A stretch of DNA of 64,000 bases, taken from NCBI GenBank assembly GCA_000230955.3, contig CP007061.1, positions 1-64,000 on the forward strand, given 5' to 3'. Below are positions 1-64,000 of the stretch, one piece after another. Made by a program: the position numbers and the translations under genes. The DNA is from Halobacterium sp. DL1. Lineage in GTDB: Archaea > Halobacteriota > Halobacteria > Halobacteriales > Halobacteriaceae. The notes under the pieces were generated by a model. It made no database searches. It was not told the origin of the DNA and saw only the letters and a list, made by a program, of their open reading frames with translations. How positions within the stretch are numbered: the stretch's first letter is position 1; the number at the start of each line of letters is the position of its first letter.

Positions 1-40
1 ACGTCTTCTTCGAGTCCCCTCCCCACCTGTTCGGTGATTA

Positions 41-217
41 CGACGGAAACGTGGGGTGTGTGGGTTCAGGATTCGAGATCACGACCACGCTTCCGTCTTC
101 GGGTTTCCTCCCTCACGTCGGAAACGCGGCTATATTATCAGTAATCCAATTCCACCGAATTACGGCATTCTCCCGCCGATATCGGACAAGGAACGTCGGA
201 AATGTGGGGTGGTGTCC
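41..217. repeat. ORB-like origin boxes upstream of orc1
   Basis: Several copies of a G-rich box with the core CGGAAACGTGGGGT lie here: near 43-58, a shorter one at 114-130 (cGTCGGAAACGCGG), and one at 193-212 (ACGTCGGAAATGTGGGGT). A reverse-oriented relative lies near 84-97. Haloarchaeal origin recognition boxes contain a GGAAACG-type core followed by a G run, and they sit beside orc1/cdc6. The mix of orientations and the adjacent initiator gene fit an origin. Function is inferred; the repeats are seen directly. Confidence 0.7.
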
Positions 218-222
218 TCCAC

Positions 223-236
223 TAGATTTATACTCT
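223..236 (+). promoter_or_regulatory. TATA box of orc1
   Basis: An AT-rich element (ATTTATACT, about 225-233) sits roughly 30 bases before the ATG at 262. This is the spacing expected for a leaderless or nearly leaderless haloarchaeal transcript. The last ORB-like box lies just upstream of it, so initiator binding could repress its own gene. Confidence 0.5.
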
Positions 237-261
237 CCCCGCTCACACCGTGTGATATTCA

Positions 262-1494
262 ATGACGCCCGACTCTTCACCCAGTTCTGTCGACGATCCA
301 CTCTTTGAATCCGGGCATCGTATCTTCGCGAACAAGGATCTCCTGAAAATCGGCCACGTTCCAGAGGCCGACCGGATCGTCGGTCGCGACGAGGAAATCT
401 CGAAACTCGCAAAACGCCTCAATGGGGCTGTCCACGGGTACTCCCCAGAGAACGTGATGATCTACGGGAAAACAGGGACCGGTAAATCTCTCGTTTCAAA
501 ACACGTCTGTCAACGAGCCCAAAATGCTGCTCAGGATGGCGTCGAAATTGGAACAGCGTATATCGACTGTGCAGAAGACAATACCGAGACCCAAGCAATC
601 TCTTCACTTGCCGCGAAGCTAAACGATGAATCATCGACTGGAATCACCGTCCCCCATACCGGCCTCAGTACGTCGAAATACTACAAACTTCTCTGGAAGA
701 CGCTCGACGCTCAATTCGATTCTGTGATCATCATCCTCGACGAGATCGACTTGATGAACGACGACAGCGTGCTGATGAAGCTCTCGCGCGCTGAGGAGGC
801 GGGGAAAATCGACTGTAGCGTCGGTGTCATCGCGATTAGCAACAAGATCCAGTACGTCGACAACGTGAACGAGCGCGTGAAAAGCAGCTTCCAGCACAAG
901 GAGCTGTTCTTCAAGCCGTACGACGCCAACCAGCTCCGGGAGATCATGTTCAACCGCGAGGACGCCTTCCAGGACGGCGTCCTTTCCGAGGACGTAATTC
1001 CGCTCTCGGCGGCCTTCGCCGCGCAGGAACACGGCGATGCTCGAAAGGCGATCGACATTCTTCGCCACGCCGGGGAGGTCGCCTACGAGGCCGGAGCAGA
1101 GCAAGTGACGGAGGAACACGTCCGCCAGGCGCAGCAACACGCCGAAAAGGACCGGTTCAGAGAACTCGTGAACGGCGCACCCACGCAGGCGAAGGCGGCG
1201 TTGCTGGCGCTCACGGAACTGAGTGTCAACAGCAACGACGATGCGTTCCTCACGAGCCGGGTGTACGACCAGTACGAACGCATCTGCAACCATCTCGATA
1301 TGGATATCCTCTCCGTCCGTCGCTTCCGCGACATCCTGAAAGAGCAGGCCTTCCTCGGGGTTGTCGAAATCGAGAAGATCAACAAGGGGAGTGCGGGCGG
1401 CATCCACCTCCAGAACCGACTCATCGAAGATCCCCAGGTCGTCCGCGAAACGATCCTCGAGGACAGCCGGATGCAGGACTGGACTCGCGAGTAA
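262..1494 (+). CDS. orc1: Orc1/Cdc6 family replication initiator
   Basis: AAA+ ATPase that would bind origin recognition boxes and load the replicative helicase. Walker A GKTGTGKS is at residues 69-76 and Walker B IIILDEID at about 155-162. The C-terminal part after residue 300 fits the winged-helix DNA-binding domain. The length, 410 residues, is normal for haloarchaeal Orc1/Cdc6. ATG start 30 bases after a TATA box. The gene is bracketed by ORB-like repeats on both sides (41-217 and 1521-1630), so it is probably the cognate initiator of this origin. A second family member lies at 5463-6491 on the other strand. Confidence 0.95.
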   Translation: MTPDSSPSSVDDPLFESGHRIFANKDLLKIGHVPEADRIVGRDEEISKLAKRLNGAVHGYSPENVMIYGKTGTGKSLVSKHVCQRAQNAAQDGVEIGTAYIDCAEDNTETQAISSLAAKLNDESSTGITVPHTGLSTSKYYKLLWKTLDAQFDSVIIILDEIDLMNDDSVLMKLSRAEEAGKIDCSVGVIAISNKIQYVDNVNERVKSSFQHKELFFKPYDANQLREIMFNREDAFQDGVLSEDVIPLSAAFAAQEHGDARKAIDILRHAGEVAYEAGAEQVTEEHVRQAQQHAEKDRFRELVNGAPTQAKAALLALTELSVNSNDDAFLTSRVYDQYERICNHLDMDILSVRRFRDILKEQAFLGVVEIEKINKGSAGGIHLQNRLIEDPQVVRETILEDSRMQDWTRE

Positions 1495-1520
1495 TGACCC
1501 CCTACTACTGAGTGGGTACG

Positions 1521-1630
1521 GACGACGGAAATCCGGGGTGGGGCGTGAGGAAACGACGGAAACGAGGGGGGTCGAAAATTACGTCGGAAACGTGGGGTTG
1601 GATCGAAACGACGGAAATCAGGGGTGGGGT
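1521..1630. repeat. ORB-like origin boxes downstream of orc1
   Basis: Four directly repeated boxes with the core GACGGAAAnnnGGGGT are packed into 110 bases: 1521-1545, 1553-1574, 1581-1601 and 1608-1630. They occupy the whole gap between the convergent orc1 and polymerase genes. All four have the same orientation. Together with the upstream boxes they make orc1 an island between two ORB clusters, which is a recognised haloarchaeal origin arrangement. I infer an active origin but cannot show it. Confidence 0.7.
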
Positions 1631-3808
1631 CTACCACGACTGTTCGTCGGTGGCTCCGAACGAGCTCAAAACGGCGTCCCTCTCGCCGGAGAGCTCTCGG
1701 CGAATGTCGGATCGGTCCCACCCGAGCGGTGAGAGCACGCTTTCGACCGCTCTGACCAGCTGCGTTTCGTAGTACGAGGCGGCGTAGGTCCCGATCGCTT
1801 CGTGGGCGAGGGCGACCCGGTCTCGCGAGGATTTCTCGTCGTCGACGACCACATACTCGATATCTTGTCCCGGGTGGACTGCCAGATCCTGCTCGCGGGC
1901 TCGCTTCAAGGCGGCCACGTTCTGGGTATTCTGTGAGTAGCCTTCCAGCGGCTTGGAGACACGGTTCCGCTCGACAAGCCGCTCCACTGCTACGTTGCCC
2001 GCCTGCAGTTCGTCGATTGCTCGTTCGAGCCGTCCGAGCACCGCGTCCGGTGACCGCGTAACATCGAGCCGGTCGAGACAGTCCCGCTGGACGTCCTCGA
2101 TGAACGGTGGGGTTGAGCGCTGCCGGGCTTCGATACCACGTATCTTGAAGTCGTCGTCGCCGGCGACCTTCCCGAAGTACTTGGTCAGCGCGCCGGTGTC
2201 GCTCTCGCGCTGCGGGACGAACGCCACCCAGTCGTAGTGGGCTTCGTGTTCGAGCCGAATCTCGACGCGTTCTGTGATCTCCGTCGCGAGCGTCTGGAGG
2301 TCCTCGCGGTCCTCGTCGTCGACGTCGGGATCCGGGATCACCCAGATGGAGTCGACGATGCCGTGAACGACCCGCCAGCCGCCGGCTTCCAGCCGCTGTT
2401 TCGCCATCAGCAGAATCTCGCGAGCGAACGCGTTGATTGCCTCGTGGCACTCGATGCGGCCAAATTTCGCGTTGCTGAACCCTTGATAGCCGAAACAGGC
2501 AACGAGGATCCACTTCAGCGCTCCCGACCGTCCCTCGAGTTCCGCCAGTCGGTCCTCGTCGGGGTCGTCCCGTTCCTTCTCGTGACGGATGGCCGCCTTG
2601 ATCTCGTCGCGGGCGTCGATGATCGGCTGGAGGACGTCGACGAGGTAGCCCCGGTCGTCACAGATCGAGTACCCGAGGCCGGGGACGTCGTCGCGGTCGC
2701 TGTGGCAGTCACACCGGATGACGTCCGGTGAGACGTTTCGAGTGCAGATGATATTCGGATACAACGAGGAGAAGTCGAGTTCGTGGACGTTCTCGTGGAG
2801 GCCGACCTCGGGTGCGAAAATGAAGCCGCCGCGGTCGGCGTCGTGGAGCGTCCCCACCGGCTTGTAGAACTCGTGGCGCCAGGAGTTCCACGGCACGAGG
2901 ACGCCGCGGTCGTTGGCCTCGCAGATTTGGATGGCGGTGAGCACGTTCCCGATCGACGCCCACGCGAGTTCCTGGACGGGCTTTTTCGAGCGCGACACGA
3001 GGTCGAGGACGCCGTCGAGGTTTGTCTCCCCGTAGAAGAACGTGTTCGACTCGTCGATGATCGCCCGGCCGGGCACGTTGTACCGCGCCGGCGAGTGACC
3101 GACGCGGCCGTAACTCGAGTACGTCGACCGGCTCGCAAGCTGCTGATAATCGACGTCCGGCCACCGACTTAGCGAGAAGTCGTCGACGTCGGCGTCCGTC
3201 GCCATCTCGTACAGCGTCGGGACGATCTCGCTCGTCGAGCAGACCAAGACGTCCGGATCGTGTGTTTCGAGCGCCCCTTGGACGGCGGTCAGGATATCCG
3301 TCGACGAGCCGGTGACGGTGTCGCCGGCAACGGACAGCTCCCCATAGACATCGTTGCTCGTTTCGGTCACTGGGACGCTGAGCCGCAGTGTCGACAGCTC
3401 GCTCGCCGGCGTCGGATCGGCGCCGGTCTCCAGACAGTACCGGAACTCTCGCGAGAAGTCGACGTTGAAACAGGCGAGATCCCCGACTGGATAGGCCGAC
3501 AGCTGGCGCGCTTGCCGGGCGAGTGGGGTGACGCGGTCGATGTGGGCGACGTCGACCGCGAGAACGGCCTCCTCGTCCCGTCGAAAGCCCGGCCGTTGCG
3601 TAACCATCTCGGTCGCGACGACGTCCGGGTGCTGGTCGTACACCGACTGGAGGGTCGTGAGGTCGAGGTCGGTCTCTGGGTCGCGAGCGCCGACGTAGAA
3701 GCATGGGGTATAATCATCGCGTTCGGTCGCGACGGTGCCGTCGGCGGTTGCCTCCCACTCTAGGATGCGGCCGTCGTCCAGAAAGTCGATACTGAATGGC
3801 ATCGTCAC
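1631..3808 (-). CDS. polB: Family-B DNA polymerase, plasmid-type, eroded exonuclease motifs
   Basis: DNA polymerase of family B, probably acting in replication or repair of this replicon. Motif A is ELDFSSLYPNII and motif B is KWILVACFGYQGFSNAKFG. Motif C is HGIVDSIW instead of the usual YGDTDS: the second Asp is kept and the first is lost. The N-terminal region shows no clear Exo I D-x-E, Exo II N-x3-D or Exo III Y-x3-D motif, so proofreading is probably absent. At 725 residues it is shorter than the chromosomal PolB. The start is either GTG 3808, overlapping the upstream stop, or ATG 3802. It is translationally coupled to the small gene before it and forms an operon with the RadA-like gene. 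Confidence 0.88.
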   Translation of the reverse strand: MTMPFSIDFLDDGRILEWEATADGTVATERDDYTPCFYVGARDPETDLDLTTLQSVYDQHPDVVATEMVTQRPGFRRDEEAVLAVDVAHIDRVTPLARQARQLSAYPVGDLACFNVDFSREFRYCLETGADPTPASELSTLRLSVPVTETSNDVYGELSVAGDTVTGSSTDILTAVQGALETHDPDVLVCSTSEIVPTLYEMATDADVDDFSLSRWPDVDYQQLASRSTYSSYGRVGHSPARYNVPGRAIIDESNTFFYGETNLDGVLDLVSRSKKPVQELAWASIGNVLTAIQICEANDRGVLVPWNSWRHEFYKPVGTLHDADRGGFIFAPEVGLHENVHELDFSSLYPNIICTRNVSPDVIRCDCHSDRDDVPGLGYSICDDRGYLVDVLQPIIDARDEIKAAIRHEKERDDPDEDRLAELEGRSGALKWILVACFGYQGFSNAKFGRIECHEAINAFAREILLMAKQRLEAGGWRVVHGIVDSIWVIPDPDVDDEDREDLQTLATEITERVEIRLEHEAHYDWVAFVPQRESDTGALTKYFGKVAGDDDFKIRGIEARQRSTPPFIEDVQRDCLDRLDVTRSPDAVLGRLERAIDELQAGNVAVERLVERNRVSKPLEGYSQNTQNVAALKRAREQDLAVHPGQDIEYVVVDDEKSSRDRVALAHEAIGTYAASYYETQLVRAVESVLSPLGWDRSDIRRELSGERDAVLSSFGATDEQSW

Positions 3809-4110
3809 GGGTTCGCGTCCGGTGGGGCGCTCTCCTGGTCATCGCGTGCTGCGACCGCGGCTTCGAGTTCCTCGAGGCGTTCCTCGTGGTCATCGAGGCG
3901 GCCCTCCTGTTCGAGATCGATGCTGAGTAGCGCCGGTAGCAGTGGGTTCTGGTGATTCAACAGCCCGCTCGCGTCGGCGTGTTCGCGGGCGTACTCGAAC
4001 ACCCGGTCGAAGCGCGGTTGGTCGCGACGCCGCAGTGCCCGCCGGAACTCCGCCCAGCGCTCTTCGATGGCCCGCAGTGCATCTCGGTAGGTTGGGTTCG
4101 TGCGCCCCAT
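3805..4110 (-). CDS. Conserved small protein of the polymerase operon
   Basis: A protein of 101 residues that I do not recognise by function. It begins MGRTNPTYRDALR, is rich in Arg and Glu, and its last third (LDDHEERLEELEAAV) looks like a coiled coil. The ATG at 4110 lies two bases after the stop of the RadA-like gene and its own stop overlaps the polymerase GTG, so the three genes should be co-translated. A longer reading from GTG 4143 would overlap the upstream gene and is less likely. The position suggests an accessory factor of the polymerase or RadA-like protein; that is inference. Confidence 0.75.
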   Translation of the reverse strand: MGRTNPTYRDALRAIEERWAEFRRALRRRDQPRFDRVFEYAREHADASGLLNHQNPLLPALLSIDLEQEGRLDDHEERLEELEAAVAARDDQESAPPDANP

Positions 4111-4112
4111 CG

Positions 4113-5057
4113 CTATCGGCCTCCTGTACCTCTCGCCGTCCACGCATCGAGCAGGGGATCTGCGGTGGCCGCCACCGTCTCACCGTCAGCTGTGACGCCC
4201 GTTCCGACGCCCTCCGGAGTGGGCGTCGACGGCGCCGGCGTCGTCGGTTCCACGCCGACCTGCATGGCGCGTGCCGAGAGCAGCTGCTGCCAGTACGCGA
4301 ACGTCGTCTGGTAGTACGCGCCGTCGTCGACGGGATAGACGAGCGTCTCGAAGTCCTCGCCGACGACCCGTGGGCCCATTCGGGTCTGCTCGCACTCCAG
4401 GTGGTGGTCGGCGACCGTCGCGACCGATTCGGTGAATTCGTTTCGTTCGTTTCGCGTAACGAGTACCGGGATGTCGTACCCATCGGCGTAGGTCGCCAAC
4501 CGGGCGAGCGTTCTCGCGTGGAGGGTTTCCGCGTGAGCCTCTCCGAGTGTATCGTCGGCACGGTATTGGGCGTCAACGGCCGGCGCGACGATGAGCGCGG
4601 GGGTGTGAGGCGACGTGTCGTCGTCGCGACTTGGTTGCCCTCGATCGGCTGCCCCGGAATCGGCGGTGGACGCCCGGATCGACTTGTTCACTGCCGTTGG
4701 GAGATCACAGACGGCACCGTAGTGCTGGTAGGCGGTGAACCCACGTGCGACATGAATCCGGTCGAGCAACCGCTGGCTAGGGGAGATCTGCGCGAGTGTT
4801 GCCGTCGTTGCGTGCCCGTTTGCGTCGACCCAGAAAGCGGGTCCGTCGTTGAGGAGGAGATGATCGAGCACGAGCGACTGGAGGATCGGGACGCCGCGGC
4901 CTCCCTCAACGTCGAGCAGCGTGATGCCGTCGTCGAGCTGCGGCAACAGCATTTCTTCCGTGGTCGGATCGGTTTGGTCAGCAAGGGCCTGATTGCGGTC
5001 TGCTCCTCGTGTTGGCTGGTCCGCCGCCAGTCGGTTCGACGGTGTGTGTTCTGCCAT
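4113..5057 (-). CDS. RadA/RecA-superfamily-like protein without canonical P-loop
   Basis: A protein of 314 residues with the layout of a RadA/Rad55-like ATPase core: a segment around GITLLDVEGGRGVPI where Walker A should be, then AFWVDANGHATT, then RIHVARGFTAYQHY, which resembles the RadA segment after Walker B, then TPALIVAPAVDAQY. The Walker A lysine and Ser/Thr (GxxGxGKS) are missing, so it may not hydrolyse ATP in the usual way. The C-terminus is Pro/Thr rich. The ATG at 5057 is preferred to the upstream GTG-type start. First gene of a three-gene operon with the family-B polymerase, which suggests a role in recombination-coupled replication. Confidence 0.6.
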   Translation of the reverse strand: MAEHTPSNRLAADQPTRGADRNQALADQTDPTTEEMLLPQLDDGITLLDVEGGRGVPILQSLVLDHLLLNDGPAFWVDANGHATTATLAQISPSQRLLDRIHVARGFTAYQHYGAVCDLPTAVNKSIRASTADSGAADRGQPSRDDDTSPHTPALIVAPAVDAQYRADDTLGEAHAETLHARTLARLATYADGYDIPVLVTRNERNEFTESVATVADHHLECEQTRMGPRVVGEDFETLVYPVDDGAYYQTTFAYWQQLLSARAMQVGVEPTTPAPSTPTPEGVGTGVTADGETVAATADPLLDAWTARGTGGR

Positions 5058-5220
5058 ACTCGAGTAATTGTCCACAAACCCGATAAGCCGCGGCGTGGCG
5101 CTTCCGCGTTTCACAGAAGATCCGAGACAGTTGCTTAATCGTCTTCAGTCGGCGATTTTCTGTTGCCGGTCGGGGCTTCCGAGAACGTTTCCAGTATCAG
5201 ACTTGGCCGATCTTTCTAAA

Positions 5221-5262
5221 TTAACCAACAAACCGCAATCTCAATCGTCAAATGTTGGTTAA
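5221..5262. promoter_or_regulatory. Perfect 10-bp inverted repeat upstream of RadA-like operon
   Basis: TTAACCAACA at 5221-5230 is repeated exactly in reverse (TGTTGGTTAA) at 5253-5262, with a 22-bp AT-rich centre. It lies about 160 bases before the ATG of the RadA-like gene, in the region between the two replication operons. It could be an operator or a binding site for the second Orc1/Cdc6. It contains no ORB-like core. Confidence 0.5.
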
Positions 5263-5304
5263 GAACACAAACTCCGATGGGATATTCGTGACCGGCTAGT
5301 TATT

Positions 5305-5451
5305 ATGTATCGGCAGGGCGCTGAGGTCGACCGATGGGGAGCTACGAGAGGCCAACGTGGAAGACCACCCCGCGAGAACAGCGATTCGCTGGTTCTCGAG
5401 CTACTGGCGAACGAACAATCGGGTTTAGCGAGTGCTGTTGGGGATAGCTAA
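5305..5451 (+). CDS. Possible small ORF, 48 residues
   Basis: A short reading frame starting MYRQGAEVDRWGATRG, preceded closely by TAGTTATTATG, which could serve as a TATA element for a near-leaderless transcript. It ends 12 bases before the stop of the convergent orc1/cdc6 gene. I recognise no family. Codon use is compatible with coding but the length gives little support. It may be a fragment. Confidence 0.25.
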   Translation: MYRQGAEVDRWGATRGQRGRPPRENSDSLVLELLANEQSGLASAVGDS

Positions 5452-5462
5452 CAACGCTACTG

Positions 5463-6491
5463 TCACTCCATCGGCGATGCTGCTGTCGAATCAACAAGGG
5501 AATACTCCCGGTCCCGACTCGTTCCCTCCGCTTCCAGAAGGTTGTACTGTGCCATCTTCGAGAGGTACGTTCGCACAGTCCGTTTGGTCCGCGGGTCATC
5601 TGCCTCCTCAGTATAGCGCTCGTGAATCTCGCTGGGCCCAACCGGCCCGTGTTCGCGCACAACCTCGTAGACGACGCGCTGGTGGGGTGTGAGCGAGTCG
5701 AGACTTCGCTGTTTGATTTGGGCCCGCGCATCCTCGGCGGCGTCCAGTAGCATGTCGTCGGTGATGTGCTCGTGATTTTCGCGATCAGCCCTGCCCGCGG
5801 CTGTTCGGAGGATACCAATTGCGAGACGGGCGTCGCCGGCGGCTGCGTCAGCGATCCGGTAGAGCTGGTCGTCGGTGATGACGTCCTCGTCGAGCCCCCA
5901 CTTCGCCCGAGCACTCAAGATATCGTACAGCTGCTCGTCGTGGTACTTGTCCATTCGGACGTGTTCGCTGGAGCGCAGCCGACTCACAAGCCGGTCGTCG
6001 ACGCGGCTGAACAGCTCCTCTTCCTTGTTCGCGATGCAAATAATTGCGAACTGCGGGAGGCTGTGGAGGTCGTAGATGACGCTGGGGTCCTCCAACTGAT
6101 CGACCTCGTCAAGGATAACGACTGTTCGCGGGCCGTCGTGCTGTTGGAGTCGGTCGACGAGTTCGTCGTGCGGCGTCGACTGGCGGTGGATGTCGATGGT
6201 GGCGCCGAGGTCGTCGAGGATCTGATAGAGCGTCCGGAATCGGGTGTAGTTGCGCCAGCAGTTGACGTAGGTGGCCTCGACGTCAAGGACTTCTTCCCTG
6301 AGCCGTTCGGTGACGAACTTCGAGATGCAGGTCTTTCCGGTGCCGCTGGGCCCGGTGACGATGGCGGTGTCGGCGGGTTCGCCGTTCGTGATTGGTTCGA
6401 GGACGCTTGAGAGGTGGTTGACTTCGGCGTCGCGATGCTCAACTTCTCGAGGGACGAACCCGGCGCGAAGGACGCGAGCATCGCGAATCAT
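5463..6491 (-). CDS. orc: Second Orc1/Cdc6 family protein
   Basis: AAA+ initiator-type ATPase of 342 residues, shorter than the first one. Walker A GPSGTGKT is at residues 47-54, Walker B TVVILDEVD at about 123-131, and sensor-like text FAIICIAN follows. The N-terminus MIRDARVLRAGFVPREV matches the short start typical of accessory haloarchaeal Orc/Cdc6 proteins. No ORB-like cluster is obvious beside it, so it may act on another origin or regulate the first one. It is transcribed toward the RadA-like/polymerase operon but separated from it by about 400 bases. Confidence 0.93.
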   Translation of the reverse strand: MIRDARVLRAGFVPREVEHRDAEVNHLSSVLEPITNGEPADTAIVTGPSGTGKTCISKFVTERLREEVLDVEATYVNCWRNYTRFRTLYQILDDLGATIDIHRQSTPHDELVDRLQQHDGPRTVVILDEVDQLEDPSVIYDLHSLPQFAIICIANKEEELFSRVDDRLVSRLRSSEHVRMDKYHDEQLYDILSARAKWGLDEDVITDDQLYRIADAAAGDARLAIGILRTAAGRADRENHEHITDDMLLDAAEDARAQIKQRSLDSLTPHQRVVYEVVREHGPVGPSEIHERYTEEADDPRTKRTVRTYLSKMAQYNLLEAEGTSRDREYSLVDSTAASPME

Positions 6492-6646
6492 CTGTTAGTG
6501 ACAGAATGATTCTTGGTCAGATAGTAAAAACCTCATCGGGTCAGTTCCGGAAAGCTCCTCATCACCGTGGAATTGCCTCTTCTATAGTATCGCTGTCTCC
6601 CGATTCTAACTGTGGAAACAGGCTATTTCCGGAAACATCCGAAAAC

Positions 6647-6767
6647 TCACTTGACACTCTCTAGCTCCGCGTCCTGGCCGTCGATCTCAACGATGTCACC
6701 GCCGCCGAAAGGGCGGATATATTCGCTAGTAGCGGTCAGGCCGGCAATGTCGGTTTCGACTGACTTT
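6647..6767 (-). pseudogene. C-terminal gene remnant (unknown family)
   Basis: On the minus strand a coding-like tail reads VETDIAGLTATSEYIRPFGG and continues GDIVEIDGQDAELESVK to a stop at 6647. Upstream the frame closes, and a neighbouring frame continues with ESLTRTSKNSKKK, which suggests a frameshift. No start codon or upstream body is present. I do not recognise the family. Confidence 0.3.
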
Positions 6768-6793
6768 CTTCTTAGAGTTCTTCGAGGTGCGTG

Positions 6794-6904
6794 TTAGCGA
6801 CTCAAGTAAATCCTTGTTGCCGTTAGGTCTCGTCGTAGCCAATAAGACTCAATATCCTCAATTGGGTGACCATCTCGGATGAACTGTTTGTAGTTCTTAA
6901 ACCT
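6794..6904 (-). pseudogene. Short remnant, possibly C-terminal tail of a recombinase
   Basis: The minus strand encodes RFKNYKQFIRDGHPIEDIES followed by YWLRRDLTATRIYLSR and a stop. This has coding character but no start. It loosely resembles the last helices of tyrosine recombinases; that assignment is weak. The rest of 6492-7036 shows no intact gene. Confidence 0.25.
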
Positions 6905-7036
6905 GGGTGAACTCTATTCGACTCAGAGAGACGTTCAAATCGATGGTTGTGGCTTGATGAGGCACCCAATCTGTATCAGATGAACGCCACCACGGCTGAA
7001 GTTACGAGTATGGTGCCAACTCCGTCACAAGTTTCA

Positions 7037-7500
7037 GATGAACTGGCTCTGTTGAAATCCTTCGTTGCTGATAGTTTGTTGAGACCGTGCTGCATACAGA
7101 GCGCGTATCTTGCAAAACGCAGTCACCGATTTCGATGTGCTACCCGGAAAGTTCAGCATAGAGCTGAGTCAATCCACACTCCGGACAAAGAAACGCATGA
7201 AGCGGTGTTTGATGCCCGATACCGAGCCGATCAAGCACACCACCGTCTCTTTCGGTTTCAACGTAGAGGTCACCGACTCCTTCTGCGGTTACGTTCGTCT
7301 TCTCCATTTGGACATCACAATCCGGGCAGTGGCGTTCGCTCATTGGACTTACATCCATTCGTGTTCCCGATTGCCAAAGAAGTCAGGTCACAGTCTTTTC
7401 GGAAATGCCAATTCCGACACGTTTCATTGCTGCATTCACCCTCTGTATCTTGCACGCCGTTTGTATCAGTTGTTGAGGATTTCAACAGAGCCGATGAACT
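7037..7500. mobile_element. 448-bp TIR element with 8-bp target duplication
   Basis: GGCTCTGTTGAAATCC at 7045-7060 is matched exactly in reverse at 7477-7492. The bases just outside on both sides are GATGAACT (7037-7044 and 7493-7500), an 8-bp target duplication. The element itself is 7045-7492. Termini starting GG-C-CTGTTG and 8-bp duplications are typical of IS6-family ends, but there is no transposase inside; the only gene is a small zinc-ribbon ORF. It is therefore a non-autonomous element carrying cargo, or a deletion derivative. Its right edge is 92 bases before the cas6 start. Confidence 0.85.
7140..7343 (-). CDS. Small CPxC zinc-ribbon protein
   Basis: A protein of 67 residues starting MSERHCPDCDVQMEK with a second Cys pair FLCPECGL near its C-terminus, so one four-Cys zinc ribbon. 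Haloarchaea have many such small zinc-finger proteins; some affect biofilm or stress traits, most are uncharacterised. The ATG at 7343 is preferred over the upstream one because it starts right before the first Cys pair. The gene lies wholly inside the TIR-bounded element 7045-7492, as its only cargo. Confidence 0.7.
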   Translation of the reverse strand: MSERHCPDCDVQMEKTNVTAEGVGDLYVETERDGGVLDRLGIGHQTPLHAFLCPECGLTQLYAELSG

Positions 7501-7584
7501 TCAGTGAGGTGGGTGCTCGCATGTACTTCTCATCAGCGAAAAGAATAAGTACCATAGGATAAGTAGATAAATCGACACAACACT

Positions 7585-8391
7585 GTGAGACTACTAGCAC
7601 GGTTACACGCGCGGGCTGATGCCGCATACGACAACGCGTATCACCACAAGCTCCGAGGTCGGATCTGGCGAGCGTTACAAGACACGGAGTACGAACAGTA
7701 TCATGACGAAAACCACCCACCAGGATTCAATTACAGTAACCCCTTCCCGCCGGGAGATATGCAGGAAGGGGACGAGCGAACTCTGCTAATTTCGGCCCCC
7801 CAAGAGCAACTACTGGTCGATGTTGCAGAAGACCTGACCACCGATCGCGAGCTCAATATCGGCCAGATGCCGTTCCACATCGACGAACTCACCTCACTGT
7901 CACCGGATGTCGGCGAACCAGGGAGCAGCGGAACGATCGAAACTGGCACTGGACTCCTCGTGCGCATTCCACCATGGCGTTGTGACGATTATGGAATTGA
8001 GAATCCCGGCGAAGAGGCGGTGTATTGGCAGCCAGAACACACAATCGAGCCACTGCGCGAGCAGGTCGAAGCGAATCTCGACCAGAAACATGATCTGTTC
8101 AGCCCGGAATACCTTCCCGGCCCAAGCGACACAGAGGGTGATCTCTTCGAGGGATACGAGCTACTGAAGACGTTCGCTGTCCCGCTCCAGGTAACCGCAG
8201 ACCAGGAGCTAACCTTCGTGCTCTCGAAGTGGCAGTTCAACTACACCGTTCGAGACGATGACCATCGACGCCACCTCAACCTCGCGCTGGACTGCGGGCT
8301 TGGGGAACGAAACGCGCTGGGATTGGGCTTCTGTAACCTGGTCGAGAAGCGCAACCCGTACGGCGAACCCGCGGCGGAGGTCCACGGATGA
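7585..8391 (+). CDS. cas6: Cas6 pre-crRNA endoribonuclease (type I-B)
   Basis: Processes the CRISPR transcript inside the repeats, leaving an 8-nt 5' handle. The protein of 268 residues begins MRLLARLHARADAAYD (GTG start) with the His-rich segment YHHKLRGRIWRAL. It ends with the glycine-rich loop GLGERNALGLGF that marks the Cas6 RAMP fold. It is the first gene of the cas operon and its stop overlaps the cas8b start (ATGA). Upstream, a TATA-like stretch AGAATAAGTA (about 7540-7550) lies between it and the TIR element. Confidence 0.93.
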   Translation: MRLLARLHARADAAYDNAYHHKLRGRIWRALQDTEYEQYHDENHPPGFNYSNPFPPGDMQEGDERTLLISAPQEQLLVDVAEDLTTDRELNIGQMPFHIDELTSLSPDVGEPGSSGTIETGTGLLVRIPPWRCDDYGIENPGEEAVYWQPEHTIEPLREQVEANLDQKHDLFSPEYLPGPSDTEGDLFEGYELLKTFAVPLQVTADQELTFVLSKWQFNYTVRDDDHRRHLNLALDCGLGERNALGLGFCNLVEKRNPYGEPAAEVHG

Positions 8392-10538
8392 GTCTGCTCC
8401 CCGAGCCGTCGACGTTCGAGAAGCGTTACAGCGACGACGAGAAGCTGGCGAGCGAGCTGCCTGATCGACCGATCACCTCGCTCCGCGATCTCCAGTACGT
8501 CTACGGGCGTCTATACACGCTTGCAACCGCCGGAGGTGGCGAGTACGCAGCCTACCTGACGCCGGAAAAATCGACCGACCTGTTCGACGAGCCCGAGAGC
8601 CTACTCTATCTCCGCGTCGATCTGAGTGGAGACAAGCCCCGCCTCGACCCCGACCAACCGATCGGTGTCGAGAGCTACGGCGAGGAGAAAGTCGAGGCAG
8701 TCGCCCACTCGTGGTATAACGCCGCAAAAGGATTCGACCACAGTGTCACCCACCGAACGGGCAAGAACAAAGAGCCAGAGAAGGTCGCGGAGTATCTCCA
8801 CGAACGACTCACCGCGTGGGCAGCCGACGACGTGATCCAAGAGGCTGTCGCCGATCACGAAGACGGATGGATCGTCGACGCGCTCGCCGAACTCGGCGAG
8901 AGTGAGGGACTTAGAGAGCGCATCGAGACCGCCGTTGAGGAACAGCTCGACGGCAAGACGACGGCGCTCACGACCGTCGCAGTCAAACTCGAGCCTGACG
9001 GCGAGTATCTCCTTCCGGGTGAGGCGAGTTCCGTGTTCAACGAAGCAATGCGAGCGCGCAAGCGATCGAAGCTCGTCTCGAAGGGAGAGGCTACGGACTC
9101 CATCGGTGAGGCAACCGATCTCGTGACCGGCAATCGAGGCCCGACTGTCGGGACAGCTGAGGATCCGCTGAACTACTTCCTTGGCAAGCAGCTTGAGAAG
9201 TTCCCCGGGTTCGATCCAGACGAGGCGTGGCGGACGCACCCAGTCTCGGAAGACGTTGCAGTGACGCTGATGAACGCGAGTACGTTCGTCGACGCCTGCG
9301 ACTACTACACGATGGGAGCGAACGTCTACTACCTCCCGTACTTCTTCGGGCGGCTCGGTCCGGCAGACGCGAGGGACCTCTACGGACTCCTCTACGACCT
9401 AGTACACGCCGGAGAGATGAGCCCGCTAGAGAGCGCCTACCGAAGCTATCAGGACACCCCGCGACTGCAGGAAGTGGGAGAACGCTTCCGGTTCTACGTC
9501 GCCGCGGTGATGGAACACCAGACGAAGCGCTTCGACGTGTTCGGCGACAGCATGGACGGGACGCTATTCTCGCCCGTCGAGCTCACTAGAGCTCACCAGC
9601 GGGTGCTCCAGTCGTGGCTGTACGACGCGGAGGGTGACGCCGACCACCCCGGTCCGGGGCTTCGAGCCGTGTTCCCGACACCGGACAACTGGGACATCTT
9701 CGTTCCGGAGGAGTCGGCATTGCTGAGCATCCTCGCAACCGGTTGGTACTTCGAACAGACGTTCGCGCCGGCCGATGACGACGACGCCAGCGCCGACGAC
9801 TACCGGATCCGTGCGCTCGTGGCTGTGCTCTCGGGCGAACCGCTCGATGTCGAGATGGTGCTCACAGAGTACGTGGAACGACTGCTCGAGGACGAGGGCG
9901 AGGAGTTCCCGAGCTTCCGTGTCTCCGCACAGTACGCACAGCTCTGTGCGCTCGCCGAAGCGGGGCTTCTCACCGGACGCGACGCGTACGAACCGGTTAC
10001 AGAGCCGCGGCAGTTGACACACAACCATACAGACGATATGCAACAGGACACACCAGCCCGAGCTGACGGTGGGAACGTCGCCGCGGCTCGGGAGACGAAA
10101 CTCGAACAGTTCCTTGAACAGACGCCGGCGCTCGCGGAGGATCAGCCTGAACGGCGTGGCAGTTTCCTCCTCGGCGCACTGGTCGGTCAAGTAACCGGCT
10201 ACCAGCAAGTCAGTGAGGGGCGCTCGACGACGCTAATCGACCAGTACCCGATCAAGGCCGTCACAGAGTCGAAGCTGAAGCGCCTTGCCAGCGACGTCCT
10301 CGACAAGAACGTCATCTACTCCCGGGAGAACAACATGTCCGGGACGATGTACCGTGAAGTCGTCGACCGACTGGTAACGACGCTTCCCCGGATCGACATC
10401 GACGGCGATTGGGAACTCGACACGACAGACCTCCGGTTCTACTACTCGCTGGGGGTCGCCTATGGGATGAACAACTGGGCGAGCAGCGACGATGAACAGG
10501 CCGACGACCAGCCCGAAACCGAGGAGGAAGAAGCATGA
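8388..10538 (+). CDS. cas8b: Cas8b/Csh1, large subunit of Cascade I-B
   Basis: Large subunit of the interference complex, expected to read the PAM and recruit Cas3. It has 716 residues, the usual size for haloarchaeal Csh1. It is assigned by size, by position between cas6 and cas7, and by recognisable segments such as YYTMGANVYYLPYFFGRLG and the tail GVAYGMNNWAS followed by an acidic end. ATGA overlap at both ends shows tight translational coupling. Confidence 0.88.
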   Translation: MSLLPEPSTFEKRYSDDEKLASELPDRPITSLRDLQYVYGRLYTLATAGGGEYAAYLTPEKSTDLFDEPESLLYLRVDLSGDKPRLDPDQPIGVESYGEEKVEAVAHSWYNAAKGFDHSVTHRTGKNKEPEKVAEYLHERLTAWAADDVIQEAVADHEDGWIVDALAELGESEGLRERIETAVEEQLDGKTTALTTVAVKLEPDGEYLLPGEASSVFNEAMRARKRSKLVSKGEATDSIGEATDLVTGNRGPTVGTAEDPLNYFLGKQLEKFPGFDPDEAWRTHPVSEDVAVTLMNASTFVDACDYYTMGANVYYLPYFFGRLGPADARDLYGLLYDLVHAGEMSPLESAYRSYQDTPRLQEVGERFRFYVAAVMEHQTKRFDVFGDSMDGTLFSPVELTRAHQRVLQSWLYDAEGDADHPGPGLRAVFPTPDNWDIFVPEESALLSILATGWYFEQTFAPADDDDASADDYRIRALVAVLSGEPLDVEMVLTEYVERLLEDEGEEFPSFRVSAQYAQLCALAEAGLLTGRDAYEPVTEPRQLTHNHTDDMQQDTPARADGGNVAAARETKLEQFLEQTPALAEDQPERRGSFLLGALVGQVTGYQQVSEGRSTTLIDQYPIKAVTESKLKRLASDVLDKNVIYSRENNMSGTMYREVVDRLVTTLPRIDIDGDWELDTTDLRFYYSLGVAYGMNNWASSDDEQADDQPETEEEEA

Positions 10539-11653
10539 CTGACGACACATACGCCGACGACAGCTACGACCCCGTAACGAACCGCTCCGAGATCGTCTTC
10601 TGCTACGACGCCGTCGACGCCAACCCGAACGGGAATCCCCTGAGCGGGGCAAATCGACCGCGGATCGATCCCGAGACCCAGCAGGCGATCGTGACGGACG
10701 TCCGGCTGAAGCGCTACCTCCGCGACCAGCTAGACGACGACGGCCACGGCGTCTACGTGCGGAACGTGAAAAACGATGCGGGCAAGCAGTCCTCACGTGA
10801 AGACCTGCTTGCCGACCGGATGCGTGAACTAGATCCGGACGACTGGGACCTCGGCGACCTGGACGACGACGAGGCCGCCGAACTCCGCGAAGAGGTGTTT
10901 GGCACCTTCCTCGACGCCAGCGCCGACGTACGGTATTTCGGCGCGACGATGAGCGTCGACATGAAGGGGAATTACGAGGGGTTCGAGGACTACCTCCCAG
11001 ACCACTTTACCGGCCCTGTCCAGTTCTCGCCCGCGAAGACGCTCCACCCCGTAACCGAGAACGAGGAGTACAACAGCCTCACTAGCGTCATCGCGACTGG
11101 CGAAGGGAAGGAACAAGGTGGGTTCGACCTCGACGACCACCGCATTCAGTACGGCTTCATCGCGTTTCATGGGTTGGTCGACGAGAATGGTGCCGCTGAC
11201 ACGAAGCTCTCCGAGGCGGACGTCGAGCGCCTGGACACCCTACCGTGGCGCGCGATCAAGAACCAGACAATCAGCCGGAGCAAGGTCGGCCAAGAGCCAC
11301 GACTCTACCTCCGTGTCGAGTACGAGGACGAGAGCTTCCACCTCGGTGGGCTCACTCGCGATCTCGATATCGACGAAGAGCACTCGGCACCTGTCGACGA
11401 ACTTCGGAACGTTCGGGATTTCATGCTCGACGGGACCGATCTCGTCTCCCGGTTGGGCCGCCACGCCGACCGTATCGCCCGCGTTCGTGTCGTCGCCAGC
11501 GACGTGCTCGACGTGACCGTCGGCGATGAGGTCTACACTGCGGGCGACAAGCCCAGCGAGCATGGCTTCTATGACGCGCTCCGCGAGGCTGTCGGCGACG
11601 CGGTCGAGGTCGTCGACGTCTACGACGAGGCTGCCGCGACGATGCCCAAGTGA
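10535..11653 (+). CDS. cas7: Cas7/Csh2, Cascade backbone
   Basis: Backbone subunit that coats the crRNA spacer. The N-terminal motif NRSEIVFCYDAVDANPNGNP and the following DVRLKRYLRDQL are hallmarks of the Csh2/Cas7 family. Further on, YFGATMSVD and QFSPAKTLHPV fit. 372 residues, normal length. Its start overlaps the cas8b stop, and its TGA overlaps the cas5 ATG. Confidence 0.94.
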   Translation: MTDDTYADDSYDPVTNRSEIVFCYDAVDANPNGNPLSGANRPRIDPETQQAIVTDVRLKRYLRDQLDDDGHGVYVRNVKNDAGKQSSREDLLADRMRELDPDDWDLGDLDDDEAAELREEVFGTFLDASADVRYFGATMSVDMKGNYEGFEDYLPDHFTGPVQFSPAKTLHPVTENEEYNSLTSVIATGEGKEQGGFDLDDHRIQYGFIAFHGLVDENGAADTKLSEADVERLDTLPWRAIKNQTISRSKVGQEPRLYLRVEYEDESFHLGGLTRDLDIDEEHSAPVDELRNVRDFMLDGTDLVSRLGRHADRIARVRVVASDVLDVTVGDEVYTAGDKPSEHGFYDALREAVGDAVEVVDVYDEAAATMPK

Positions 11654-12444
11654 TGGCCCAAGAGTCACTTGAGAGCTGGACCGACGAGGGCGACGGGCTC
11701 CCAGAGACGTGTCTCTCGTTCGAACTCCGCGGAGAGTGGGGTCACTTTCGACGGGTTGAGGGGAACATCGTCAAACAGACGTACCGTATCATTCCCCGGA
11801 CGACCGTCGCCGGCCTCGTCGCCGCGATGCTCGGACTGGACCGAGACAGTTACTACGAGGCGTTCAGCCAGAACGTGTCGGCTGTCGCGGTGGAGCCGAT
11901 CGACGAGCTCCGAGCGATCAATATGCCGATGAACACGCTCTCGACGGCCAAAGAGCACATGACGACGATGCCCAGCCGCGGGCATGCACGGATCTCGATG
12001 CCGGACCCGTCGGAACTCCGCCAGCAACACAACTACGAGGTGCTGGTCGAACCGGCCTACCGTGTCGACCTTCAGCTCGCGAACGACGATCTCCGAGGCC
12101 GACTGCAGGACCGACTCTGCGATGGGACGTCCTACTACCCGCCGAGTCTCGGCCTCTCGGAGCATCTTGCAGAGGTCACGTATCTCGGCGAGTTCGAGGT
12201 AACGCCACACGAGCGCGAGACTACCAATGTCGATTCGGCGGTACTCGAAGCCGTCGATAGCGTCGAACTTACCCCTGAAACGGAGGTCAAAGTCGAACGG
12301 TCACCGGCGTTTATGGCGGCCGACGAAGGTGGTCGGACGACGACAGCGTTCCAGTCGATTGCGTACGCAACTGGAGCGGAGCCACTCCGAGTACATGATG
12401 TCAAGACTCACGAGGTCGACGGTCGACGGGTGATGTTCTCGTGA
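11653..12444 (+). CDS. cas5: Cas5, Cascade 5'-handle cap (type I-B)
   Basis: RAMP subunit that holds the 5' handle of the crRNA. The N-terminus CLSFELRGEWGHFRRVEGN and the following RTTVAGLVAAMLGL are typical of haloarchaeal Cas5. 263 residues from the ATG at 11653, which overlaps the cas7 stop; a GTG three bases earlier is possible. The gene ends 19 bases before cas3. Confidence 0.92.
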   Translation: MAQESLESWTDEGDGLPETCLSFELRGEWGHFRRVEGNIVKQTYRIIPRTTVAGLVAAMLGLDRDSYYEAFSQNVSAVAVEPIDELRAINMPMNTLSTAKEHMTTMPSRGHARISMPDPSELRQQHNYEVLVEPAYRVDLQLANDDLRGRLQDRLCDGTSYYPPSLGLSEHLAEVTYLGEFEVTPHERETTNVDSAVLEAVDSVELTPETEVKVERSPAFMAADEGGRTTTAFQSIAYATGAEPLRVHDVKTHEVDGRRVMFS

Positions 12445-12463
12445 GCCGCGAGGGGGCGTAGTC

Positions 12464-15151
12464 ATGGTCGATTTCACCGACCGACCGTCACACATCGGAC
12501 CAGACGGGGAACAGATCCCACTCGAAGAACATCTCGACGATGTCCGCGAGCGGGTCGGATGGCTCGTCCCCGACGACGCCGAGACGCCGGAGGGGAACTC
12601 ACTCTCCGAGCTGGCGGAGGTGGTGACACGAGTCCACGATTTCGGAAAATTGACCGCGTGGTTCCGCGAGCATCTCCTTTCGGACGACGCACAGCCAACT
12701 GGACCGAAACACCACGCCCCCATATCGGCGCTACTCGCCCACTACGCGTTGGAGGCACGCGGGTTCGACGGCGCCGATCAGCTCGTCGGCTTTCTGGCCG
12801 TCGCGAGACACCACGGACGCCTCCCCGATACCGCCGACTACGTGCACCGAGCGAGCGTCGAGCAGTCCGGACGGATACAGACACTCTACCGGTCCGACGC
12901 GCTCGAACAGGCAGCACACATCGACGAGACGGTTCCTGAACTCGCTGAGGCACTCGTGGACCGAGCGACGGGCGGTGCTGGAGACTGGGAAACGTTCCAC
13001 GAACGGCTCGCCGATTCCGATGCAGCCATCGAGCTCCCGTGGGTCGCGGAAGCCGTCTGTAGCGGCCGGCGACTTCGCCCCGCACCGGAGAAACTTCCTC
13101 CCAGCTTCTACGAGTCAGTGCTACAGGTCTGGAGTGCGCTCGTTTTCGCCGACAAGGCGAGCGCGACGTACCTGTCGACCGGAATCGAAATCGGCCGGAA
13201 GGCCTACCGATCGCCGACCCCTGGGCGGCTAGAAATCGACGCGTACATCGACGAACTCCAGACTGAGAACGCTGAGACAGAGCTGGACCCGCGCACGGAA
13301 CAGATGAACGAGCGGCGCGAGGACGCTCGACAGGAGGTTCACGCTCGCGCCAAAGAGTTCGTCGATGACGATCGGAACGTCGCGACGCTGACGCTCCCGA
13401 CGGGCATGGGGAAGACACTCACTGGACTGGACGCCGCCCTAACAGTGCTCGAGGGGAGTGAGATGGCGTCGAACCCTAACGAGGGGCGTCTTGTCTATGC
13501 ACTGCCGTACACGTCCATTATCGATCAGGTGGCTGAACAGAGCCGCGAACTGTTCGGGACCCGTGAGAGAGGCGAACGGCTCACCGTCGACCACCACCTT
13601 GCGGATACCCTCGTCTCGCCGCCGGACGAGCCCGAATCAGTCGCCGACGACGCCGTCGAGAACGTCGCCGCCCTCCTCGGCGAGAGCTGGCGGTCGGGGA
13701 TGGTCGTGACGACATTCGTCCAGGTGTTCGAGAGTCTGGCCGGGCCGACAAACGCCCGCTCGATGAAGCTCCCCTCGCTGTACGGGAGCGTGGTAGTTCT
13801 TGACGAACCGCAGGCGCTGCCGCTCGAGTGGTGGCCGCTTGTGGACCGGCTGGTCGAACTGTTGACCGAGGAGTACGGTGCGTCGGTGATCGCCATGACG
13901 GCCACTCAGCCCGAACTCCTGTCTGCGGGCGACCGAGAGCCGTTCTCCCTTGTCGCGGATCCTGATCCGTACTACGACGAGCTGGACCGGCTCGACTTCG
14001 TGCTTCACCCGTCCGCGATCGCGATGCTTCCCGGGCAGGACAGTGAAGAGAGCGATACGATCGACGACGACGCGGAGTCAGCAGCACTCTCCTACGACCG
14101 AGCCGGCGACCTCGTCGCGACCCGGGCCGACGACGGCGATTCGGTGTTGGCGATCTGCAACACGATCGACAGCGCGCGTGAGCTCGCCGAGTCAATTGCC
14201 GACCGAACAATACCAGTGGACGTCAATGAGGTGTACGACGAACTGCTCAACGACGCGGATGAATCGACCGAATCGATACCGCCCAAGCGAACGAGTGCCG
14301 ACGCGGCCCGTCGACGACGCTCGGGGCAACCTCTGTTGGTCCACCTCACGACACGCCACCGGCCGTGTGACCGACGCCACCTCATCGACGTGGCGTCCGA
14401 CCTCGCCGAAGCGGGTGAACCAGTGTTGTTCGTCTCCACCCAGCTGGTCGAGGCCGGCGTCGACGTGAGCTTCGACGAGGTCATCCGTGATTTCGCGCCG
14501 ATGGACAGCCTCGTGCAGGCTGCGGGTCGGTGTAACCGGTCATACGGCCGCAACCGTGGGCGCGTGACGGTCTGGCAGCTCGCGCCGCCGCCGAACCGCG
14601 AGACAACGCCCGCAAGCGCGGTCTACGGTCGAGGAGAGAGTCTCACCAAATTGACTGGCCAAGCGCTGGCAACGGTCTACGACGGTGACCCGATGCCCGA
14701 GCCAGACGTTACTCGAAACGCCGTCGAACACTACTTCGACCTGCTCGATGGGCGTGACGTCGGTGCCGACGAGTACGTGGAATACCTCGAGCGGGCAGAA
14801 GCCGAAGAGCTCGGGCGACTCTCGCTCATCGACGAGCGGCTCGCCGTCGACGTGATCGTGACGAGAACGGCCGATGAGCGCGAGACCGTCGAAGAGATCC
14901 GGCGAGCGTTCGGCGAGTACCGGTGGGACGACCTGGACGACCTCGTCGAGTCGACCGCGGACTGGCAGGTCTCTGTTCCCGTCTACCCCGGCGACGACGA
15001 CACGATGGAGAAGCTCGCTGCATGCGAGCCGCTGTTCCCCGACACCGACCGACTGGTGCTCGACGGGCGCCCGGGACGGCATGACGGCTACTTCGACGCC
15101 ACCGACGGCGTCGTCATCCCTGACACGAGCGTGGAGGCACGTCTACTGTGA
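12464..15151 (+). CDS. cas3: Cas3 HD nuclease-helicase
   Basis: Effector that unwinds and degrades target DNA. An N-terminal HD nuclease domain shows VHDFGK (about residue 57), PKHHAP (about 82) and ARHHGR (about 112). A superfamily 2 helicase follows: Walker A LPTGMGKT at about 311-318, DExH-type box VVLDEPQA at about 442, ATQPE as motif III, and QAAGRCNR as motif VI. HD and helicase are fused in one chain of 895 residues. The overlap with cas4 (GTGA) ties interference and adaptation genes in one operon. Confidence 0.96.
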   Translation: MVDFTDRPSHIGPDGEQIPLEEHLDDVRERVGWLVPDDAETPEGNSLSELAEVVTRVHDFGKLTAWFREHLLSDDAQPTGPKHHAPISALLAHYALEARGFDGADQLVGFLAVARHHGRLPDTADYVHRASVEQSGRIQTLYRSDALEQAAHIDETVPELAEALVDRATGGAGDWETFHERLADSDAAIELPWVAEAVCSGRRLRPAPEKLPPSFYESVLQVWSALVFADKASATYLSTGIEIGRKAYRSPTPGRLEIDAYIDELQTENAETELDPRTEQMNERREDARQEVHARAKEFVDDDRNVATLTLPTGMGKTLTGLDAALTVLEGSEMASNPNEGRLVYALPYTSIIDQVAEQSRELFGTRERGERLTVDHHLADTLVSPPDEPESVADDAVENVAALLGESWRSGMVVTTFVQVFESLAGPTNARSMKLPSLYGSVVVLDEPQALPLEWWPLVDRLVELLTEEYGASVIAMTATQPELLSAGDREPFSLVADPDPYYDELDRLDFVLHPSAIAMLPGQDSEESDTIDDDAESAALSYDRAGDLVATRADDGDSVLAICNTIDSARELAESIADRTIPVDVNEVYDELLNDADESTESIPPKRTSADAARRRRSGQPLLVHLTTRHRPCDRRHLIDVASDLAEAGEPVLFVSTQLVEAGVDVSFDEVIRDFAPMDSLVQAAGRCNRSYGRNRGRVTVWQLAPPPNRETTPASAVYGRGESLTKLTGQALATVYDGDPMPEPDVTRNAVEHYFDLLDGRDVGADEYVEYLERAEAEELGRLSLIDERLAVDVIVTRTADERETVEEIRRAFGEYRWDDLDDLVESTADWQVSVPVYPGDDDTMEKLAACEPLFPDTDRLVLDGRPGRHDGYFDATDGVVIPDTSVEARLL

Positions 15152-15693
15152 GCGATCCCGTCTCTCGGCTGGTGGCCACAGCACAGGGCGACGCCGTCGA
15201 CAACCCGTTTCGCGTCACTGGCGTGATGATGCAGTACTACTACGTCTGTGAACGCGAGCTCTGGTTCGAGAGCCGGAACGTCGAAATCGACCGGGAGAAC
15301 GCAAGCGTTGCCCGAGGGACTCGCGTCGATGAGTCCTCCTACGGCGAACGTTCACAGGAGAACCTTCGACTCGGGATGATCGCTCTCGACCTACTTGAAG
15401 ACGGTCGGGTGGTAGAGGTGAAACCCTCATCGACGTTGACAGAGCCAGCGCGAATGCAGCTCTCGTACTACCTCTGGTACCTCGACCGGGTATTAGGCGT
15501 CGAACGTGAGGGCGTGTTGGCACACCCGACTGAGCGTCGACGTGAGGACGTTTCCCTCGACGACGACCGATGCGACAAAGTCGAGTCGGCAATCCGAGGG
15601 ATTCACGCGATCGTGACCGCGGACAGCCCGCCGGAAGCCACTGAGAAACCGTACTGCGAGTCGTGTGCCTACCACGACTTCTGTTGGGTCTAA
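15148..15693 (+). CDS. cas4: Cas4 adaptation nuclease
   Basis: RecB-like nuclease that helps choose PAM-flanked prespacers. 181 residues from a GTG overlapping the cas3 stop. The four iron-sulfur cysteines are C34 (YVCERELW) and C170, C173, C179 (PYCESCAYHDFCWV). The nuclease motif EVKPSS lies mid-protein. Normal length for type I-B Cas4. The stop is two bases before the cas1 ATG. Confidence 0.93.
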   Translation: MSDPVSRLVATAQGDAVDNPFRVTGVMMQYYYVCERELWFESRNVEIDRENASVARGTRVDESSYGERSQENLRLGMIALDLLEDGRVVEVKPSSTLTEPARMQLSYYLWYLDRVLGVEREGVLAHPTERRREDVSLDDDRCDKVESAIRGIHAIVTADSPPEATEKPYCESCAYHDFCWV

Positions 15694-15695
15694 TC

Positions 15696-16688
15696 ATGGA
15701 CAAGAACTACCACATCTTTTCGGACGGCCGCATCGAACGGAGCGAGGATACAGTTCGGCTGGAGACCGATGATGGCGAAAAAAAACATATCCCCGTCGAA
15801 CACGCTGAGGCGATCTACCTGCACGGACAGATCGACTACAACACGCGGCTAATGTCGTTTCTCAATGACCACGGCGTTGCTGTCCATGTCTTCGGATGGA
15901 ACGATCGCTATGCAGGGTCACTGATGCCCGAACGCGGGCAGACGAGCGGTCGAACTGTCGTCGAGCAGGTCCGGGCGTACGACGATCCTGAGCAACGTCA
16001 GTCTCTCGCTGCCTCGTTCGTCCGTGGGAGTATCCACAACATGCGGACGAACGTCACGTACTACGACAGTCGGGAGTACGAGCTCGGGGGCGTAATCGAG
16101 GAGTTGGACAACGCGACTGCGCGTATCGACGACGCTGGGGATATCTCCGAGCTCATGGGTGTGGAAGCGACGGCCCGGAGAGCGTACTACCAGACGTTCG
16201 AGGCGGTTCTTCCCGACTCGTTCGCGTTCGACGGCCGAGAGTACAATCCACCACCGAATCCGGTGAACGCGCTCATTTCGTTCGGGAATAGTATGGTGTA
16301 CGCAAACTGTGTCTCCGCAATCCGTGCTACCGCACTTGACCCGACCATCAGCTATCTCCACGAGCCGGGAGAACGGCGCTACTCCCTTTCGCTGGATATT
16401 GCCGACCTGTTCAAACCAGTGCTAACGGATCGGCTGCTGTTCAGACTGGTCAACCGTAAGCAGATCAGCCGAGACGATTTTCGAGACGAGGTTGGCTCCT
16501 GTCTACTTAACGAGGAAGGGCGAACGACGTTTCTGAAGGAGTTTGAGGAGACACTCGAACGAACAGTTGAGCACCCGACGCTGAACCGGAAGGTGAGCTA
16601 TCAGTATTTGCTTCGCTTGGAGGTATACAAGCTCAAAAAGCACTTGCTAGCCGGTGAATCCTATGATTCGTTCAAGCGATGGTGGTAG
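15696..16688 (+). CDS. cas1: Cas1 integrase
   Basis: Metal-dependent integrase that inserts new spacers with Cas2. Active-site residues are visible: E157 in GVEATARRAYY, H222 in YLHEPGERRYSL, and D234/D237 in LDIADLFKP. 330 residues from the ATG at 15696, which is preferred over a longer frame reaching into cas4. cas2 begins directly after its stop. Confidence 0.95.
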   Translation: MDKNYHIFSDGRIERSEDTVRLETDDGEKKHIPVEHAEAIYLHGQIDYNTRLMSFLNDHGVAVHVFGWNDRYAGSLMPERGQTSGRTVVEQVRAYDDPEQRQSLAASFVRGSIHNMRTNVTYYDSREYELGGVIEELDNATARIDDAGDISELMGVEATARRAYYQTFEAVLPDSFAFDGREYNPPPNPVNALISFGNSMVYANCVSAIRATALDPTISYLHEPGERRYSLSLDIADLFKPVLTDRLLFRLVNRKQISRDDFRDEVGSCLLNEEGRTTFLKEFEETLERTVEHPTLNRKVSYQYLLRLEVYKLKKHLLAGESYDSFKRWW

Positions 16689-16949
16689 ATGTACGTCATC
16701 GTCGTCTACGACATGGAGGCTGACAGGACCCACCTGATGCTGAAGCTCTGTCGCCGATATCTTGTTCACGTCCAGAACTCAGTACTGGAAGGGGAAATCT
16801 CGGAGGGAGATCTAGCGACACTGAAGGGGGAGATTGAAGATCTCCTTCAGGAGGGAGAATCAGTCATGGTCTACGAACTCTCTTCGGACCAGTTATTGAA
16901 CCGTACCGTGTACGGAGACGACCCGACCGAAGATAGTCGGTTCCTCTAA
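16689..16949 (+). CDS. cas2: Cas2 adaptation protein
   Basis: Small ferredoxin-fold partner of Cas1. It begins MYVIVVYDMEADR, has the metal-site Asp in VYDM and the typical tail MVYELSSDQLLNRTVYGDD. 86 residues, normal length. It is the last gene of the eight-gene cas operon and ends about 100 bases before the first CRISPR repeat, so the adaptation genes abut the leader. Confidence 0.95.
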   Translation: MYVIVVYDMEADRTHLMLKLCRRYLVHVQNSVLEGEISEGDLATLKGEIEDLLQEGESVMVYELSSDQLLNRTVYGDDPTEDSRFL

Positions 16950-17050
16950 CTGATGTCGACCCCCAGGGGGTTTGGGGGGGATTGCGGGTCGACGGAAATG
17001 ATGAAGTGTATTCCACTGGTAGAGGTGATATGGTGGACAAAATCACCATG
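16950..17050 (+). promoter_or_regulatory. CRISPR leader
   Basis: The 101 bases between cas2 and the first repeat. They contain a perfect inverted repeat, GTCGACCC at 16955-16962 and GGGTCGAC at 16986-16993, with a C-then-G-rich interior, followed by a more AT-rich part up to the first repeat. It is expected to carry the array promoter and the Cas1-Cas2 docking site. The hairpin could also terminate the cas transcript. Confidence 0.7.
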
Positions 17051-20000
17051 GTTTCAGACGTACCCTCGTGGGGTTGAAGTTGAGTGATCGAAAGCGGTTC
17101 AGCGACTCATCCGACCGTTTCAGACGTACCCTCGTGGGGTTGAAGTGAGTGGTCGCCGGGGTCGATGGGTCAGCGGACCCGCGTTTCAGACGTACCCTCG
17201 TGGGGTTGAAGTCCCCGGATAATGGCCTGTTCGCGCGGTTCCTCCCAGTTTCAGACGTACCCTCGTGGGGTTGAAGTTCGACCTCGGCGATGCGCGGCAT
17301 CCGGATCTCGTCCGTTTCAGACGTACCCTCGTGGGGTTGAAGTTTCGGGATTCCCGACATGGTCATCGGGAGAAGGGGCGTTTCAGACGTACCCTCGTGG
17401 GGTTGAAGTGACCTGAACAACGCCGACGTCGGCGCCGAACTCCTGGTTTCAGACGTACCCTCGTGGGGTTGAAGTCTCCGCGACGACACCGACGCCGTCA
17501 TCGACCTCTCGTTTCAGACGTACCCTCGTGGGGTTGAAGTCAGAAGTTCGCGGACTCCGCAGCGATGACGAGCAGTTTCAGACGTACCCTCGTGGGGTTG
17601 AAGTGAGTCGTCCACCCGTGGACTCCGCCGATCTGGAAGACGTTTCAGACGTACCCTCGTGGGGTTGAAGTCGCATTGTCCGCACGTGCAAACCCGTGTC
17701 TCGCTGCGTTTCAGACGTACCCTCGTGGGGTTGAAGTAAGCGGCGGCGGCTCTCCATGACTTCGGGAAGGCTAGTTTCAGACGTACCCTCGTGGGGTTGA
17801 AGTCTCGAGCACCACAACCGGCCGTCGCGGAGCGTGGGCGTTTCAGACGTACCCTCGTGGGGTTGAAGTTAGTAGCCCGCGATGTACAGCGGGTAGTCCG
17901 GGTTGTTTCAGACGTACCCTCGTGGGGTTGAAGTCCCGAGGAGGTCGACGCGTCGACGCGAGACTCCAGTTTCAGACGTACCCTCGTGGGGTTGAAGTGC
18001 GAAGTTCTGGAGGTGAGAGTCTCGCGTCGACGCGTTTCAGACGTACCCTCGTGGGGTTGAAGTGGCTGGTAGACCTCGCCGTCTGCGTGGAGCTGCTGGG
18101 TTTCAGACGTACCCTCGTGGGGTTGAAGTTGCTCGCCGCTGGTGTCCATCCGGGGCATCAGGCGGTTTCAGACGTACCCTCGTGGGGTTGAAGTACCCCC
18201 TGAGATGTTCGGAATCAGCAAAATGCGGCAGTTTCAGACGTACCCTCGTGGGGTTGAAGTTCCCGCACTGCTCGCCGGGAGGCCGGGCTATCGTGAGTTT
18301 CAGACGTACCCTCGTGGGGTTGAAGTTTCAAGGTCGACTTCGAGGACGGCCACTGTGACCGTGTTTCAGACGTACCCTCGTGGGGTTGAAGTCCCAAGCT
18401 TCGCGAGGACCTCGGGGAAGATCCCGCGTTTCAGACGTACCCTCGTGGGGTTGAAGTCCCCAGAGCGACGTCGGTTTGGCGCTGTCGTGTCCGGTTTCAG
18501 ACGTACCCTCGTGGGGTTGAAGTTGGTACTCGGTCGCGATGTCACTCGCGTTGGAGAGGTTTCAGACGTACCCTCGTGGGGTTGAAGTGCGCCGACGACG
18601 TCGTCGACGAGCGGACCGGCGAGTTTCAGACGTACCCTCGTGGGGTTGAAGTGCCGGACCCGAGCAGCATGTCATGGATGCGGTCCTTGTTTCAGACGTA
18701 CCCTCGTGGGGTTGAAGTCGCTCTATCCACGCTTGCAGGTGCCACGACTTTCGTTTCAGACGTACCCTCGTGGGGTTGAAGTGCGTCCCCACCGGGGGTG
18801 CCCGTGTTGAACGGCAGGTTTCAGACGTACCCTCGTGGGGTTGAAGTATCTTGATCACCGTCGCGGTGGTCGTGGTGAAGTAGTTTCAGACGTACCCTCG
18901 TGGGGTTGAAGTTCTCACCGCCCTGGTGGCTGTCCATCGAGGACGAGTTTCAGACGTACCCTCGTGGGGTTGAAGTGACGTCTACCGCCTCGCAGAGACC
19001 GCGGTCGACGGGTTTCAGACGTACCCTCGTGGGGTTGAAGTTTCTCGGCGCCGTCGCGGTCGCGGTGGCGGTCTACTGTTTCAGACGTACCCTCGTGGGG
19101 TTGAAGTCACCGCATCAGCGAGGAGATCACCAACATCGGCCAGTTTCAGACGTACCCTCGTGGGGTTGAAGTGCGGCGGGTCGAGCCGGCCTCAACGGTG
19201 CCGACTAGTTTCAGACGTACCCTCGTGGGGTTGAAGTTGGCAGGGCTCGTCGCCGACGGTGTCGGCCCCGCAAGTTTCAGACGTACCCTCGTGGGGTTGA
19301 AGTGGACCGCCTCATACCTCGACGACCACGGGATCGACGTGTTTCAGACGTACCCTCGTGGGGTTGAAGTATCTGGAAGAACCTCTTAAAGCCGATACTC
19401 AACTCGTTTCAGACGTACCCTCGTGGGGTTGAAGTGCCCCAGGAGCTCACCCGGCTCCAGCTCGGCTGGCTCGTTTCAGACGTACCCTCGTGGGGTTGAA
19501 GTGAGATCTGGGAGTGCTCCAGGTGCTCGACGATGAAGTTTCAGACGTACCCTCGTGGGGTTGAAGTTGTAAGGGGTGTGATGTCGCTGCGACTAACGGG
19601 AGTTTCAGACGTACCCTCGTGGGGTTGAAGTTTCAAGCTCGACGTCGAGCATCGGCGCGTCGTCGTGTTTCAGACGTACCCTCGTGGGGTTGAAGTGGTT
19701 AGCGTCGCGCCCATGGTAGCGTTGTTTTGCTCGTTTCAGACGTACCCTCGTGGGGTTGAAGTGCCGCCGGGATTGCCGGCCTCAACCCGACGACCTAGTT
19801 TCAGACGTACCCTCGTGGGGTTGAAGTGCCTCCTGGAGCTCGCTGGAGGTGCGGCCGTCGGCGTTTCAGACGTACCCTCGTGGGGTTGAAGTAGCCGGAT
19901 CCGCAGCGAGATCCCCGGCTTCGAGTTGTTTCAGACGTACCCTCGTGGGGTTGAAGTCTCCTCGGGGACACGGCGACGGCGGCCTCGACCGGTTTCAGAC

Positions 20001-20676
20001 GTACCCTCGTGGGGTTGAAGTCTCGTGGCCGCCACTCCCTGGCGTCGCCGGAGGGGGTTTCAGACGTACCCTCGTGGGGTTGAAGTGACATCAACGGCGC
20101 GGACGGCGGAAACTACGTTTCCGTTTCAGACGTACCCTCGTGGGGTTGAAGTCTCCTGGTCGTCGGCTTTCTCGAGCCACTCGTAGAGTTTCAGACGTAC
20201 CCTCGTGGGGTTGAAGTGATGAACAGGGAGGCGAACACCGACCGCATGTGCGTTTCAGACGTACCCTCGTGGGGTTGAAGTGACGTGCTCGCGGTCGCCG
20301 CTGGGGGTGATGACGTGGTTTCAGACGTACCCTCGTGGGGTTGAAGTCTGCGGGTAGCTCGCGCCGAGCGGAGTCGACGGAAGTTTCAGACGTACCCTCG
20401 TGGGGTTGAAGTGAGACATGGGGTAAAGCAACCCGACACGTCAAAGAAGTTTCAGACGTACCCTCGTGGGGTTGAAGTAACTCCGAAATCGAGCGGGTCA
20501 AAGAGGTGAACCCCGGTTTCAGACGTACCCTCGTGGGGTTGAAGTCGTGACGGGGCCGCCTGGGCCGCCCTCCGAGGGGGAGTTTCAGACGTACCCTCGT
20601 GGGGTTGAAGTTGTCATAGGTATGAAACACCACCAGAGTCGTCATCGTTTCAGACGTACCCTCGTGGGGTTGAAGC
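17051..20676 (+). CRISPR. Type I-B CRISPR array, 56 repeats, 55 spacers
   Basis: I counted 56 copies of a 30-bp repeat that starts GTTTCAGACGTACC and ends GTGGGGTTGAAGT. The first begins at 17051 and the last at 20647. Repeat starts are 64 to 67 bases apart, so spacers are 34 to 37 bases. All repeats look identical except the last, which ends in C instead of T. The orientation (cas2, leader, array) and the GTTGAAGT end as 5' handle place transcription on the plus strand. Many spacers read as protein-like sequence, for example DLNNADVGAELL and HRISEEITNIG, as expected for viral or plasmid genes. I found no spacer matching elsewhere in the window by eye. Confidence 0.99.
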
Positions 20677-20861
20677 AAAGTCATCCATGGTGCAATTGAG
20701 CAGAAAGGTAGTGCTTCTCGCAAAGCCGTGTAAACCCGTACTGGTATAAATAAAATAGACCTACACGAGAACACGACCAAGGTTGAGCCGTGCGAGTCAT
20801 AACACACACCTGGGTATCGAAGAACCCATCTTTATTTCCGATCAAGGGAGCCCTGACCTCC

Positions 20862-21557
20862 TCAGTCCAAGTGGTCAATCTCCGCAGACAGATACCCCTG
20901 AAGAGCGCTGACTGTTTCTTCTGCGACAACTGAGGCCCCGAAGTCACTCCGAAATCCATGCTTGAGTTCGTCGCTCTCCAAGATTTCCAGACCACGCTCA
21001 AGCTGCTCCCGGAGCGCATCGTCGTCCCCTCTCCGCAGGTGAGGCGTGACAGCGTCAAGGTCGATTTCTTCTGCCACTGCTAGGACATCCCGGAGGTCTG
21101 TTTCACGGCCGCTGTGGAGCTTTGCCGCCACGAGGACTGCCCCATCGATGACTCTGGCTGTGGTCCTCACTGTACCTCCGCTCACCTCCTGTTGGTGGCT
21201 GTGGTCGTACAGGTAGTCGAACGACCACTGTGCCTCCGTCTGGCGACACCCGAGTCCGTTTACCAGGAGATCGAAGCCGATCGGCTGCTGCGGCGTGAGC
21301 CGCTTCTCGTACTCGATTACCTCGGTATCGTAGAACCACTCCTTGGCGTGGCTGTCCGTTTCTTCGAAGCCCCGCTGTTCGAGGAACTCGACGAAGTCAG
21401 CCTTGGAGTCTGGCGCGACGACGATATCGAGATCCGTGGAGAAGCGAGCATTGAACGCTGAGACAGCGTAGCCGCCAACAAGAACGTACTCGTGACCCTG
21501 TTGGGTGAGCTCTTCGAGCAGTTCGATGAGCGCGTCACTTCGATTGTTGAAGCTCAT
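20862..21557 (-). CDS. AbiEii-like nucleotidyltransferase (toxin of AbiE-type module)
   Basis: A protein of 231 residues with the minimal nucleotidyltransferase signature: GGYAVSAFN at about 28-36 and STDLDIVV at about 40-47, the acidic pair that binds metal. Proteins of this type (AbiEii and related DUF families) act as toxins that block invader or host translation, often by modifying tRNA. Its ATG overlaps the stop of the upstream HTH gene (ATGA), so the pair forms an antitoxin-first operon. It lies directly downstream of the CRISPR array, in a defence neighbourhood. Confidence 0.75.
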   Translation of the reverse strand: MSFNNRSDALIELLEELTQQGHEYVLVGGYAVSAFNARFSTDLDIVVAPDSKADFVEFLEQRGFEETDSHAKEWFYDTEVIEYEKRLTPQQPIGFDLLVNGLGCRQTEAQWSFDYLYDHSHQQEVSGGTVRTTARVIDGAVLVAAKLHSGRETDLRDVLAVAEEIDLDAVTPHLRRGDDDALREQLERGLEILESDELKHGFRSDFGASVVAEETVSALQGYLSAEIDHLD

Positions 21558-22228
21558 GGCTGTGCCCGTTCGGTCTCTCGATACGTGACGCCGAGGTCGA
21601 GGTCCTCGTACATCCGGTCGAGCATCGCCAGCCCCGACTGGAATTGGGCGTAGTTCTCGCGCATATACTCGATTGTCTCTGCTCTCGGGATCACCGGGTA
21701 CCCTTCGACGTGCTCGATGTCGAGTGACGCGCGTGGCTCGAGGACGATCTGCAGCGGTCCGTCCAACTCGTCTTGGGGCTGTCGTTCGAATGCGGTGGGG
21801 AGGTCGAACGACTCGAAAAATGTCTCCCAGGCGTCGACGTCCTGCTCACGAACAGCGAGGAACAATGGATAGTCGTCGGGCTCGCGACCGACCTGGTAGC
21901 CGCCCTGAGTCCACACGTAGACGGCGTCGATCCGCGTGAACGCGAACGGCCAGTCACTGAACTGTGGGATGGCGTACGTTTCCTCGATGGAGGGTGGACT
22001 GACGCCGGCGCTGGCAGCGACGAGCTCGCGGGCTGCGTCGCGTACGCGCTCGTCGACGACAGTGAGGCCGTCGTCATAGGTGACGTAGCCTGCTTCTTCC
22101 AGCCGATTGACGGCCTGTCTCACTGTCTCGTAGGGCGTGTGGAGGTGTTGGGCGACCCGGCGGATGGAGTCACCACTCTCGATGGCGAGGATAGTCTGTG
22201 CCGCCGTGTCGTCGAGAACCTCGTACAT
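21554..22228 (-). CDS. HTH regulator, probable antitoxin of AbiE-type module
   Basis: A protein of 224 residues from the ATG at 22228. The first 65 residues are a winged helix-turn-helix (TILAIESGDSIRRVAQHL then TPYETVRQAVNRLEEAGYV). The C-terminal part resembles the AbiEi-type regulator body (ASLDIEHVEGYPVIPRAETI). It overlaps the toxin gene by four bases. A 6-bp inverted repeat between its TATA-like element and the start codon suggests autorepression. An upstream in-frame start would place the operator inside the gene and is less likely. Confidence 0.7.
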   Translation of the reverse strand: MYEVLDDTAAQTILAIESGDSIRRVAQHLHTPYETVRQAVNRLEEAGYVTYDDGLTVVDERVRDAARELVAASAGVSPPSIEETYAIPQFSDWPFAFTRIDAVYVWTQGGYQVGREPDDYPLFLAVREQDVDAWETFFESFDLPTAFERQPQDELDGPLQIVLEPRASLDIEHVEGYPVIPRAETIEYMRENYAQFQSGLAMLDRMYEDLDLGVTYRETERAQP

Positions 22229-22234
22229 CTGGTA

Positions 22235-22263
22235 GTTACCAATAACCCGGTAACAGTTAAAAG
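22235..22263 (-). promoter_or_regulatory. Promoter-operator of the AbiE-like operon
   Basis: Read on the minus strand, a TTTTAA element at about 22258-22263 lies some 30 bases before the ATG at 22228. Between them is the inverted repeat GTTACC (22235-22240) / GGTAAC (22249-22254) with an 8-bp centre. A repressor bound here would cover the transcription start. Confidence 0.5.
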
Positions 22264-22354
22264 TCTTACTAGAGGACAGGGTAGAACGGCTCTGGCTGAG
22301 TTCTATCACTCAGGACTATTCAATTGAATGACTGGAAAATGCAGATCTCATAGA

Positions 22355-22692
22355 CAATTTGCATAATGTGGATAATGTTGATAATGCAAATTGGGTATCT
22401 TCAATTGGTTCGTGTGGGTGGCAAAGATTGTGACGAATATGTATGTAATGCTGATAATCTAAATTATGTAGATTGCGTAAAGTCGACGGTGATTAGGACA
22501 ATCTCAATTGCGCCAACAATCCACGGAATGTACAAAATGTAAGTTGTGTAGATAGCGTACGCAATCTGTCTGACACAGAATTAAGGTGGACGAGCTTCAT
22601 TAACCGCGTATGACCAGAGCGAAACTTACATTATCGACAAAACTCGCGCAACCTTCAACATCTATCCAATGTACATTATCTACAAAATGTTC
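22355..22692. repeat. Contiguous 9-bp phased repeats upstream of parA (putative centromere)
   Basis: AT-rich tracts made of back-to-back degenerate 9-mers near ATTATGTAG. Block 1: ATAATGTGG, ATAATGTTG, ATAATGCAA at 22363-22389, framed by CAATTTGC (22355-22362) and its inverse (22386-22393). Block 2: GTAATGCTG, ATAATCTAA, ATTATGTAG, ATTGCGTAA at 22445-22480. Block 3: GGAATGTAC, AAAATGTAA, GTTGTGTAG, ATAGCGTAC at 22525-22560. Block 4, inverted, at 22624-22692 with ATTTTGTAG and ATAATGTAC in phase. A fifth block follows the operon. Such tandem short repeats beside parA are typical of sites bound by ribbon-helix-helix partition proteins. Confidence 0.7.
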
Positions 22693-22722
22693 AAAATCCG
22701 CTTCTTACGGGGGTGCTGAGCT

Positions 22723-23595
22723 ATGAGTGCTGACGAGTTTGAAGGACTCCCCGGAGCAGCTGTCTCGTTGCTCAAGGGAGGGGTAGGGAAATCCACGATC
22801 GCGCTCAACATCGCTGATCGACTCGCTGCTCGTGGCCATGAGACGGTACTATTGGATCTGGATAAGGATGGGCACATGACGACCCAGTTGGGATACGACG
22901 ATGCGTACGACCGAGATGCGAACCTCGGTGACGCCCTTATCGATGGTGAGGACCCCGAAGACCTGCTTATCGAGACGGACTTCGGCGTTCACCTACTCCC
23001 GTCGAGTAACGAGCTCGAGAACGTCGAGACGAGGCTGAAGGACGAACGGTTCGCAGACGTGAAGCTTCGACGGAACGTCGTCGACCCGCTCATTCAAAAC
23101 GGATACGACTACGTGATAATTGATGCCGCAGGCGGCCGTGGGAAACTCTCTGATAATGCCCTTATCGCCGTCCAGCGCGTCATTATCCCGCTGATTCCGC
23201 GTGCTGGCTCGATCAACGGTCTCAACAAAATGATTGAACGCCAGATCTCCCCAATCCGACAGAATATCGGGTTAGATATCCTCGCAGTTACCCCGAATAT
23301 GATTCGTGAAACAATGGGTCAACACAACGAGCACCGAACTCTCGTTGAAAATCTCAACCGAGAGTTCGGTTCGTTCGTCCCTGAGTACGCTCGTGTGGAC
23401 CCGGAGATCTTTGATGCCCTCGATGATTTGGGACGCACCATCGATAATATCCCGAAGCCGGGGATTCGCGAACGGACCGCAATTTCCCGCGCCTTCAAGC
23501 AAGGGATGCCCGTCTCGGAGTTCGACGAAGATTGCGACCAGATCCCGAATTTCGACCACTTAGCGGACCTCGTGGAGGAACACAGCCATGCCTAA
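22723..23595 (+). CDS. parA: ParA-family partition ATPase
   Basis: Deviant Walker A ATPase that segregates the plasmid. KGGVGKST is at residues 18-25, the Walker A' region is TVLLDLDKDGHMTTQLG, and VIIDAAGG is the Walker B-like strand. 290 residues without an N-terminal DNA-binding domain, so a small type Ib-like ParA. A G-rich Shine-Dalgarno-like stretch precedes the ATG. It overlaps the small acidic gene 23588-24073 by eight bases and is preceded by the 9-bp repeat blocks. A second, different ParA lies at 57775-58686. Confidence 0.9.
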   Translation: MSADEFEGLPGAAVSLLKGGVGKSTIALNIADRLAARGHETVLLDLDKDGHMTTQLGYDDAYDRDANLGDALIDGEDPEDLLIETDFGVHLLPSSNELENVETRLKDERFADVKLRRNVVDPLIQNGYDYVIIDAAGGRGKLSDNALIAVQRVIIPLIPRAGSINGLNKMIERQISPIRQNIGLDILAVTPNMIRETMGQHNEHRTLVENLNREFGSFVPEYARVDPEIFDALDDLGRTIDNIPKPGIRERTAISRAFKQGMPVSEFDEDCDQIPNFDHLADLVEEHSHA

Positions 23596-24073
23596 TGAGG
23601 ACGACCGTTTCGGGGACGTCGCTGAACAGCTCAAACAAACGGAGGAAGGTGCCGAATCGGATGACGACGAACGTACTGACACCCATGATGAACCGCAACC
23701 GGATGAAGAGATAACTACTGAGGACACAGAGTCGGAGACTGAGTCCATTCCTGAGCAGGATGAGGAGGATGTGGACGAATCCACCGGTGGACCGGCGTTC
23801 TCCTTTGATGAGACCGATATGCACGGCTTCTATGTCCGGGAGGACACGTGGGATGGCGTCACCCGGATGCGATCATCAGTGGCTGCCGCTTGCTCAATGT
23901 TTGATGTTCCCGAGTACGAGGGAAGAGAGTTCCAAGATGCGTGTCTCCGGGTAATTGCGGACCACGGTGACGAGGTTGCCCTACAGATACTCCGAGAGCG
24001 TGGCATCGAAGCTGATGAGGAACGTGTCCAGGAAGTTGTGGAGATGCTTAGCGAGCAGGTCTCGAACGACTAA
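23588..24073 (+). CDS. Small acidic ParA partner (putative centromere-binding protein)
   Basis: 161 residues. The first 70 are highly acidic and low in complexity (QPDEEITTEDTESETESIPE). The C-terminal half, about residues 78-160, looks globular and helical (GFYVREDTWDGVTRMRSSV, FQDACLRVIADHGDEVALQI). No match to classical ParB. By position, overlap with parA and flanking repeats on both sides, it is the likely DNA-binding adaptor. The partner of the second ParA (57320-57772) has the same layout of acidic tail plus short C-terminal domain but little sequence likeness. Confidence 0.65.
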   Translation: MPNEDDRFGDVAEQLKQTEEGAESDDDERTDTHDEPQPDEEITTEDTESETESIPEQDEEDVDESTGGPAFSFDETDMHGFYVREDTWDGVTRMRSSVAAACSMFDVPEYEGREFQDACLRVIADHGDEVALQILRERGIEADEERVQEVVEMLSEQVSND

Positions 24074-24115
24074 CCCTGCATTTGCCCGATTTTCTCTACT
24101 ATTTAGGTTTTGCAC

Positions 24116-24151
24116 ATATTGCACATTATGTAGATTATGTGAATGCGATTG
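24116..24151. repeat. 9-bp phased repeats downstream of the partition operon
   Basis: Four contiguous 9-mers, ATATTGCAC, ATTATGTAG, ATTATGTGA, ATGCGATTG, in the same style as the blocks upstream of parA. The operon is thus flanked on both sides by the putative partition site. This block contains the best match to the consensus. Confidence 0.6.
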
Positions 24152-24275
24152 GGTTGCAGTCTTGCGATTACTCACGAAGCTGAGTCAACCGTCGGTTGCC
24201 GTTAAGTTACGAACGACACGAAACGTTCACGACTTCTTTTTCTCACAACGGATATCTAACAAAACAAGAGGAGAT

Positions 24276-24350
24276 ATGACAAATTCCAGCCAGTTACAGA
24301 GAAACCCGCTCTTGTATCCGATTCGATATCGGTTCCATTACGAGAAATAA
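24276..24350 (+). CDS. Possible 24-residue micro-ORF with strong ribosome site
   Basis: ATG at 24276 is preceded by GAGGAGAT, a strong Shine-Dalgarno match, rare among the mostly leaderless genes here. The frame encodes MTNSSQLQRNPLLYPIRYRF plus four more residues and stops at 24350. Four bases after the stop a hairpin and T-rich stretch form a terminator-like structure. The trio of ribosome site, tiny frame and terminator suggests a real peptide or a leader, but there is no family to compare. Confidence 0.35.
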   Translation: MTNSSQLQRNPLLYPIRYRFHYEK

Positions 24351-24353
24351 GCC

Positions 24354-24395
24354 GTAGCCTATCCAATACCGGATCGGCTACAAATAATTATTTTT
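24354..24395 (+). terminator. Hairpin plus T-rich tract
   Basis: GTAGCC at 24354-24359 and GGCTAC at 24376-24381 pair, extended inward by ATCC/GGAT with one bulge on each side, and a 6-base loop. An AT-rich tail AAATAATTATTTTT follows. It would end transcripts of the partition operon or the micro-ORF. Confidence 0.45.
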
Positions 24396-24469
24396 GTTCA
24401 GAATATAAGTTATCTAACAACCAAGGCGGCCAGAAACATCCTCTCGCAAGCAAATCGTTTGTACCCACG

Positions 24470-24495
24470 TGTTCCCGACTGGGGGAACATTTATA
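24470..24495 (+). promoter_or_regulatory. Operator and TATA box of the PIN module
   Basis: Inverted repeat TGTTCCC (24470-24476) / GGGAACA (24483-24489) directly abuts the TATA element TTTATA at 24490-24495. The start codon of the antitoxin gene follows 25 bases later, so the transcript is nearly leaderless. A protein bound to the repeat would block access of TFB and TBP, as expected for an autoregulated toxin-antitoxin operon. Confidence 0.55.
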
Positions 24496-24520
24496 CTGGC
24501 AGCAGCCCGTACATAGAGAT

Positions 24521-24832
24521 ATGAGTCAGGGCTCGTACGACGATACCATCAAATTCCGCGCGGGCGCGCTGAAAGAGGCGGCTGGCGAGCTCGATGCGAT
24601 CCATCTCGGCGGGATCAATATCAGCGAACTCGCCCGAGCGGGGCTTGCAGATATGCTCCGTCGGAGCATGACTGACGAGGACAAAATCACCCTCTATGAA
24701 CGCTACAAGGCAGGTGAGATCTCCGAGGAGGCTACTCGCCTGCTGCTTGGCGAGGAGTTCGACCTCCTCCAGGAAGATATCGAAGAGTTTGCCGCGGCAG
24801 CCGAGGACGATACCAGCCAATATCTTGTTTGA
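24521..24832 (+). CDS. Antitoxin-like partner of PIN protein
   Basis: A protein of 103 residues, acidic, with a short N-terminal segment DDTIKFRAGALKEAAGEL that may be a ribbon-helix-helix DNA-binding domain, and a helical acidic C-terminus (LLQEDIEEFAAAAEDD). The next gene, a PIN-domain protein, starts at the base after its stop. The palindrome at its promoter suggests autoregulation. I assign it as antitoxin from context, size and charge. Confidence 0.6.
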   Translation: MSQGSYDDTIKFRAGALKEAAGELDAIHLGGINISELARAGLADMLRRSMTDEDKITLYERYKAGEISEEATRLLLGEEFDLLQEDIEEFAAAAEDDTSQYLV

Positions 24833-25444
24833 ATGGCGACTGAGGAATCGCAATATCCGATTCTCGTCGATACTGACGCCCTGATCGCTGTCGGGAACAG
24901 CTCACTATGGGATTGTATTACTGAGAACATCGGACTCACGACCACGAACGTCTGCCAGCAGGAGCTAAAGCGCCATTACGAGCAGAACCGCTCTCACGCT
25001 CCAGAAGGAAGTCGCTCGTATCGCCTTCACCACGGTAGTACGCGTGTTCTTGATGCGCTTGAGGATACAGAGACACCGTTGACACGTGTCGTGAGTGTCC
25101 CTCGACCGCATGGGGCTGATGCCGGTGAACAATCGCTGGAACAGCATCTCGTGCAGCATCCAAAGGCGGTCGATTACGTGGTGTTGATGGACGCTCACGG
25201 CCGCCGTTCGATCCGTCGAGAGATTCAGAACCGCGACCTCGAGGCGCGTGTAGTGCCACCGACTTTTCTCTTCTACATTCTCTACGATAACGATCTCATC
25301 TCGCGAACAGCGTTTTGTGAAACGTGTGTTGAACTTCTCAAAAGCGAAGGGTGGACAGGCTATCACGCCGTCGATGCTGCGTGGGAGGGGATTCCAGTCG
25401 ACTGCTCAGACGTCATTGACTCGGATCTCCTTCCACCTTCATGA
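24833..25444 (+). CDS. PIN-domain protein, probable toxin
   Basis: A protein of 203 residues. The start YPILVDTDALIAVGNSSLWD matches the PIN first strand with its catalytic Asp (D-x-D-A-L), and TNVCQQELKRH supplies the conserved acidic helix. KAVDYVVLMDAHGRRSI holds the later acidic residues. PIN domains are RNases and are commonly VapC-type toxins; this one has an extra C-terminal region of about 70 residues. It is translationally coupled to the preceding antitoxin-like gene. Confidence 0.65.
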   Translation: MATEESQYPILVDTDALIAVGNSSLWDCITENIGLTTTNVCQQELKRHYEQNRSHAPEGSRSYRLHHGSTRVLDALEDTETPLTRVVSVPRPHGADAGEQSLEQHLVQHPKAVDYVVLMDAHGRRSIRREIQNRDLEARVVPPTFLFYILYDNDLISRTAFCETCVELLKSEGWTGYHAVDAAWEGIPVDCSDVIDSDLLPPS

Positions 25445-25922
25445 TTATAAGGCTCTGTTGAAATCCCATTCTTCAGATAGATTCTCACCTGAAACAGCCG
25501 GTCGCTGAAGACTGCGAGTTGACTGATTCAAAATCGCGGTGGTACTGTTGGTTCCGTTGTTCTCGGTGAGCCTGTGGCTTGACATCAGGGCAGTTTGACG
25601 GAGAGACTGTAACTGGTCTCCTAATCGGATTGTTTACGGTGGCGTTGCGCTCTTACATCTGGTTTCGATGGGCGTCCCAACGGCCCAGTTGCTGACGGTA
25701 CCCGCAAGTATTTGGTACATATACACACGTTACAGGCGCATCGGCCTTCGTTGAAATAAATACAAACGCTCGGCTCTGTTGAAATACTTTTTCTCAGACA
25801 TATACTTGCCTGAAACGGCTGGTCGATGAGACCTGCGTATTGACCATTCAGAATTCTACCAGCTCAGAGGGATGTTTCGATAACCGTGCGAGATACAGGG
25901 CGCAAATCGGGTACCGACTACT
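25445..25922. other. Debris between PIN module and ParB-like gene
   Basis: No intact gene. Two copies of an IS end in the same orientation lie at 25451 (GGCTCTGTTGAAATCCCA) and 25772 (GGCTCTGTTGAAATAC), both matching the termini of the 448-bp element at 7045. Between them, 25614-25754 on the plus strand reads as the tail of a membrane protein. The sequences after the two ends are related to each other, for example CCTGAAAC-GC-GGTCG, so these are diverged copies of one element family. Confidence 0.5.
25614..25754 (+). pseudogene. C-terminal remnant of a membrane protein
   Basis: A frame without start codon reads WSPNRIVYGGVALLHLVSMG then VPTAQLLTVPASIWYIYTRY and ends with a stop after RRIGLR. 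It has one or two hydrophobic segments and a positive tail. The family is not recognised. Both sides are IS ends, so the rest of the gene was lost by rearrangement. Confidence 0.35.
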
Positions 25923-26404
25923 CTACACATCGATGTCCTGTGTGTCTGGATGATTAACATACTCCTCCAACTCAGAGGAGAGTGAGGAGGACGGTTCAGT
26001 GGAGAGTGCGTCCCGCACACGTTGCCACTCTTCATGACGGCACAAGACGTACACAGGAATCTCCTCTAGTTCGAGAATTGACGCAATTGCGAATCGATGG
26101 TATCCCTCTAGCCAGTATATCTCACCGGTTCGAGAGATAGCAACAAGTGGATCTAAATGATTCGCATACGCATCTTCGAATTTGTTATCCTCGGTCGCCA
26201 TTTCGTGGTAAGCGGCTGCGTTCGAGCGGTAACCGTCATCACGTATCGATTTGAAGAGATTATCCAGATACGCACACCGGACCCTCACATACTCTGATGG
26301 GCTTTCATACCCTCGCACCGTCTCACGCTGCTCAAATTGCTCCGCTACGTACTGAAAGAGAGTTGTATCTTCCCATGCGTAGCTTTCTTGAAACCTCTCT
26401 CTGA
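25923..26404 (-). pseudogene. ParB-like gene, 3' part (split by IS)
   Basis: The distal part of a gene whose 5' part is at 28738-28974. It contains the ParB/Srx-like signature YWLEGYHRFAIASILELEEI followed by PVYVLCRHEEW. Removing the insertion and one copy of the CTCTCTGA target duplication restores one open frame of 236 residues with no frameshift, joining GLRE to RFQESYAWED. This part alone has a start-like ATG at 26318 and could still give a shortened protein with the nuclease-like domain. The function of the intact protein is unknown. Confidence 0.85.
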
Positions 26405-26479
26405 TGCTGTGTTGAATAGCGATCTAATCAGCTGTTATCACGGGGCAGAAGGACGAAGCCGAGGAAATCGATTCTGTCC

Positions 26480-27044
26480 ATGGAAGTCGATCTCCTCGAC
26501 TTCGTTGAGCAGTGTCGTCGCCTAGTCAAACAAGCGTTGGGAAAGCACGCGGGCGAGCCCGCCAGCGGCGGGTTCGCCCGCTGGAAACACGTTGTGCTAC
26601 ACTGTCTTCGGCTCGAAGACGGCCACAGCTACCGAGAAACGCCGAATCGGCTGAAGTATATGGCCGAGATTCGTGACGCACTCGGCTTAGATCCAGACGA
26701 TCTCCCAGACTACAGCACGATCTACAAGTCGTTTGATCGGCTGAAAATGTGGGTATGGCGGGCGCTGCTGCGCGTTTCCGCGCAGCAGCACCCGCAGTCC
26801 GAACACGCTGCGCTCGACAGCACGTTCTTCGACCGGCGACGTGCGTCATCGTACTTTCGTCAGCGGGCAGGACGAACGATACAGACGCTAAAAGTGACGA
26901 CATTGACTGATGTGGAATCGCTGGCTGTTCTTGACGTGCACATTGCAGCTCGGTGGAAGCACGACACGAAGACGGGACCGCAGGTCGTCCGCCGAAACGC
27001 GGACGACCTGCAGTCGGTTGCCGCCGACAACGGCTTCCAAGACT
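26480..27044 (+). pseudogene. IS5-family transposase, 5' part (split)
   Basis: The first 188 codons, from MEVDLLDFVEQCRRLVKQAL through HAALDSTFFDRRRASSYF (catalytic Asp) to SVAADNGFQD. The frame is cut by the nested element. Joined to 28449 it continues in frame with WHTEYEIAAHDIDYLVHYRG, which gives a transposase of 274 residues. The element is therefore immobile unless helped in trans. Confidence 0.92.
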
Positions 27045-28448
27045 CAGTACTTCACAAAGCCGCTTAGTTAGAACGTCTGCTTGCTGAAGGTGTGTCTAAA
27101 ACCAAACAAGCAGACGGTGAGATCCACGAGGACCAGCTTCTTAACTTTCTCGTCAACCGCCTTGACGAGGAAGTTTCGCTCTCGTTAGCCAATAACGCTG
27201 AAATCACTGCTGAAGACATCTATGAGGTCCTCGTCGGCGCTTGCGCCGACGGGACCTCTGTCTCTACGCTCTGTGCGTCGAGCCAGAACTCACCCGCTGG
27301 GAACACGGTCCTCTACCATCTTCGGACGAAGTTCGAGCCGGAACGGCTCGAACGAGTCGCTAACACGCTCCTGCGAAAGGATCTCGATGAATTGCTCCCC
27401 GAACAGGTGGAGGTCTGCGCAGACCTCCACCTGCGGCCCTACTACGGTGACGAAGACGACACAGACGGCCTCTATCACTCGGTAGCGAAGCGTGGAACCA
27501 CTGCGTTCCACGCCTATGCCACACTCTACGCGCGTGTGAAGAACAAACGCTACACGCTGGCGGTACGCCGTCTCAAAGACGGCGATACCGCAAGTAGTGT
27601 CCTCGCTGAGTTCTTCGGTGTCCTCGACGGCCTTGACGCCGGGGTCAAGGCCGTCTACCTTGATCGCGGATTCTACGACAGTAAGTGTCTCACGCTGCTT
27701 CAGGCGCACAATTACGCGTACGTGATCCCGATCATCCGGTGGGGTGAGGCGATTCAGCAAGAGCTCTCGGAAGGATGGAGTCGCGTCATTCAGCATGATC
27801 TGACGGGGAAACTCGACGGTCACAGCTGGACCGTCGATTTTCCCGTCTACATCGACTGTACGTACCTAAATGGGAAGTATGACGAGAACGGTGTGGCGCG
27901 TCACGGCTACGCCGCTGACGCGCCGTTCATCGACTCACCACGGGACGCTCGATACCACTACTCGAAACGCTTCGGTATCGAGTCAAGCTATCGCTTGTTT
28001 GAGCAAGCGATAGCGACAACGACAACACGAGATCCAACGGTACGGCTGCTGTACGTGGTGGTGAGTCTCCTCTTACAGAACGTCTGGCGGTACCTTCACT
28101 ACGAGTATGTGGCGACGCCCCGCCGAGGCGGGCGTCGCCTCTGGTGGTGGCCGTACAAGGAGTTCGTCAATATGATTCGACGAGCTGCGTGGACGGCCCT
28201 CGCGGTGCGTCGGGCCGTCCCCGCGAATCGGCCACCTGACGACCGATTCCACCGCTAACCACCGACCGAGCAAGCCAGCGGAGTGAGTGGCGACGCTGTC
28301 GCGTCGGCGGCTGACCGCCGCCGACAGCGACAGCTCTCCGTCGATCCGTCCGTAATTCTCTCGTCGAGACCGTCAGTACAACCGCTTCGACACAGAACTC
28401 AGGCCGCAGAAACAGCTAGCCGAGGATGCTTTGTGAGGTACTGAGACT
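27040..28448. mobile_element. ISH27-like element of the ISH3 family, complete
   Basis: 1399 bp from 27045 to 28443 with 16-bp ends CAGTACTTCACAAAGC and, inverted, CAGTACCTCACAAAGC (one mismatch). AGACT is duplicated at 27040-27044 and 28444-28448. Size, end length and 5-bp duplication are those of ISH27-type ISH3-family elements. The copy looks intact and is the youngest insertion in this nest. Confidence 0.93.
27092..28258 (+). CDS. ISH3-family transposase
   Basis: DDE transposase of 388 residues from a GTG start. Acidic triad candidates: VCADLHLRPYYGD, AVYLDRGFYDSK and RFGIESSYRLFEQ, the last being the Y-x-E-x-x-Y/R type region. No frameshift; the gene fills most of the 1399-bp element. 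It should be functional and able to mobilise this copy. Confidence 0.95.
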   Translation: MSKTKQADGEIHEDQLLNFLVNRLDEEVSLSLANNAEITAEDIYEVLVGACADGTSVSTLCASSQNSPAGNTVLYHLRTKFEPERLERVANTLLRKDLDELLPEQVEVCADLHLRPYYGDEDDTDGLYHSVAKRGTTAFHAYATLYARVKNKRYTLAVRRLKDGDTASSVLAEFFGVLDGLDAGVKAVYLDRGFYDSKCLTLLQAHNYAYVIPIIRWGEAIQQELSEGWSRVIQHDLTGKLDGHSWTVDFPVYIDCTYLNGKYDENGVARHGYAADAPFIDSPRDARYHYSKRFGIESSYRLFEQAIATTTTRDPTVRLLYVVVSLLLQNVWRYLHYEYVATPRRGGRRLWWWPYKEFVNMIRRAAWTALAVRRAVPANRPPDDRFHR

Positions 28449-28708
28449 GGCACACCGAGTACGAGATCGCCGCACACGACATCGATTACCTCGTTCATTA
28501 TCGCGGCTCGTCAGCGAACGCAGCCGCGAAAAACGCTCTCAACCGGGCAAAAGGTTACTCTCAGCGGTGGATGGCCGAAACATCGTATTCGACAACGAAG
28601 CGCTCGCTCGGCGACGCCGTGCGAGCGCTGGGCTGGTATCGACAGTTCCGTGAAATCGTCTTGATGTTCGCCATCACCAACATAGAACCACTGTGTGAAC
28701 CGCTGTAA
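28449..28708 (+). pseudogene. IS5-family transposase, 3' part (split)
   Basis: The last 86 codons of the interrupted transposase: the catalytic region with QRWMAETSYSTTKRSLGDAV, which carries the conserved Glu, to the end NIEPLCEPL. It lacks a start codon of its own. The element's right inverted repeat follows at 28723-28737. Confidence 0.92.
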
Positions 28709-28737
28709 CCGTGACTCAGCACCTATTCAACACAGCA

Positions 28738-28974
28738 CTCTCTGAGCCCTTGATAAATAACGGTGTCTCGGATGTGTGAGCAGTTGCTCGTGTCGTCCCA
28801 CTCTCCACCTTCCACCCGACCGAGTCCCCAGTTTAGTTGAAGATTCGGATGGTACCAGTCCACTACTGCTGGACTCACCGAGAGAAGCCTCCACGGGGAG
28901 GCCGGAGCCTCGTAAGAACGCTGATTTGCGTGTTGGTGCCACGCAGTGTAGTAGCGAAACTGTTCAAGATCCAT
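28738..28974 (-). pseudogene. ParB-like gene, 5' part (split by IS)
   Basis: 79 codons from ATG 28974 (MDLEQFRYYTAWHQHANQRS) to GLRE, where the IS5-family insertion enters. The natural promoter should lie upstream at about 29000. The distal part is at 25923-26396. Confidence 0.85.
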
Positions 28975-29158
28975 GTCTATAACTGTATTCAGACGGGGGA
29001 TATTTGCTTTGACAGATACTCCCGACTGGGAGACACCTCACGCAGTCTGAGCGATTCGTGAGTCCCCTGTATTGACCGAAGCCACCTCAAGTCGTGTCAC
29101 CTGCTGAATATTTCAACAAATCCACTACCCCAAAGGTCCACTAACAGTTCAAGCAGGA

Positions 29159-29665
29159 TTAGAAACGGTCGTGATCAATTCGGCGGAAAAGATCTTGTAT
29201 CTTGGCCGGAAACTCTGTTGGATGTACCCGATTGCCAGCTCGCATATCTTCAGCATACGCTTCAATTGACTCTGGATCATCAACCCAGTCCAAGAAATCA
29301 CCCTTCCGGTCTTCGTATTCACGTCTAGCGGTGATGAGTCGCTCGTGGCTCTCTGTCACTCCGAGATGGCGCATCCGCTGTCGGAGGTAGTGGCCCAACG
29401 TTGTAAGAGTCCACACACGGCGGACGGAGTCATCTCGGTATGCTTGGTCAGGAACAATCAGCCTGAGATGGACGGCTTCGTCACGGCGATCATTCAGATA
29501 CCCACGGCTGACATCGAGTAAATCGTCGATTTCGTCGAATCGATACCCTTCACCATCAAGAAGAGAGATCAACTCAACTGCGCCCTTCTTCTCAAAAAAT
29601 TCCGACAGTTCATCGTAATTCACATCCTCTAAATTAGGCGCTGTATCGGGGATATCATCTGGCAT
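29159..29665 (-). CDS. Winged-helix transcriptional regulator
   Basis: 168 residues. The central winged helix shows ELISLLDGEGYRFDEIDDLL, VSRGYLNDRRDEAVHLRLI and WTLTTLGHYLRQRM. The C-terminus is helical (RLITARREYEDRKGDFLDWV). Proteins of this type are common on haloarchaeal plasmids as small repressors. The target is unknown; the AT-rich region after its start (29700-29850) may hold its own operator. No partner gene is adjacent. Confidence 0.65.
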   Translation of the reverse strand: MPDDIPDTAPNLEDVNYDELSEFFEKKGAVELISLLDGEGYRFDEIDDLLDVSRGYLNDRRDEAVHLRLIVPDQAYRDDSVRRVWTLTTLGHYLRQRMRHLGVTESHERLITARREYEDRKGDFLDWVDDPESIEAYAEDMRAGNRVHPTEFPAKIQDLFRRIDHDRF

Positions 29666-29939
29666 TACATACTGCTCTGTGATGCAGCGCTATTCACCTT
29701 GTACATTAGTTCAAATTATACTGGCATTCAAAGCATACTCAAATATTCTATGTATCTCTGTTTGGGACGAACGGTAGTATTCAAATTTTGTATTTAACTC
29801 TCCGTATCAAAGGTTATTTCGAAAACTTCGGAAACGACACGCTAGCAGTTAAGTTCAAAATGAATCTACTATCGATACTAATGTCCTCACTCAACTGGGC
29901 TGTTGACAGCTCATCTTTGTCGATCGACGGTGAGAGCCG

Positions 29940-31694
29940 ATGAGCAATGAGAGCAGTCGGGTTCAAAGTGGGCTGACAAAGCAAGTTGATGATGTCCTTA
30001 CTGCAGATACTGACTGGATCACACTTGCGAACGAACTGGACGTGAGCCGCTATACGCTACGGGACGCACACCCAGAGTGGAGTTCGTCGCTTCCGTTTCG
30101 GCCAATGTTTCTGGCGTATCTGTGGGCAACTGTCGAGCGTGAATCTCTGTCAGGAATCCCAGAACGCCTCTCTGACCGACCGGAACTCGCCCGTGCATTT
30201 GGGTTTGAGATGGATGATCTCCCCTCAGAAAGTAGCTGTAAACCAGTCCGGCTTGAAAGCCGATTCAGAAAGTTACAGACGGTCGTCGAATCAGGTGCTG
30301 AAGAGATCCGCCTGCTCGCGGCTGAACGAGGCGCACCAATCGGGAATGATCTTCTCAAAACAGCGGACGACGAAGACAAACAGTCGCTGTCAAATCGAAC
30401 CGTCCAACGCTTGCTACGGAAGAAGGGGCATCAGGTGCTTGATGAGTTGAAGTCGGTAGCCATCCCTTCAATCTCACTCTCTCGCCCGGATGACGCGATC
30501 TACGACGACGATGAGTTACTCGTCTTAGAAGCAATCGCGTCGATCAAACAGAAGGCAGCACACGATTCGGGCCAGAAGCTGGGTGACATGAAAAATCCAG
30601 ACCCAGATATTGATGACCCGTTCTACGAGGACGGCCCATCTGGTGAGACGCTGTTGGAAGCCCTCAAGCAGATGTCTATCGAGGAGATTGCGACTGTACT
30701 GAATTTCGCTCTCCGGAAAACCTACACACGCGCGAAACCCCGAATCAGGGAGCTCGAACACGGGAACGGCTCACGGTTTGGGACTCGTGCGAAAGTCGCT
30801 CTGGATATGACGTACGTTGCCTACTATGGCGATCGCGACGAGATGGAATGGGTACAGGGCGCACCTGAAGGAAAAGAGTACAGTTGGTGTCACAAGTTTG
30901 CGACGGTCGTGATCGTCGGCGAGAACACCCACTACGTCGTTGGGGTGTGTCCGCTCGGGAGTACGGATTACGCTGCGACGGACGCCTATCCCGGCAAGGA
31001 TAGTTCCTACTACGTTGGGGATGTTGCACGACAACTTCTCTCGATCGCCGAAGACTATGTCGACATCAGGATGGTGTATGCCGATCGTGAATTTCACGCT
31101 GTAGATGTCCTTCAGACGCTTATTAACAAGCGGTTGGATTACGTAATCCCTGCCAAGAAAGATCAACATCGGATTGGACCGATGTGTGACCGGTTTGACC
31201 AAGTGAAGCAGGGGTATCACGAACCGAATGACACCCCGCTGTATGTCGAGGAGGATTTCGTCATGCACGGTGTAGTGAAGGATGGCGTCTCAAACCACAC
31301 GGTACATACGACCGTTGCCGTGTTACCCCCAGCGGAAGATGATGATGTCCATGAAGAGGGATCGCCACAGCCGTTTATCACCAGTCTCGATGTGAGTGAT
31401 GAGGTCGCACTCGATCGGCGCTGGGCGAAACAGCAGATCGAACAGTACAGTGACCGCGGAGCGATCGAGAACTCGTACTCGTCGATCAAGAACGCAGCAG
31501 CGTGGACTACCTCGAAGGAGTTTGGAGTACGGTGGTTTCATTTCGCCTTCGGGTGTGTGGTCTACAATATGTGGCTGTTAGTCGATTTCCTCACACAAGA
31601 GCGCATTGGGGTCATTGAAACCCGGAAGAAGCCCAGAATCACACTCAGTCGGTTCCTTGATTGGCTGGACAAAGAGCTGATCACACTCATTTAG
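29940..31694 (+). CDS. IS4-superfamily DDE transposase (long form)
   Basis: 584 residues. The N-terminal half is helical, including an HTH-like stretch (WITLANELDVSRYTLRDAHP). The DDE core shows ALDMTYVAYYGDRDEMEW, RMVYADREFHAVDVLQTL and GAIENSYSSIKNAAAWTT. It is longer than ISH3 or ISH6 transposases. I could not identify terminal inverted repeats or a target duplication around it, so the element's limits are unknown. It may have truncated the MFS gene whose tail follows. Confidence 0.8.
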   Translation: MSNESSRVQSGLTKQVDDVLTADTDWITLANELDVSRYTLRDAHPEWSSSLPFRPMFLAYLWATVERESLSGIPERLSDRPELARAFGFEMDDLPSESSCKPVRLESRFRKLQTVVESGAEEIRLLAAERGAPIGNDLLKTADDEDKQSLSNRTVQRLLRKKGHQVLDELKSVAIPSISLSRPDDAIYDDDELLVLEAIASIKQKAAHDSGQKLGDMKNPDPDIDDPFYEDGPSGETLLEALKQMSIEEIATVLNFALRKTYTRAKPRIRELEHGNGSRFGTRAKVALDMTYVAYYGDRDEMEWVQGAPEGKEYSWCHKFATVVIVGENTHYVVGVCPLGSTDYAATDAYPGKDSSYYVGDVARQLLSIAEDYVDIRMVYADREFHAVDVLQTLINKRLDYVIPAKKDQHRIGPMCDRFDQVKQGYHEPNDTPLYVEEDFVMHGVVKDGVSNHTVHTTVAVLPPAEDDDVHEEGSPQPFITSLDVSDEVALDRRWAKQQIEQYSDRGAIENSYSSIKNAAAWTTSKEFGVRWFHFAFGCVVYNMWLLVDFLTQERIGVIETRKKPRITLSRFLDWLDKELITLI

Positions 31695-31898
31695 AGCTCG
31701 ATCTGGGCTAGCCCTTCGCGAGAGGCATCACTCTTTGCTGAGATAGATTTCTACCGATAAGTGTGTTTACTATAATAATTCTGTCTGTATGATAGCTATT
31801 AGAGCGTAATCGCGGCTATTTCTATCGGGTACTGGTCCGAATAGAGTCGATCCCGTGAACGTTTTGACCGGCATTCGCAACTCCACTTCTTCACGGCC

Positions 31899-32192
31899 AT
31901 GTTCGTCAATGGCGGTGTGTCACTCGCGTTCACCGTCGGGCGTCAGCGACACCCCGACGAGGTGAGCGGAACGGTGAGCGGGACAATAAACAGCGTCGGC
32001 TACTTCGGGGCTGCCGTCGTGCCCGCAGTAATGGGTATGGTGCTCGATGTCTTCTGGACCGGGAAGATCGTCGACGGCACGCCCGTGTACTCCTTTACAG
32101 GCTATCGTGTTGCGTTCGGTATCGCCACAGTTGCCGGCTTCGCGGCCCTCGCGTGTGCACTCTGGATTCACCAGACTCGACGGCCAAGATAG
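31899..32192 (+). pseudogene. C-terminal remnant of an MFS transporter
   Basis: The frame gives FFTAMFVNGGVSLAFTVGRQ, then a TM helix NSVGYFGAAVVPAVMGMVLD and a last one in YRVAFGIATVAGFAALACAL, ending in the basic tail HQTRRPR. This is the last quarter of a major facilitator transporter. Upstream in the same frame there is a stop (about 31850) and no further MFS sequence. The rest was lost, probably with the transposase insertion next door. Confidence 0.7.
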
Positions 32193-32504
32193 CGTTGTGC
32201 GACCAGCGTACCGACTCGTGAGCATCAAGAGACCACACGCGATCCCGTACCGACGAACACCGCCGTTTTCAGCGTGCGTCCACGGCGACCCGAGCGGTGC
32301 TGGTACTGCCTCCATGCCGCTTCCCGGTCGAGTAACATGACACCGATGGCAGCACCACGGACCGCAGGCCGTCGCAGACTCTCAACACAACCCACATCAC
32401 ATTGACACGGAGACGCCCTCAAACGACCGGTCCAGCACTTCCGCTTCGTCGCCAGTGTATAATCGGCTCTACCCTTCCGCCTTCTCCGGATTGAACAGAG
32501 CAGA
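32193..32504. other. Gene-free stretch
   Basis: 312 bases between the MFS remnant and the Lrp gene. I see no reading frame with coding character, no inverted repeats and no IS ends. The GC content is like that of coding DNA, so it may be decayed sequence. Confidence 0.4.
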
Positions 32505-33026
32505 TCACTCAATTTTTTCTACCGTCTCGTCGAGTCCGTGCGAGTTCAGTAACGTCTCTTCAGAGTAATCGCGCAATATCCCTACGCTCTCATCTGCCTT
32601 GATCGAACTGATCACAAACTTCGAACTCGTCCGTTGGATTCCGTCAACAGCCTCAAACTCCTCAACAAGCGTTTCAACCATATCACGAGACGGAAGCCGT
32701 GAAATAACAATGAAATCAGTATCTCCCATCATGAAATAAACTTCATTTACCCCCTCAATCTCGGCTAACGCCTTCCCAACCTCTTCCTGATACCCTTCTC
32801 CGAACTCGGCGAGCACTTCGGAAATAACCGTGAGACCCAATCCAGCCTTTTCGAAATCGATCTCAAATAAATCATTTTTGATCACCCCTCGGTCCTTCAT
32901 ATTCTTGATGCGGTAATGGACCGTCGATTTAGGGATATTCGTCTCCTCCTGTATGCGTTCCGGGCTGGTAGAGTCGTTCTCCGCGATCGAGCGTAGAATA
33001 CGAACGTCCCGAGCATCAAGACTCAT
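32505..33026 (-). CDS. Lrp/AsnC-family regulator
   Basis: 173 residues from the ATG at 33026. N-terminal HTH: DARDVRILRSIAENDSTSPE then IPKSTVHYRIKNMKDRGVI. The C-terminal RAM ligand domain includes GVNEVYFMMGDTDFIVISRL. Typical of haloarchaeal Lrp proteins that sense amino acids. The C-terminal tail of about 25 residues is longer than usual. It faces the queC operon tail to tail with its own promoter; the target is unknown. Confidence 0.85.
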   Translation of the reverse strand: MSLDARDVRILRSIAENDSTSPERIQEETNIPKSTVHYRIKNMKDRGVIKNDLFEIDFEKAGLGLTVISEVLAEFGEGYQEEVGKALAEIEGVNEVYFMMGDTDFIVISRLPSRDMVETLVEEFEAVDGIQRTSSKFVISSIKADESVGILRDYSEETLLNSHGLDETVEKIE

Positions 33027-33148
33027 CTGAAACGCACCCCTGAACAGTTCCAACCACACATCGATCGGACACCAATCATACTTATCCCGTGTCGGTAGAC
33101 GAATAAATATACTTGCCTCGGAAGACTAGACCCTTCGTGACCGGTAAA

Positions 33149-33838
33149 TCACGAAAACTCCGGCCGCTCTGCGTACGCGATCGGATCGCGTGACCCAGCA
33201 TTCCGGAACGCCTCAAGCCGGAACGCACACGCATCACACGTCCCACACGCTGGCTCCTCATCGCGGTAACACGACCACGTCATGTCGTACGGCACGTCAA
33301 GCTCCAACCCACGCTTCGCGATCTCCGTTTTCGACCACTCAACGAACGGCGCTTTCAACTCGATCGCTGTCTCCGGCTTCGTCCCGACATCAATGACGTT
33401 CTGAAACGCATCGAAAAAAGCCGGGCGACAGTCGGGATACCCGGAGAAGTCCTCGGAGTGCGCCCCGATAAACAGCGCCTCCGACTCAGTCGCCTCCGCG
33501 TACGAGGTCGCCATAGACAACAGATTCGCGTTCCGGAAGGGAACGTACGACGTCGGAATCTCGTCACTCTCCATATCGGCGTCAGCCACCTCCATCTCCT
33601 CATCCGTCAGGCTCGACGCCCCGATCTGAGAGAGATGCCCCGTCTCGATATGGAGAAAGTCAGCCGCATCGACCTCCTCGGCAAGCGCTTTCGCACACTC
33701 GTACTCCTTGTCTTCGGTGCGCTGTCCGTACGACGTGTGGAGGAAGTACGGCTCGTACCCCTGCTCGATCGCCTCGTACACCGCCGTCGCACTATCCATC
33801 CCGCCGGACACCAGAATCACCGCGCTTTTGTTGCTCAT
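33149..33838 (-). CDS. queC: QueC, 7-cyano-7-deazaguanine synthase
   Basis: Converts 7-carboxy-7-deazaguanine to preQ0 with ATP and ammonia; in archaea preQ0 is the precursor of archaeosine at tRNA position 15. The PP-loop SGGMDSATAV is at residues 10-19, followed by HTSYGQRTEDKE. The zinc-binding cysteines are SCYRDEEPACGTCDAC near the C-terminus. 229 residues, normal length. It is the last gene of the queD-queE-queC cluster; a gap of about 110 bases separates it from queE. Confidence 0.95.
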   Translation of the reverse strand: MSNKSAVILVSGGMDSATAVYEAIEQGYEPYFLHTSYGQRTEDKEYECAKALAEEVDAADFLHIETGHLSQIGASSLTDEEMEVADADMESDEIPTSYVPFRNANLLSMATSYAEATESEALFIGAHSEDFSGYPDCRPAFFDAFQNVIDVGTKPETAIELKAPFVEWSKTEIAKRGLELDVPYDMTWSCYRDEEPACGTCDACAFRLEAFRNAGSRDPIAYAERPEFS

Positions 33839-33950
33839 GATTGCTCAGTTGCGTCGAATCGATTTTCGCTCTGTACACCACGCCGACTGCGACGCTCCCA
33901 TCGCGTTGGGAGTACCGCACTACCTCGACCAGACTGGCCCAGTACAACGC

Positions 33951-34727
33951 TCATGTTCCCGGGGCGTCGTTCCACAGGTCAACGTGGAGGCGCGGCGTGT
34001 ACCGGTAGCCGTACTCCATCGCTAACTCGGCGACCTCACTTCGTGTTCCATCAAGTTGCTCCCGCGTCATTCCCTCCGGCATCAACAACACGTCATCATC
34101 GGCGACGGTCGTCGCCGTCGCTTCTCGCACCCGATCAACCAGGTCCGTGATCTGTGGGAGATCCGACGCATCTGTCACGACGAACTTCAGTTGCGTCTCG
34201 TAGTCGTCGACCATCTGGGACAGCGCATCCATATCGATCCGGTTCTGTTCGTGTTTCTCTTCCCACTCACCCTCCCCCTTCGGGTCACGGTCCGGTGTCG
34301 GCGTGCTGCTCGCCAGTTTCGGGCTGATACTCGCCAGATCGATCGGCGCGTCCCGGTAAATCGTCCCGTTCGTCTCCACCGTCGTATGATACCCGTCTGC
34401 AGCCAGTCGTTCCAAAAGTTCGATGGACTCCTCGTGGATAAGCGGCTCTCCGCCCGTGAGAACGACATGATTCGCCTGCTCGTGGGAGTGAACCTCCTCA
34501 ATGATCGAGTCGACGTCGCGCCACGCCCCGGTCGGCTCCCACGACGTATGGTACGAGTCACAGAACCAACACCGCAGGTTACACCCAGACGTCCGCACAA
34601 ACACGGAGGGCACACCAGCAAGCGTTCCCTCGCCCTGCAGCGAGTAGAACACCTCGTTGATCGGGAGCCCCTCACCAGCCGCGTCAACATCCGTTGCGGG
34701 CTCCTCGACATCGCTAGCGACCGGCAT
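33951..34727 (-). CDS. queE: QueE, 7-carboxy-7-deazaguanine synthase
   Basis: Radical SAM enzyme that rearranges 6-carboxytetrahydropterin to 7-carboxy-7-deazaguanine. The cluster motif GCNLRCWFC is CxxxCxxC, and VLTGGEPL is the conserved GGEP. 258 residues from the ATG at 34727, which overlaps the queD stop (TGATG). An upstream extension of the frame runs across queD and is a shadow. Confidence 0.95.
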   Translation of the reverse strand: MPVASDVEEPATDVDAAGEGLPINEVFYSLQGEGTLAGVPSVFVRTSGCNLRCWFCDSYHTSWEPTGAWRDVDSIIEEVHSHEQANHVVLTGGEPLIHEESIELLERLAADGYHTTVETNGTIYRDAPIDLASISPKLASSTPTPDRDPKGEGEWEEKHEQNRIDMDALSQMVDDYETQLKFVVTDASDLPQITDLVDRVREATATTVADDDVLLMPEGMTREQLDGTRSEVAELAMEYGYRYTPRLHVDLWNDAPGT

Positions 34728-35188
34728 CAGTACGATGCACAGAGCTCGCCGGTTTCGCTCACCGACACCGATACGTCCGAGACGGTGTCCGGGAACGCGT
34801 CGAGCATTCGCTGTTCGAGGAGGACGCTCATCACCTCTGCCGTCGGTGGATGATCGAGGACGACGAGGGCATCGCTGTCGCCCGACGCTTCGAACGCGTC
34901 GACGAGCGGATCGCCTTCTTCGACGAGGAACCGGTGGTCCCACGCGTCGATGACGTCCGTGACGTCGCCTTTGTCGACGACCCACCCCTCCTCGGTGAGT
35001 TGGCCGGTCACTTCGACGGTGATCTCGTAGTTGTGCCCGTGTGGCCGTGAGCACTTCCCCTCGTGATGGAGGATTCGGTGGCCCGAGCTGATCCGAATCG
35101 GGTTGCCTGCTCCAATTTGGAGTGTTCGTTGGCCTGCTTCGGCCAGGTCTACTATCGTAGAATCATCTCTTGATATGCTTTGAGACAT
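34727..35188 (-). CDS. queD: QueD, 6-carboxytetrahydropterin synthase
   Basis: PTPS-family enzyme that makes 6-carboxytetrahydropterin from dihydroneopterin triphosphate. The zinc histidines are in SSGHRILHH and PHGHNYEI, and the catalytic Cys is in EGKCSRPHGH. 153 residues from the ATG at 35188; the longer frame to 35230 adds a hydrophobic start not seen in the family. First gene of the que cluster. Essential-type modification genes on a plasmid-like segment are notable. Confidence 0.93.
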   Translation of the reverse strand: MSQSISRDDSTIVDLAEAGQRTLQIGAGNPIRISSGHRILHHEGKCSRPHGHNYEITVEVTGQLTEEGWVVDKGDVTDVIDAWDHRFLVEEGDPLVDAFEASGDSDALVVLDHPPTAEVMSVLLEQRMLDAFPDTVSDVSVSVSETGELCASY

Positions 35189-35224
35189 ATCCGAAGAATA
35201 TAGGGCGAGGATATAAGCATTGAG

Positions 35225-35463
35225 TTTCATCGGCTCTGTCGGATCCTACTCCTTCAGACCGGTTCGCAAGCAGAACAGTCGCTCAGCAACGAAGCCATAT
35301 TGACCACCGAGTGTTCCACCAATTCAAAGAGGAGTTCCGATAGCCGTGCGAGATACAACGCGCGTATACAGCAACAAACGACAAGTCAATTCACGCGATA
35401 CCATCGTTGAGGCGTTCGATTTCGGCCATAGACACTCTGCAGTCGAGCGCCTCGTCCTCTAAC
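35225..35463. other. Diverged IS-end-related sequence
   Basis: 35225 begins GGCTCTGTCGGATC, close to the IS end GGCTCTGTTGAAATCC seen at 7045, 25451 and 25772. Further on, CGATAGCCGTGCGAGATACA (about 35338-35357) matches CGATAACCGTGCGAGATACA near 25890. No gene is present. This is a decayed member of the same element family. Confidence 0.45.
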
Positions 35464-35679
35464 TTAACGCGACCGCGTCCAGCTGGCGAACATTGATACT
35501 CCAAACAGAATCACGAGTGCGACGGTCCATGCTGTCCACCCGAGCCAGAACGTCCAGTTGCGGGTGCCGTGGGGCCAGAACCGGCCTGACTGGCTCCGGA
35601 TACGAACGAGAAGCCCACCGAGTAGTATCCCTCTGGACAGGAGTCCAAGCCCGAACAGCACTGTCGTAGTGACTGACAT
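35464..35679 (-). CDS. Small membrane protein next to copper ATPase
   Basis: 71 residues with two hydrophobic segments: VTTTVLFGLGLLSRGILLGG and WLGWTAWTVALVILFGVSMF, separated by RIRSQSGRFWPHGTRNW. The middle resembles the start of haloarchaeal isoprenylcysteine methyltransferase-like membrane proteins, so it could be a truncated relative. It lies 15 bases downstream of the CopB-type ATPase and may be co-transcribed. Confidence 0.5.
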   Translation of the reverse strand: MSVTTTVLFGLGLLSRGILLGGLLVRIRSQSGRFWPHGTRNWTFWLGWTAWTVALVILFGVSMFASWTRSR

Positions 35680-35694
35680 GGCTGAGATTGTGGG

Positions 35695-38028
35695 TTACGC
35701 AGGTACTGAGAGGTCGACGTTCCCCAGTCTGCGAGCGTTGATCGCGACGATGATCGTCGACAGCGACATGAACACGGCGCCGATCGCCGGCGACAGGAGG
35801 ATGCCGATGGGAGCGAGGATTCCCGCCGCAAGCGGGAGCGCGAACACGTTGTAGCCGGTCGCCCAGACGAGGTTCTCCTGCATCTTCCGGTAGCTCGCCT
35901 TCGACAGTCGGATGAGCCGCACCACGTCCAGCGGGTTATTGTCGACGAGGATGATATCCCCCGACTCGATGGCGACATCGGTCCCCGAGCCGATGGCGAT
36001 ACCGACGTCTGCTCTCGTGAGCGCCGGTGCGTCGTTGACGCCGTCGCCGACCATCGCGACGAATTTTCCTTCGGACTGGAGTTGTTCGACCTTCGTGTCC
36101 TTCTCCTCGGGCAGGACCTCCGCGAAGTACTGGTCAATACCGAGTTCCTCTGAGACAGCCCTCGCGACATCCTCGGAGTCGCCGGTCAGCATCGCCACCT
36201 CGATGTCCATCGCGTGTAGCGCCTCGATAGCCTGCCGACTTTCGTCCCGGATAACGTCCGCGAGCGCGAATGCTGCGACGACTTCGGATTCGTCGTGAAC
36301 CAGATAGATGACCGTCTCTGCGTTCGAACCGGCTTCCTCAGCGAAGGCAGCGATGCCGTCGGATCGTTCGATACCGAGTTTCTCAATCAGGTTCGGTCCA
36401 CCGATATGAACCGTCTCACCGTCCACGGTGGCTCTGACGCCGAGACCGCGAAAGTTCTCGAAGTTCGAAACGCTCGCTCGCTGGACGTCTCGTTCCTCGG
36501 CGGCGTCCCGGATGGCGCGAGCGATCATGTGTTCGGAGTCACCCTCGACACCAGCGGCGACTTCGAACGCTCGCTCCTCACTCCAGTCGTCTGCCGTCTC
36601 GACGCCGACGACACCCTGCTCGCCCTTCGTGAGCGTCCCGGTCTTGTCGAATATCACCGTATCGAGGTTCCGGGCTTCCTCCATGGCAATCCGGTCGCGG
36701 ATGAGCATCCCGTTCTGGGCAGCCGTCGAGGTGTTGATCGCGACCACGAGCGGAACTGCGAGTCCGAGCGCGTGCGGGCACGCGATGACGAGAACTGTGA
36801 CTACGCGTTCGAGAACACCGATGTTGAACCCCGTGGCGACGACCCACGCGACGGCCGTAATCGCCGCGACGCCGAGTGCCACGTAGAACAGCCAGCCAGC
36901 TGCGCGGTCTGCGAGCAACTGGGTTCGAGATTTCGATTTCTGGGCTTCATCAACGAGCCGCATGATGCCCGCCAACGTCGTCTCCTCGCCCGTCTTCGTG
37001 ATTTTGATGCGGAGACTTCCGTCTTGGTTGACCGTCCCGGCGACGACCTCCACTCCGGGCGCTTTGTCAACGGGACGGGACTCGCCCGTGATCATCGACT
37101 CGTCGACGGACGACTCGCCTTCGACGACTTCGCCGTCGGCAGGCACGCTCGTGCCCGGACGGACGAGTACGACATCGTTTTCGCCGAGTTCGGAAACGGG
37201 TACTTCCTCGGTATCCCCGCTCTCGGTGATACGCTCGGCGGTGTCAGGCATGAGTTTCGCCAGTTCGTCGAGCGCGCCGGAGGCCTGTCGGACCGACCGC
37301 ATCTCCATCCAGTGGCCCAAGAGCATGATGTCGATCAGCGTAACGAGTTCCCAGAAGAACGGCGTCGTCCCCTCGAGGAACAAACTGCCGATGGAGTAGA
37401 CGAACGAGACGGTGATCGCCAGCGAGATGAGCATCATCATCCCCGGCTCGCGGTTCTCGAGTTCCGTCCGGGCCATCGAGAGGAACGGCACGCCACCGTA
37501 CGCGAAGATGATCACCGAAAGAACCGGCGTGATCCAGACGCTTCCGGGGAACGTCGGCGCTGTGTAGCCGAAGACATCCTGAATGAACTCGCTGAAGAAG
37601 ATGACTGGCACCGAGAGCGCGAGCGATACCCAGAACCGCCGCCGGAACATCCGCTCGTGACCCGAGTGATCGGTGTGGGCCCCGTGATCTTCGTGCTCTC
37701 CCTCGTGAACGTCCGCGCCGTGGTCGTGGTCGTGTTCGTCCCCCCCAGTATGGGCGTGGGTAGCCTCGGCGTGGCTGTGTCCGGACTCGACTTCGTGATC
37801 GTGGTGTGAGTGTTCGTCGGTGCCTCCGGGTTCCGTGGTGGTCTCGTCCGTCCGGTCGTGGTTCGCGTGCTCGGAGGAGTGGGGAGGCTCCGTGGCGGAT
37901 GAGGAATCTGGCGCTCGCCTCCCTCCATTTGCTTCTAACTGGCAGATACGGCAGCAGTAGACGGGCCCCCCGGAATCAGTTTCCGACGAAGAGTCCCGGA
38001 TACGCTCGTGGTCTGGATGCTTGCTCAT
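35695..38028 (-). CDS. copB: CopB-type (CPH) copper-exporting P-type ATPase
   Basis: P1B-ATPase of 777 residues that would export copper across the membrane. The metal-site motif in the sixth helix is CPH ([14 protein letters not shown]), which marks the CopB subgroup. The phosphorylation site is [11 protein letters not shown], with TGDS and [10 protein letters not shown] downstream. The N-terminus has a Cys cluster ([10 protein letters not shown]) and a long His-rich run of about 90 residues ([28 protein letters not shown]) instead of an HMA domain. The ATG at 38028 is chosen; the longer frame adds ten residues. Confidence 0.94.
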
Positions 38029-38151
38029 AGATTGTGTGTTGGTACCGCACCTCATTATTCTATTCGGAGCCTGATACTGTGCGGGACGATCAGGGCAAGC
38101 GGACTCGGAAGAGAACGACGGGGCGGTCGTCCGCGAACGTTCTGGGTGCTC

Positions 38152-38238
38152 TCAGGCGTGGGCGGTGTATCCAGCCTCTTCGACGATCTGTTCACAATGG
38201 CTGCAGGTCATTCCCTCGACGCTGATCGTGTGACTCAT
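38152..38238 (-). pseudogene. CopZ-like HMA gene with internal deletion
   Basis: A frame of 28 codons starts MSHTISVEGMTCSHCEQIVE with the GMTCxHC metal motif and ends directly with EAGYTAHA, the usual last residues of haloarchaeal HMA proteins. The middle 35-40 residues of the normal 65-residue fold are missing, in frame. The deletion joins two similar GAAGAGG-type stretches, so recombination between short repeats is likely. The remaining peptide cannot form the ferredoxin-like fold but keeps the Cys pair. Confidence 0.75.
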
Positions 38239-38371
38239 GCCAGTGAGAGATACGGACGGCTCCTCTTTGTCGTTTGCTGCTTCGATACTGCTGTTCGAAC
38301 GGCCATGAAACGACGTATTCCAAAGTGTCTTCTGGAGAATAGTATCGCATCTTGCGTCCTTTTCTGCCAGT

Positions 38372-38931
38372 ATGCGGGACTTGGACGAAACAGACATGGA
38401 GATTCTCTCGCTGTTAGCCGAGAACGCCCGTCGCTCGTTCAGCGCGATCGGCGAGGAAGTCGGCCTCTCGGGACCAGCCGTCTCAGATCGCGTCACACGG
38501 CTCCAAGAGACGGAATCATCAACCACTTCACTATCAATGTCGACCGTAGCCGACTCAGAGCTGGTGTGCCGATACTCGTCAAGCTAGATCTCCCGTCCGA
38601 GTCGTTCGATGCGGTACGCGAGCGGGTCAGAAACGACGACGCCGTCGAGTTCGCACTCACGTGTGCCGAGTGCAGCAATACTGTGGATTCTGAGGGGGAA
38701 ACGAGTCGTGTCGGCGGAGAGCTCTATCATTTCTGTTGTCCATCGTGTCAGAGACGTGACTCGCCGTCTGAAATCGAAGATGAGCCCCATCAGCGTGGAG
38801 AACGGTGCGAGCAGTTGAGTACCACACCAGCCAGCCGAGGAAACTACTGCCGGCTGAATACGCCGCCGCTGCGTCGTTTGACCAGCTGCGAATACAGGCG
38901 GCTACACAACGCCCAAGAAAAGCAGTACTGA
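38372..38931 (+). pseudogene. Lrp-TRASH copper regulator, frameshifted
   Basis: Frame 1 from 38372 gives an AsnC-type HTH: MRDLDETDMEILSLLAENAR, AIGEEVGLSGPAVSDRVTRL, ending in LQETESSTT. The continuation lies in another frame: ETGIINHFTINVDRSRLRAG, then CAECSNTVDSEG and LYHFCCPSC, the TRASH metal domain. One missing G in ACGGAATC (about 38511) explains the shift. HTH plus TRASH proteins regulate copper ATPases in haloarchaea, and this one lies between copB and copA. The sequence after CCPSC does not look like the usual end, so the 3' border is uncertain (about 38760). Confidence 0.75.
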
Positions 38932-39000
38932 AAGCGCAATCAGCTTGAAAAGCGAGCGACCAGCGGATCGACATCCACTCCGGAGCCCGGGGCACTGGAG

Positions 39001-39186
39001 TCACGTTGTCCGAACGCGTTGATACAGCGCAACAGAGAGTTCCACGACAGCTACGCCGGCGCCGATAGCTAACGCGACTTCTGGCCCTCGGAGGAGGTAA
39101 CCGAGGGCGGCAGCACCCACCACACCGACGACAGAAAGGGCGATTCGAGTACGAAATCGAACGGAATCCGTGTTTGTTTGAGTCAT
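39001..39186 (-). CDS. Small two-helix membrane protein
   Basis: 61 residues: a polar start MTQTNTDSVRFRTR, one long hydrophobic segment IALSVVGVVGAAALGYLL, a second in EVALAIGAGVAVVELSVALY, and a basic end. It lies 32 bases downstream of the halocin-like gene on the same strand. Small membrane proteins next to bacteriocin genes can give immunity or aid export; here that is only a suggestion from position. Confidence 0.5.
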   Translation of the reverse strand: MTQTNTDSVRFRTRIALSVVGVVGAAALGYLLRGPEVALAIGAGVAVVELSVALYQRVRTT

Positions 39187-39218
39187 GATTTATAATACGC
39201 AAGGAGAAAGATAAGAGT

Positions 39219-40190
39219 TCAGTTACAGTACCCTGCGACAATACAGACGTACCCTGAGCCAAGTCCACAGCCGACACGTGAAATCGCCTCGACGACCAAC
39301 AGACAGCCCCCGGAACAGATCAGATAGCCCCCGATAGTAGTAATCAGAGGCAGACACCGCACTAGACAGGTACTTTGGCTGAGGCGACCCCCTCCGAGTT
39401 TGCACAGGATACCGACCAGCGTAGTACATTGGAAACAGGAGAGTATCGAGCTTTCGGATACCTGCGCCGTGGAGAGAGCCCCGGAGCCTGTCCCTACCGA
39501 GTTCAACGAACTGGAACTGTTCTGGTCCTGGTTCGGGCGACGAGCATTTCGGATGGGAAGTTTGGTCGTCTGGGATCCGACCATTGCTGGCTCTTCGCCG
39601 GCCTGATCTTGGCCGAACGTCATCAGCTTGGCCTGGAACTGCCCAGCGTCTGAAGCACCGTTGTCAACTCTTTCGATGGTTTTTGCTCCTGACTGTGTTG
39701 GGTGAGAAGCAACCCCGAATGCGGTTGCCGCTTGACGCTCGCCTTCTTGTACGACGGTGACGGCAAACAATGCACCGACGTTCGCTGGATCGGTCTGTCC
39801 AGTTGTGTCCCGAGGATCGACCGGACGGTTGCCAACGGGTTCAAAAGGAACGATCACTACCCGAGGATCTATATCGTTCAGATCAGGATCGGTTGTCTCA
39901 ACATCGACGGAAACTATGCCAGAGGGCTGCATCTTCCCTTCGGATCGCATCGCAGCTTTGAGCTTGTTGATTTCCGGATTATTCAGCGCCATAGCGGTCG
40001 CTCGGGGAACCTCGTCACCCGCACGTACTTCGACATCAGTTGCTTCGAAGTCGGGGTCGTCAGATGCTCGGGATTTCGGCTCGGTCGATCCTTTACTCCC
40101 GGCAGCCATTCCGGACAGCCCACCGAACCCAGCAACACCAGCCAATGAGGCAACTGCCCCTATAGTACGATATGGAAACACGCACAGCAC
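39219..40190 (-). CDS. Halocin C8-like bacteriocin precursor, N-terminus cut short
   Basis: The last 80 residues or so are hydrophobic with ten cysteines ([49 protein letters not shown]). Halocin C8 is a 76-residue, ten-cysteine peptide cut from the C-terminus of a precursor whose N-terminal part gives immunity. Here too a polar domain of about 200 residues precedes it ([20 protein letters not shown]). The start [21 protein letters not shown] minus its last residue looks like the hydrophobic core of a Tat signal, but the twin-arginine part is missing: the frame runs out in MLCVFPYRT over the copA start. It may be a displaced, silent gene. Confidence 0.7.
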
Positions 40191-42772
40191 ATCTCGACGT
40201 CACGGGGATGACTTGTGCCAACTGCTCGGGGACAGTTGGCGACGCCTTGGAGTCACTCGACGGCGTCATCGAAGCGAACGCCAATTTCGCCACGGACGAA
40301 GGCTCCGTCGAGTACGACCCTGACGAGGTATCGCTTGCAGAGATCTACGAGACGATCGAGGACGCCGGCTACGGTGCGGTGTCTGACACGGTGACCATCG
40401 GCATCTCCGATATGACCTGTGCCAACTGTGTGCAGACGAACGAGACCGCACTCGAGGACACGCCAGGTGTCATCGCGGCCGAGGCGAACTTCGCCACCGA
40501 CGAAGCGCAGGTCAGGTACAACCCCGCGGACACGTCACTCGACGCGCTCTACGACGCTATCGAGGACGCTGGTTACTCGCCGGTCCGTGAAGACAGCGAC
40601 AGCGGTGAATCGGGTGAAGATGCTCGAGACACTGCACGACAGGGTGAGATTCGAAAACAGCTCCGTCTGACACTATTCGGAGCCATACTGTCGGCCCCGA
40701 TGCTGTTTTTCCTCGCAGAGAAGTTTCTGCTCGGCGGGGGAATTCTCCCGGAGACGGTCTTCGGCGTCGAATTCGGGTGGGTCGAATTCCTGTTGGCGAC
40801 ACCCGTTCAGGTCGTGCTCGGCTGGCCGTTCTACAAGAACTCGTACAACGCGCTGGTCAACAACAGGCGCGCCAACATGGACGTTCTCATCGCACTGGGT
40901 TCGTCCACTGCGTATTTCTACTCAGTCGCGGTACTTGCCGGATTGATCGCGGGGAGTTTGTACTTCGACACTGCCGCGCTGATCCTCGTGTTCATCACGC
41001 TCGGCAACTATCTCGAAGCCCGCTCGAAAGGGCAGGCAGGTGACGCCCTTCGGAAACTCCTCGAAATGGAGGCCGAGACGGCCACCCTCGTCGACGAGGA
41101 CGGTATCGAAGTGGAAGTGCCACTGGAGGATGTCACCGTGGGCGACCGCATGAAGGTCCGTCCCGGCGAACAGATCCCGACCGACGGCGTCGTCATCGAC
41201 GGGCAGAGCGCTGTTGACGAGTCGATGGTCACCGGCGAGTCCGTCCCCGTCGAGAAAGGTGAGGGCGACGAGGTCGTCGGGTCCACCATTAACGAGAACG
41301 GTGTCCTCGTCGTTGAGGCGACGAAGGTCGGTGCGGACACGGCGCTCCAGCAGATCGTCCAGACAGTCAAGGAAGCCCAGTCCCGCCAGCCAGACATCCA
41401 GAATCTCGCCGACCGCATCTCGGCGTACTTCGTCCCAGCGGTCATCGCGAACGCGGTCCTCTGGGGCGTCGTCTGGTACCTCCTCCCCGCGACTCTTGCG
41501 GACTTCGTCGAGGTAATCCCGCTGTGGGGACTCGTCGCAGGTGGCCCCGTCGCCGCAGGAGGGGTCTCAGTCTTCGAGTTCGCGCTCATCGTCTTCGCGT
41601 CGTCCGTGTTGATCGCCTGTCCCTGTGCGCTGGGGTTAGCGACGCCTGCGGCAACGATGGTTGGGACGACGATCGGTGCCCAGAACGGCGTTCTGTTCAA
41701 GGGTGGTGACATCCTCGAACGCGCGAAAGACGTCGACACGGTCGTCTTCGACAAGACGGGCACGCTGACGAAAGGCGAGATGGAACTGACAGACGTCGTC
41801 GTCTTCGACGGTGACGGTCAGCCGATCACAGACGGCGGCCAACTAACCGGACGTGACCGTCTCAGCGAAAACGACGTGTTGCGGCTCGCAGCCACGGCCG
41901 AGAGCGGGAGCGAACACCCCCTCGCCCGGGCCATCGTCGACGGAGCCAGAGATCGCGGCATCGACGTGAGCGACCCCGACGACTTCGAAAACGTCCCCGG
42001 CCACGGCATCCGCGCAACCGTCGGCGACAGCGAGGTGCTGGTCGGTAACCGAAAGTTCCTCCGCGATAACGGGATCGACCCCTCGCCCGCTCAGGAAACG
42101 ATGGAGCGCCTCGAGAACGAGGGGAAGACGGCGATGCTCGTCGCCCGCGTGCCCGCTGGCACGGACGAGGGCGAACTCGTCGGTGTGGTCGCTGACGCCG
42201 ACACGGTCAAAGAAAGCGCGAAGGACGCTGTGAGCCAGCTGCAGGAGCGCGGCGTCGACGTGATGATGATCACCGGCGACAACGAGCGGACCGCTCGTGC
42301 CGTCGCCGAGCAGGTCGGGATCGACCCCGAGAATGTCCACGCTGAGGTGCTCCCCGAGGACAAGTCTGATGCCGTCGAGGCCATCCAGGATGAAGGCCGC
42401 AAGGCAATGATGGTCGGGGACGGTGTCAACGATGCACCAGCGCTCGCGGTCGCGTACGTCGGAACCGCGATCGGGAGCGGGACGGACGTCGCCATCGAAG
42501 CGGCGGACGTGACGCTGATGCGCGACGACCCGCTGGACGTGGTGAAGGCCATCCGCATCTCGGACGCGACACTCCAGAAGATCAAGCAGAACCTCGTGTG
42601 GGCGCTTGGTTACAACACGGCGATGATCCCGTTGGCTTCACTCGGGCTGCTTCAGCCCGTCCTCGCCGCCGGCGCGATGGCCTTCTCGAGTGTGTCGGTG
42701 CTGTCGAACAGTCTACTGTTCCGTCGGTACACTCCGGATCACGATTACGAGCTCCTCGGCCGCCTCCGGTGA
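40172..42772 (+). CDS. copA: CopA-type copper-exporting P-type ATPase
   Basis: P1B-1 ATPase of 866 residues, cytosolic copper export. Two N-terminal HMA domains with GMTCANCSG (about residue 11) and DMTCANCVQ (about 80). The metal-site motif is CPC ([14 protein letters not shown]), phosphorylation site [11 protein letters not shown], hinge [10 protein letters not shown]. The ATG at 40172 starts [18 protein letters not shown]. The start overlaps the divergent halocin-like frame by 19 bases, so its promoter must lie within that gene. With the CPH ATPase at 35695 it gives the replicon two copper pumps. Confidence 0.96.
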
Positions 42773-42783
42773 ACTACCCCACC

Positions 42784-44082
42784 CTACTCGCTCACGGCTG
42801 ACGCCGTTCGCTCCTTGAGGGTGTCGTCAGAACTCTCCGAGTTCTGACTGCTAACCCGAAGTCTTTGACTTCTGGTGATGGGGCTTCCTGTTTCGATGAC
42901 GCGCTTTGCAGACACAACGGTGTCCGTAGGGAGCGCAGTCTCCACAGGCGTTGATTCGGAGTGAACCACTCCTATATTTTTAAGACCGCGAGAAAGAATG
43001 TTCCACGCTGCGTTCGCGTCCCTGTCCGCCTCAAACCCACACGAGGGACACGAGTGTTCACGAACCCACAACGGCTTGTCCGTCTTGACGCCGCAAGACG
43101 CGCACGCTTTCGTCGTGTTCCTTGGATCGACTTCGGCAAAGTGTGTTCCTTCGCGTTCGCACTTGTACTCAAGCATTCGAAGGAACGTTCCCCACGCCGC
43201 TCCCGCCCGATTCCGTGAGTTTCCGGGGAGTTCGACCAACTCCTTCGCGTCGAGGCCTTCGACCGCTACGAGGTCGTATTCGGTGGCGTAGTAGTTCGAG
43301 AGTTTGTGAAGGAAGTCACGACGCTTTCGCTTGAGATCGGCGTGGCGCTCGGCCACAACTTGCCGTTGTCTCTCCCAATTCGCGGAACCGCGTTCCTTCT
43401 GCGAAAGATCATGCTGTGCGCGTTCCAACCGCTCGCGTTCGTCAGATAAGTCGAGCGATTCGACGGCGGTGCCGTCTGTGTCATGGGCGTACTTCAAGAT
43501 GCCAACGTCAATCCCGACACATCGATCTGGGTCGGTCGGTTTCTCAGGAGTCTCTTTATCGCCGACGGTGAATGAAGCGAACCATTCACCGGTTGACTCC
43601 TTCTTAATCGTGATTTCTTTGACAGTCTCGGCGTCAGGAATTGCGCGGTGTTTGATGAGGGGAATATCCGCAAGTTTCGACAGCGACAGTACGGGTTGGC
43701 CGTTCTTACTATCGAACTCGAAGCCAGACTGTATGTAGGTGAAACTACGGAAATCCTTGGGGGCCTTCCAATTGAGACTGCCCACGTTGTAGCCGTTCTG
43801 CTTCAACTGAGAGAGGGCTTTGATGCTGTCTTCGATACGCATGACAGCAGCTTGTGCGACCGTTGAATAGACATCGTTCAGCTCATCCCACCAGTCTTTG
43901 AGGCTGGTGAGCTGATCGCGTACTTGTCGCACTCGTTGGTTAAGTGTACCCGCCGATTTGGGAATTTGCTTGAATTCGTTGAGTGCGTGGTTGTAGAGTT
44001 GCCTACAGGTATCTCGGTGATGATCCAACAGTTCACGCTGTTCAGGCGTGGGATCAAGCCGAAATCTGTAGGTGTAGTGCAT
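42784..44082 (-). CDS. tnpB: TnpB RNA-guided nuclease
   Basis: 432 residues. RuvC motifs: GIDVGILKYAHD (Asp), LVAVEGLDAKEL (Glu) and DRDANAAWNI (Asp). The zinc finger has KACASCGVKT and HSCPSCGFEAD. The N-terminus YRFRLDPTPEQRELLDHHRD is the standard TnpB start. All catalytic residues are present. Its guide RNA (reRNA) would be encoded at and beyond the 3' end of the gene, about 42750-42950. The ATG follows the DUF2080 gene stop by three bases. Confidence 0.94.
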   Translation of the reverse strand: MHYTYRFRLDPTPEQRELLDHHRDTCRQLYNHALNEFKQIPKSAGTLNQRVRQVRDQLTSLKDWWDELNDVYSTVAQAAVMRIEDSIKALSQLKQNGYNVGSLNWKAPKDFRSFTYIQSGFEFDSKNGQPVLSLSKLADIPLIKHRAIPDAETVKEITIKKESTGEWFASFTVGDKETPEKPTDPDRCVGIDVGILKYAHDTDGTAVESLDLSDERERLERAQHDLSQKERGSANWERQRQVVAERHADLKRKRRDFLHKLSNYYATEYDLVAVEGLDAKELVELPGNSRNRAGAAWGTFLRMLEYKCEREGTHFAEVDPRNTTKACASCGVKTDKPLWVREHSCPSCGFEADRDANAAWNILSRGLKNIGVVHSESTPVETALPTDTVVSAKRVIETGSPITRSQRLRVSSQNSESSDDTLKERTASAVSE

Positions 44083-44085
44083 TGG

Positions 44086-44226
44086 CTATTCGTCGGGATC
44101 AGACGTTCGGACGATTTTCACGTCAGCTCCTCGCCACCGTTTCGGGACGAGAACGTGTGCGCCGTTCCCGGTCGGCTTCACTTCTCCCTCGATGACTTCG
44201 TGGCCTTCTATTTCGTGCCTATCCAT
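44086..44226 (-). CDS. DUF2080-type transposon-associated protein
   Basis: 46 residues, MDRHEIEGHEVIEGEVKPTG then NGAHVLVPKRWRGADVKIVR. This small, AbrB-like protein is often found directly before tnpB in haloarchaea; its role is unknown, perhaps control of the element. A TATA-like stretch (TATAATGTATAAAC, read on the minus strand near 44236-44250) precedes its ATG by about 20 bases. Confidence 0.85.
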   Translation of the reverse strand: MDRHEIEGHEVIEGEVKPTGNGAHVLVPKRWRGADVKIVRTSDPDE

Positions 44227-44299
44227 CACCTGTGTTTATACATTATATCAACTTAACTGTATCGATGGGATGGTTGGGTGGTGGGGTCGAACGTGTTTG

Positions 44300-44420
44300 T
44301 AATATGATGACGGCGTGGACGAATCGCTGCGCGATTCGTTCGCACACCAGAAATCGAAGATTTCTGGGGACGGTGTATCCCTCCCTACTCGCTCCCTCTG
44401 GTCGCTCCTTGAGGAAGGGG
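44300..44420. repeat. Stem-loops and a second copy of the TnpB-element end
   Basis: Two short hairpins, GAATCGCTGCGCGATTC near 44320 and AGAAATCGAAGATTTCT near 44350, are followed by CCCTACTCGCTCCCTCTGG then TCGCTCCTTGAGG. The latter resembles the end at 42780-42822 (CCCTACTCGCTCACGGCTG then TTCGCTCCTTGAGG) in the same orientation. It may be the right end of another deleted TnpB element or of a palindrome-associated element. Confidence 0.45.
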
Positions 44421-44507
44421 GCTTACCGCCTACAAACTGCTAATTCGCTGGTTTCACCACCAGCGTTCTTCGCAGTTCCTGAAAAAGGCGACTCTCCGGA
44501 GAGGTGG

Positions 44508-47330
44508 CTACTCCTCGCTGAGTAGTCGACGGAGCACCAGATGGAGGATACCGCCATTTTCGACGTATCGAACGGCTGCAGGCGTCCCAACCTGTGCCGT
44601 GACCGGGAATTCGACGGTCGAACCATCGGCACGTTCTGCGACGGCGGTGAGATCGTTGTTCACGTCGAGGCCGTCGTCAAGTCCCTGGATCGCGACCCGT
44701 TCCGAGCCGTCGAGTTCGAGCGATTCCCAGGAGTCGCCCTCGTCGAACTGGAGCGGCAAGACACCCATTCCGACGAGGTTGTCGCGGAAGATGCGCTCGT
44801 AGCTCTCGGCGATCGTCGCACGGACACCCAGCAGATCCGTTCCCTTTGCCGCCCAGTCACGACTCGATCCGGTTCCGAGTTCTTCACCCGCAAACACGAC
44901 CAGCGGCGTGTCGTTCTCGCGATACCGACGGCTGGCTTCGAAGACCGTCGTCTGGTCGTCGGTGGGGTGATGGATCGTGTAGCCGCCTTCGACGCCGTCG
45001 AGCATCTCGTTCTCGATGCGGACGTTCGCGAACGTCCCACGCATCATCACCTCGTGGTTCCCGCGCCGGGCGCCGTAGGTGTTGAACTCGTGGGGTTCCA
45101 CGCCCTGTTCGGCGAGCCACTCACCGGCGGGTTGCTCACGGCTGAACGGGCCGGCCGGGCTGATGTGGTCGGTCGTGACCGTATCACCGAGCAGCATCAG
45201 CGTGCGGGCGTCGTCGATATCTGTGACACCGGGCTCTTCCAGCGGGAAGTCCTTGAAGAAGGGCGGCTCGCGGATGTACGTCGAAGAGTCGTCCCACTCG
45301 TAGACCTCACCGGTCGGCGCATCGAGTGCCGTCCAGCGTTCGTCTCCCTCGAACACGGAGGCGTACTTCTCTTCGAACATCGAGGAATCGACACTGTCGT
45401 GAACCGCCGCGTGGATCTCGTCGGCGTCGGGCCAGATGTCCGCGAGATAGACCGGATCGCCGTCGGCATCCGTTCCGAGCGGGTCGTGTTCGAGGTCGAT
45501 GTCCATCCGCCCGGCGAGGCCATAGGCGACGACGAGCGGCGGGCTGGCGAGGTAGTTCGCACGAATCTTCGGGTGGATGCGAGCCTCGAAGTTGCGGTTC
45601 CCCGAAAGGACGCTCGTGGTCCAGAGATCCTCGGCGTCGATCGCACGTTCGATCGGCTCGGGAAGCGGGCCGGCGTTCCCGATACAGGTCGTACAGCCGT
45701 AGCCGACGACGTTGTAGCCGAGGTCTTCGAGGTACGGGAGAAGCCCCGACGCTTCGAGATATTCGGTGACGACGCGGCTTCCGGGCGCGAGACTCGTCTT
45801 GACGTACGCGGGGACGTCGAGCCCGCGCTCGACAGCGTTACGAGCGAGGAGGCCCGCCGCGATCATCACGGACGGATTCGACGTGTTCGTACAACTGGTG
45901 ATGGCGCTGACGACGACACTGCCGTGCCCGATTTCGGTTGTCTCGCCGTCGCCGGGCTCCGCCGGGCTGCCAGAGGGACTTCGTCCCTCGCTGTTCACGT
46001 CGACTGCGACTCGTTTGTCGAGGTCGCCGACATCCGGTTCCGGAAGATCGGGATCAGGTCGGTCGTCGGAAGCGCTGCTCTCGCCGAGCCATCGGGTGAT
46101 CGCTTCCTCGTCGATATCGTCGAGTTCCTCCTCGAATTCGCCGTGGACCAGTCCCCTGAAGTGCGTCTTCATGTCGCCCATCGCGACGCGATCCTGGGGC
46201 TTCTTCGGACCGGCGAGGCTGGGAGTGATCGTCGAGAGGTCGAACTCTACCGTTTCAGAGTATTCGGGATTCTGTTCGCCGAATAGCCCCTGTGCGTCGA
46301 AATATTCTCGAACGAGTTCGATGTGCTCTTCGTCGCGTCCCGTGAGTTCGAGGTAGTCGAGCGTCGCCTCGTCCACGCCGAACATCGAGATGGTCGAGCC
46401 CTGTTCGGGCGCCATGTTCGCGATGGTCGCCCGATCCGGAACAGTCAGGTTCGACACGCCGGGACCGAAGAATTCGACAAACCGGTCGACGACGCCGACC
46501 TCTCGAAGCTGTTCGGTGACGTGAAGCACGAGGTCAGTTGCGGTCGCGCCCTCGGGGAGTTCTCCAGTAAGGCGGACGCCGACGACTTCGGGAAGCTTCA
46601 TCGTGATGGGCTGGCCGAGCATCGCGGCTTCGGCCTCAATACCCCCGACCCCCCAGCCGACGACGCCGATGCCGCCGATCATCGGCGTGTGGCTGTCCGT
46701 CCCCACGAGGGTGTCGGGGAGGAGCCACTGTTCGCCGTCACGCTCGCGGGCGTGGACGACCTGTCCGAGGTATTCGAGATTCACCTGGTGAACGATACCC
46801 GTTCCCGGCGGGACGACACGGAAATCGTCGAACGCCTGTTGAGCCCATTTGAGCGCACGGTATCGCTCGCCGTTGCGCTCGTACTCCAGTTTGACGTTCT
46901 TCTCGTAGGCGTCCGCGGAGCCGAAGTAGTCGACCTGCACGCTGTGGTCGATCACGAGGTCACACGGTACATCTGGTTCGACGATGGCGGGATCCTTGCC
47001 TTTTCGGTCGGCCGCAGACCGGAGCGCTGCGAGGTCGACGACCGCGGGGACACCGGTGAGATCCTGGAGAACGACCCGCGACGGTGTGAACGGGAGTTCG
47101 ACATCCGGAACGTCAGGTTGCCACGACGCGACGTTTCGAACGTCTTCGACGGTTATCGTCTCCCCGTCGACGTTGCGGAGAACGGACTCGAGGAGAACGC
47201 GGATACTGACGGGGAGCTGGTCGAGTTCACAGAGACCCTCCTCTTCGAGGACTGTGAGGTTGGCCATCTGGTAGGATGTGCCGTCGAACTCGAATTCGCG
47301 GATTGCGTCGAATGGAGACGGTTCGTTCAT
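44508..47330 (-). CDS. acnA: Aconitate hydratase
   Basis: TCA cycle enzyme, citrate to isocitrate, cytosolic, with a 4Fe-4S cluster. Cluster cysteines are in AITSCTNTSNPS and GYGCTTCIGN. The swivel domain contains YGARRGNHEVMMRGTFANVR, split by no indel, and GTGSSRDWAAKG. 940 residues, close to the AcnA length of about 900; an acidic insert near residues 400-450 (DDRPDPDLPEPDVGDLDK) is a haloarchaeal feature. It stands alone, so it may be a second copy of a chromosomal gene. Confidence 0.95.
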   Translation of the reverse strand: MNEPSPFDAIREFEFDGTSYQMANLTVLEEEGLCELDQLPVSIRVLLESVLRNVDGETITVEDVRNVASWQPDVPDVELPFTPSRVVLQDLTGVPAVVDLAALRSAADRKGKDPAIVEPDVPCDLVIDHSVQVDYFGSADAYEKNVKLEYERNGERYRALKWAQQAFDDFRVVPPGTGIVHQVNLEYLGQVVHARERDGEQWLLPDTLVGTDSHTPMIGGIGVVGWGVGGIEAEAAMLGQPITMKLPEVVGVRLTGELPEGATATDLVLHVTEQLREVGVVDRFVEFFGPGVSNLTVPDRATIANMAPEQGSTISMFGVDEATLDYLELTGRDEEHIELVREYFDAQGLFGEQNPEYSETVEFDLSTITPSLAGPKKPQDRVAMGDMKTHFRGLVHGEFEEELDDIDEEAITRWLGESSASDDRPDPDLPEPDVGDLDKRVAVDVNSEGRSPSGSPAEPGDGETTEIGHGSVVVSAITSCTNTSNPSVMIAAGLLARNAVERGLDVPAYVKTSLAPGSRVVTEYLEASGLLPYLEDLGYNVVGYGCTTCIGNAGPLPEPIERAIDAEDLWTTSVLSGNRNFEARIHPKIRANYLASPPLVVAYGLAGRMDIDLEHDPLGTDADGDPVYLADIWPDADEIHAAVHDSVDSSMFEEKYASVFEGDERWTALDAPTGEVYEWDDSSTYIREPPFFKDFPLEEPGVTDIDDARTLMLLGDTVTTDHISPAGPFSREQPAGEWLAEQGVEPHEFNTYGARRGNHEVMMRGTFANVRIENEMLDGVEGGYTIHHPTDDQTTVFEASRRYRENDTPLVVFAGEELGTGSSRDWAAKGTDLLGVRATIAESYERIFRDNLVGMGVLPLQFDEGDSWESLELDGSERVAIQGLDDGLDVNNDLTAVAERADGSTVEFPVTAQVGTPAAVRYVENGGILHLVLRRLLSEE

Positions 47331-47456
47331 ACCTTGTCCTACGGTGACGTGGCTCTTGAATTGTCCCCCCCATGGACGGGGTGACGGTGTGGAAGGTCAC
47401 TTCGTCGGCTGGGGTGAGATGTCGGTGTACACGATTCGGTTGGTAAACTGATTCTG

Positions 47457-47987
47457 CTACGAACTCGCCCCTAGCGGCTTCGATTTCTCAGGTGCCGCTG
47501 ATTCGATGCGGTCCTTGAAGAAGACGAGTTCCCTGTTCGTATGGTCGTAGAGCTTTGCCTTTCCACCGAGAGCGGTCGTGAACACCCATTTCAGCGCCCG
47601 TCCCCGTCGGTTGTTCGGGAAGTCCATCCAGACGGCGTGTGACATCCGAGTCCCGTCTTCAGTCTCTTCGAGTCGAATGGTCCCTCCTTCGGGAATCCGA
47701 ACGGTGACGAGTCCTCGAAGGAGCGGATAGTACGCCGTCCCCGCCCAGACCGCCACCTGATGGTCGATATACTGGAATCGGCCATGCAGGTCGGCGTACA
47801 TCCCGGCAACCTCTTCGGCCTGGTGGAACGTTGCGCCTTCTCGGGGACGGTTATCGGGCGTGTCGTATTCGAGCCCATAGTGTTCCTCGGGGTTCGACGC
47901 CGTCCAATGGACGGGGTCTGTTACGTACTCCCATATATCCTCGGACGATGCGTCGATGACGATTTCGGCTTTATCTGTGACGTACAT
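47457..47987 (-). CDS. SRPBCC-family (START-like) protein
   Basis: 176 residues. The start DKAEIVIDASSEDIWEYVTD and the following PVHWTASNPEEH show the polyketide-cyclase/START-like ligand-binding fold. The end is basic and Ser-rich. The substrate is unknown. It is 16 bases upstream of the small membrane protein gene 48004-48231 in coordinates but that gene is transcribed first on the minus strand, so the two could be one operon. Confidence 0.7.
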   Translation of the reverse strand: MYVTDKAEIVIDASSEDIWEYVTDPVHWTASNPEEHYGLEYDTPDNRPREGATFHQAEEVAGMYADLHGRFQYIDHQVAVWAGTAYYPLLRGLVTVRIPEGGTIRLEETEDGTRMSHAVWMDFPNNRRGRALKWVFTTALGGKAKLYDHTNRELVFFKDRIESAAPEKSKPLGASS

Positions 47988-48003
47988 GGATTGGGTCCCC
48001 GAT

Positions 48004-48231
48004 TTATGATGCGAAGGCGTTGTACAGCCACGCGAAGGCGTACATCAAGACGAAGCTAATCACCGCTGCCTCGACCATGCCCGCCACTGTCCCGACGATG
48101 GTCGGTTCGAAGAACAGGTGCCACTGCTCCATCGCTTCGACTGCGCCCTCGTAGACACCGATCGTTCCGAACACACCGAGAAGGAGCATCGCGACGGCAG
48201 AGACGACTGCTGCTGTGCCCGCCAGTGCCAA
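48004..48231 (-). CDS. Small membrane protein (holin-like annotation in haloarchaea)
   Basis: 75 residues with two hydrophobic stretches: LAGTAAVVSAVAMLLLGVFG and VGTVAGMVEAAVISFVLMYA. The short loop between them is EGAVEAMEQWHLFFEP. Similar haloarchaeal proteins are sometimes named phage holins without evidence. No phage genes are nearby, so the role is open. Confidence 0.6.
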   Translation of the reverse strand: MALAGTAAVVSAVAMLLLGVFGTIGVYEGAVEAMEQWHLFFEPTIVGTVAGMVEAAVISFVLMYAFAWLYNAFAS

Positions 48232-48325
48232 CGAATTTCGACGCCTTCTAGCGACACAGACATCGTATCGCCCCGCAAGGGCAAGCAGGCCGATGAACTA
48301 GAAGGGCCTCGTACGGTGACGTGCA

Positions 48326-48682
48326 ATGTCACTTGCCGAAACAGTCTCCAAGATCGATCATCTGAGCGAGGAAGAGCGCGAATGCATCGAGATCTGCAAT
48401 GAAGCCGCTGGGGTCTGTGAGTGGTGCGCCGACGAGTGTCTCGGCGACGAGGAGATGGAAGAGTGTGCTCGGCTCTGTCGCGACGTCGCGGACATCGCGT
48501 CGCTGCATGCCCGATTCATGGCTCGCAACTCCAACTACAGCAAGCAATTGGCCGAAGCCTGCGCCGGCGCCTGCGAGGAGTGTGCCGAAGAATGTGAGCG
48601 TCACGATGCCGAGCACTGCCAGGTCTGTGCCGAGGTCCTCACGGAATGCGCCGAGAGCTGTCGCAACATGATGAGCGCCTGA
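48326..48682 (+). CDS. Four-helix-bundle cysteine-rich copper protein
   Basis: 118 residues with 14 or so cysteines placed along predicted helices (ECIEICNEAAGVCEWCADEC, EECARLCRDVAD, ACAGACEECAEECERH, CQVCAEVLTECAESC). This is the DUF326/Csp-like pattern in which a helical bundle lined with Cys stores Cu(I). No signal peptide, so cytosolic. In this copper region it would buffer copper delivered to the pumps. It is transcribed away from the membrane-protein gene. Confidence 0.85.
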   Translation: MSLAETVSKIDHLSEEERECIEICNEAAGVCEWCADECLGDEEMEECARLCRDVADIASLHARFMARNSNYSKQLAEACAGACEECAEECERHDAEHCQVCAEVLTECAESCRNMMSA

Positions 48683-48790
48683 CCGACGTCCGAATAGCGC
48701 ACGAATCAGCACCGTTGCGACGCTGTTTTTTGGCTACAACCGCTGTGTCGAGGGGTACCGAAACCGCCGTACGAAGACGGCTGAACGCGG

Positions 48791-49576
48791 TTAGAGTTCC
48801 GGAATCGCCGTGAACAGGAGGACGAACGCGTTCACGGTCAGTAGCGCCAGCACGACCCACTGGAAGATGCGCTCGGGGATGTGGTCGAAGATGTATACAC
48901 CGATCCAGGCACCGAGGAACACCATCGGCACGGCGACGGCAGCCTCGATCATCAGCGGCGTCGTCACGGCTCCCGTGTAGGTGAGACTCCCGAGGCGGTA
49001 CAGCATGAGCGTCCCGAAGAAGGCAGTGAACGTGGCCTTCATCTCCTTGTCGGTCCAGAATCCGCTCGCCGACATGAAGGCCCCGTAGACGATCATCGGC
49101 GGGCCGGGAACGGCGACGGCGCCGCCGAGAATCCCCGCGAGCAGCCCGGCCGTCGCGCCAATTATCTTCCCCGGTCGGTAGTCCTTCTCCTCGATCCAGT
49201 CCGTGACGACATCGAGTTGCTGGGTCGCGCCGACGACGATGACCGCTAACACGAGAACCGCCCCGATGGCGACGCGCATCTGTGCCGCGTCGAACCCACT
49301 GAACACGACGATGCCGAGCGGCATCCCGACGACGAGCCCACCGACAGGAACGATCCACTTCTCCCAGTCGAACGCGTCCCGGACGCTCCACCAGACGCGG
49401 GCGTTGGCCACCACCGCCGTTGCCGTGAAGATGATCGACGCGCTCGAGGGCGACCGAAACAGCGGCATTATGCCCATCGACACCTGCGCGAAGCCGAACC
49501 CGGCGATACCGTGAACGGCGGCCGCGGCGAGGATAACGACCGCAGACAGCCCCGTCGTTACCCAGTCGCTCGTCAT
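48791..49576 (-). CDS. TauE/SafE-family sulfite/organosulfonate exporter
   Basis: 261 residues with about eight hydrophobic helices, for example LSAVVILAAAAVHGIAGFGF at the start and AVLVLAVIVVGATQ midway. The motif HGIAGFGFAQVSMG matches the TauE/SafE repeat start. The family moves sulfite, sulfoacetate or related anions. The ATG at 49576 is chosen because the longer frame adds a polar stretch. It lies next to sulfur-handling genes at 49756-52752, divergently transcribed. Confidence 0.85.
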   Translation of the reverse strand: MTSDWVTTGLSAVVILAAAAVHGIAGFGFAQVSMGIMPLFRSPSSASIIFTATAVVANARVWWSVRDAFDWEKWIVPVGGLVVGMPLGIVVFSGFDAAQMRVAIGAVLVLAVIVVGATQQLDVVTDWIEEKDYRPGKIIGATAGLLAGILGGAVAVPGPPMIVYGAFMSASGFWTDKEMKATFTAFFGTLMLYRLGSLTYTGAVTTPLMIEAAVAVPMVFLGAWIGVYIFDHIPERIFQWVVLALLTVNAFVLLFTAIPEL

Positions 49577-49689
49577 CGATCGCGCCTCCGTTGCCACGGT
49601 AGAGTACGCATCTGGATGAACGATACTCCGGCTGCATCTTTTATTGTAATGCTCAACTCTGAAGCAGTAAGTGAATCATATATTATATT

Positions 49690-49740
49690 TACTATATAAA
49701 TAATTATAACCGGATATTCCGAACATTCGGTGTCTGTAAC
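49690..49740 (+). promoter_or_regulatory. Promoter of the sulfur gene cluster
   Basis: A strong AT-rich element TACTATATAAATAATT (about 49690-49705) is followed by CGGATATTCCG, an imperfect palindrome. The ATG of the metallophosphatase gene comes at 49756, so the transcript would have a 5' leader of about 25-35 bases, unlike most genes here. The palindrome may bind a repressor. Confidence 0.45.
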
Positions 49741-49755
49741 GACAGTCACATCACG

Positions 49756-51540
49756 ATGAACGAGCATGAAACGGATATCGGCGAGTGGCGGTCCCTCGGC
49801 GGCGCCCCTGTCGGAGACGGTAACGATGACGCCGACGCCGTCTTCGCTCACGTCAGCGACCTCCACGGGCAGCTGACGCCGCGCTACCAGGTCTACTACG
49901 ACAATCCGACGTCGACGCCGGACTTTAATTTCGGAGACGACGATCGCGTCGTCGAGCGCGGCGGCGGGATCCCCCTGCTCGCAGCGAAACTCGACGAACT
50001 CCGCGAGGACTACGACGTGTGTACGCTCATGAGCGGCGACACGTTCCACGGCTCCGCCGTGACCACCTACACCGATGGGCGAGCGATGCTCGATCCCGTC
50101 AACGACCACGTCGCGCCCGACATCTATGTCCCGGGGAACTGGGACTACTCGAACGAGGCCGCCGAGGACGGCAACTTCGTGGAGTTGATGGACGACCTCG
50201 ACGCCCCGATTCTCGCGAACAACCTCTACGACTGGGAGACCGACGAGCGACTGTACGACGCGTACCGGATCCTCGACATCGGCGGACTCTCCGTGGGGGT
50301 CGTCGGGATGACGAACGTCTACGTCGATCGGATGGCACCCGCGTTCTCCGAGGGGAAGTACCGCTTCGGTAAACACCCCACACTCCTCGAGGAGTCCGCA
50401 CAGGCCGCCCGCGAGGACGGCGCGGACGTCGTGGTCGCGGTCACCGAGATCGGCCTCCCGTGGATGGTCCAAGCCGCCAAGGACTGTGCGAGCGTGGACG
50501 TGATGTTCAGCGCGCACACCCACGAGTACACCTACGATCCGATCGTCGTCGAGGAGACCGAAACCGTGGTCGTCGAGTCCGGGATGGGTGAGGCGATCGG
50601 CCGTGTGGACCTCCGCGTTCGGGACGGGGAGATACAGTTCCGTCACCACCTCTACTGTCTGACCGAGGACGGCGAGCACACGCCGGAACCGGACGCCGAT
50701 GCGGCGGAGACAGTCGAAGCCGTGCGTGCGCCCTTCTTCGAGGCCGATCCGGGATTCGAGCGAGGGGCTGGCACGCTCGACCGTCCGCTGGATGCGGTCG
50801 TCGGTCGGACGGAAGAACCGCTCTACCGGCAGTCCTTCCTTGAGAGCGCGTGGAACGCGCTGTTCAACGACGCACTCCGTGCACACTTCGGCACCGACCT
50901 CGCCGTCTCGCACGGGTTCCGGTACGGGACTGCCATCCCACCCGGCGACATCACGCTCGGCGAACTCTACACGTTCTTCCCGATGACGACGCCCGTCGCT
51001 CGTGGCGTCGCCTACGGCCAGCAACTCACGAACCACATGGAGGAGTTCCTCGGGGACAACTTCACACCGTACCCCTACGACCAGGAGGACGGCCGCGTCC
51101 GCAACTTCTCCTCGAACGTCGAGGTGACCCTCGATCCGACCGCGAAGCGTGGCCGCCGCCTCGTCGAACTGCGAATCGACGGCGAGCCGGTCGACCCGGA
51201 GGAGACGTACTCGGTGGCGACGTTCCGCCGACCCGGTGATCCCGAACGCGACCTCGGAAACTGCGGGTTCCCGTTCCGGGACGTCGAGGTCGACGACGAT
51301 ACGATACCTGTCGACGTCATCGTCGAGTATCTCGAGGAACACTCGCCCGTCGACTACGAGGTGATGGGGCTAGTCGAGACCGCCGAGGATGGCGGCCGAG
51401 TCCAGAACACGCCCGCAGACGGGCCGTATCCGTTTATCCAGCCCGGCGTCGACTACGCGGCCGGCGAGGCGTACTGCGAGACGTCCATGATACCGCGCAG
51501 GAACACGTTTCCCGATGCAGGGCGTAATCGAACGCGCTAG
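49756..51540 (+). CDS. 5'-nucleotidase/SoxB-like metallophosphatase
   Basis: 594 residues of the bifunctional UshA/SoxB superfamily. Metal-site motifs: FAHVSDLHGQL, LMSGDTFHGSA, YVPGNWDYSN and VMFSAHTHEY. The GNHE motif of 5'-nucleotidases is replaced by GNWD, closer to the GHWE seen in SoxB thiosulfohydrolases. The C-terminal substrate domain follows (LGELYTFFPMTTPVARGVAY). There is no signal peptide. The neighbours, TauE/SafE and rhodanese-MBL, favour a sulfur role over nucleotide hydrolysis, but this is not settled. Confidence 0.75.
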   Translation: MNEHETDIGEWRSLGGAPVGDGNDDADAVFAHVSDLHGQLTPRYQVYYDNPTSTPDFNFGDDDRVVERGGGIPLLAAKLDELREDYDVCTLMSGDTFHGSAVTTYTDGRAMLDPVNDHVAPDIYVPGNWDYSNEAAEDGNFVELMDDLDAPILANNLYDWETDERLYDAYRILDIGGLSVGVVGMTNVYVDRMAPAFSEGKYRFGKHPTLLEESAQAAREDGADVVVAVTEIGLPWMVQAAKDCASVDVMFSAHTHEYTYDPIVVEETETVVVESGMGEAIGRVDLRVRDGEIQFRHHLYCLTEDGEHTPEPDADAAETVEAVRAPFFEADPGFERGAGTLDRPLDAVVGRTEEPLYRQSFLESAWNALFNDALRAHFGTDLAVSHGFRYGTAIPPGDITLGELYTFFPMTTPVARGVAYGQQLTNHMEEFLGDNFTPYPYDQEDGRVRNFSSNVEVTLDPTAKRGRRLVELRIDGEPVDPEETYSVATFRRPGDPERDLGNCGFPFRDVEVDDDTIPVDVIVEYLEEHSPVDYEVMGLVETAEDGGRVQNTPADGPYPFIQPGVDYAAGEAYCETSMIPRRNTFPDAGRNRTR

Positions 51541-51603
51541 GCGGCGACGCGAACGCGACAGATCCGACGAACGGCACACTCGATACGGCACAGGTGAGAT
51601 ACG

Positions 51604-52752
51604 ATGGTCAACAACATCACTGCGGAACGACTAGCGGGGAAGATCGACGCCGACGAACAGTTCACGCTCATCGACGTGCGTCCCGAAGACAGCTTCGAGG
51701 CCTGGCACGTGCGCGACGCGGAGAACGTGTCGTATGACCCTGACGAGGGATTGAGCGAGGACCAACTGAACGAGGTGGACACACTGGTCGACGGCCGGCC
51801 CGTCGTCGCGATCTGCGGGAAGGGTCTGACGTCGACGCCGTTCGCGTTCGAGTTGGACGAGCACGGCTACGACGACATCTCGGTCGTCACCGGCGGTATG
51901 GAGGAGTGGAGCAAACTCTACGAGGTCGTCCCCATCGAGACGTCCAGCGACGACCTCGTCGTTCGGCAGGTCCAGCGCCGAGCGAAGGGCTGTCTCGGCT
52001 ACGTCGTCGGCTCGAAGGAGGTTGGAGAGGCCGTCGTGGTCGATGCCACCAGACAGACCGACCAGTTCAAAGTCGCTGCGCAGGACGCTGGCCTCTCCAT
52101 AGCGCGCGTGCTCGATACGCACGTCCACGCCGACCACATCTCGGGCAGTCCGACCCTCGCCGACGAGGTTGGCGTGCCCTACCACCTCGGCGACGCAGCT
52201 CGCGAGCGCGGTGTCGAGTACGAATACGACCCGCTACCGGATGGCGACGTCATCGAAGTCGGCGACGTCGAGATCGAGGCGCTCCACACGCCCGGCCACA
52301 CCTCGGAGATGATGAACTATCTCGTCGACGGCGAACTCCTGTTGACGGGCGATACGCTGTTCGTCGACTCCGTCGGGCGGACCGAACTCCAGTTCGGCGA
52401 GGACGACGCCTCGCGTGGAGCGGAACTGCTGTACGACTCGCTCCACGAGACGATCCTCAATCTCCCGGATGACACGACGATTCTACCAGGTCACCTCACC
52501 GTCACGAGCGACGGCCGCTACGAGAACGGTTCTCCGGGTGAACCCCTCGAAGCTCGGCTCGGGGATCTCCGCGACGAACTCGACTTCCTCGGGCTCGACC
52601 GCGAGGCGTTCGTCGAACGATTGACCGAGGATACCCCGGAGAAACCTCCAAACTACGAGACAGTTATCGCCATTAACACCGGCAAAGAGACCGTCGAAGA
52701 CGAAAGTGAGGCGACGGAACTCGAACTGGGACCGAACAACTGTGCCGCATAG
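51604..52752 (+). CDS. Rhodanese-MBL fusion, persulfide dioxygenase-like
   Basis: 382 residues. Residues 1-115 are a rhodanese domain with the active Cys in VVAICGKGLTS. Residues 120-350 are an ETHE1-like metallo-beta-lactamase domain with THVHADHISGS, HTPGHTSEMM and GDTLFVDSVGR. Such enzymes oxidise glutathione- or protein-bound persulfide to sulfite; sulfite would then be the cargo for the TauE/SafE exporter. The order rhodanese-then-MBL is the reverse of many bacterial fusions. The next gene starts inside its last codons. Confidence 0.88.
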   Translation: MVNNITAERLAGKIDADEQFTLIDVRPEDSFEAWHVRDAENVSYDPDEGLSEDQLNEVDTLVDGRPVVAICGKGLTSTPFAFELDEHGYDDISVVTGGMEEWSKLYEVVPIETSSDDLVVRQVQRRAKGCLGYVVGSKEVGEAVVVDATRQTDQFKVAAQDAGLSIARVLDTHVHADHISGSPTLADEVGVPYHLGDAARERGVEYEYDPLPDGDVIEVGDVEIEALHTPGHTSEMMNYLVDGELLLTGDTLFVDSVGRTELQFGEDDASRGAELLYDSLHETILNLPDDTTILPGHLTVTSDGRYENGSPGEPLEARLGDLRDELDFLGLDREAFVERLTEDTPEKPPNYETVIAINTGKETVEDESEATELELGPNNCAA

Positions 52753-54175
52753 ATCACAGCACCTGCTCTCCCGTCGCAACCTCCTCCAGCTGACGGGGGC
52801 GACCAGCCTCGGCGCGCTCGCGGGTTGTACCGGTCAGCTACCGGGCTCCGACGACGGTGCTAGGGGCCGTGAGGTGTCGCCCCGCGCGACAGTCACGGCC
52901 GAGCCGGATACATCAGTGAGCCTCACTGCGGCGTCCGGGTCGATTCGACCATCCCCCGACACGTCGACGACCAACTGGATGTACGAGGGACAGTTCCCGG
53001 GACCGGAGCTACGCGTTCAGGAGGGTGACGTACTCAGCGTCGAACTGACGAACGACCTCCAAGAGGAGACGACGATTCACTGGCACGGGGTTCCCGTCGC
53101 TAACCCGGTCGATGGGGTGCCGAACGTAACGCAGGACCCGGTCGCTTCCGGCGATACGTTCACGTACACGTTCCGTGCCGAACCCGCCGGGACGTACTTT
53201 TACCACAGTCACGTCGGACTCCAACTCGACCGTGGACTGCTCGGCCCACTGATCGTCGAAGAACGTGACCCACACGTCGAGTACGACCACGAGTACGTCG
53301 TCGTGGTCGACGATTACCTCCCCGGAGAGCCGGAACTCCCTTCGGACGGGGGAATGGGAGGTGGTGGAATGGGTGGGGGAGGCGGGATGATGGGAGATAT
53401 TCGGCCGCCATACGAAGGGCTCCTGATCAACGGTCGACTCCCAGAGAATCCTCAGACGTTCGACGTAACGGAGGGTGAGCGGATTCGCTTCCGATTCGTG
53501 AACGCCGGCAGCGCGACAGTCTTCGGTGTCCGGATCGCCGGCCACGAAATGACGGTGACCCACGCCGATGGTCGACCTGTCGAACCCGTCGACGTGGACT
53601 CGTTCGTCTTCGGAGCCGGTGAGCGCTACGACGTCGTGGTTGAGGCGACGAATCCGGGCACGTGGGCCGTGCAAGCGGATGCGCTCGATGGAAACGAACC
53701 ACCAGCGAGCGCTGTCGTCGAGTACGAGTCAGCGGGCGAGGGAAGCCCACAGCGCCCGTCACCGGCTAGTAACCAACTGCGGTATCGGGACTTGCGGGCG
53801 ATCTCCTCGCTCGACGGGGTGAATGGAGATCCGGATCGAACGTTCGATCTGACGCTCTCCCGTGGCAGGGGACAGTCCTACACGTGGACGATCGACGGAC
53901 AGGCCTATCCGGACGCCGACTCGCTCCAGATCCGGCCCGGAGAACACGTCCGGATTCGGATGACCAATCAGAGCCCAGTCGTTCACCCGATGCACCTTCA
54001 CGGCCACTTCTTCCAAGTCGGCAACGCGATCAAAGACACGGTCATCGTCCCCGGACATAGAGGGCAGGTGACGATAGACTTCCACGCGGATAATCCCGGC
54101 CGGTGGTTGTTCCATTGTCACAATCTGTACCATCTCGACGCAGGGATGGCGCGTGTCGTGAGATACGTCGAGTGA
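52742..54175 (+). CDS. Multicopper oxidase, Tat-exported
   Basis: 477 residues from GTG 52742, which overlaps the upstream gene by 11 bases. The signal SRRNLLQLTGATSLGALAGC has the twin arginines and a lipobox Cys, so a Tat lipoprotein. Copper ligands: TIHWHGVP, YFYHSHVG, HPMHLHGHFF and FHCHNLYHLDAGM (ending in the axial Met). A Met/Gly-rich loop (GGMGGGGMGGGGGMMGD) mid-protein resembles Met-rich copper-binding inserts of CueO-type oxidases, which detoxify Cu(I) outside the cell. Confidence 0.93.
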   Translation: MPHRSQHLLSRRNLLQLTGATSLGALAGCTGQLPGSDDGARGREVSPRATVTAEPDTSVSLTAASGSIRPSPDTSTTNWMYEGQFPGPELRVQEGDVLSVELTNDLQEETTIHWHGVPVANPVDGVPNVTQDPVASGDTFTYTFRAEPAGTYFYHSHVGLQLDRGLLGPLIVEERDPHVEYDHEYVVVVDDYLPGEPELPSDGGMGGGGMGGGGGMMGDIRPPYEGLLINGRLPENPQTFDVTEGERIRFRFVNAGSATVFGVRIAGHEMTVTHADGRPVEPVDVDSFVFGAGERYDVVVEATNPGTWAVQADALDGNEPPASAVVEYESAGEGSPQRPSPASNQLRYRDLRAISSLDGVNGDPDRTFDLTLSRGRGQSYTWTIDGQAYPDADSLQIRPGEHVRIRMTNQSPVVHPMHLHGHFFQVGNAIKDTVIVPGHRGQVTIDFHADNPGRWLFHCHNLYHLDAGMARVVRYVE

Positions 54176-54360
54176 CCAGGTTGGAGACCCGATTTTAGAT
54201 CGTTCACACTGCCGTTCGTGTGGTCGTGGTCCTGTCTGGGAGTAGGGTTGAGTGCCAACCCGGCGAATTCGAGCCGGATGAACGATTCTATTCTTGAAAA
54301 GCGTTTAGAGCACTCTATACACGTTCTCGAACGTTTAACTGTGTAGATTTACACCCCGGC

Positions 54361-54595
54361 GGCGGTATGATGAGCGGCGGTTGGGGCTCTCCGGCGGAGC
54401 GGTTGGTCTCTGGGGACTTCTCTGGATGGGGCTCCTCATCGCCGTCCCGCTCTACATCGTCTAGCGCTCCCCAACCGAGGATCCGGCGGGAACGATGAGC
54501 AGTCGCTGTCGGTTCTCCGCGAGCTCTACGCCCGCGGTGAGCTCTCGGACGACGAATTCGATCGACGGCGAGAACAGCTCAAACGTTCCGGATGA
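54361..54595 (+). pseudogene. Decayed SHOCT membrane protein
   Basis: One frame gives a membrane segment LSGGAVGLWGLLWMGLLIAV then a stop (TAG near 54461). The tail continues in another frame as SVLRELYARGELSDDEFDRR REQ and ends at 54595. The tail is the SHOCT motif. A frameshift and a stop separate the halves. An intact relative is at 55114-55467 and another tail at 56651-56728. Confidence 0.65.
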
Positions 54596-54690
54596 CCGGG
54601 ACAGGTGTTGTTCCAGCAGATGCATCACACTCCCAACGCCCGCCGTTGCGGCACCCAACTGTTAACTCCCTGGACGGAGTATGATATTTC

Positions 54691-55107
54691 ATGGAATACA
54701 CAATACAAACAGCAGTAACCGGCGAGTTCGACGACGTTGTCGACACGACGATCGCAGCGCTCAAAGACGAAGGATTCGGCGTCCTCTGTGACATCGATAT
54801 CCAGGCGACGCTCAAAGAGAAACTCGGCGAGGAGTTCCGCCAGTACCGCATTCTCGGTGCATGCAATCCCCCGCTGGCATACGAGGGATTGACCGAGGAG
54901 ATCGAACTCGGTGCACTCCTCCCGTGTAACGTCATCGTCTACGAGAATGACGACGGCGACATCGTGGTGAGTGCCGTCGACCCGGAGCAGTTGGTCGGCA
55001 TCGCAGACAACGATGCGCTCGACTCCATCGCGACCGAGGTCAACGAGCGTTTCGAGCGTGTTCTCGCCAGTGTCGCTGACGAGTTTGAACCCGCGTCGGA
55101 GGTCTAA
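54691..55107 (+). CDS. DUF302 protein
   Basis: 138 residues. MEYTIQTAVTGEFDDVVDTT, then LKDEGFGVLCDIDIQATLKE and RILGACNPPLAYEGLT are the DUF302 hallmarks (F-D-v-v, GFGvL, ILGaCNP). The family is widespread near copper and redox genes; the conserved Cys of GACNP may bind metal or react with sulfur species. Cytosolic. It sits seven bases before the SHOCT gene, probably one transcript. Confidence 0.88.
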   Translation: MEYTIQTAVTGEFDDVVDTTIAALKDEGFGVLCDIDIQATLKEKLGEEFRQYRILGACNPPLAYEGLTEEIELGALLPCNVIVYENDDGDIVVSAVDPEQLVGIADNDALDSIATEVNERFERVLASVADEFEPASEV

Positions 55108-55113
55108 GTAACG

Positions 55114-55467
55114 ATGGCTTCATCGAACCAACTCGACACCACGACCATCCTGCTCCTGATACTCGGAGCGATCATCTTGCTCCCGTTACTCACGATGGGG
55201 ATGGGATTCGGCGGAATGATGGGCTACGGCGGGATGGTGGGCTACGGCGGGACCACCAGCGGGTGGTGGCCGTTCGTCGGGATGCTTTTCCCGCTCATCT
55301 TCCTCCTCATCCTCCTCGGCGGTGGCTACCTCGTCTTCCGGCGCATGAGCGAAACGCAGACGTCTCAGGATCCCGCGATGGAGGAACTCCGCACGGCGTA
55401 CGCTCGCGGCGACCTCACTGACGAAGAGTTCGAAGCCCGCCGCGAGAGACTCGAACGGTCGGAGTAG
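55114..55467 (+). CDS. SHOCT-domain membrane protein
   Basis: 117 residues. Two hydrophobic segments (TTILLLILGAIILLPLLTMG, PFVGMLFPLIFLLILLGGGY) are separated by a Gly/Met-rich loop (MGMGFGGMMGYGGMVGYGG). The C-terminus is the SHOCT motif MEELRTAYARGDLTDEEFEA. The Met/Gly loop may bind copper, as in other proteins here. Downstream of the DUF302 gene in the same operon. Confidence 0.85.
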   Translation: MASSNQLDTTTILLLILGAIILLPLLTMGMGFGGMMGYGGMVGYGGTTSGWWPFVGMLFPLIFLLILLGGGYLVFRRMSETQTSQDPAMEELRTAYARGDLTDEEFEARRERLERSE

Positions 55468-55639
55468 ACAACGAGTACATACCACGGTGCGGAGGCCCCA
55501 AGCCTGTGTACTCGACTTCGTTCATTAGGCTATTCCCAATCACCACTGTGTGAGCGTGCCTTCGAATCGAAGATGGGGCTCTATCAGCTAACGATTCTGA
55601 ATAGAAATGCAGTTAAGTTACAAGACCGTAGATTACAAT

Positions 55640-55947
55640 ATGACCGGAGTAATCCTCTTCACTCAAGAGACGTGTGGGGCATGCGCAACACAGCGGGAAA
55701 AAATGACGGCCTTGAGGACAAGTATCCGGACGTGGAGTTCCGGGAGGTCGACATACAGACCGACCTCGAAACGTCCGAGGAATACGGCGTCCGGAAGACG
55801 CCGACGACACTCGTCTACGCGAACGGTAAACAGACCGCCGAGTTCATCGGTATCGTCGAGCGGAACGACCTCGAGTCAGCCATCGAGCGCGCGACCGAGC
55901 AGTCGTCTGGACTCGCCCAACGTCTCGTCGATGTCGTTCGAAAATAA
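55640..55947 (+). pseudogene. Thioredoxin-like protein, frameshifted at an A-run
   Basis: Frame 1 from ATG 55640: MTGVILFTQETCGACATQRE K, with active site CGAC. Frame 2 carries the rest: NDGLEDKYPDVEFREVDIQT, then TPTTLVYANGKQTAEFIGIV with the cis-Pro (KTPTT). The frames meet at GGGAAAAAATGACGG (about 55697-55711): six As where seven would restore one frame of 103 residues. This is either a lost A, a sequencing error in a homopolymer, or -1 slippage on AAA. The fold is otherwise complete. Confidence 0.7.
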
Positions 55948-55972
55948 CGATCACCAGACCAATTCAAATCAC

Positions 55973-56599
55973 ATGACGAACTATAATCGACGTCAGTTCC
56001 TGGGAGTACTCGGTGCCGGCGCAGTCGCCAGCACAGGCCTCTCTCAGCCAGTGAGCGCACAGGAAACGCCCGTCGTGAAGATGGGCAACAACTACTTCGA
56101 ACCGATTGGGCTCCACATCGAACCCGGCACGACCGTTCGCTTCGAGATAGCAGCCGGTACACACTCGGCAACGGCCTACGAGAACCGGATTCCGTCCGAC
56201 GCCAGCGCATTCGATAGTGAGGTCATCTCGTCGGGAGGGTTCGAGTACACGTTCGAAAAACCGGGCACGTACGACTACTACTGCATCCCACACAAGTCGG
56301 TCGGGATGGTCGGTCGCATCGTCGTCGGCAGCCCTGGAGGTCCAGCAGAAGACAGTCCGATTCCGGACGGTGACGTGCCCGAGAGCGAAGCGATCATTGA
56401 ACAGGGCGCGATAGCGTATGGATCTAGCACCGACGGTGACGGGTACTCCGATGGCGGAATGATGGGTCCAGGGATGGGGTCTGGCCCTGGAATGATGAAC
56501 GGCCGGAACAGTGGCTGGGGTGGCGGGCTGCCGTTCGTCGGCGGGGCACTCGGAATGCTGGGGCTGGTCGGTGGACTCCTCTACTGGGCACTGGAGTGA
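55973..56599 (+). CDS. Halocyanin/plastocyanin-like blue copper protein
   Basis: 208 residues. Tat signal NRRQFLGVLGAGAVASTGLS with AXA-like cleavage near VSAQE. The cupredoxin domain has copper ligands in GTHSATAYE (His) and YYCIPHKSVGM (Cys, His, Met). A Met/Gly-rich linker (GGMMGPGMGSGPGMMNG) and a C-terminal membrane anchor (LPFVGGALGMLGLVGGLLYW) follow. It would carry electrons, or copper, on the outer face of the membrane. The ATG at 55973 precedes the signal; the longer frame is a shadow. Confidence 0.9.
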   Translation: MTNYNRRQFLGVLGAGAVASTGLSQPVSAQETPVVKMGNNYFEPIGLHIEPGTTVRFEIAAGTHSATAYENRIPSDASAFDSEVISSGGFEYTFEKPGTYDYYCIPHKSVGMVGRIVVGSPGGPAEDSPIPDGDVPESEAIIEQGAIAYGSSTDGDGYSDGGMMGPGMGSGPGMMNGRNSGWGGGLPFVGGALGMLGLVGGLLYWALE

Positions 56600-56650
56600 G
56601 GTGACGCTCCTTCCCGGAGTGATGATTCCGCGATAGAAGCTCTCTAACGC

Positions 56651-56728
56651 CGTTACGCACGAGGCGAGATCGGCGAAGAGGAGTTCCAGCGACACCGTGA
56701 ACGGTTGGCGGAGAATCAAGAGAGCTGA
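56651..56728 (+). pseudogene. Orphan SHOCT tail
   Basis: RYARGEIGEEEFQRHRERLA ENQES then a stop: the last 26 residues of a SHOCT protein without its membrane part. It follows the halocyanin gene by about 50 bases. Probably a remnant of a duplicated copy of the 55114 gene. Confidence 0.6.
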
Positions 56729-56863
56729 AGCCTCTCGAATGCTGTGCGTGTGGAGGCCCTCACGTTTGTTGATCACGAGCCAGTAGCCGATCTCGATACT
56801 GGACGATCCGTACCAAAACCAGGGGTTATTCCACGATTCACCCGGCAACCGGAAGTCGCCATT

Positions 56864-57205
56864 ATTCTCGGCTTCAGCCGAGTGCCTGACGAATCGGCGT
56901 TCTCACGAGCGTAGCGAAATCGCTCCTACGACGCAGCCCACGAATACGTCTACGCTGCTGCTCACTTCGTCGTCAAGGAAGTCCACGATCACGACATCCC
57001 CGCATCCGAGGTCCGGCCAAAGGCACAGATCGTCGACGAGACGCAAGAAGACGCAGATTCACAAGAGAATCAGCCCTTCTCAGGAGGAGATCGTCCAGAC
57101 GACTCGAAATCCACTTTCGATTGGCGAAAAGCACCACGAGTCGACGGTGATCCGACCCAAAACGAACATCCTCCAAAACTGTGTTTCTCACCAACGACTC
57201 GATAG
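56864..57205 (+). pseudogene. Transposase fragment with internal stop
   Basis: Reads ILGFSRVPDESAFSRA, stop, RNRSYDAAHEYVYAAAHFVV then KEVHDHDIPASEVRPKAQIV. This matches the N-terminal third of haloarchaeal IS4-type transposases, in which W-R-N-R is expected, so TGG has become TAG. No start and no catalytic core are left. Confidence 0.6.
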
Positions 57206-57319
57206 TATCGTGAATGACGATTCATTTTGGCATTCAAAAGAACAGGAGAGGGTCTATTCTGAGCACCTCGTTCGATGCCGGCCATCCTCATAATATTCGA
57301 GAATCTGTGAATCAGTGAT

Positions 57320-57772
57320 TCACTGATCGACGTCTTCCTTGGCTAGTTCGCGAATCTTCTCCTTCGTTTCCTCCTGGTGCTCGCCGAACGCCACCTCGAA
57401 AACCCCACGGTAGAAGTGCTTGTTTTTCTCCAGCGTGATGTCTTCGCGTTTGAGCTGCTTTTTCAGTCGAGTGAACGTGATCTCGACGTCTTCGCTTTGC
57501 TCCGGTTCGACGTATATCGTGGCTGAATCCCAATCCTCGCGGATGTTCAGCGGCTCGTCATCTGTCTCTCTTGCCTCACTGGTCGACGAATCACTATCGG
57601 TCGTGGAAGCGGTCCTCTGCTGATCTGATCGATCTTCGGTCGCCGCCGCAGTTTCACGATCCTTCGCTTCCGATTCCACGGACGTCTCCATGGTCTCCTC
57701 GTCTGCGACCGCGTCCTCCTCTTCCACCTCATCTGAAGGGTCCTCGAACCGTTCGTCCATTCCCCGGGGCAT
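57320..57772 (-). CDS. Small acidic partner of second ParA
   Basis: 150 residues. The first 85 are acidic and low in complexity (DEVEEEDAVADEETMETSVE). The C-terminal domain, about 86-150, includes SATIYVEPEQSEDVEITFTR then LKKQLKREDITLEKNKHFYR and a basic-acidic helix; the layout resembles a short ribbon-helix-helix DNA-binding domain. The start is ATG 57772, two bases after the ParA stop, or ATG 57760. The repeat motif GTGATTCACTGATC lies over its stop codon. Likely centromere-binding protein of the second partition locus. Confidence 0.65.
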   Translation of the reverse strand: MPRGMDERFEDPSDEVEEEDAVADEETMETSVESEAKDRETAAATEDRSDQQRTASTTDSDSSTSEARETDDEPLNIREDWDSATIYVEPEQSEDVEITFTRLKKQLKREDITLEKNKHFYRGVFEVAFGEHQEETKEKIRELAKEDVDQ

Positions 57773-57774
57773 TC

Positions 57775-58686
57775 TTACGCCTCCACCTGCGCCTTGTCGA
57801 ACGCCTGTTCCATCGTCTCTGCAACTTCCAGGAAGAGGTCACGCTCTACTTGCTGATCGTTCGCGTCTTCCCATTCGAAAATATCTTGTCCGTTGTCCCA
57901 CGCACGCTGAATCGCTACTCGCATCGGGAGCTTGAAAATTGGTGCCATCGACGCGAAGGACTCGTCGAAGGCGTTGAGGAATTTTTTCGACTGGCCGTCG
58001 TCCCGGTACATGTTCGCCAGGAGTCCGACGATTGCAATCTCGATCTGTTGATTGTCCTCGATGGACTCCAACTGGTCCCACAGATCGTCAAGTGCATCCC
58101 GTGATGTTGCTTGGGTCTGTGCAGCCAGGAAGACGTTCTGAGCCGCGATGAACGCCGCATCTGTTAGGACTGAGAGGTCAGGGGGGCAGTCGACTACGAT
58201 ATAATCATAGTTGTATCCGTCGTCAACCATCTCTTCGAGGGCGAGCTTCAGCGAGAGTCGGGCACTCGCATCGTCCATCCAATCTCGAGCAAGGCCCATA
58301 TCCTTGTGGCTGGGAATCAGGTCGAAGTTCAGATGGTCGTACTCGTCGGCTTCGATCATAATCTCTGAAAGACTAGTATCGTGCGTGCGGGGATTATCGA
58401 CGAGTACGTCGAGCAGATTCTCGTCATCGGTGACTAATGTGTTGGGGAGTTCGTTCTTCGGGCTTGAAGGATCGTTGTCGTCGCCTGGACCAAGTCCAAG
58501 CCCTTTCGTCATGTCGGCTTGTGGGTCCATATCGATTGCAAGAACATCGTGGTTGCGAGTAGCCAGCGCCGCGGCACTGTTGATCGTCGCCGTTGTTTTT
58601 CCTGTCCCGCCTTTCTGGTTGCCGAAGGCGATCGTGGGGATGCCAGTCGATGGGGTGACGCCCCATCCACGAGGTGTCTCGGTCAT
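57775..58686 (-). CDS. parA2: Second ParA-family partition ATPase
   Basis: 303 residues. Deviant Walker A GNQKGGTGKTTATIN (KGGTGKTT at 25-32), Walker A' VLAIDMDPQADMTKGLG, and YIVVDCPPDLSVLTD as Walker B. It is closer to classical ParA/Soj than the first ParA (22723-23595), which has LDLDKDG in place of DMDPQAD. It is followed by the acidic small gene and preceded by a tract of 8-bp repeats. Confidence 0.92.
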   Translation of the reverse strand: MTETPRGWGVTPSTGIPTIAFGNQKGGTGKTTATINSAAALATRNHDVLAIDMDPQADMTKGLGLGPGDDNDPSSPKNELPNTLVTDDENLLDVLVDNPRTHDTSLSEIMIEADEYDHLNFDLIPSHKDMGLARDWMDDASARLSLKLALEEMVDDGYNYDYIVVDCPPDLSVLTDAAFIAAQNVFLAAQTQATSRDALDDLWDQLESIEDNQQIEIAIVGLLANMYRDDGQSKKFLNAFDESFASMAPIFKLPMRVAIQRAWDNGQDIFEWEDANDQQVERDLFLEVAETMEQAFDKAQVEA

Positions 58687-58689
58687 GGT

Positions 58690-59110
58690 TCGATCATTGA
58701 ATCAATGACTCATAAATCCACCTCAGACGTCCAATGCCGAACTAGAACTTCTAAAGTGCTGAATTCTGTGGTATCACCTCTAATACCACCATATTCTACT
58801 TCTCCTGGTTGAAAATCAGTAACTCATTGATTCATGGATTCACTGAATACAGGATTCCTCACAATGCCTGTAATCTTGGAGGATGATGTCTGATACTGAC
58901 AGTCACTGAATCAGTGATTCAGTGCCTCCTGCAGTAGCAGATTCATTGATTCATTATCCCATGGACTCACTGAATCTTTGATTCAGCGCTTCCGGCATTC
59001 ATTGACTCCACGACTCTCCACATAATATTGGATTCCAGGAATCAGAAACTCCTTGATTCTCTGATTCAAGTTTTCAGTGATTCATTGATTCAATGACTCT
59101 GTGATTCACT
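58690..59110. repeat. Contiguous 8-bp phased repeats upstream of parA2 (putative centromere)
   Basis: A 420-bp AT-rich region full of NNTGATTC octamers in both orientations. In-phase runs: AGTGATTC ATTGATTC at 59076 onward, followed by AATGACTC and TGTGATTC; CTTGATTC TCTGATTC near 59052; CACTGAAT CAGTGATT near 58907; GATTCATT GATTCATT near 58942. One more set covers the stop of the acidic gene (57301-57326). The unit and period differ from the 9-bp repeats of the first locus. Confidence 0.75.
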
Positions 59111-59179
59111 GCCCATCTATCTCACGCATTCGCCGGGATAACTGACTTGGATAAGACTACTTTGACGTTTAGTATACCC

Positions 59180-60472
59180 TCAACCCTCCTCGAAGGCGGC
59201 AGCTAGCTGGTCACGCATATACTCTCGACGGAGCTTCCGGGCCCGCGAATCTGAGAGGTAATTTTGCAATACGACGTCGGCACTCGCGCTTCCTTGTTCG
59301 GCCGCAATCTCGTCGAGGCTTCCGAGGACGACGTCGAGTGACGAGGAATAGGCGTCATACCAGAAGCGTCGCCCCATCTTTGGCGAGGGGGATACACCAC
59401 CAATTTCGTCAGGCAGACCCGCTTGCTCAGCGAGTTGGGTAAAGCGATTCCAGACTGTCCACCGGGAAATCGGGCCGCCTGAGGCGTGTGGCGACGGAAA
59501 CAGATAGCCATCCCACTCCTCGTGATCGGCGAACATTGCAATGCGGTCTTCGAGTACCTCTTTACCGTAGAGTAGCGACACCTCGCCGGGCCCATTCTTC
59601 CGCTCCTCGAACGTAATATACGGAACTTCGTCGGTAGAGATGTCAAGAACGAATTGGCGTACTCGTAGGCTGGCCACCTCATTCGGACGAAGACCCCATG
59701 CACACAGGGCGAGTACCAGGAGGCGGTTCTCCTGGTCGTCTGCCGCATTGTAGAGTGCGCGAACGTGCTCGGTGGCGAGACATGGTGTATCCGTATCGTC
59801 GTCATCGCCGTTCGACCAATCGAACTCGTCGTCGAGGCCGTCAGCGGGGTTCACCGCAGCCCACTTCCGACGCACTAAATGCGCATACCAGTTCGAGACC
59901 GCGAGATGAATCCGGCGTTTGGTTTGTCCACCGTCGAGATCCACATGCAGCCGGTCGAACGCCGCCCAACACGCATCAACTGCTTTGTAAGCTGGGACAT
60001 CGCCCTCCCGGGCGACGGGTGTCACAAGGTCGTCGGTTCCATTCTCTTCACAGTAGGCGGCGACGTAGCGGTTCAATCGGTAGCGGAGGGTATCTATCGA
60101 CGAGTCCGCGAGCCCCTTCCGCTTCCGCCGTGACGTGAGGAAGGACTCGAGTGCCTCGATAGTCCGTTCGTGGTCGGTCGCCCAGTCGTAACCCGATTCT
60201 ACGGCCTCGGCCCCGAGATCCTCACGCCAAAACTCTGCGAAGGTCCTGTCGTGGTACTCCCGCAGGGCGTAGAGGAGCGGCCGGAAGCCATGGTCGCGGA
60301 GCCAGCTGTGTGTCGGTTTTTCTCGTTTTGGATCGAGCTCGTCTGTCTCCATCATCGGGGCGACAACAGCCCAGTACGCGTCGACGAGTTCTTCGAGATC
60401 GAGAAGAGTCCACGAGACGTCGTCGACGTCCTCCCAGTCTCGGTCACTCCCTGGTGTCGTTACGCCGCTCAC
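59180..60472 (-). CDS. Tyrosine recombinase / phage-type integrase
   Basis: 430 residues. An N-terminal SAM-like core-binding domain covers about residues 100-215, and the catalytic domain follows. Active-site candidates: Arg I in CAWGLRPNEVASLR, the H-x-x-R region as KMGRRFWYDAY, where the usual first His is Lys, and Tyr in VVLQNYLSDSRARKLRREYM. It could resolve plasmid multimers beside the partition locus, or integrate an element. The first 100 residues are an extra region. Confidence 0.8.
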   Translation of the reverse strand: MSGVTTPGSDRDWEDVDDVSWTLLDLEELVDAYWAVVAPMMETDELDPKREKPTHSWLRDHGFRPLLYALREYHDRTFAEFWREDLGAEAVESGYDWATDHERTIEALESFLTSRRKRKGLADSSIDTLRYRLNRYVAAYCEENGTDDLVTPVAREGDVPAYKAVDACWAAFDRLHVDLDGGQTKRRIHLAVSNWYAHLVRRKWAAVNPADGLDDEFDWSNGDDDDTDTPCLATEHVRALYNAADDQENRLLVLALCAWGLRPNEVASLRVRQFVLDISTDEVPYITFEERKNGPGEVSLLYGKEVLEDRIAMFADHEEWDGYLFPSPHASGGPISRWTVWNRFTQLAEQAGLPDEIGGVSPSPKMGRRFWYDAYSSSLDVVLGSLDEIAAEQGSASADVVLQNYLSDSRARKLRREYMRDQLAAAFEEG

Positions 60473-60716
60473 AGTGCTATCCTCCCTGGTGTCCGCTGTT
60501 CGAGGCTAGGAATCAGCGATAGACGCCTCGCTGAGTCGGTTTCCAATTCTAAGCCCGGCATATTTGGCTGGTAGCGAGTTTCTCACAGATGCGATATAGG
60601 TTTTGGGGACACACAGACCGTTGGAGTCTGTGAGAACACCGAAAATAGATGCTGTAGTAGCCTGAACTTGTATGAATCCTATGTCGCTATACAAAGTCGG
60701 CAGAGGGTAACGGCGC

Positions 60717-61835
60717 TCAGCTTTTCTCGATCTCGAAGGCCCGGTCAAGGAGATCTGCGAGATCACGTAGATTCTCCGCAGCATATGATTCAACTCGCAT
60801 CGCCACCCGTTCCGTTTCCTTCTGCTTCTTCCACAACGTCACCACAACATCGGAGTCTCCATCTGGGTCTGGCAGCGCGGCTGTTATCCATGCCGTCACG
60901 GTTGGCGACCCCTTAAACCACCTCTTACTGAGTTCATGCCACTCTGGATCACACTCTTCCGGTGACGGCCGGTCCTCCCCGAACGCTTTTCGCTCCAAAT
61001 CATCGGCAAAGGATCTGAGTTTCAGAACGTCATTCGGAACAACCTGTACGGATAGCGATTCGCTCTCGCCCCATCCCTTTGCTTTCCCGAGTGAGAACGT
61101 TAGATGCCCATCTGGCGTTCTGGAAATTCGAGCGCTTCCTCGCCGCTTGATGCTTTTCTCCGCGATGGTAACCCACTCTCCCGATTTGTCGAACGACATC
61201 CAGTAGTCTGCAGGAATCGGGATTTCCATCTCCACTGTTGGATTCTTCTCTTGCCAGAGCCACCGCGTCACGTCGGGATACCCCTCCGTCTCGTACCGGT
61301 CGGGGAGAGCGTACGGCCACACCGAGAGGATGCCGGAGAGGTCAACATCGTGGGTAGAAAAGGCGTCTTCCTCGAGCCAGGCAACGCTGTACTCCCGATC
61401 AAGATAGTGCTCTACGACTGCTGCTTTGTCTTTTCCTTTATTCTGATACTGGGCTTCAACTGCAATTCCCTTTCCGTACGGACTACACGGCTCGGGAAAT
61501 TCTAATAGCACGTCAGGAATGCGCCCCTCGAGGTTAGACTCGAGTTCAATTGTTGCCTCCGGGTAGTCGTTCTCCAGCCGGGCGTATGCAATCGCCTTCA
61601 TCTTGTGATGCATCTCGGACTCTCCAGAACAACCACCGTCATTACTACCGGCTCCGCTGCCACCTCCCTTCCCGCCGCCCTTGTGACTGAAGTGCCGAGA
61701 TACGAAAGTGCTCCCACGGTTGTAGGACCGTACTACTGACATTCCTTCACCGCAAGCTGGACACTCAACTGTCGTTCCGGCCGGTACCTGTGGAGGGAGC
61801 ACCTCATCTTTATTTAGCAGTCCAAGATATGGCAT
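60717..61835 (-). CDS. CoiA-like PD-(D/E)xK nuclease protein
   Basis: 372 residues. An N-terminal zinc-ribbon-like CPACGEGM is followed by FVSRHFSHKGGG and a low-complexity Gly/Ser stretch. The nuclease core has SEMHHKMKAIAYARL, GRIPDVLLEF (Asp) and GIAVEAQYQNK (E-x-Q), as in CoiA and related competence or defence nucleases. The C-terminal 150 residues are not recognised. It stands alone between the integrase and an ISH6 copy. The role may be DNA uptake, restriction or processing of transferred DNA. Confidence 0.65.
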   Translation of the reverse strand: MPYLGLLNKDEVLPPQVPAGTTVECPACGEGMSVVRSYNRGSTFVSRHFSHKGGGKGGGSGAGSNDGGCSGESEMHHKMKAIAYARLENDYPEATIELESNLEGRIPDVLLEFPEPCSPYGKGIAVEAQYQNKGKDKAAVVEHYLDREYSVAWLEEDAFSTHDVDLSGILSVWPYALPDRYETEGYPDVTRWLWQEKNPTVEMEIPIPADYWMSFDKSGEWVTIAEKSIKRRGSARISRTPDGHLTFSLGKAKGWGESESLSVQVVPNDVLKLRSFADDLERKAFGEDRPSPEECDPEWHELSKRWFKGSPTVTAWITAALPDPDGDSDVVVTLWKKQKETERVAMRVESYAAENLRDLADLLDRAFEIEKS

Positions 61836-61921
61836 CGAAATACTGAGTTAAAATCGGCTCCTGTTTCGCATAAATCCTACCAGGGGGGGAGTTGAGCGGA
61901 GCAAATAGCTCACTCTCGTTC

Positions 61922-63382
61922 CATAAATTGGTCGTGTCGCAAAGCGGTCTAGACTTTGCCGCTGGTACTCTCAATTGAGAGGTCACAGTTGATTGCTGTT
62001 TTGGTCGAACGCTGGAGCAGTTCGTCGAGGAACGCTTGGTAGTACTCGGGGTCGGTGTACTTCACCAACCGAAGTTGGAGTATCGCTTCCAATCCCTCTG
62101 CTGTCCAGCGCATCCACTGGTTCTTGCACCGCTTGCTGACCTCGCCCATCAGTCGTTCGACGGGGTTCGAGGTCCACGGAACCTCGAACCCCTCGACAGC
62201 GTGCTCGGCGAACGTCACAATCGACGGCAGCCACCGCCGAAGATACCCTGCAGCCTTCGCTGACCCGAACTGCTCCAGTTGCCACGCTGTCTTCTCCAAT
62301 CGCTCTCTCGTTCGCGCGATCCGCGAGCGGATCGCCTCGAACTCCTCTTCTGGATGGTGTTTCACCACCGAGTTCTTCAGATGGGATACCTCGTCGATCA
62401 CCTCCGAAACGATCTCCTTCCGGCGGTCCAAGGAGAAGACGCCATCGTCCCAGAGGGTGTAGCCCAGCGTTCGGCCGACGTGAACGAGATCGAGTTGGTG
62501 GTCACGGGCTTCGTCGGTAAAGGCCGTGACGATGCCGCTATCAGCGTCACTGACGACCGTCGCGTCGTCAGTGACTGCGCCGATATCATCGAGTTCGGCG
62601 GCAGTTTCGTCCCAGTCAGCGTTGACCGACAGATCCAGGAGGGAGCGTGACTCTTCGGCGGTGTCTTCGCCGAGCGTTGCTTGGACGGAGTGGGACGAGC
62701 GGTCGTCGTCTTGGCTGTGGCATTTTGTCCCGTCAGGAATGACGGTGTCAGCGTCTGTGTCAGCGACACAGTCTGGGAGGAACTGCTTGAGCTTGTGGCC
62801 GTATTTCTTGGCACGGCGGTTGATGGTGGTCGGCGACGGCATCGAGACGAAGCCGTCGCCGTGATCGGCAGCGTCACGATAGCTGAGCGAGGTAGCGAGA
62901 TCGACGCTTTTGGCGGCGATGTCCTGCTGATAGCGGTTCTGTCCGTCGAAGCTAAGAACGTCTTCGACGGGGCGGAAATAGCTGGATTCGTCGTTATCAG
63001 CGGCTGTATCTTCGATGTAGTGGAGAGAGAACTCGTGTTCCCCGGCGGTTGTGACAGCTGTGCGGGTATCGGTGCCGGCGCGTTGGAAGCGTTGGTCACC
63101 GTTGCCGTGGGCGTGTTTGTCGCCACAGAGCGCCTCGACGCTGGCGGCGTCGAGGCTCTCGACCAGCGATTCAAGGAGTACTGCTTCGAGGTTCTGGTCA
63201 GTGACGGCCTCGGCAAGCGTGGCGAGCGGTAGCGTTTTGTTGTCGTCGATACTCAGTTCAAACCGCACGTCGATTGTGGCGTGCATGGGTCACCTCTTGG
63301 GTGGATACCAGAGGCGACCCGTTCCTCACGGGAGCCAGTTACTACTGAACTCTAGAGGACTTTGCGACACGACCCATAAATT
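61922..63382. mobile_element. ISH6, complete
   Basis: The 1445-bp element runs 61930-63374 with ends GGTCGTGTCGCAAAG and its inverse at 63360-63374. CATAAATT is duplicated outside (61922-61929, 63375-63382). Size and 8-bp duplication are as known for ISH6. The insertion replaced the last codons of the gene to its right. Confidence 0.93.
61949..63286 (-). CDS. ISH6-family transposase
   Basis: 445 residues, full length. Start MHATIDVRFELSIDDNKTLP. Acidic residues of the core are in VIPDGTKCHS, VVSDADSGIVTAF and WTSNPVERLMGEVSKRCKNQ. No internal stop or frameshift, so probably active. Confidence 0.95.
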   Translation of the reverse strand: MHATIDVRFELSIDDNKTLPLATLAEAVTDQNLEAVLLESLVESLDAASVEALCGDKHAHGNGDQRFQRAGTDTRTAVTTAGEHEFSLHYIEDTAADNDESSYFRPVEDVLSFDGQNRYQQDIAAKSVDLATSLSYRDAADHGDGFVSMPSPTTINRRAKKYGHKLKQFLPDCVADTDADTVIPDGTKCHSQDDDRSSHSVQATLGEDTAEESRSLLDLSVNADWDETAAELDDIGAVTDDATVVSDADSGIVTAFTDEARDHQLDLVHVGRTLGYTLWDDGVFSLDRRKEIVSEVIDEVSHLKNSVVKHHPEEEFEAIRSRIARTRERLEKTAWQLEQFGSAKAAGYLRRWLPSIVTFAEHAVEGFEVPWTSNPVERLMGEVSKRCKNQWMRWTAEGLEAILQLRLVKYTDPEYYQAFLDELLQRSTKTAINCDLSIESTSGKV

Positions 63383-63749
63383 GCTTTTCGCGAATCACTC
63401 GTTCGATGCCGACGTAGGGTTTGATGACTTCCGCAAACACCTGGGGATGGATGTCTGCTTTTTCAAATGATTCCTTGACTTGCCACCCCTTCGGACCCAG
63501 TTCGAAAACGGCGAGCTGCCCCTGCCACTTCAGAAGGAATGTTTCGATGCCAGATGTGGGAACCACGCCGAAAGCCAAGTCCCAAACCTCGTTCTCGTTA
63601 GCGTCGATATCGTCCCTGGTGGTGAAACGGGGGATCCAGATTTCCTCGATTGAGCTTTTCTTTTGAAACCCACGGAGATAAGAGATCTTCAGCGGTGTCG
63701 CCGGTAGGAAATCAACAGCCTTCGAGCTTTCTTCATCCATTTCCAACAC
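63342..63749 (-). CDS. Hypothetical protein with C-terminus rewritten by ISH6
   Basis: About 135 residues, start GTG 63749 or ATG 63740 (MDEESSKAVDFLPATPLKIS). The middle is ENEVWDLAFGVVPTSGIETF then LLKWQGQLAVFELGPKGW. The family is not recognised. Before the insertion the frame ended EKQFMERE; ISH6 entered after EKQFM, and the frame now ends GRVAKSSRVQ inside the element. The change affects only the last residues, so the protein may still work. The GTG directly follows the stop of the upstream gene, so the two are coupled. Confidence 0.6.
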   Translation of the reverse strand: MLEMDEESSKAVDFLPATPLKISYLRGFQKKSSIEEIWIPRFTTRDDIDANENEVWDLAFGVVPTSGIETFLLKWQGQLAVFELGPKGWQVKESFEKADIHPQVFAEVIKPYVGIERVIREKQFMGRVAKSSRVQ

Positions 63750-64000
63750 TTATCTCTTGATCGGCGTCGACGGACGTGTTTCACATTCACTCGCCGTAAG
63801 ATCCCTCGTGCTATCGAGCAGTCGGTGCACCTCGCCGTCGCTCTCCCAGACCGTTCCTCTGGCCTCACGCAGCACATACCACGTATCGACGTCCCATTCG
63901 ATGTTGAGCCCATGTTTCTGCCAGACTTTGAGCTCGAACTCCTTACCGTTGAGATCAGCGACCAGATACCGTCCCTCTACACGATTCGACCGCGTCGGTT
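63750..64000 (-). CDS. Partial hypothetical protein at window edge
   Basis: Open frame entering from beyond 64000: GRYLVADLNGKEFELKVWQK then HGLNIEWDVDTWYVLREARG and ending RPSTPIKR with a TAA at 63750. It looks like coding sequence with a small beta-rich domain. The start lies outside the window. Co-transcribed with the next gene (TAAGTG junction). Confidence 0.55.
   Translation of the reverse strand, partial: PTRSNRVEGRYLVADLNGKEFELKVWQKHGLNIEWDVDTWYVLREARGTVWESDGEVHRLLDSTRDLTASECETRPSTPIKR

What the first reader, a model, noticed from the sequence alone, without database searches (positions are those of the whole stretch)
39219..40190. Halocin C8-like precursor that has lost its Tat motif and overlaps copA
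A ten-cysteine hydrophobic C-terminal peptide after a polar domain of about 200 residues is the halocin C8 plan. The N-terminal hydrophobic core of a Tat signal is there but the RR part is absent; the frame runs into the divergent copA start. Either a junction cut the gene, or secretion uses another route. Spacing of the ten Cys differs from halocin C8, so it may be a new subtype.
Basis: partly seen in the sequence, partly recalled or inferred. Interest (0 to 1): 0.75.

Follow-up and report, generated by a model that had tools for sequence, protein, structure and literature searches.

The report
Truncated halocin gene fused to copA
This is a broken copy of a gene for a halocin (a peptide antibiotic that salt-loving archaea use against each other): it was pasted, without its promoter and the start of its secretion signal, in front of a copper-pump gene, while intact copies in other species still carry the secretion signal.

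Summary
The ORF exists at 39219-40190(-) and matches the halocin C8-like family (TIGR04449, 48.1 bits, cut-off 24). The missing Tat RR is not a new secretion route. Intact 374-aa copies on a Halorubrum trapanicum plasmid and in Halolamina pelagica read MEESD...[21 protein letters not shown]. In the window this homology stops at 40156; from that base on the DNA matches copA, 100% identical to a genome (G064) whose replicon size fits Halorubrum lacusprofundi. That genome has the same copper island without the halocin; in the window a block of about 1.4 kb replaces about 119 bp just upstream of copA. From 38803 to the break the block is identical to DL31 plasmid DNA, where IS66 breaks the same gene. 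So this is a recently captured gene without promoter, start and RR. The "new subtype" claim is partly right: the Cys spacing (2-7-11-3-12-3-11-7-5) differs from halocin C8, but belongs to a supported 11-member clade of the same family. New here: a 61-aa two-TM ORF lies directly downstream, and such small membrane ORFs follow 23 of 54 family members against 11 of 276 control genes.

The parts
39219..40156 (-). 5'-truncated halocin C8-like precursor gene (last 312 codons; ORF as called runs to GTG at 40190)
   Evidence: 97.6% DNA identity over 38947-40156 to intact Hrr. trapanicum and Halolamina pelagica copies, no indels in the coding part; TIGR04449 48.1 bits
39222..39440 (-). ten-cysteine C-terminal halocin domain, spacing 2-7-11-3-12-3-11-7-5
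   Evidence: TIGR04449 residues 251-321; spacing
40156..40157 (.). right junction: halocin DNA ends, copA leader DNA begins, at most one shared base
   Evidence: junction alignment of window, intact halocin loci and G064 copA
40157..40190 (-). spurious 5' end of the called ORF (copA leader and copA codons read antisense), including the GTG
   Evidence: DNA identical to the G064 copA leader and start
38754..40155 (.). inserted block replacing about 119 bp between the AsnC-type regulator and copA
   Evidence: G064 matches 30240-38756 at 99.98% and 40156-44084 at 100%, with 119 bp in place of the block
38757..38802 (.). 46-bp filler of unknown origin at the left edge of the block
   Evidence: no second copy in 391 genomes with up to 3 mismatches; no meaningful hit in plasmids
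38803..38991 (-). repeat that in DL31 also lies past a tnpB-type locus (probable insertion-sequence end)
   Evidence: 93.7% to L015 4875-5063; 31-bp core also about 67 bp past tnpB in L014
39001..39186 (-). 61-aa two-TM ORF, 32 bp downstream of the halocin stop; candidate accessory/immunity protein
   Evidence: present in all four near-identical copies; family-wide enrichment
40172..42772 (+). copA, copper-translocating P-type ATPase; native leader upstream of -16 replaced by halocin DNA
   Evidence: TIGR01511 554 bits; leader comparison
38374..38756 (+). AsnC-type regulator with TRASH-like Cys motif: frameshifted also in G064, and here its last codons are replaced by the block
   Evidence: three-frame translations of window and G064

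Best explanation
A disrupted, horizontally captured halocin C8-like gene. In the intact form the protein is a 374-aa precursor: polar N-region, twin-arginine signal (NRRSVLQKT + [18 protein letters not shown]), a middle domain of about 200 residues, and a C-terminal hydrophobic ten-Cys peptide. By analogy with halocin C8 it would be exported by Tat and cut to release the peptide. An IS66-free version of the DL31-type gene gave a fragment of about 1.35 kb (halocin gene minus promoter, start and RR, plus a small two-TM ORF and 3' flank). That fragment, with 46 bp of filler, replaced about 119 bp in front of copA in a copper island shared with a Halorubrum lacusprofundi-like genome. In the window the gene has no promoter and no authentic start, and any product would lack RR, so it is most likely a very young pseudogene. 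Shown: the truncation, its position, both parental sequences, and intact RR-bearing copies. Inferred: direction (halocin DNA inserted), loss of function, mode of action.
For: Family match 48.1 bits against a 24-bit cut-off. Intact copies with RR in two other genera, gene sequence identical between them. Homology ends at 40156 and copA homology begins at the same base, in G064 and in several other haloarchaea with a conserved copA leader. G064 carries the collinear island (12.4 kb at 99.98-100%) without the block. Block 38803-40129 identical to DL31 plasmid phalar01, with the stretch to 40156 on the far side of its IS66. 47 of 56 family members of usable length show RR plus a hydrophobic run by an automatic test, and the halocin C8 orthologue L019 has RR further in. 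dN/dS 0.10 against the intact copies, from 18 substitutions, so the gene was under constraint before the break. Long ~100%-identity regions shared between genera are described for Deep Lake haloarchaea (PMC6011602).
Against: The remaining reading frame is undamaged and identical to DL31 over the shared stretch, so decay has not started and low-level translation from the GTG cannot be excluded. I found no test of halocin activity for this subclade.
Confidence: 0.9

Rival explanations
1. The shortened gene is functional and the precursor leaves the cell without RR, by Sec or another route, using the remaining hydrophobic stretch.
For: The N-terminus is still hydrophobic (mean 1.59 over [15 protein letters not shown]) and the frame is open.
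Against: The first 11 residues are copA antisense; upstream is copA coding DNA and the native upstream region is absent; intact homologs use RR.
Confidence: 0.04
2. The fragment is kept as an orphan immunity module: the middle domain (HalI-like) and the two-TM ORF protect against halocin made by neighbours, while the toxin part is no longer exported.
For: In halocin C8 one precursor gives both the peptide and the immunity peptide HalI (PMC11509114). The two-TM ORF is intact. Two independent breaks (IS66 in DL31, the copA junction here) both fall within about 36 bp in the signal-peptide region.
Against: No native promoter left for the halocin frame; the middle domain was not shown to be related to HalI; two events are too few to show selection.
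Confidence: 0.08
3. The junction is an assembly artefact joining two repeats.
For: Both sides are nearly identical to sequences in other replicons, and mobile elements are near.
Against: No repeat at the junction (one shared base); the own genome holds one copy of the halocin; assembly of 2 contigs, 99.8% complete.
Confidence: 0.04

Closest known systems
Halocin C8 (ProC8/HalC8/HalI)
   Same: Precursor plan: Tat signal (in intact copies), middle domain, C-terminal hydrophobic ten-Cys peptide; matches the same family model TIGR04449.
   Different: Cys spacing 2-7-11-3-12-3-11-7-5 against 2-7-3-7-13-7-8-8-5; separate well-supported clade; two-TM ORF downstream, absent behind HalC8 orthologues; this copy lacks promoter, start and RR.
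Hrr. trapanicum pCBA1232-01 halocin C8-like protein WP_197427780.1
   Same: Same gene, 98.7% protein identity over residues 13-323.
   Different: Intact, 374 aa, with RR and its own upstream region next to a divergent HTH gene.
DL31 phalar01 Halar_0292
   Same: DNA identical over 38803-40129.
   Different: Broken by IS66 with an 8-bp target duplication, 5' part with RR still present on the other side.

Membership tests
Halocin C8-like domain (TIGR04449) | Profile score over the curated cut-off | tested here: met
   48.1 bits, cut-off 24, full 69 positions
Halocin C8-like domain (TIGR04449) | C-terminal ten-Cys domain | tested here: met
   ten Cys in the last 72 residues
Halocin C8-like precursor | Tat signal with RR | tested here: not met
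   absent in this copy, present in intact orthologs
Halocin C8 proper (HalC8) | HalC8 Cys spacing 2-7-3-7-13-7-8-8-5 | tested here: not met
   2-7-11-3-12-3-11-7-5. That L019 is HalC8 rests on my memory of the HalC8 sequence.
Halocin C8 proper (HalC8) | HalC8 clade in a tree | tested here: not met
   falls in an 11-row clade with support 100/99, apart from the HalC8 rows; root is midpoint only
Halocin C8 proper (HalC8) | N-terminal part gives immunity (HalI) | not testable with these tools
   needs expression and a sensitivity assay
Halocin | Secreted peptide inhibits other haloarchaea | not testable with these tools
   needs supernatant assay of an intact-copy strain

The most novel reading that the evidence does not exclude
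The halocin C8-like family holds at least two kinds of peptide with different Cys frameworks, and many members, unlike HalC8 itself, come with a separate small two- or four-TM membrane protein encoded directly downstream that serves as immunity or accessory protein. The window carries a stranded copy of such a pair.
Probability: 0.4. Interest if true: 0.5.

Novelty: new member of a known kind. Interest (0 to 1): 0.35.

Why it matters
It removes a claim of halocin secretion without Tat and shows the exact break. It also documents a fresh gene break inside DNA exchanged between haloarchaeal genera, and points to intact copies (Halorubrum trapanicum, Halolamina pelagica) and to a small downstream membrane protein as the right objects for testing what this halocin subclade does and how producers protect themselves.

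Tried and rejected
Pfam gives no match for the precursor. Viral contigs hold no relative. The source of the 46-bp filler was not found in the own genome, plasmids or 391 genomes. The small two-TM ORF matches no Pfam or NCBIfam family. The chance 'RRDVL' just upstream of the GTG was rejected as a Tat motif: no start codon lies before it and it is copA antisense. A first extraction of family members used wrong orientation for minus-strand loci and was redone. Structure prediction was not run: family members from the genome search do not fall under the tool's stated inputs and a single-sequence model would say little. The paper on HalI immunity (PMC2566001) is not held.

Full report
OBSERVATION. 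The ORF 39219-40190(-) is present: 323 aa from a GTG, ten Cys in the last 72 residues. NCBIfam TIGR04449 (halocin C8-like domain) matches residues 251-321 with 48.1 bits against a cut-off of 24; Pfam has no match. It is the only copy in its genome.

WHERE THE RR WENT. Hrr. trapanicum plasmid pCBA1232-01, Halolamina pelagica, and DL31 plasmid phalar01 carry the gene at 98-100% protein identity; G026 and G089 in the unnamed set have contigs of the same lengths as the first two. The match starts at residue 12, 13 or 22, never at 1. The intact Hrr. trapanicum gene encodes 374 aa: [82 protein letters not shown]..., annotated as a halocin C8-like domain protein; the Halolamina copy is identical. In DNA, homology with the window ends at 40156. 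In nine other haloarchaea the copA leader aligns with the window starting exactly at 40156. The printed junction leaves at most one ambiguous base: window ...GAGGCAACTG|CCCCTATAGTACGATATGG; halocin ...GAGGCAACTG|TTTTTTGTAGTAC; G064 copA ...GGAGTAG|CCCCTATAGTACGATATGG. The first 11 codons of the called ORF are therefore copA and copA-leader DNA read backwards. An RR pair occurs in frame just before the GTG, but a TGA stops the frame with no start codon between them.

THE EVENT. G064 matches the window over 30240-38756 (99.98%) and 40156-44084 (100%); between these it has 119 bp where the window has about 1.4 kb. Because the G064 copA leader is conserved in other haloarchaea, the window form is the derived one (inference). 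The block consists of 46 bp of unknown origin, then 38803-40129 identical to DL31 phalar01, and the stretch up to 40156 is identical to DL31 on the far side of an IS66 insertion. DL31's own copy reads [20 protein letters not shown] up to the IS66, and the 8-bp sequence GGTTCGGT is repeated on both sides of the element. So the same gene is broken twice, by different events, within about 36 bp. The donor sequence must have been free of the IS66 (inference). G064's 525,943-bp contig fits the 525-kb secondary replicon of Hrr. lacusprofundi ACAM34, and sharing of long ~100% regions among Deep Lake genera is described in PMC6011602. That the window comes from the Deep Lake Halobacterium DL1 is my inference from its two replicons and these identities.

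CONSEQUENCES. The halocin frame has lost its native upstream region, start and RR. Between the window and the intact copies there are 14 synonymous and 4 non-synonymous differences and no indel over about 311 codons (dN/dS about 0.10), so the gene was under constraint until recently and the break is young. copA lost its native DNA upstream of about -16, and the neighbouring AsnC-type regulator, already frameshifted in G064, lost its last codons. Whether copA is still expressed is open.

FAMILY CONTEXT. TIGR04449 rings in 43 of 391 Halobacteria genomes. I read 58 members. An automatic test finds RR plus a hydrophobic run in 47 of 56 of usable length; at least one of the nine others, L019, has RR further in, and others have frames that begin late. 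That count may include the window's own frame (L026), whose chance RR I do not accept as a Tat motif. HalC8 orthologues (L019 and relatives, recognised from my memory of the HalC8 sequence) have Cys spacing 2-7-3-7-13-7-8-8-5. The window's 2-7-11-3-12-3-11-7-5 is shared exactly by L045 and nearly by several others, which form a clade of 11 rows with the window, support 100/99 (midpoint root, several long branches).

SMALL MEMBRANE PARTNER. A 61-aa ORF with two predicted hydrophobic segments starts 32 bp after the halocin stop (39001-39186, minus) and is present in all near-identical copies. Under one fixed rule (start within 110 bp, 50-140 aa, two or more hydrophobic segments), 23 of 54 family members, the window and its near-identical copies left out, have such an ORF downstream, against 11 of 276 control genes (Fisher p about 7e-13, which ignores relatedness among members; the rule was fixed after a first look at the same loci). 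HalC8 orthologues have none. No Pfam or NCBIfam family matches. An immunity or accessory role is a guess from position and topology; only 3 amino-acid and 2 silent differences separate the window and Hrr. trapanicum versions, too few to test selection.

VERDICT. A genuine halocin C8-like gene of a non-HalC8 subclade, cut by a junction at 40156 and very probably dead.

Noticed in passing
window 39001-39186 (-): 61-aa two-TM ORF directly downstream of the halocin; small 2- to 4-TM ORFs follow 23 of 54 halocin C8-like genes elsewhere but not HalC8 orthologues.
   Followed up: partly
window 38374-38756 (+): AsnC-type regulator with a TRASH-like Cys motif next to copA is frameshifted in the window and in G064, and its 3' end is replaced by the inserted block.
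   Followed up: partly
window 38152-38526 (-): CopZ-like heavy-metal chaperone reading frame appears internally shortened: only about 20 of 62-66 model positions match.
   Followed up: no
window 30240-44084: Copper island 99.98-100% identical to a 525,943-bp replicon of another genus, interrupted only by the halocin block; the shared stretch may extend left of 30240, where the compared locus ends.
   Followed up: partly
window 27044-28444: Element 100% identical to an ISH3-type transposase region of DL31 plasmid phalar01.
   Followed up: no
L015 6398-7999: IS66 insertion with 8-bp target duplication in the signal-peptide codons of the DL31 copy of the same halocin gene.
   Followed up: yes
L014 4829-5620 (-): Divergent HTH gene (HVO_A0261_N and FilR1_middle domains) next to the intact halocin gene, also in DL31; possible regulator.
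   Followed up: no

Follow-up and report, generated by a model that had tools for sequence, protein, structure and literature searches.

A ParA-adaptor cassette with a phased field of 8-bp repeats, a candidate haloarchaeal centromere, on a secondary replicon of Halobacterium sp. DL1

Introduction

In the delta-omega/parS system of plasmid pSM19035, a small ParA without an HTH works with a small DNA-binding partner, the ribbon-helix-helix ParB omega, and the centromere consists of contiguous short repeats of mixed orientation that overlap the promoters of the par genes (PMC9499535). The repeats, non-palindromic 7-bp WATCACW sequences, are each occupied by one omega dimer, and four contiguous repeats are the minimum for full activation of the ParA (PMC9499535). 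In the ParFGH system of TP228, the parA gene is followed by that of a small ribbon-helix-helix protein, ParG, which has a flexible N-terminal tail and a folded C-terminal domain, coats the upstream parH array of degenerate tetramer boxes, and also represses the operon (PMC7308502). The archaeal partition literature that we consulted covers Sulfolobus SegAB and pNOB8 (PMC9178275, PMC5120986). SegAB of the Sulfolobales again joins a ParA to a small site-specific partner, which acts on short upstream palindromes, the 13-bp TCTAGA-S-TCTAGA, that are scattered over the chromosome (PMC12284271). A full-text search of the openly licensed literature found no described haloarchaeal centromere.

We analysed the first 64,000 nucleotides of contig CP007061.1 of Halobacterium sp. 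DL1 (assembly GCA_000230955.3), and refer to this whole stretch as the window. A sequence-only reading had placed a second partition locus at 57301-59110, and both its coordinates and its genes proved right. We interpret the locus, with a probability of roughly 0.85, as a haloarchaeal ParA partition cassette in which a small adaptor protein would read a field of 8-bp repeats as centromere and as site of autorepression. The best reading is that it represents a haloarchaeal partition family not described before, with a mode of action like that of ParFGH and delta-omega. The locus provides a concrete and widely shared candidate for a haloarchaeal centromere, and the adaptor family is called hypothetical in databases.

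Results

The cassette consists of two genes, and a third gene adjoins the repeats (coordinates are those of the window).

57775..58686, minus strand: parA2, a 303-aa ParA-type ATPase without an N-terminal HTH; Walker A KGGTGKTT at residues 25-32
57320..57772, minus strand: adaptor (putative centromere-binding protein), 150 aa, with an acidic disordered N-terminal tail and a compact C-terminal domain (residues ~75-150)
59180..60472, minus strand: tyrosine-recombinase-like gene, whose 3' end adjoins the repeat field; a frequent neighbour, outside the repeat-reading unit

The product of parA2 matched the Pfam families AAA_31 (E=2.4e-35) and CbiA/ParA (1e-19), as well as PHROG 164, ParA-like partition protein (2e-41), and it starts at the Walker domain. 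The adaptor gene lies directly 3' of parA2 with a gap of 2 bp (57772/57775), and this gene order was recovered in loci of adaptor families A, B and C. Among the first 75 residues of the adaptor, 28 are D/E and 7 are K/R, and this tail carries a conserved ERF motif. The adaptor had no match to any Pfam, NCBIfam or PHROG family. Since no ParB or HTH match to the adaptor was seen, the locus falls outside type Ia ParABS (HTH ParA, CTPase ParB), and as a two-gene cassette with an array of 8-bp units it also falls outside the AspA-ParB-ParA arrangement of pNOB8, which has three genes, one of them for a ParB-N/CenpA-like protein, and a 23-bp palindrome. What we found instead, an HTH-less ParA, a downstream gene for a small partner and short upstream repeats, is the composition of type Ib-like ParA systems with a small partner, such as ParFGH and delta-omega. 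With a ParA that lacks a DNA-binding HTH, the adaptor is the natural DNA reader. The product of the neighbouring gene matched Phage_integrase (E=8.3e-6, just under the gathering cut-off) and a PHROG integrase (7.1e-16).

Upstream of parA2 lies the repeat field.

58820..59108, strand not assigned: field of in-phase 8-bp TGANTCAN units, candidate centromere (parS); clusters at 58820-58842, 58907-59009 and 59038-59108

The sequence-only reading had described a field of NNTGATTC octamers with runs of four in phase and both orientations present. The phased 8-bp field and the runs stood up to analysis, as in the run at 59078/59086/59094/59102, whose third copy has one mismatch. The unit is better given as TGANTCA followed by a 1-bp spacer, a near-palindromic 8-bp unit with the invariant core GANTC. 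The apparent orientations largely reflect the variable centre base of this near-palindrome, mostly A or T with G/C also seen, rather than true orientation. The core GANTC is at the same time a HinfI/CcrM-type methylation site throughout 58698-59108.

Eleven exact TGANTCA heptads were counted in 58698-59108, in addition to two at 57308-57322, compared with a chance mean of 0.75 and a maximum of 6 in 5,000 dinucleotide-preserving local shuffles of 58687-59110, an excess far beyond chance. Autocorrelation at 8 bp, proposed earlier as a check, gave identities of 0.42, 0.37 and 0.36 at lags of 8, 16 and 24, against a null of 0.26±0.02 and shuffle maxima of 0.34, 0.35 and 0.35, so that all three exceeded every one of the 5,000 shuffles. 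Copies with at most one mismatch shared a single 8-bp phase within each cluster (58820-58836, 58907-59003 and 59038-59102). The bare hexamer TGATTC was only mildly enriched across the window (52 vs 34.4), and specificity therefore lies in the phased heptad pair: the tandem pair TGANTCANTGANTCA occurred four times in the 3.16-Mb genome, always within 57308-59092, and reversed-pattern controls gave 0.

Further units lie at both ends of the operon.

58690..58717, minus strand: putative promoter/operator, with a TATA-like TTTATG (58717-58712) overlapped by two TGANTCA units
57308..57322, minus strand: two units on the adaptor stop codon, whose TGA is the first TGA of TGAATCAcTGATTCA

The two putative operator units (58706-58712 and 58698-58704) are at -26 and -18 of the parA start codon, and a third, degenerate unit, TGATCGA, is found at 58690-58696. 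Beyond the operator pair comes a poorly conserved gap of ~110 bp, and then the field, which extends to about -420. Leaderless transcripts are common in haloarchaea, and if the parA transcript is one of them, a protein on the -26/-18 pair would block both the TATA box and the start site. Both units were present at identical offsets in 38 of 43 distinct relatives, with the consensus GGATTTATGAgTCAtTGA.TCAATGATcgaac. The gap also contains an inverted repeat (GTGGTAT...AATACCAC), which the relatives do not conserve. At the other end, the repeats noticed earlier over the adaptor stop were found as described, the stop TGA being that of the unit 57316-57322, followed by a second unit at 57308-57314. 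Of 35 relatives, 27 have an exact unit on the adaptor stop and 31 have in-phase units there.

The comparison with described systems showed likeness in layout rather than in sequence. The unit here is 8 bp long and near-palindromic, whereas that of omega is 7 bp long and non-palindromic; no sequence similarity of the adaptor to omega was detected, and here repeats are also found on the adaptor stop codon. The boxes of the ParFGH centromere are ACTC tetramers with AT-rich spacers, in contrast to the TGANTCA heptads of this locus. The adaptor would share with ParG the repression of its operon, but it has a strongly acidic tail, as befits a halophile, and lacks similarity to ParG. The SegB site core AGA(S)TCT contains GANTC, as does the unit here, but the site itself (TCTAGASTCTAGA, the basis of this comparison) differs from the unit at the present locus, and dense 8-bp arrays at one plasmid locus stand against sites scattered over a chromosome. 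Tandem near-palindromic 8-bp boxes, each taken by one dimer, are also the met boxes of MetJ, which unlike the present adaptor is a methionine repressor and not a partition protein. Profile comparison (hhalign) of the adaptor with ParG, omega and MetJ (PDB 1p94, 1irq and 1cma/1mj2) gave no match.

We used structure prediction to look at the fold of the adaptor. AlphaFold2 modelled the full-length protein with low confidence (pLDDT 55), but the C-terminal domain, predicted from a 55-sequence domain alignment, reached a pLDDT of 87.7, with an extended segment followed by helices at 90-108, 116-131 and 133-149. Tyr87, which is invariant, lies in the predicted extended segment, and this segment could supply one half of the ribbon in a ribbon-helix-helix dimer, in which K116-N117-x-x-F120-Y121 would open helix two. 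A Foldseek search of the domain model against PDB and viral models returned nothing usable, and when 49 full-length and 55 domain sequences were scanned against Pfam, no ribbon-helix-helix match worth counting was seen. A ribbon-helix-helix fold is a likely but putative assignment for the adaptor.

Conservation of the array was then assessed among Halobacteriales. The family-A adaptor was found in 45 of 392 sampled genomes, with many matches on plasmid-size contigs. It also occurs in 26 plasmid records, which either label it a hypothetical protein or leave it unannotated; none of the phage records searched carried it. In most matches megablast DNA similarity stops ~40 bp upstream of parA, yet the array was kept in 43 distinct upstream regions though most of the surrounding DNA could not be aligned. 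Heptads in these regions were spaced by 8, 16, 24 and 32 bp in 132, 40, 26 and 19 cases, and in-phase runs of at least four units (one mismatch allowed) were present in 36 of the 43, compared with 0 of 1,000 Markov shuffles. Across 538 field units the GANTC bases were fixed at 94-99% and the outer T and A at 80-85%, values favoured by the selection of units that deviate from TGANTCA at one position or none.

At least two TGANTCA pairs were present in 41 of the 45 genomes with the adaptor and in 3 of the 347 without it (Fisher 2.6e-47; the sampled genomes are related, and the counts are not fully independent). One of the three exceptions, G060, holds a decayed copy of a family-A locus. In this copy (L184, G060:C3:2448962-2452440), which lies on the main chromosome, the operator and field persist, parA has a stop after four codons, and recombinase fragments are found nearby. 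The pair motifs of the other two were hairpin repeats (CGTGAATCATTGATTCACG) in G011 and two isolated pairs in G010. The two adaptors of the window and their counterparts in G163, which belongs to another genus, have 100% identical protein sequences. Deep Lake haloarchaeal genera are known to swap long identical stretches (PMC6011602). At 61949-63286 lies an ISH6-like transposase region whose DNA matches copies in Halorubrum lacusprofundi and strain DL31 at ~95% identity, in keeping with recent exchange between genera.

The first partition locus of the window provides a cassette for comparison.

22723..23595, plus strand: parA1, first partition locus; PHROG 164 (E=3.3e-38) and a match to ParA2
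23588..24073, plus strand: adaptor 1, family C, of the same build; near relatives adjoin ParA
22300..22722, strand not assigned: repeat field with a 9-bp period, words AATGTAGAT and AATGTACAA, conserved in family C

The two cassettes are 34 kb apart on the same replicon. As the sequence-only reading had recognised, their adaptors are alike in build, with an acidic tail and a small C-terminal domain, and the two loci differ in both unit and period. The period is 8 bp at the second locus and 9 bp at the first. Identity in the first field was 0.40, 0.36 and 0.35 at lags of 9, 18 and 27 against a mean of 0.27, and its words recur after adaptor 1, at about 24100-24150. A large CRISPR array at 17183-20675, with a 30-nt repeat (GTTTCAGACGTACCCTCGTGGGGTTGAAGT), ends ~2 kb before this locus.

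Distant adaptors, 21-30% identical to P0001, likewise follow ParA genes. The A2 profile reached L153, of a YVR-type branch close to adaptor 1 (E=1.2e-7), and by sequence profile the family A and C adaptors are distant members of one superfamily. Family B adaptors (NGRTIY(I/V)P...) accompany 9-bp arrays of AACGAANNN. In shuffle-tested autocorrelation the period was 8 bp in 45 of 47 family A loci (41 under A and four members tallied under 'other'), and 9 bp in 30 of 31 loci of family B and 23 of 24 of family C, that is, in 53 of 55 non-A loci. Several smaller adaptor families showed no significant array in 450 bp. That adaptor type and period go together in many genomes makes the adaptor the likely reader of the repeats. 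The ParA families, however, vary in step with the adaptor families, and the period split by itself cannot assign the reading to the adaptor over the ParA.

Discussion

We propose that adaptor dimers, one per 8-bp TGANTCAN unit, would bind side by side through the C-terminal domain and fill runs of units cooperatively. The 290-bp field upstream of parA would then act as the centromere, where the multi-dimer complex may engage nucleoid-bound ParA-ATP, probably through the conserved motif of the adaptor N-terminal tail (MPRGMDERFEDP), and be moved by ParA cycling. Judging from its position over the TATA-like box, adaptor bound to the -26/-18 pair would shut off the parA-adaptor operon. The units at the stop codon could form a second, smaller site.

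The constant offset at which units cover the TATA-like box could also be taken to mean that the repeats are an operator array only, the adaptor being an autoregulator and the true centromere lying elsewhere. Most units, however, lie 130-420 bp upstream of parA, on the far side of the ~110-bp gap and well away from the core promoter, and in-phase runs of at least four exceed the needs of a simple operator. In addition, the omega sites of pSM19035 do both jobs (PMC9499535). We consider an operator without centromere function unlikely.

It is more improbable still that the field belongs to the adjoining tyrosine recombinase, as a multimer-resolution or integration site. Homologous recombinases also adjoin family-B loci, where the arrays are of 9 bp, and a family-A locus of Halolamina keeps its array with no recombinase gene annotated beside it. 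To our knowledge, core sites of tyrosine recombinases do not take the shape of a phased array of ~20 units. These observations outweigh the fact that the recombinase-like gene abuts the field, and that a plasmid of G115 carries two additional TGANTCA fields next to a different tyrosine recombinase, with no ParA. The extra fields, on contig 3 (330,897 bp) of that genome, are at 1478-1870 (L182) and 306425-306817 (L183), separated by ~26 kb when counted across the contig ends; each adjoins a 400-aa tyrosine recombinase, and they are possibly secondary centromeres or decoys. Finally, a replication origin, with iterons or ORB elements for Orc1/Cdc6 or RepH, is suggested by AT-richer intergenic repeats on a secondary replicon with several Orc1/Cdc6 genes, but has very little probability, as the nearest of these genes (5508-6488 and about 88.5-91.4 kb of the replicon) are >29 kb away, the array goes with the adaptor family from genome to genome, each time directly upstream of parA, and the unit is not an ORB that we know of.

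Under the preferred reading, a partition cassette whose adaptor reads the field, the sister cassette with its 9-letter repeats suggests how co-resident plasmids escape mutual confusion. Because sister adaptors would use 9-bp arrays, co-resident par loci should be kept distinct by the combination of unit sequence and spacing. A broader and rather tentative idea, which we hold to be less likely than not, is that an acidic-tailed haloarchaeal adaptor superfamily sets both the pitch (8 or 9 bp) and the sequence of the unit, such that pitch might serve as an orthogonality code by which several par loci share a cell or a replicon. The presence of two related cassettes of different pitch on one replicon lends itself to direct swap experiments, and the arrays could serve to stabilise haloarchaeal vectors.

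The replicon itself (C2; 315,592 bp) carries three ParA loci and several Orc1/Cdc6 genes, which suggests that it is composite. The third ParA gene, which lies outside the window at 197066-197932 (G000; locus L054), has, in place of an 8- or 9-bp array, spaced CTATAG palindromes near its start codon. The Orc1/Cdc6 genes fall into at least four separate regions, one of which (about 88.5-91.4 kb) is broken.
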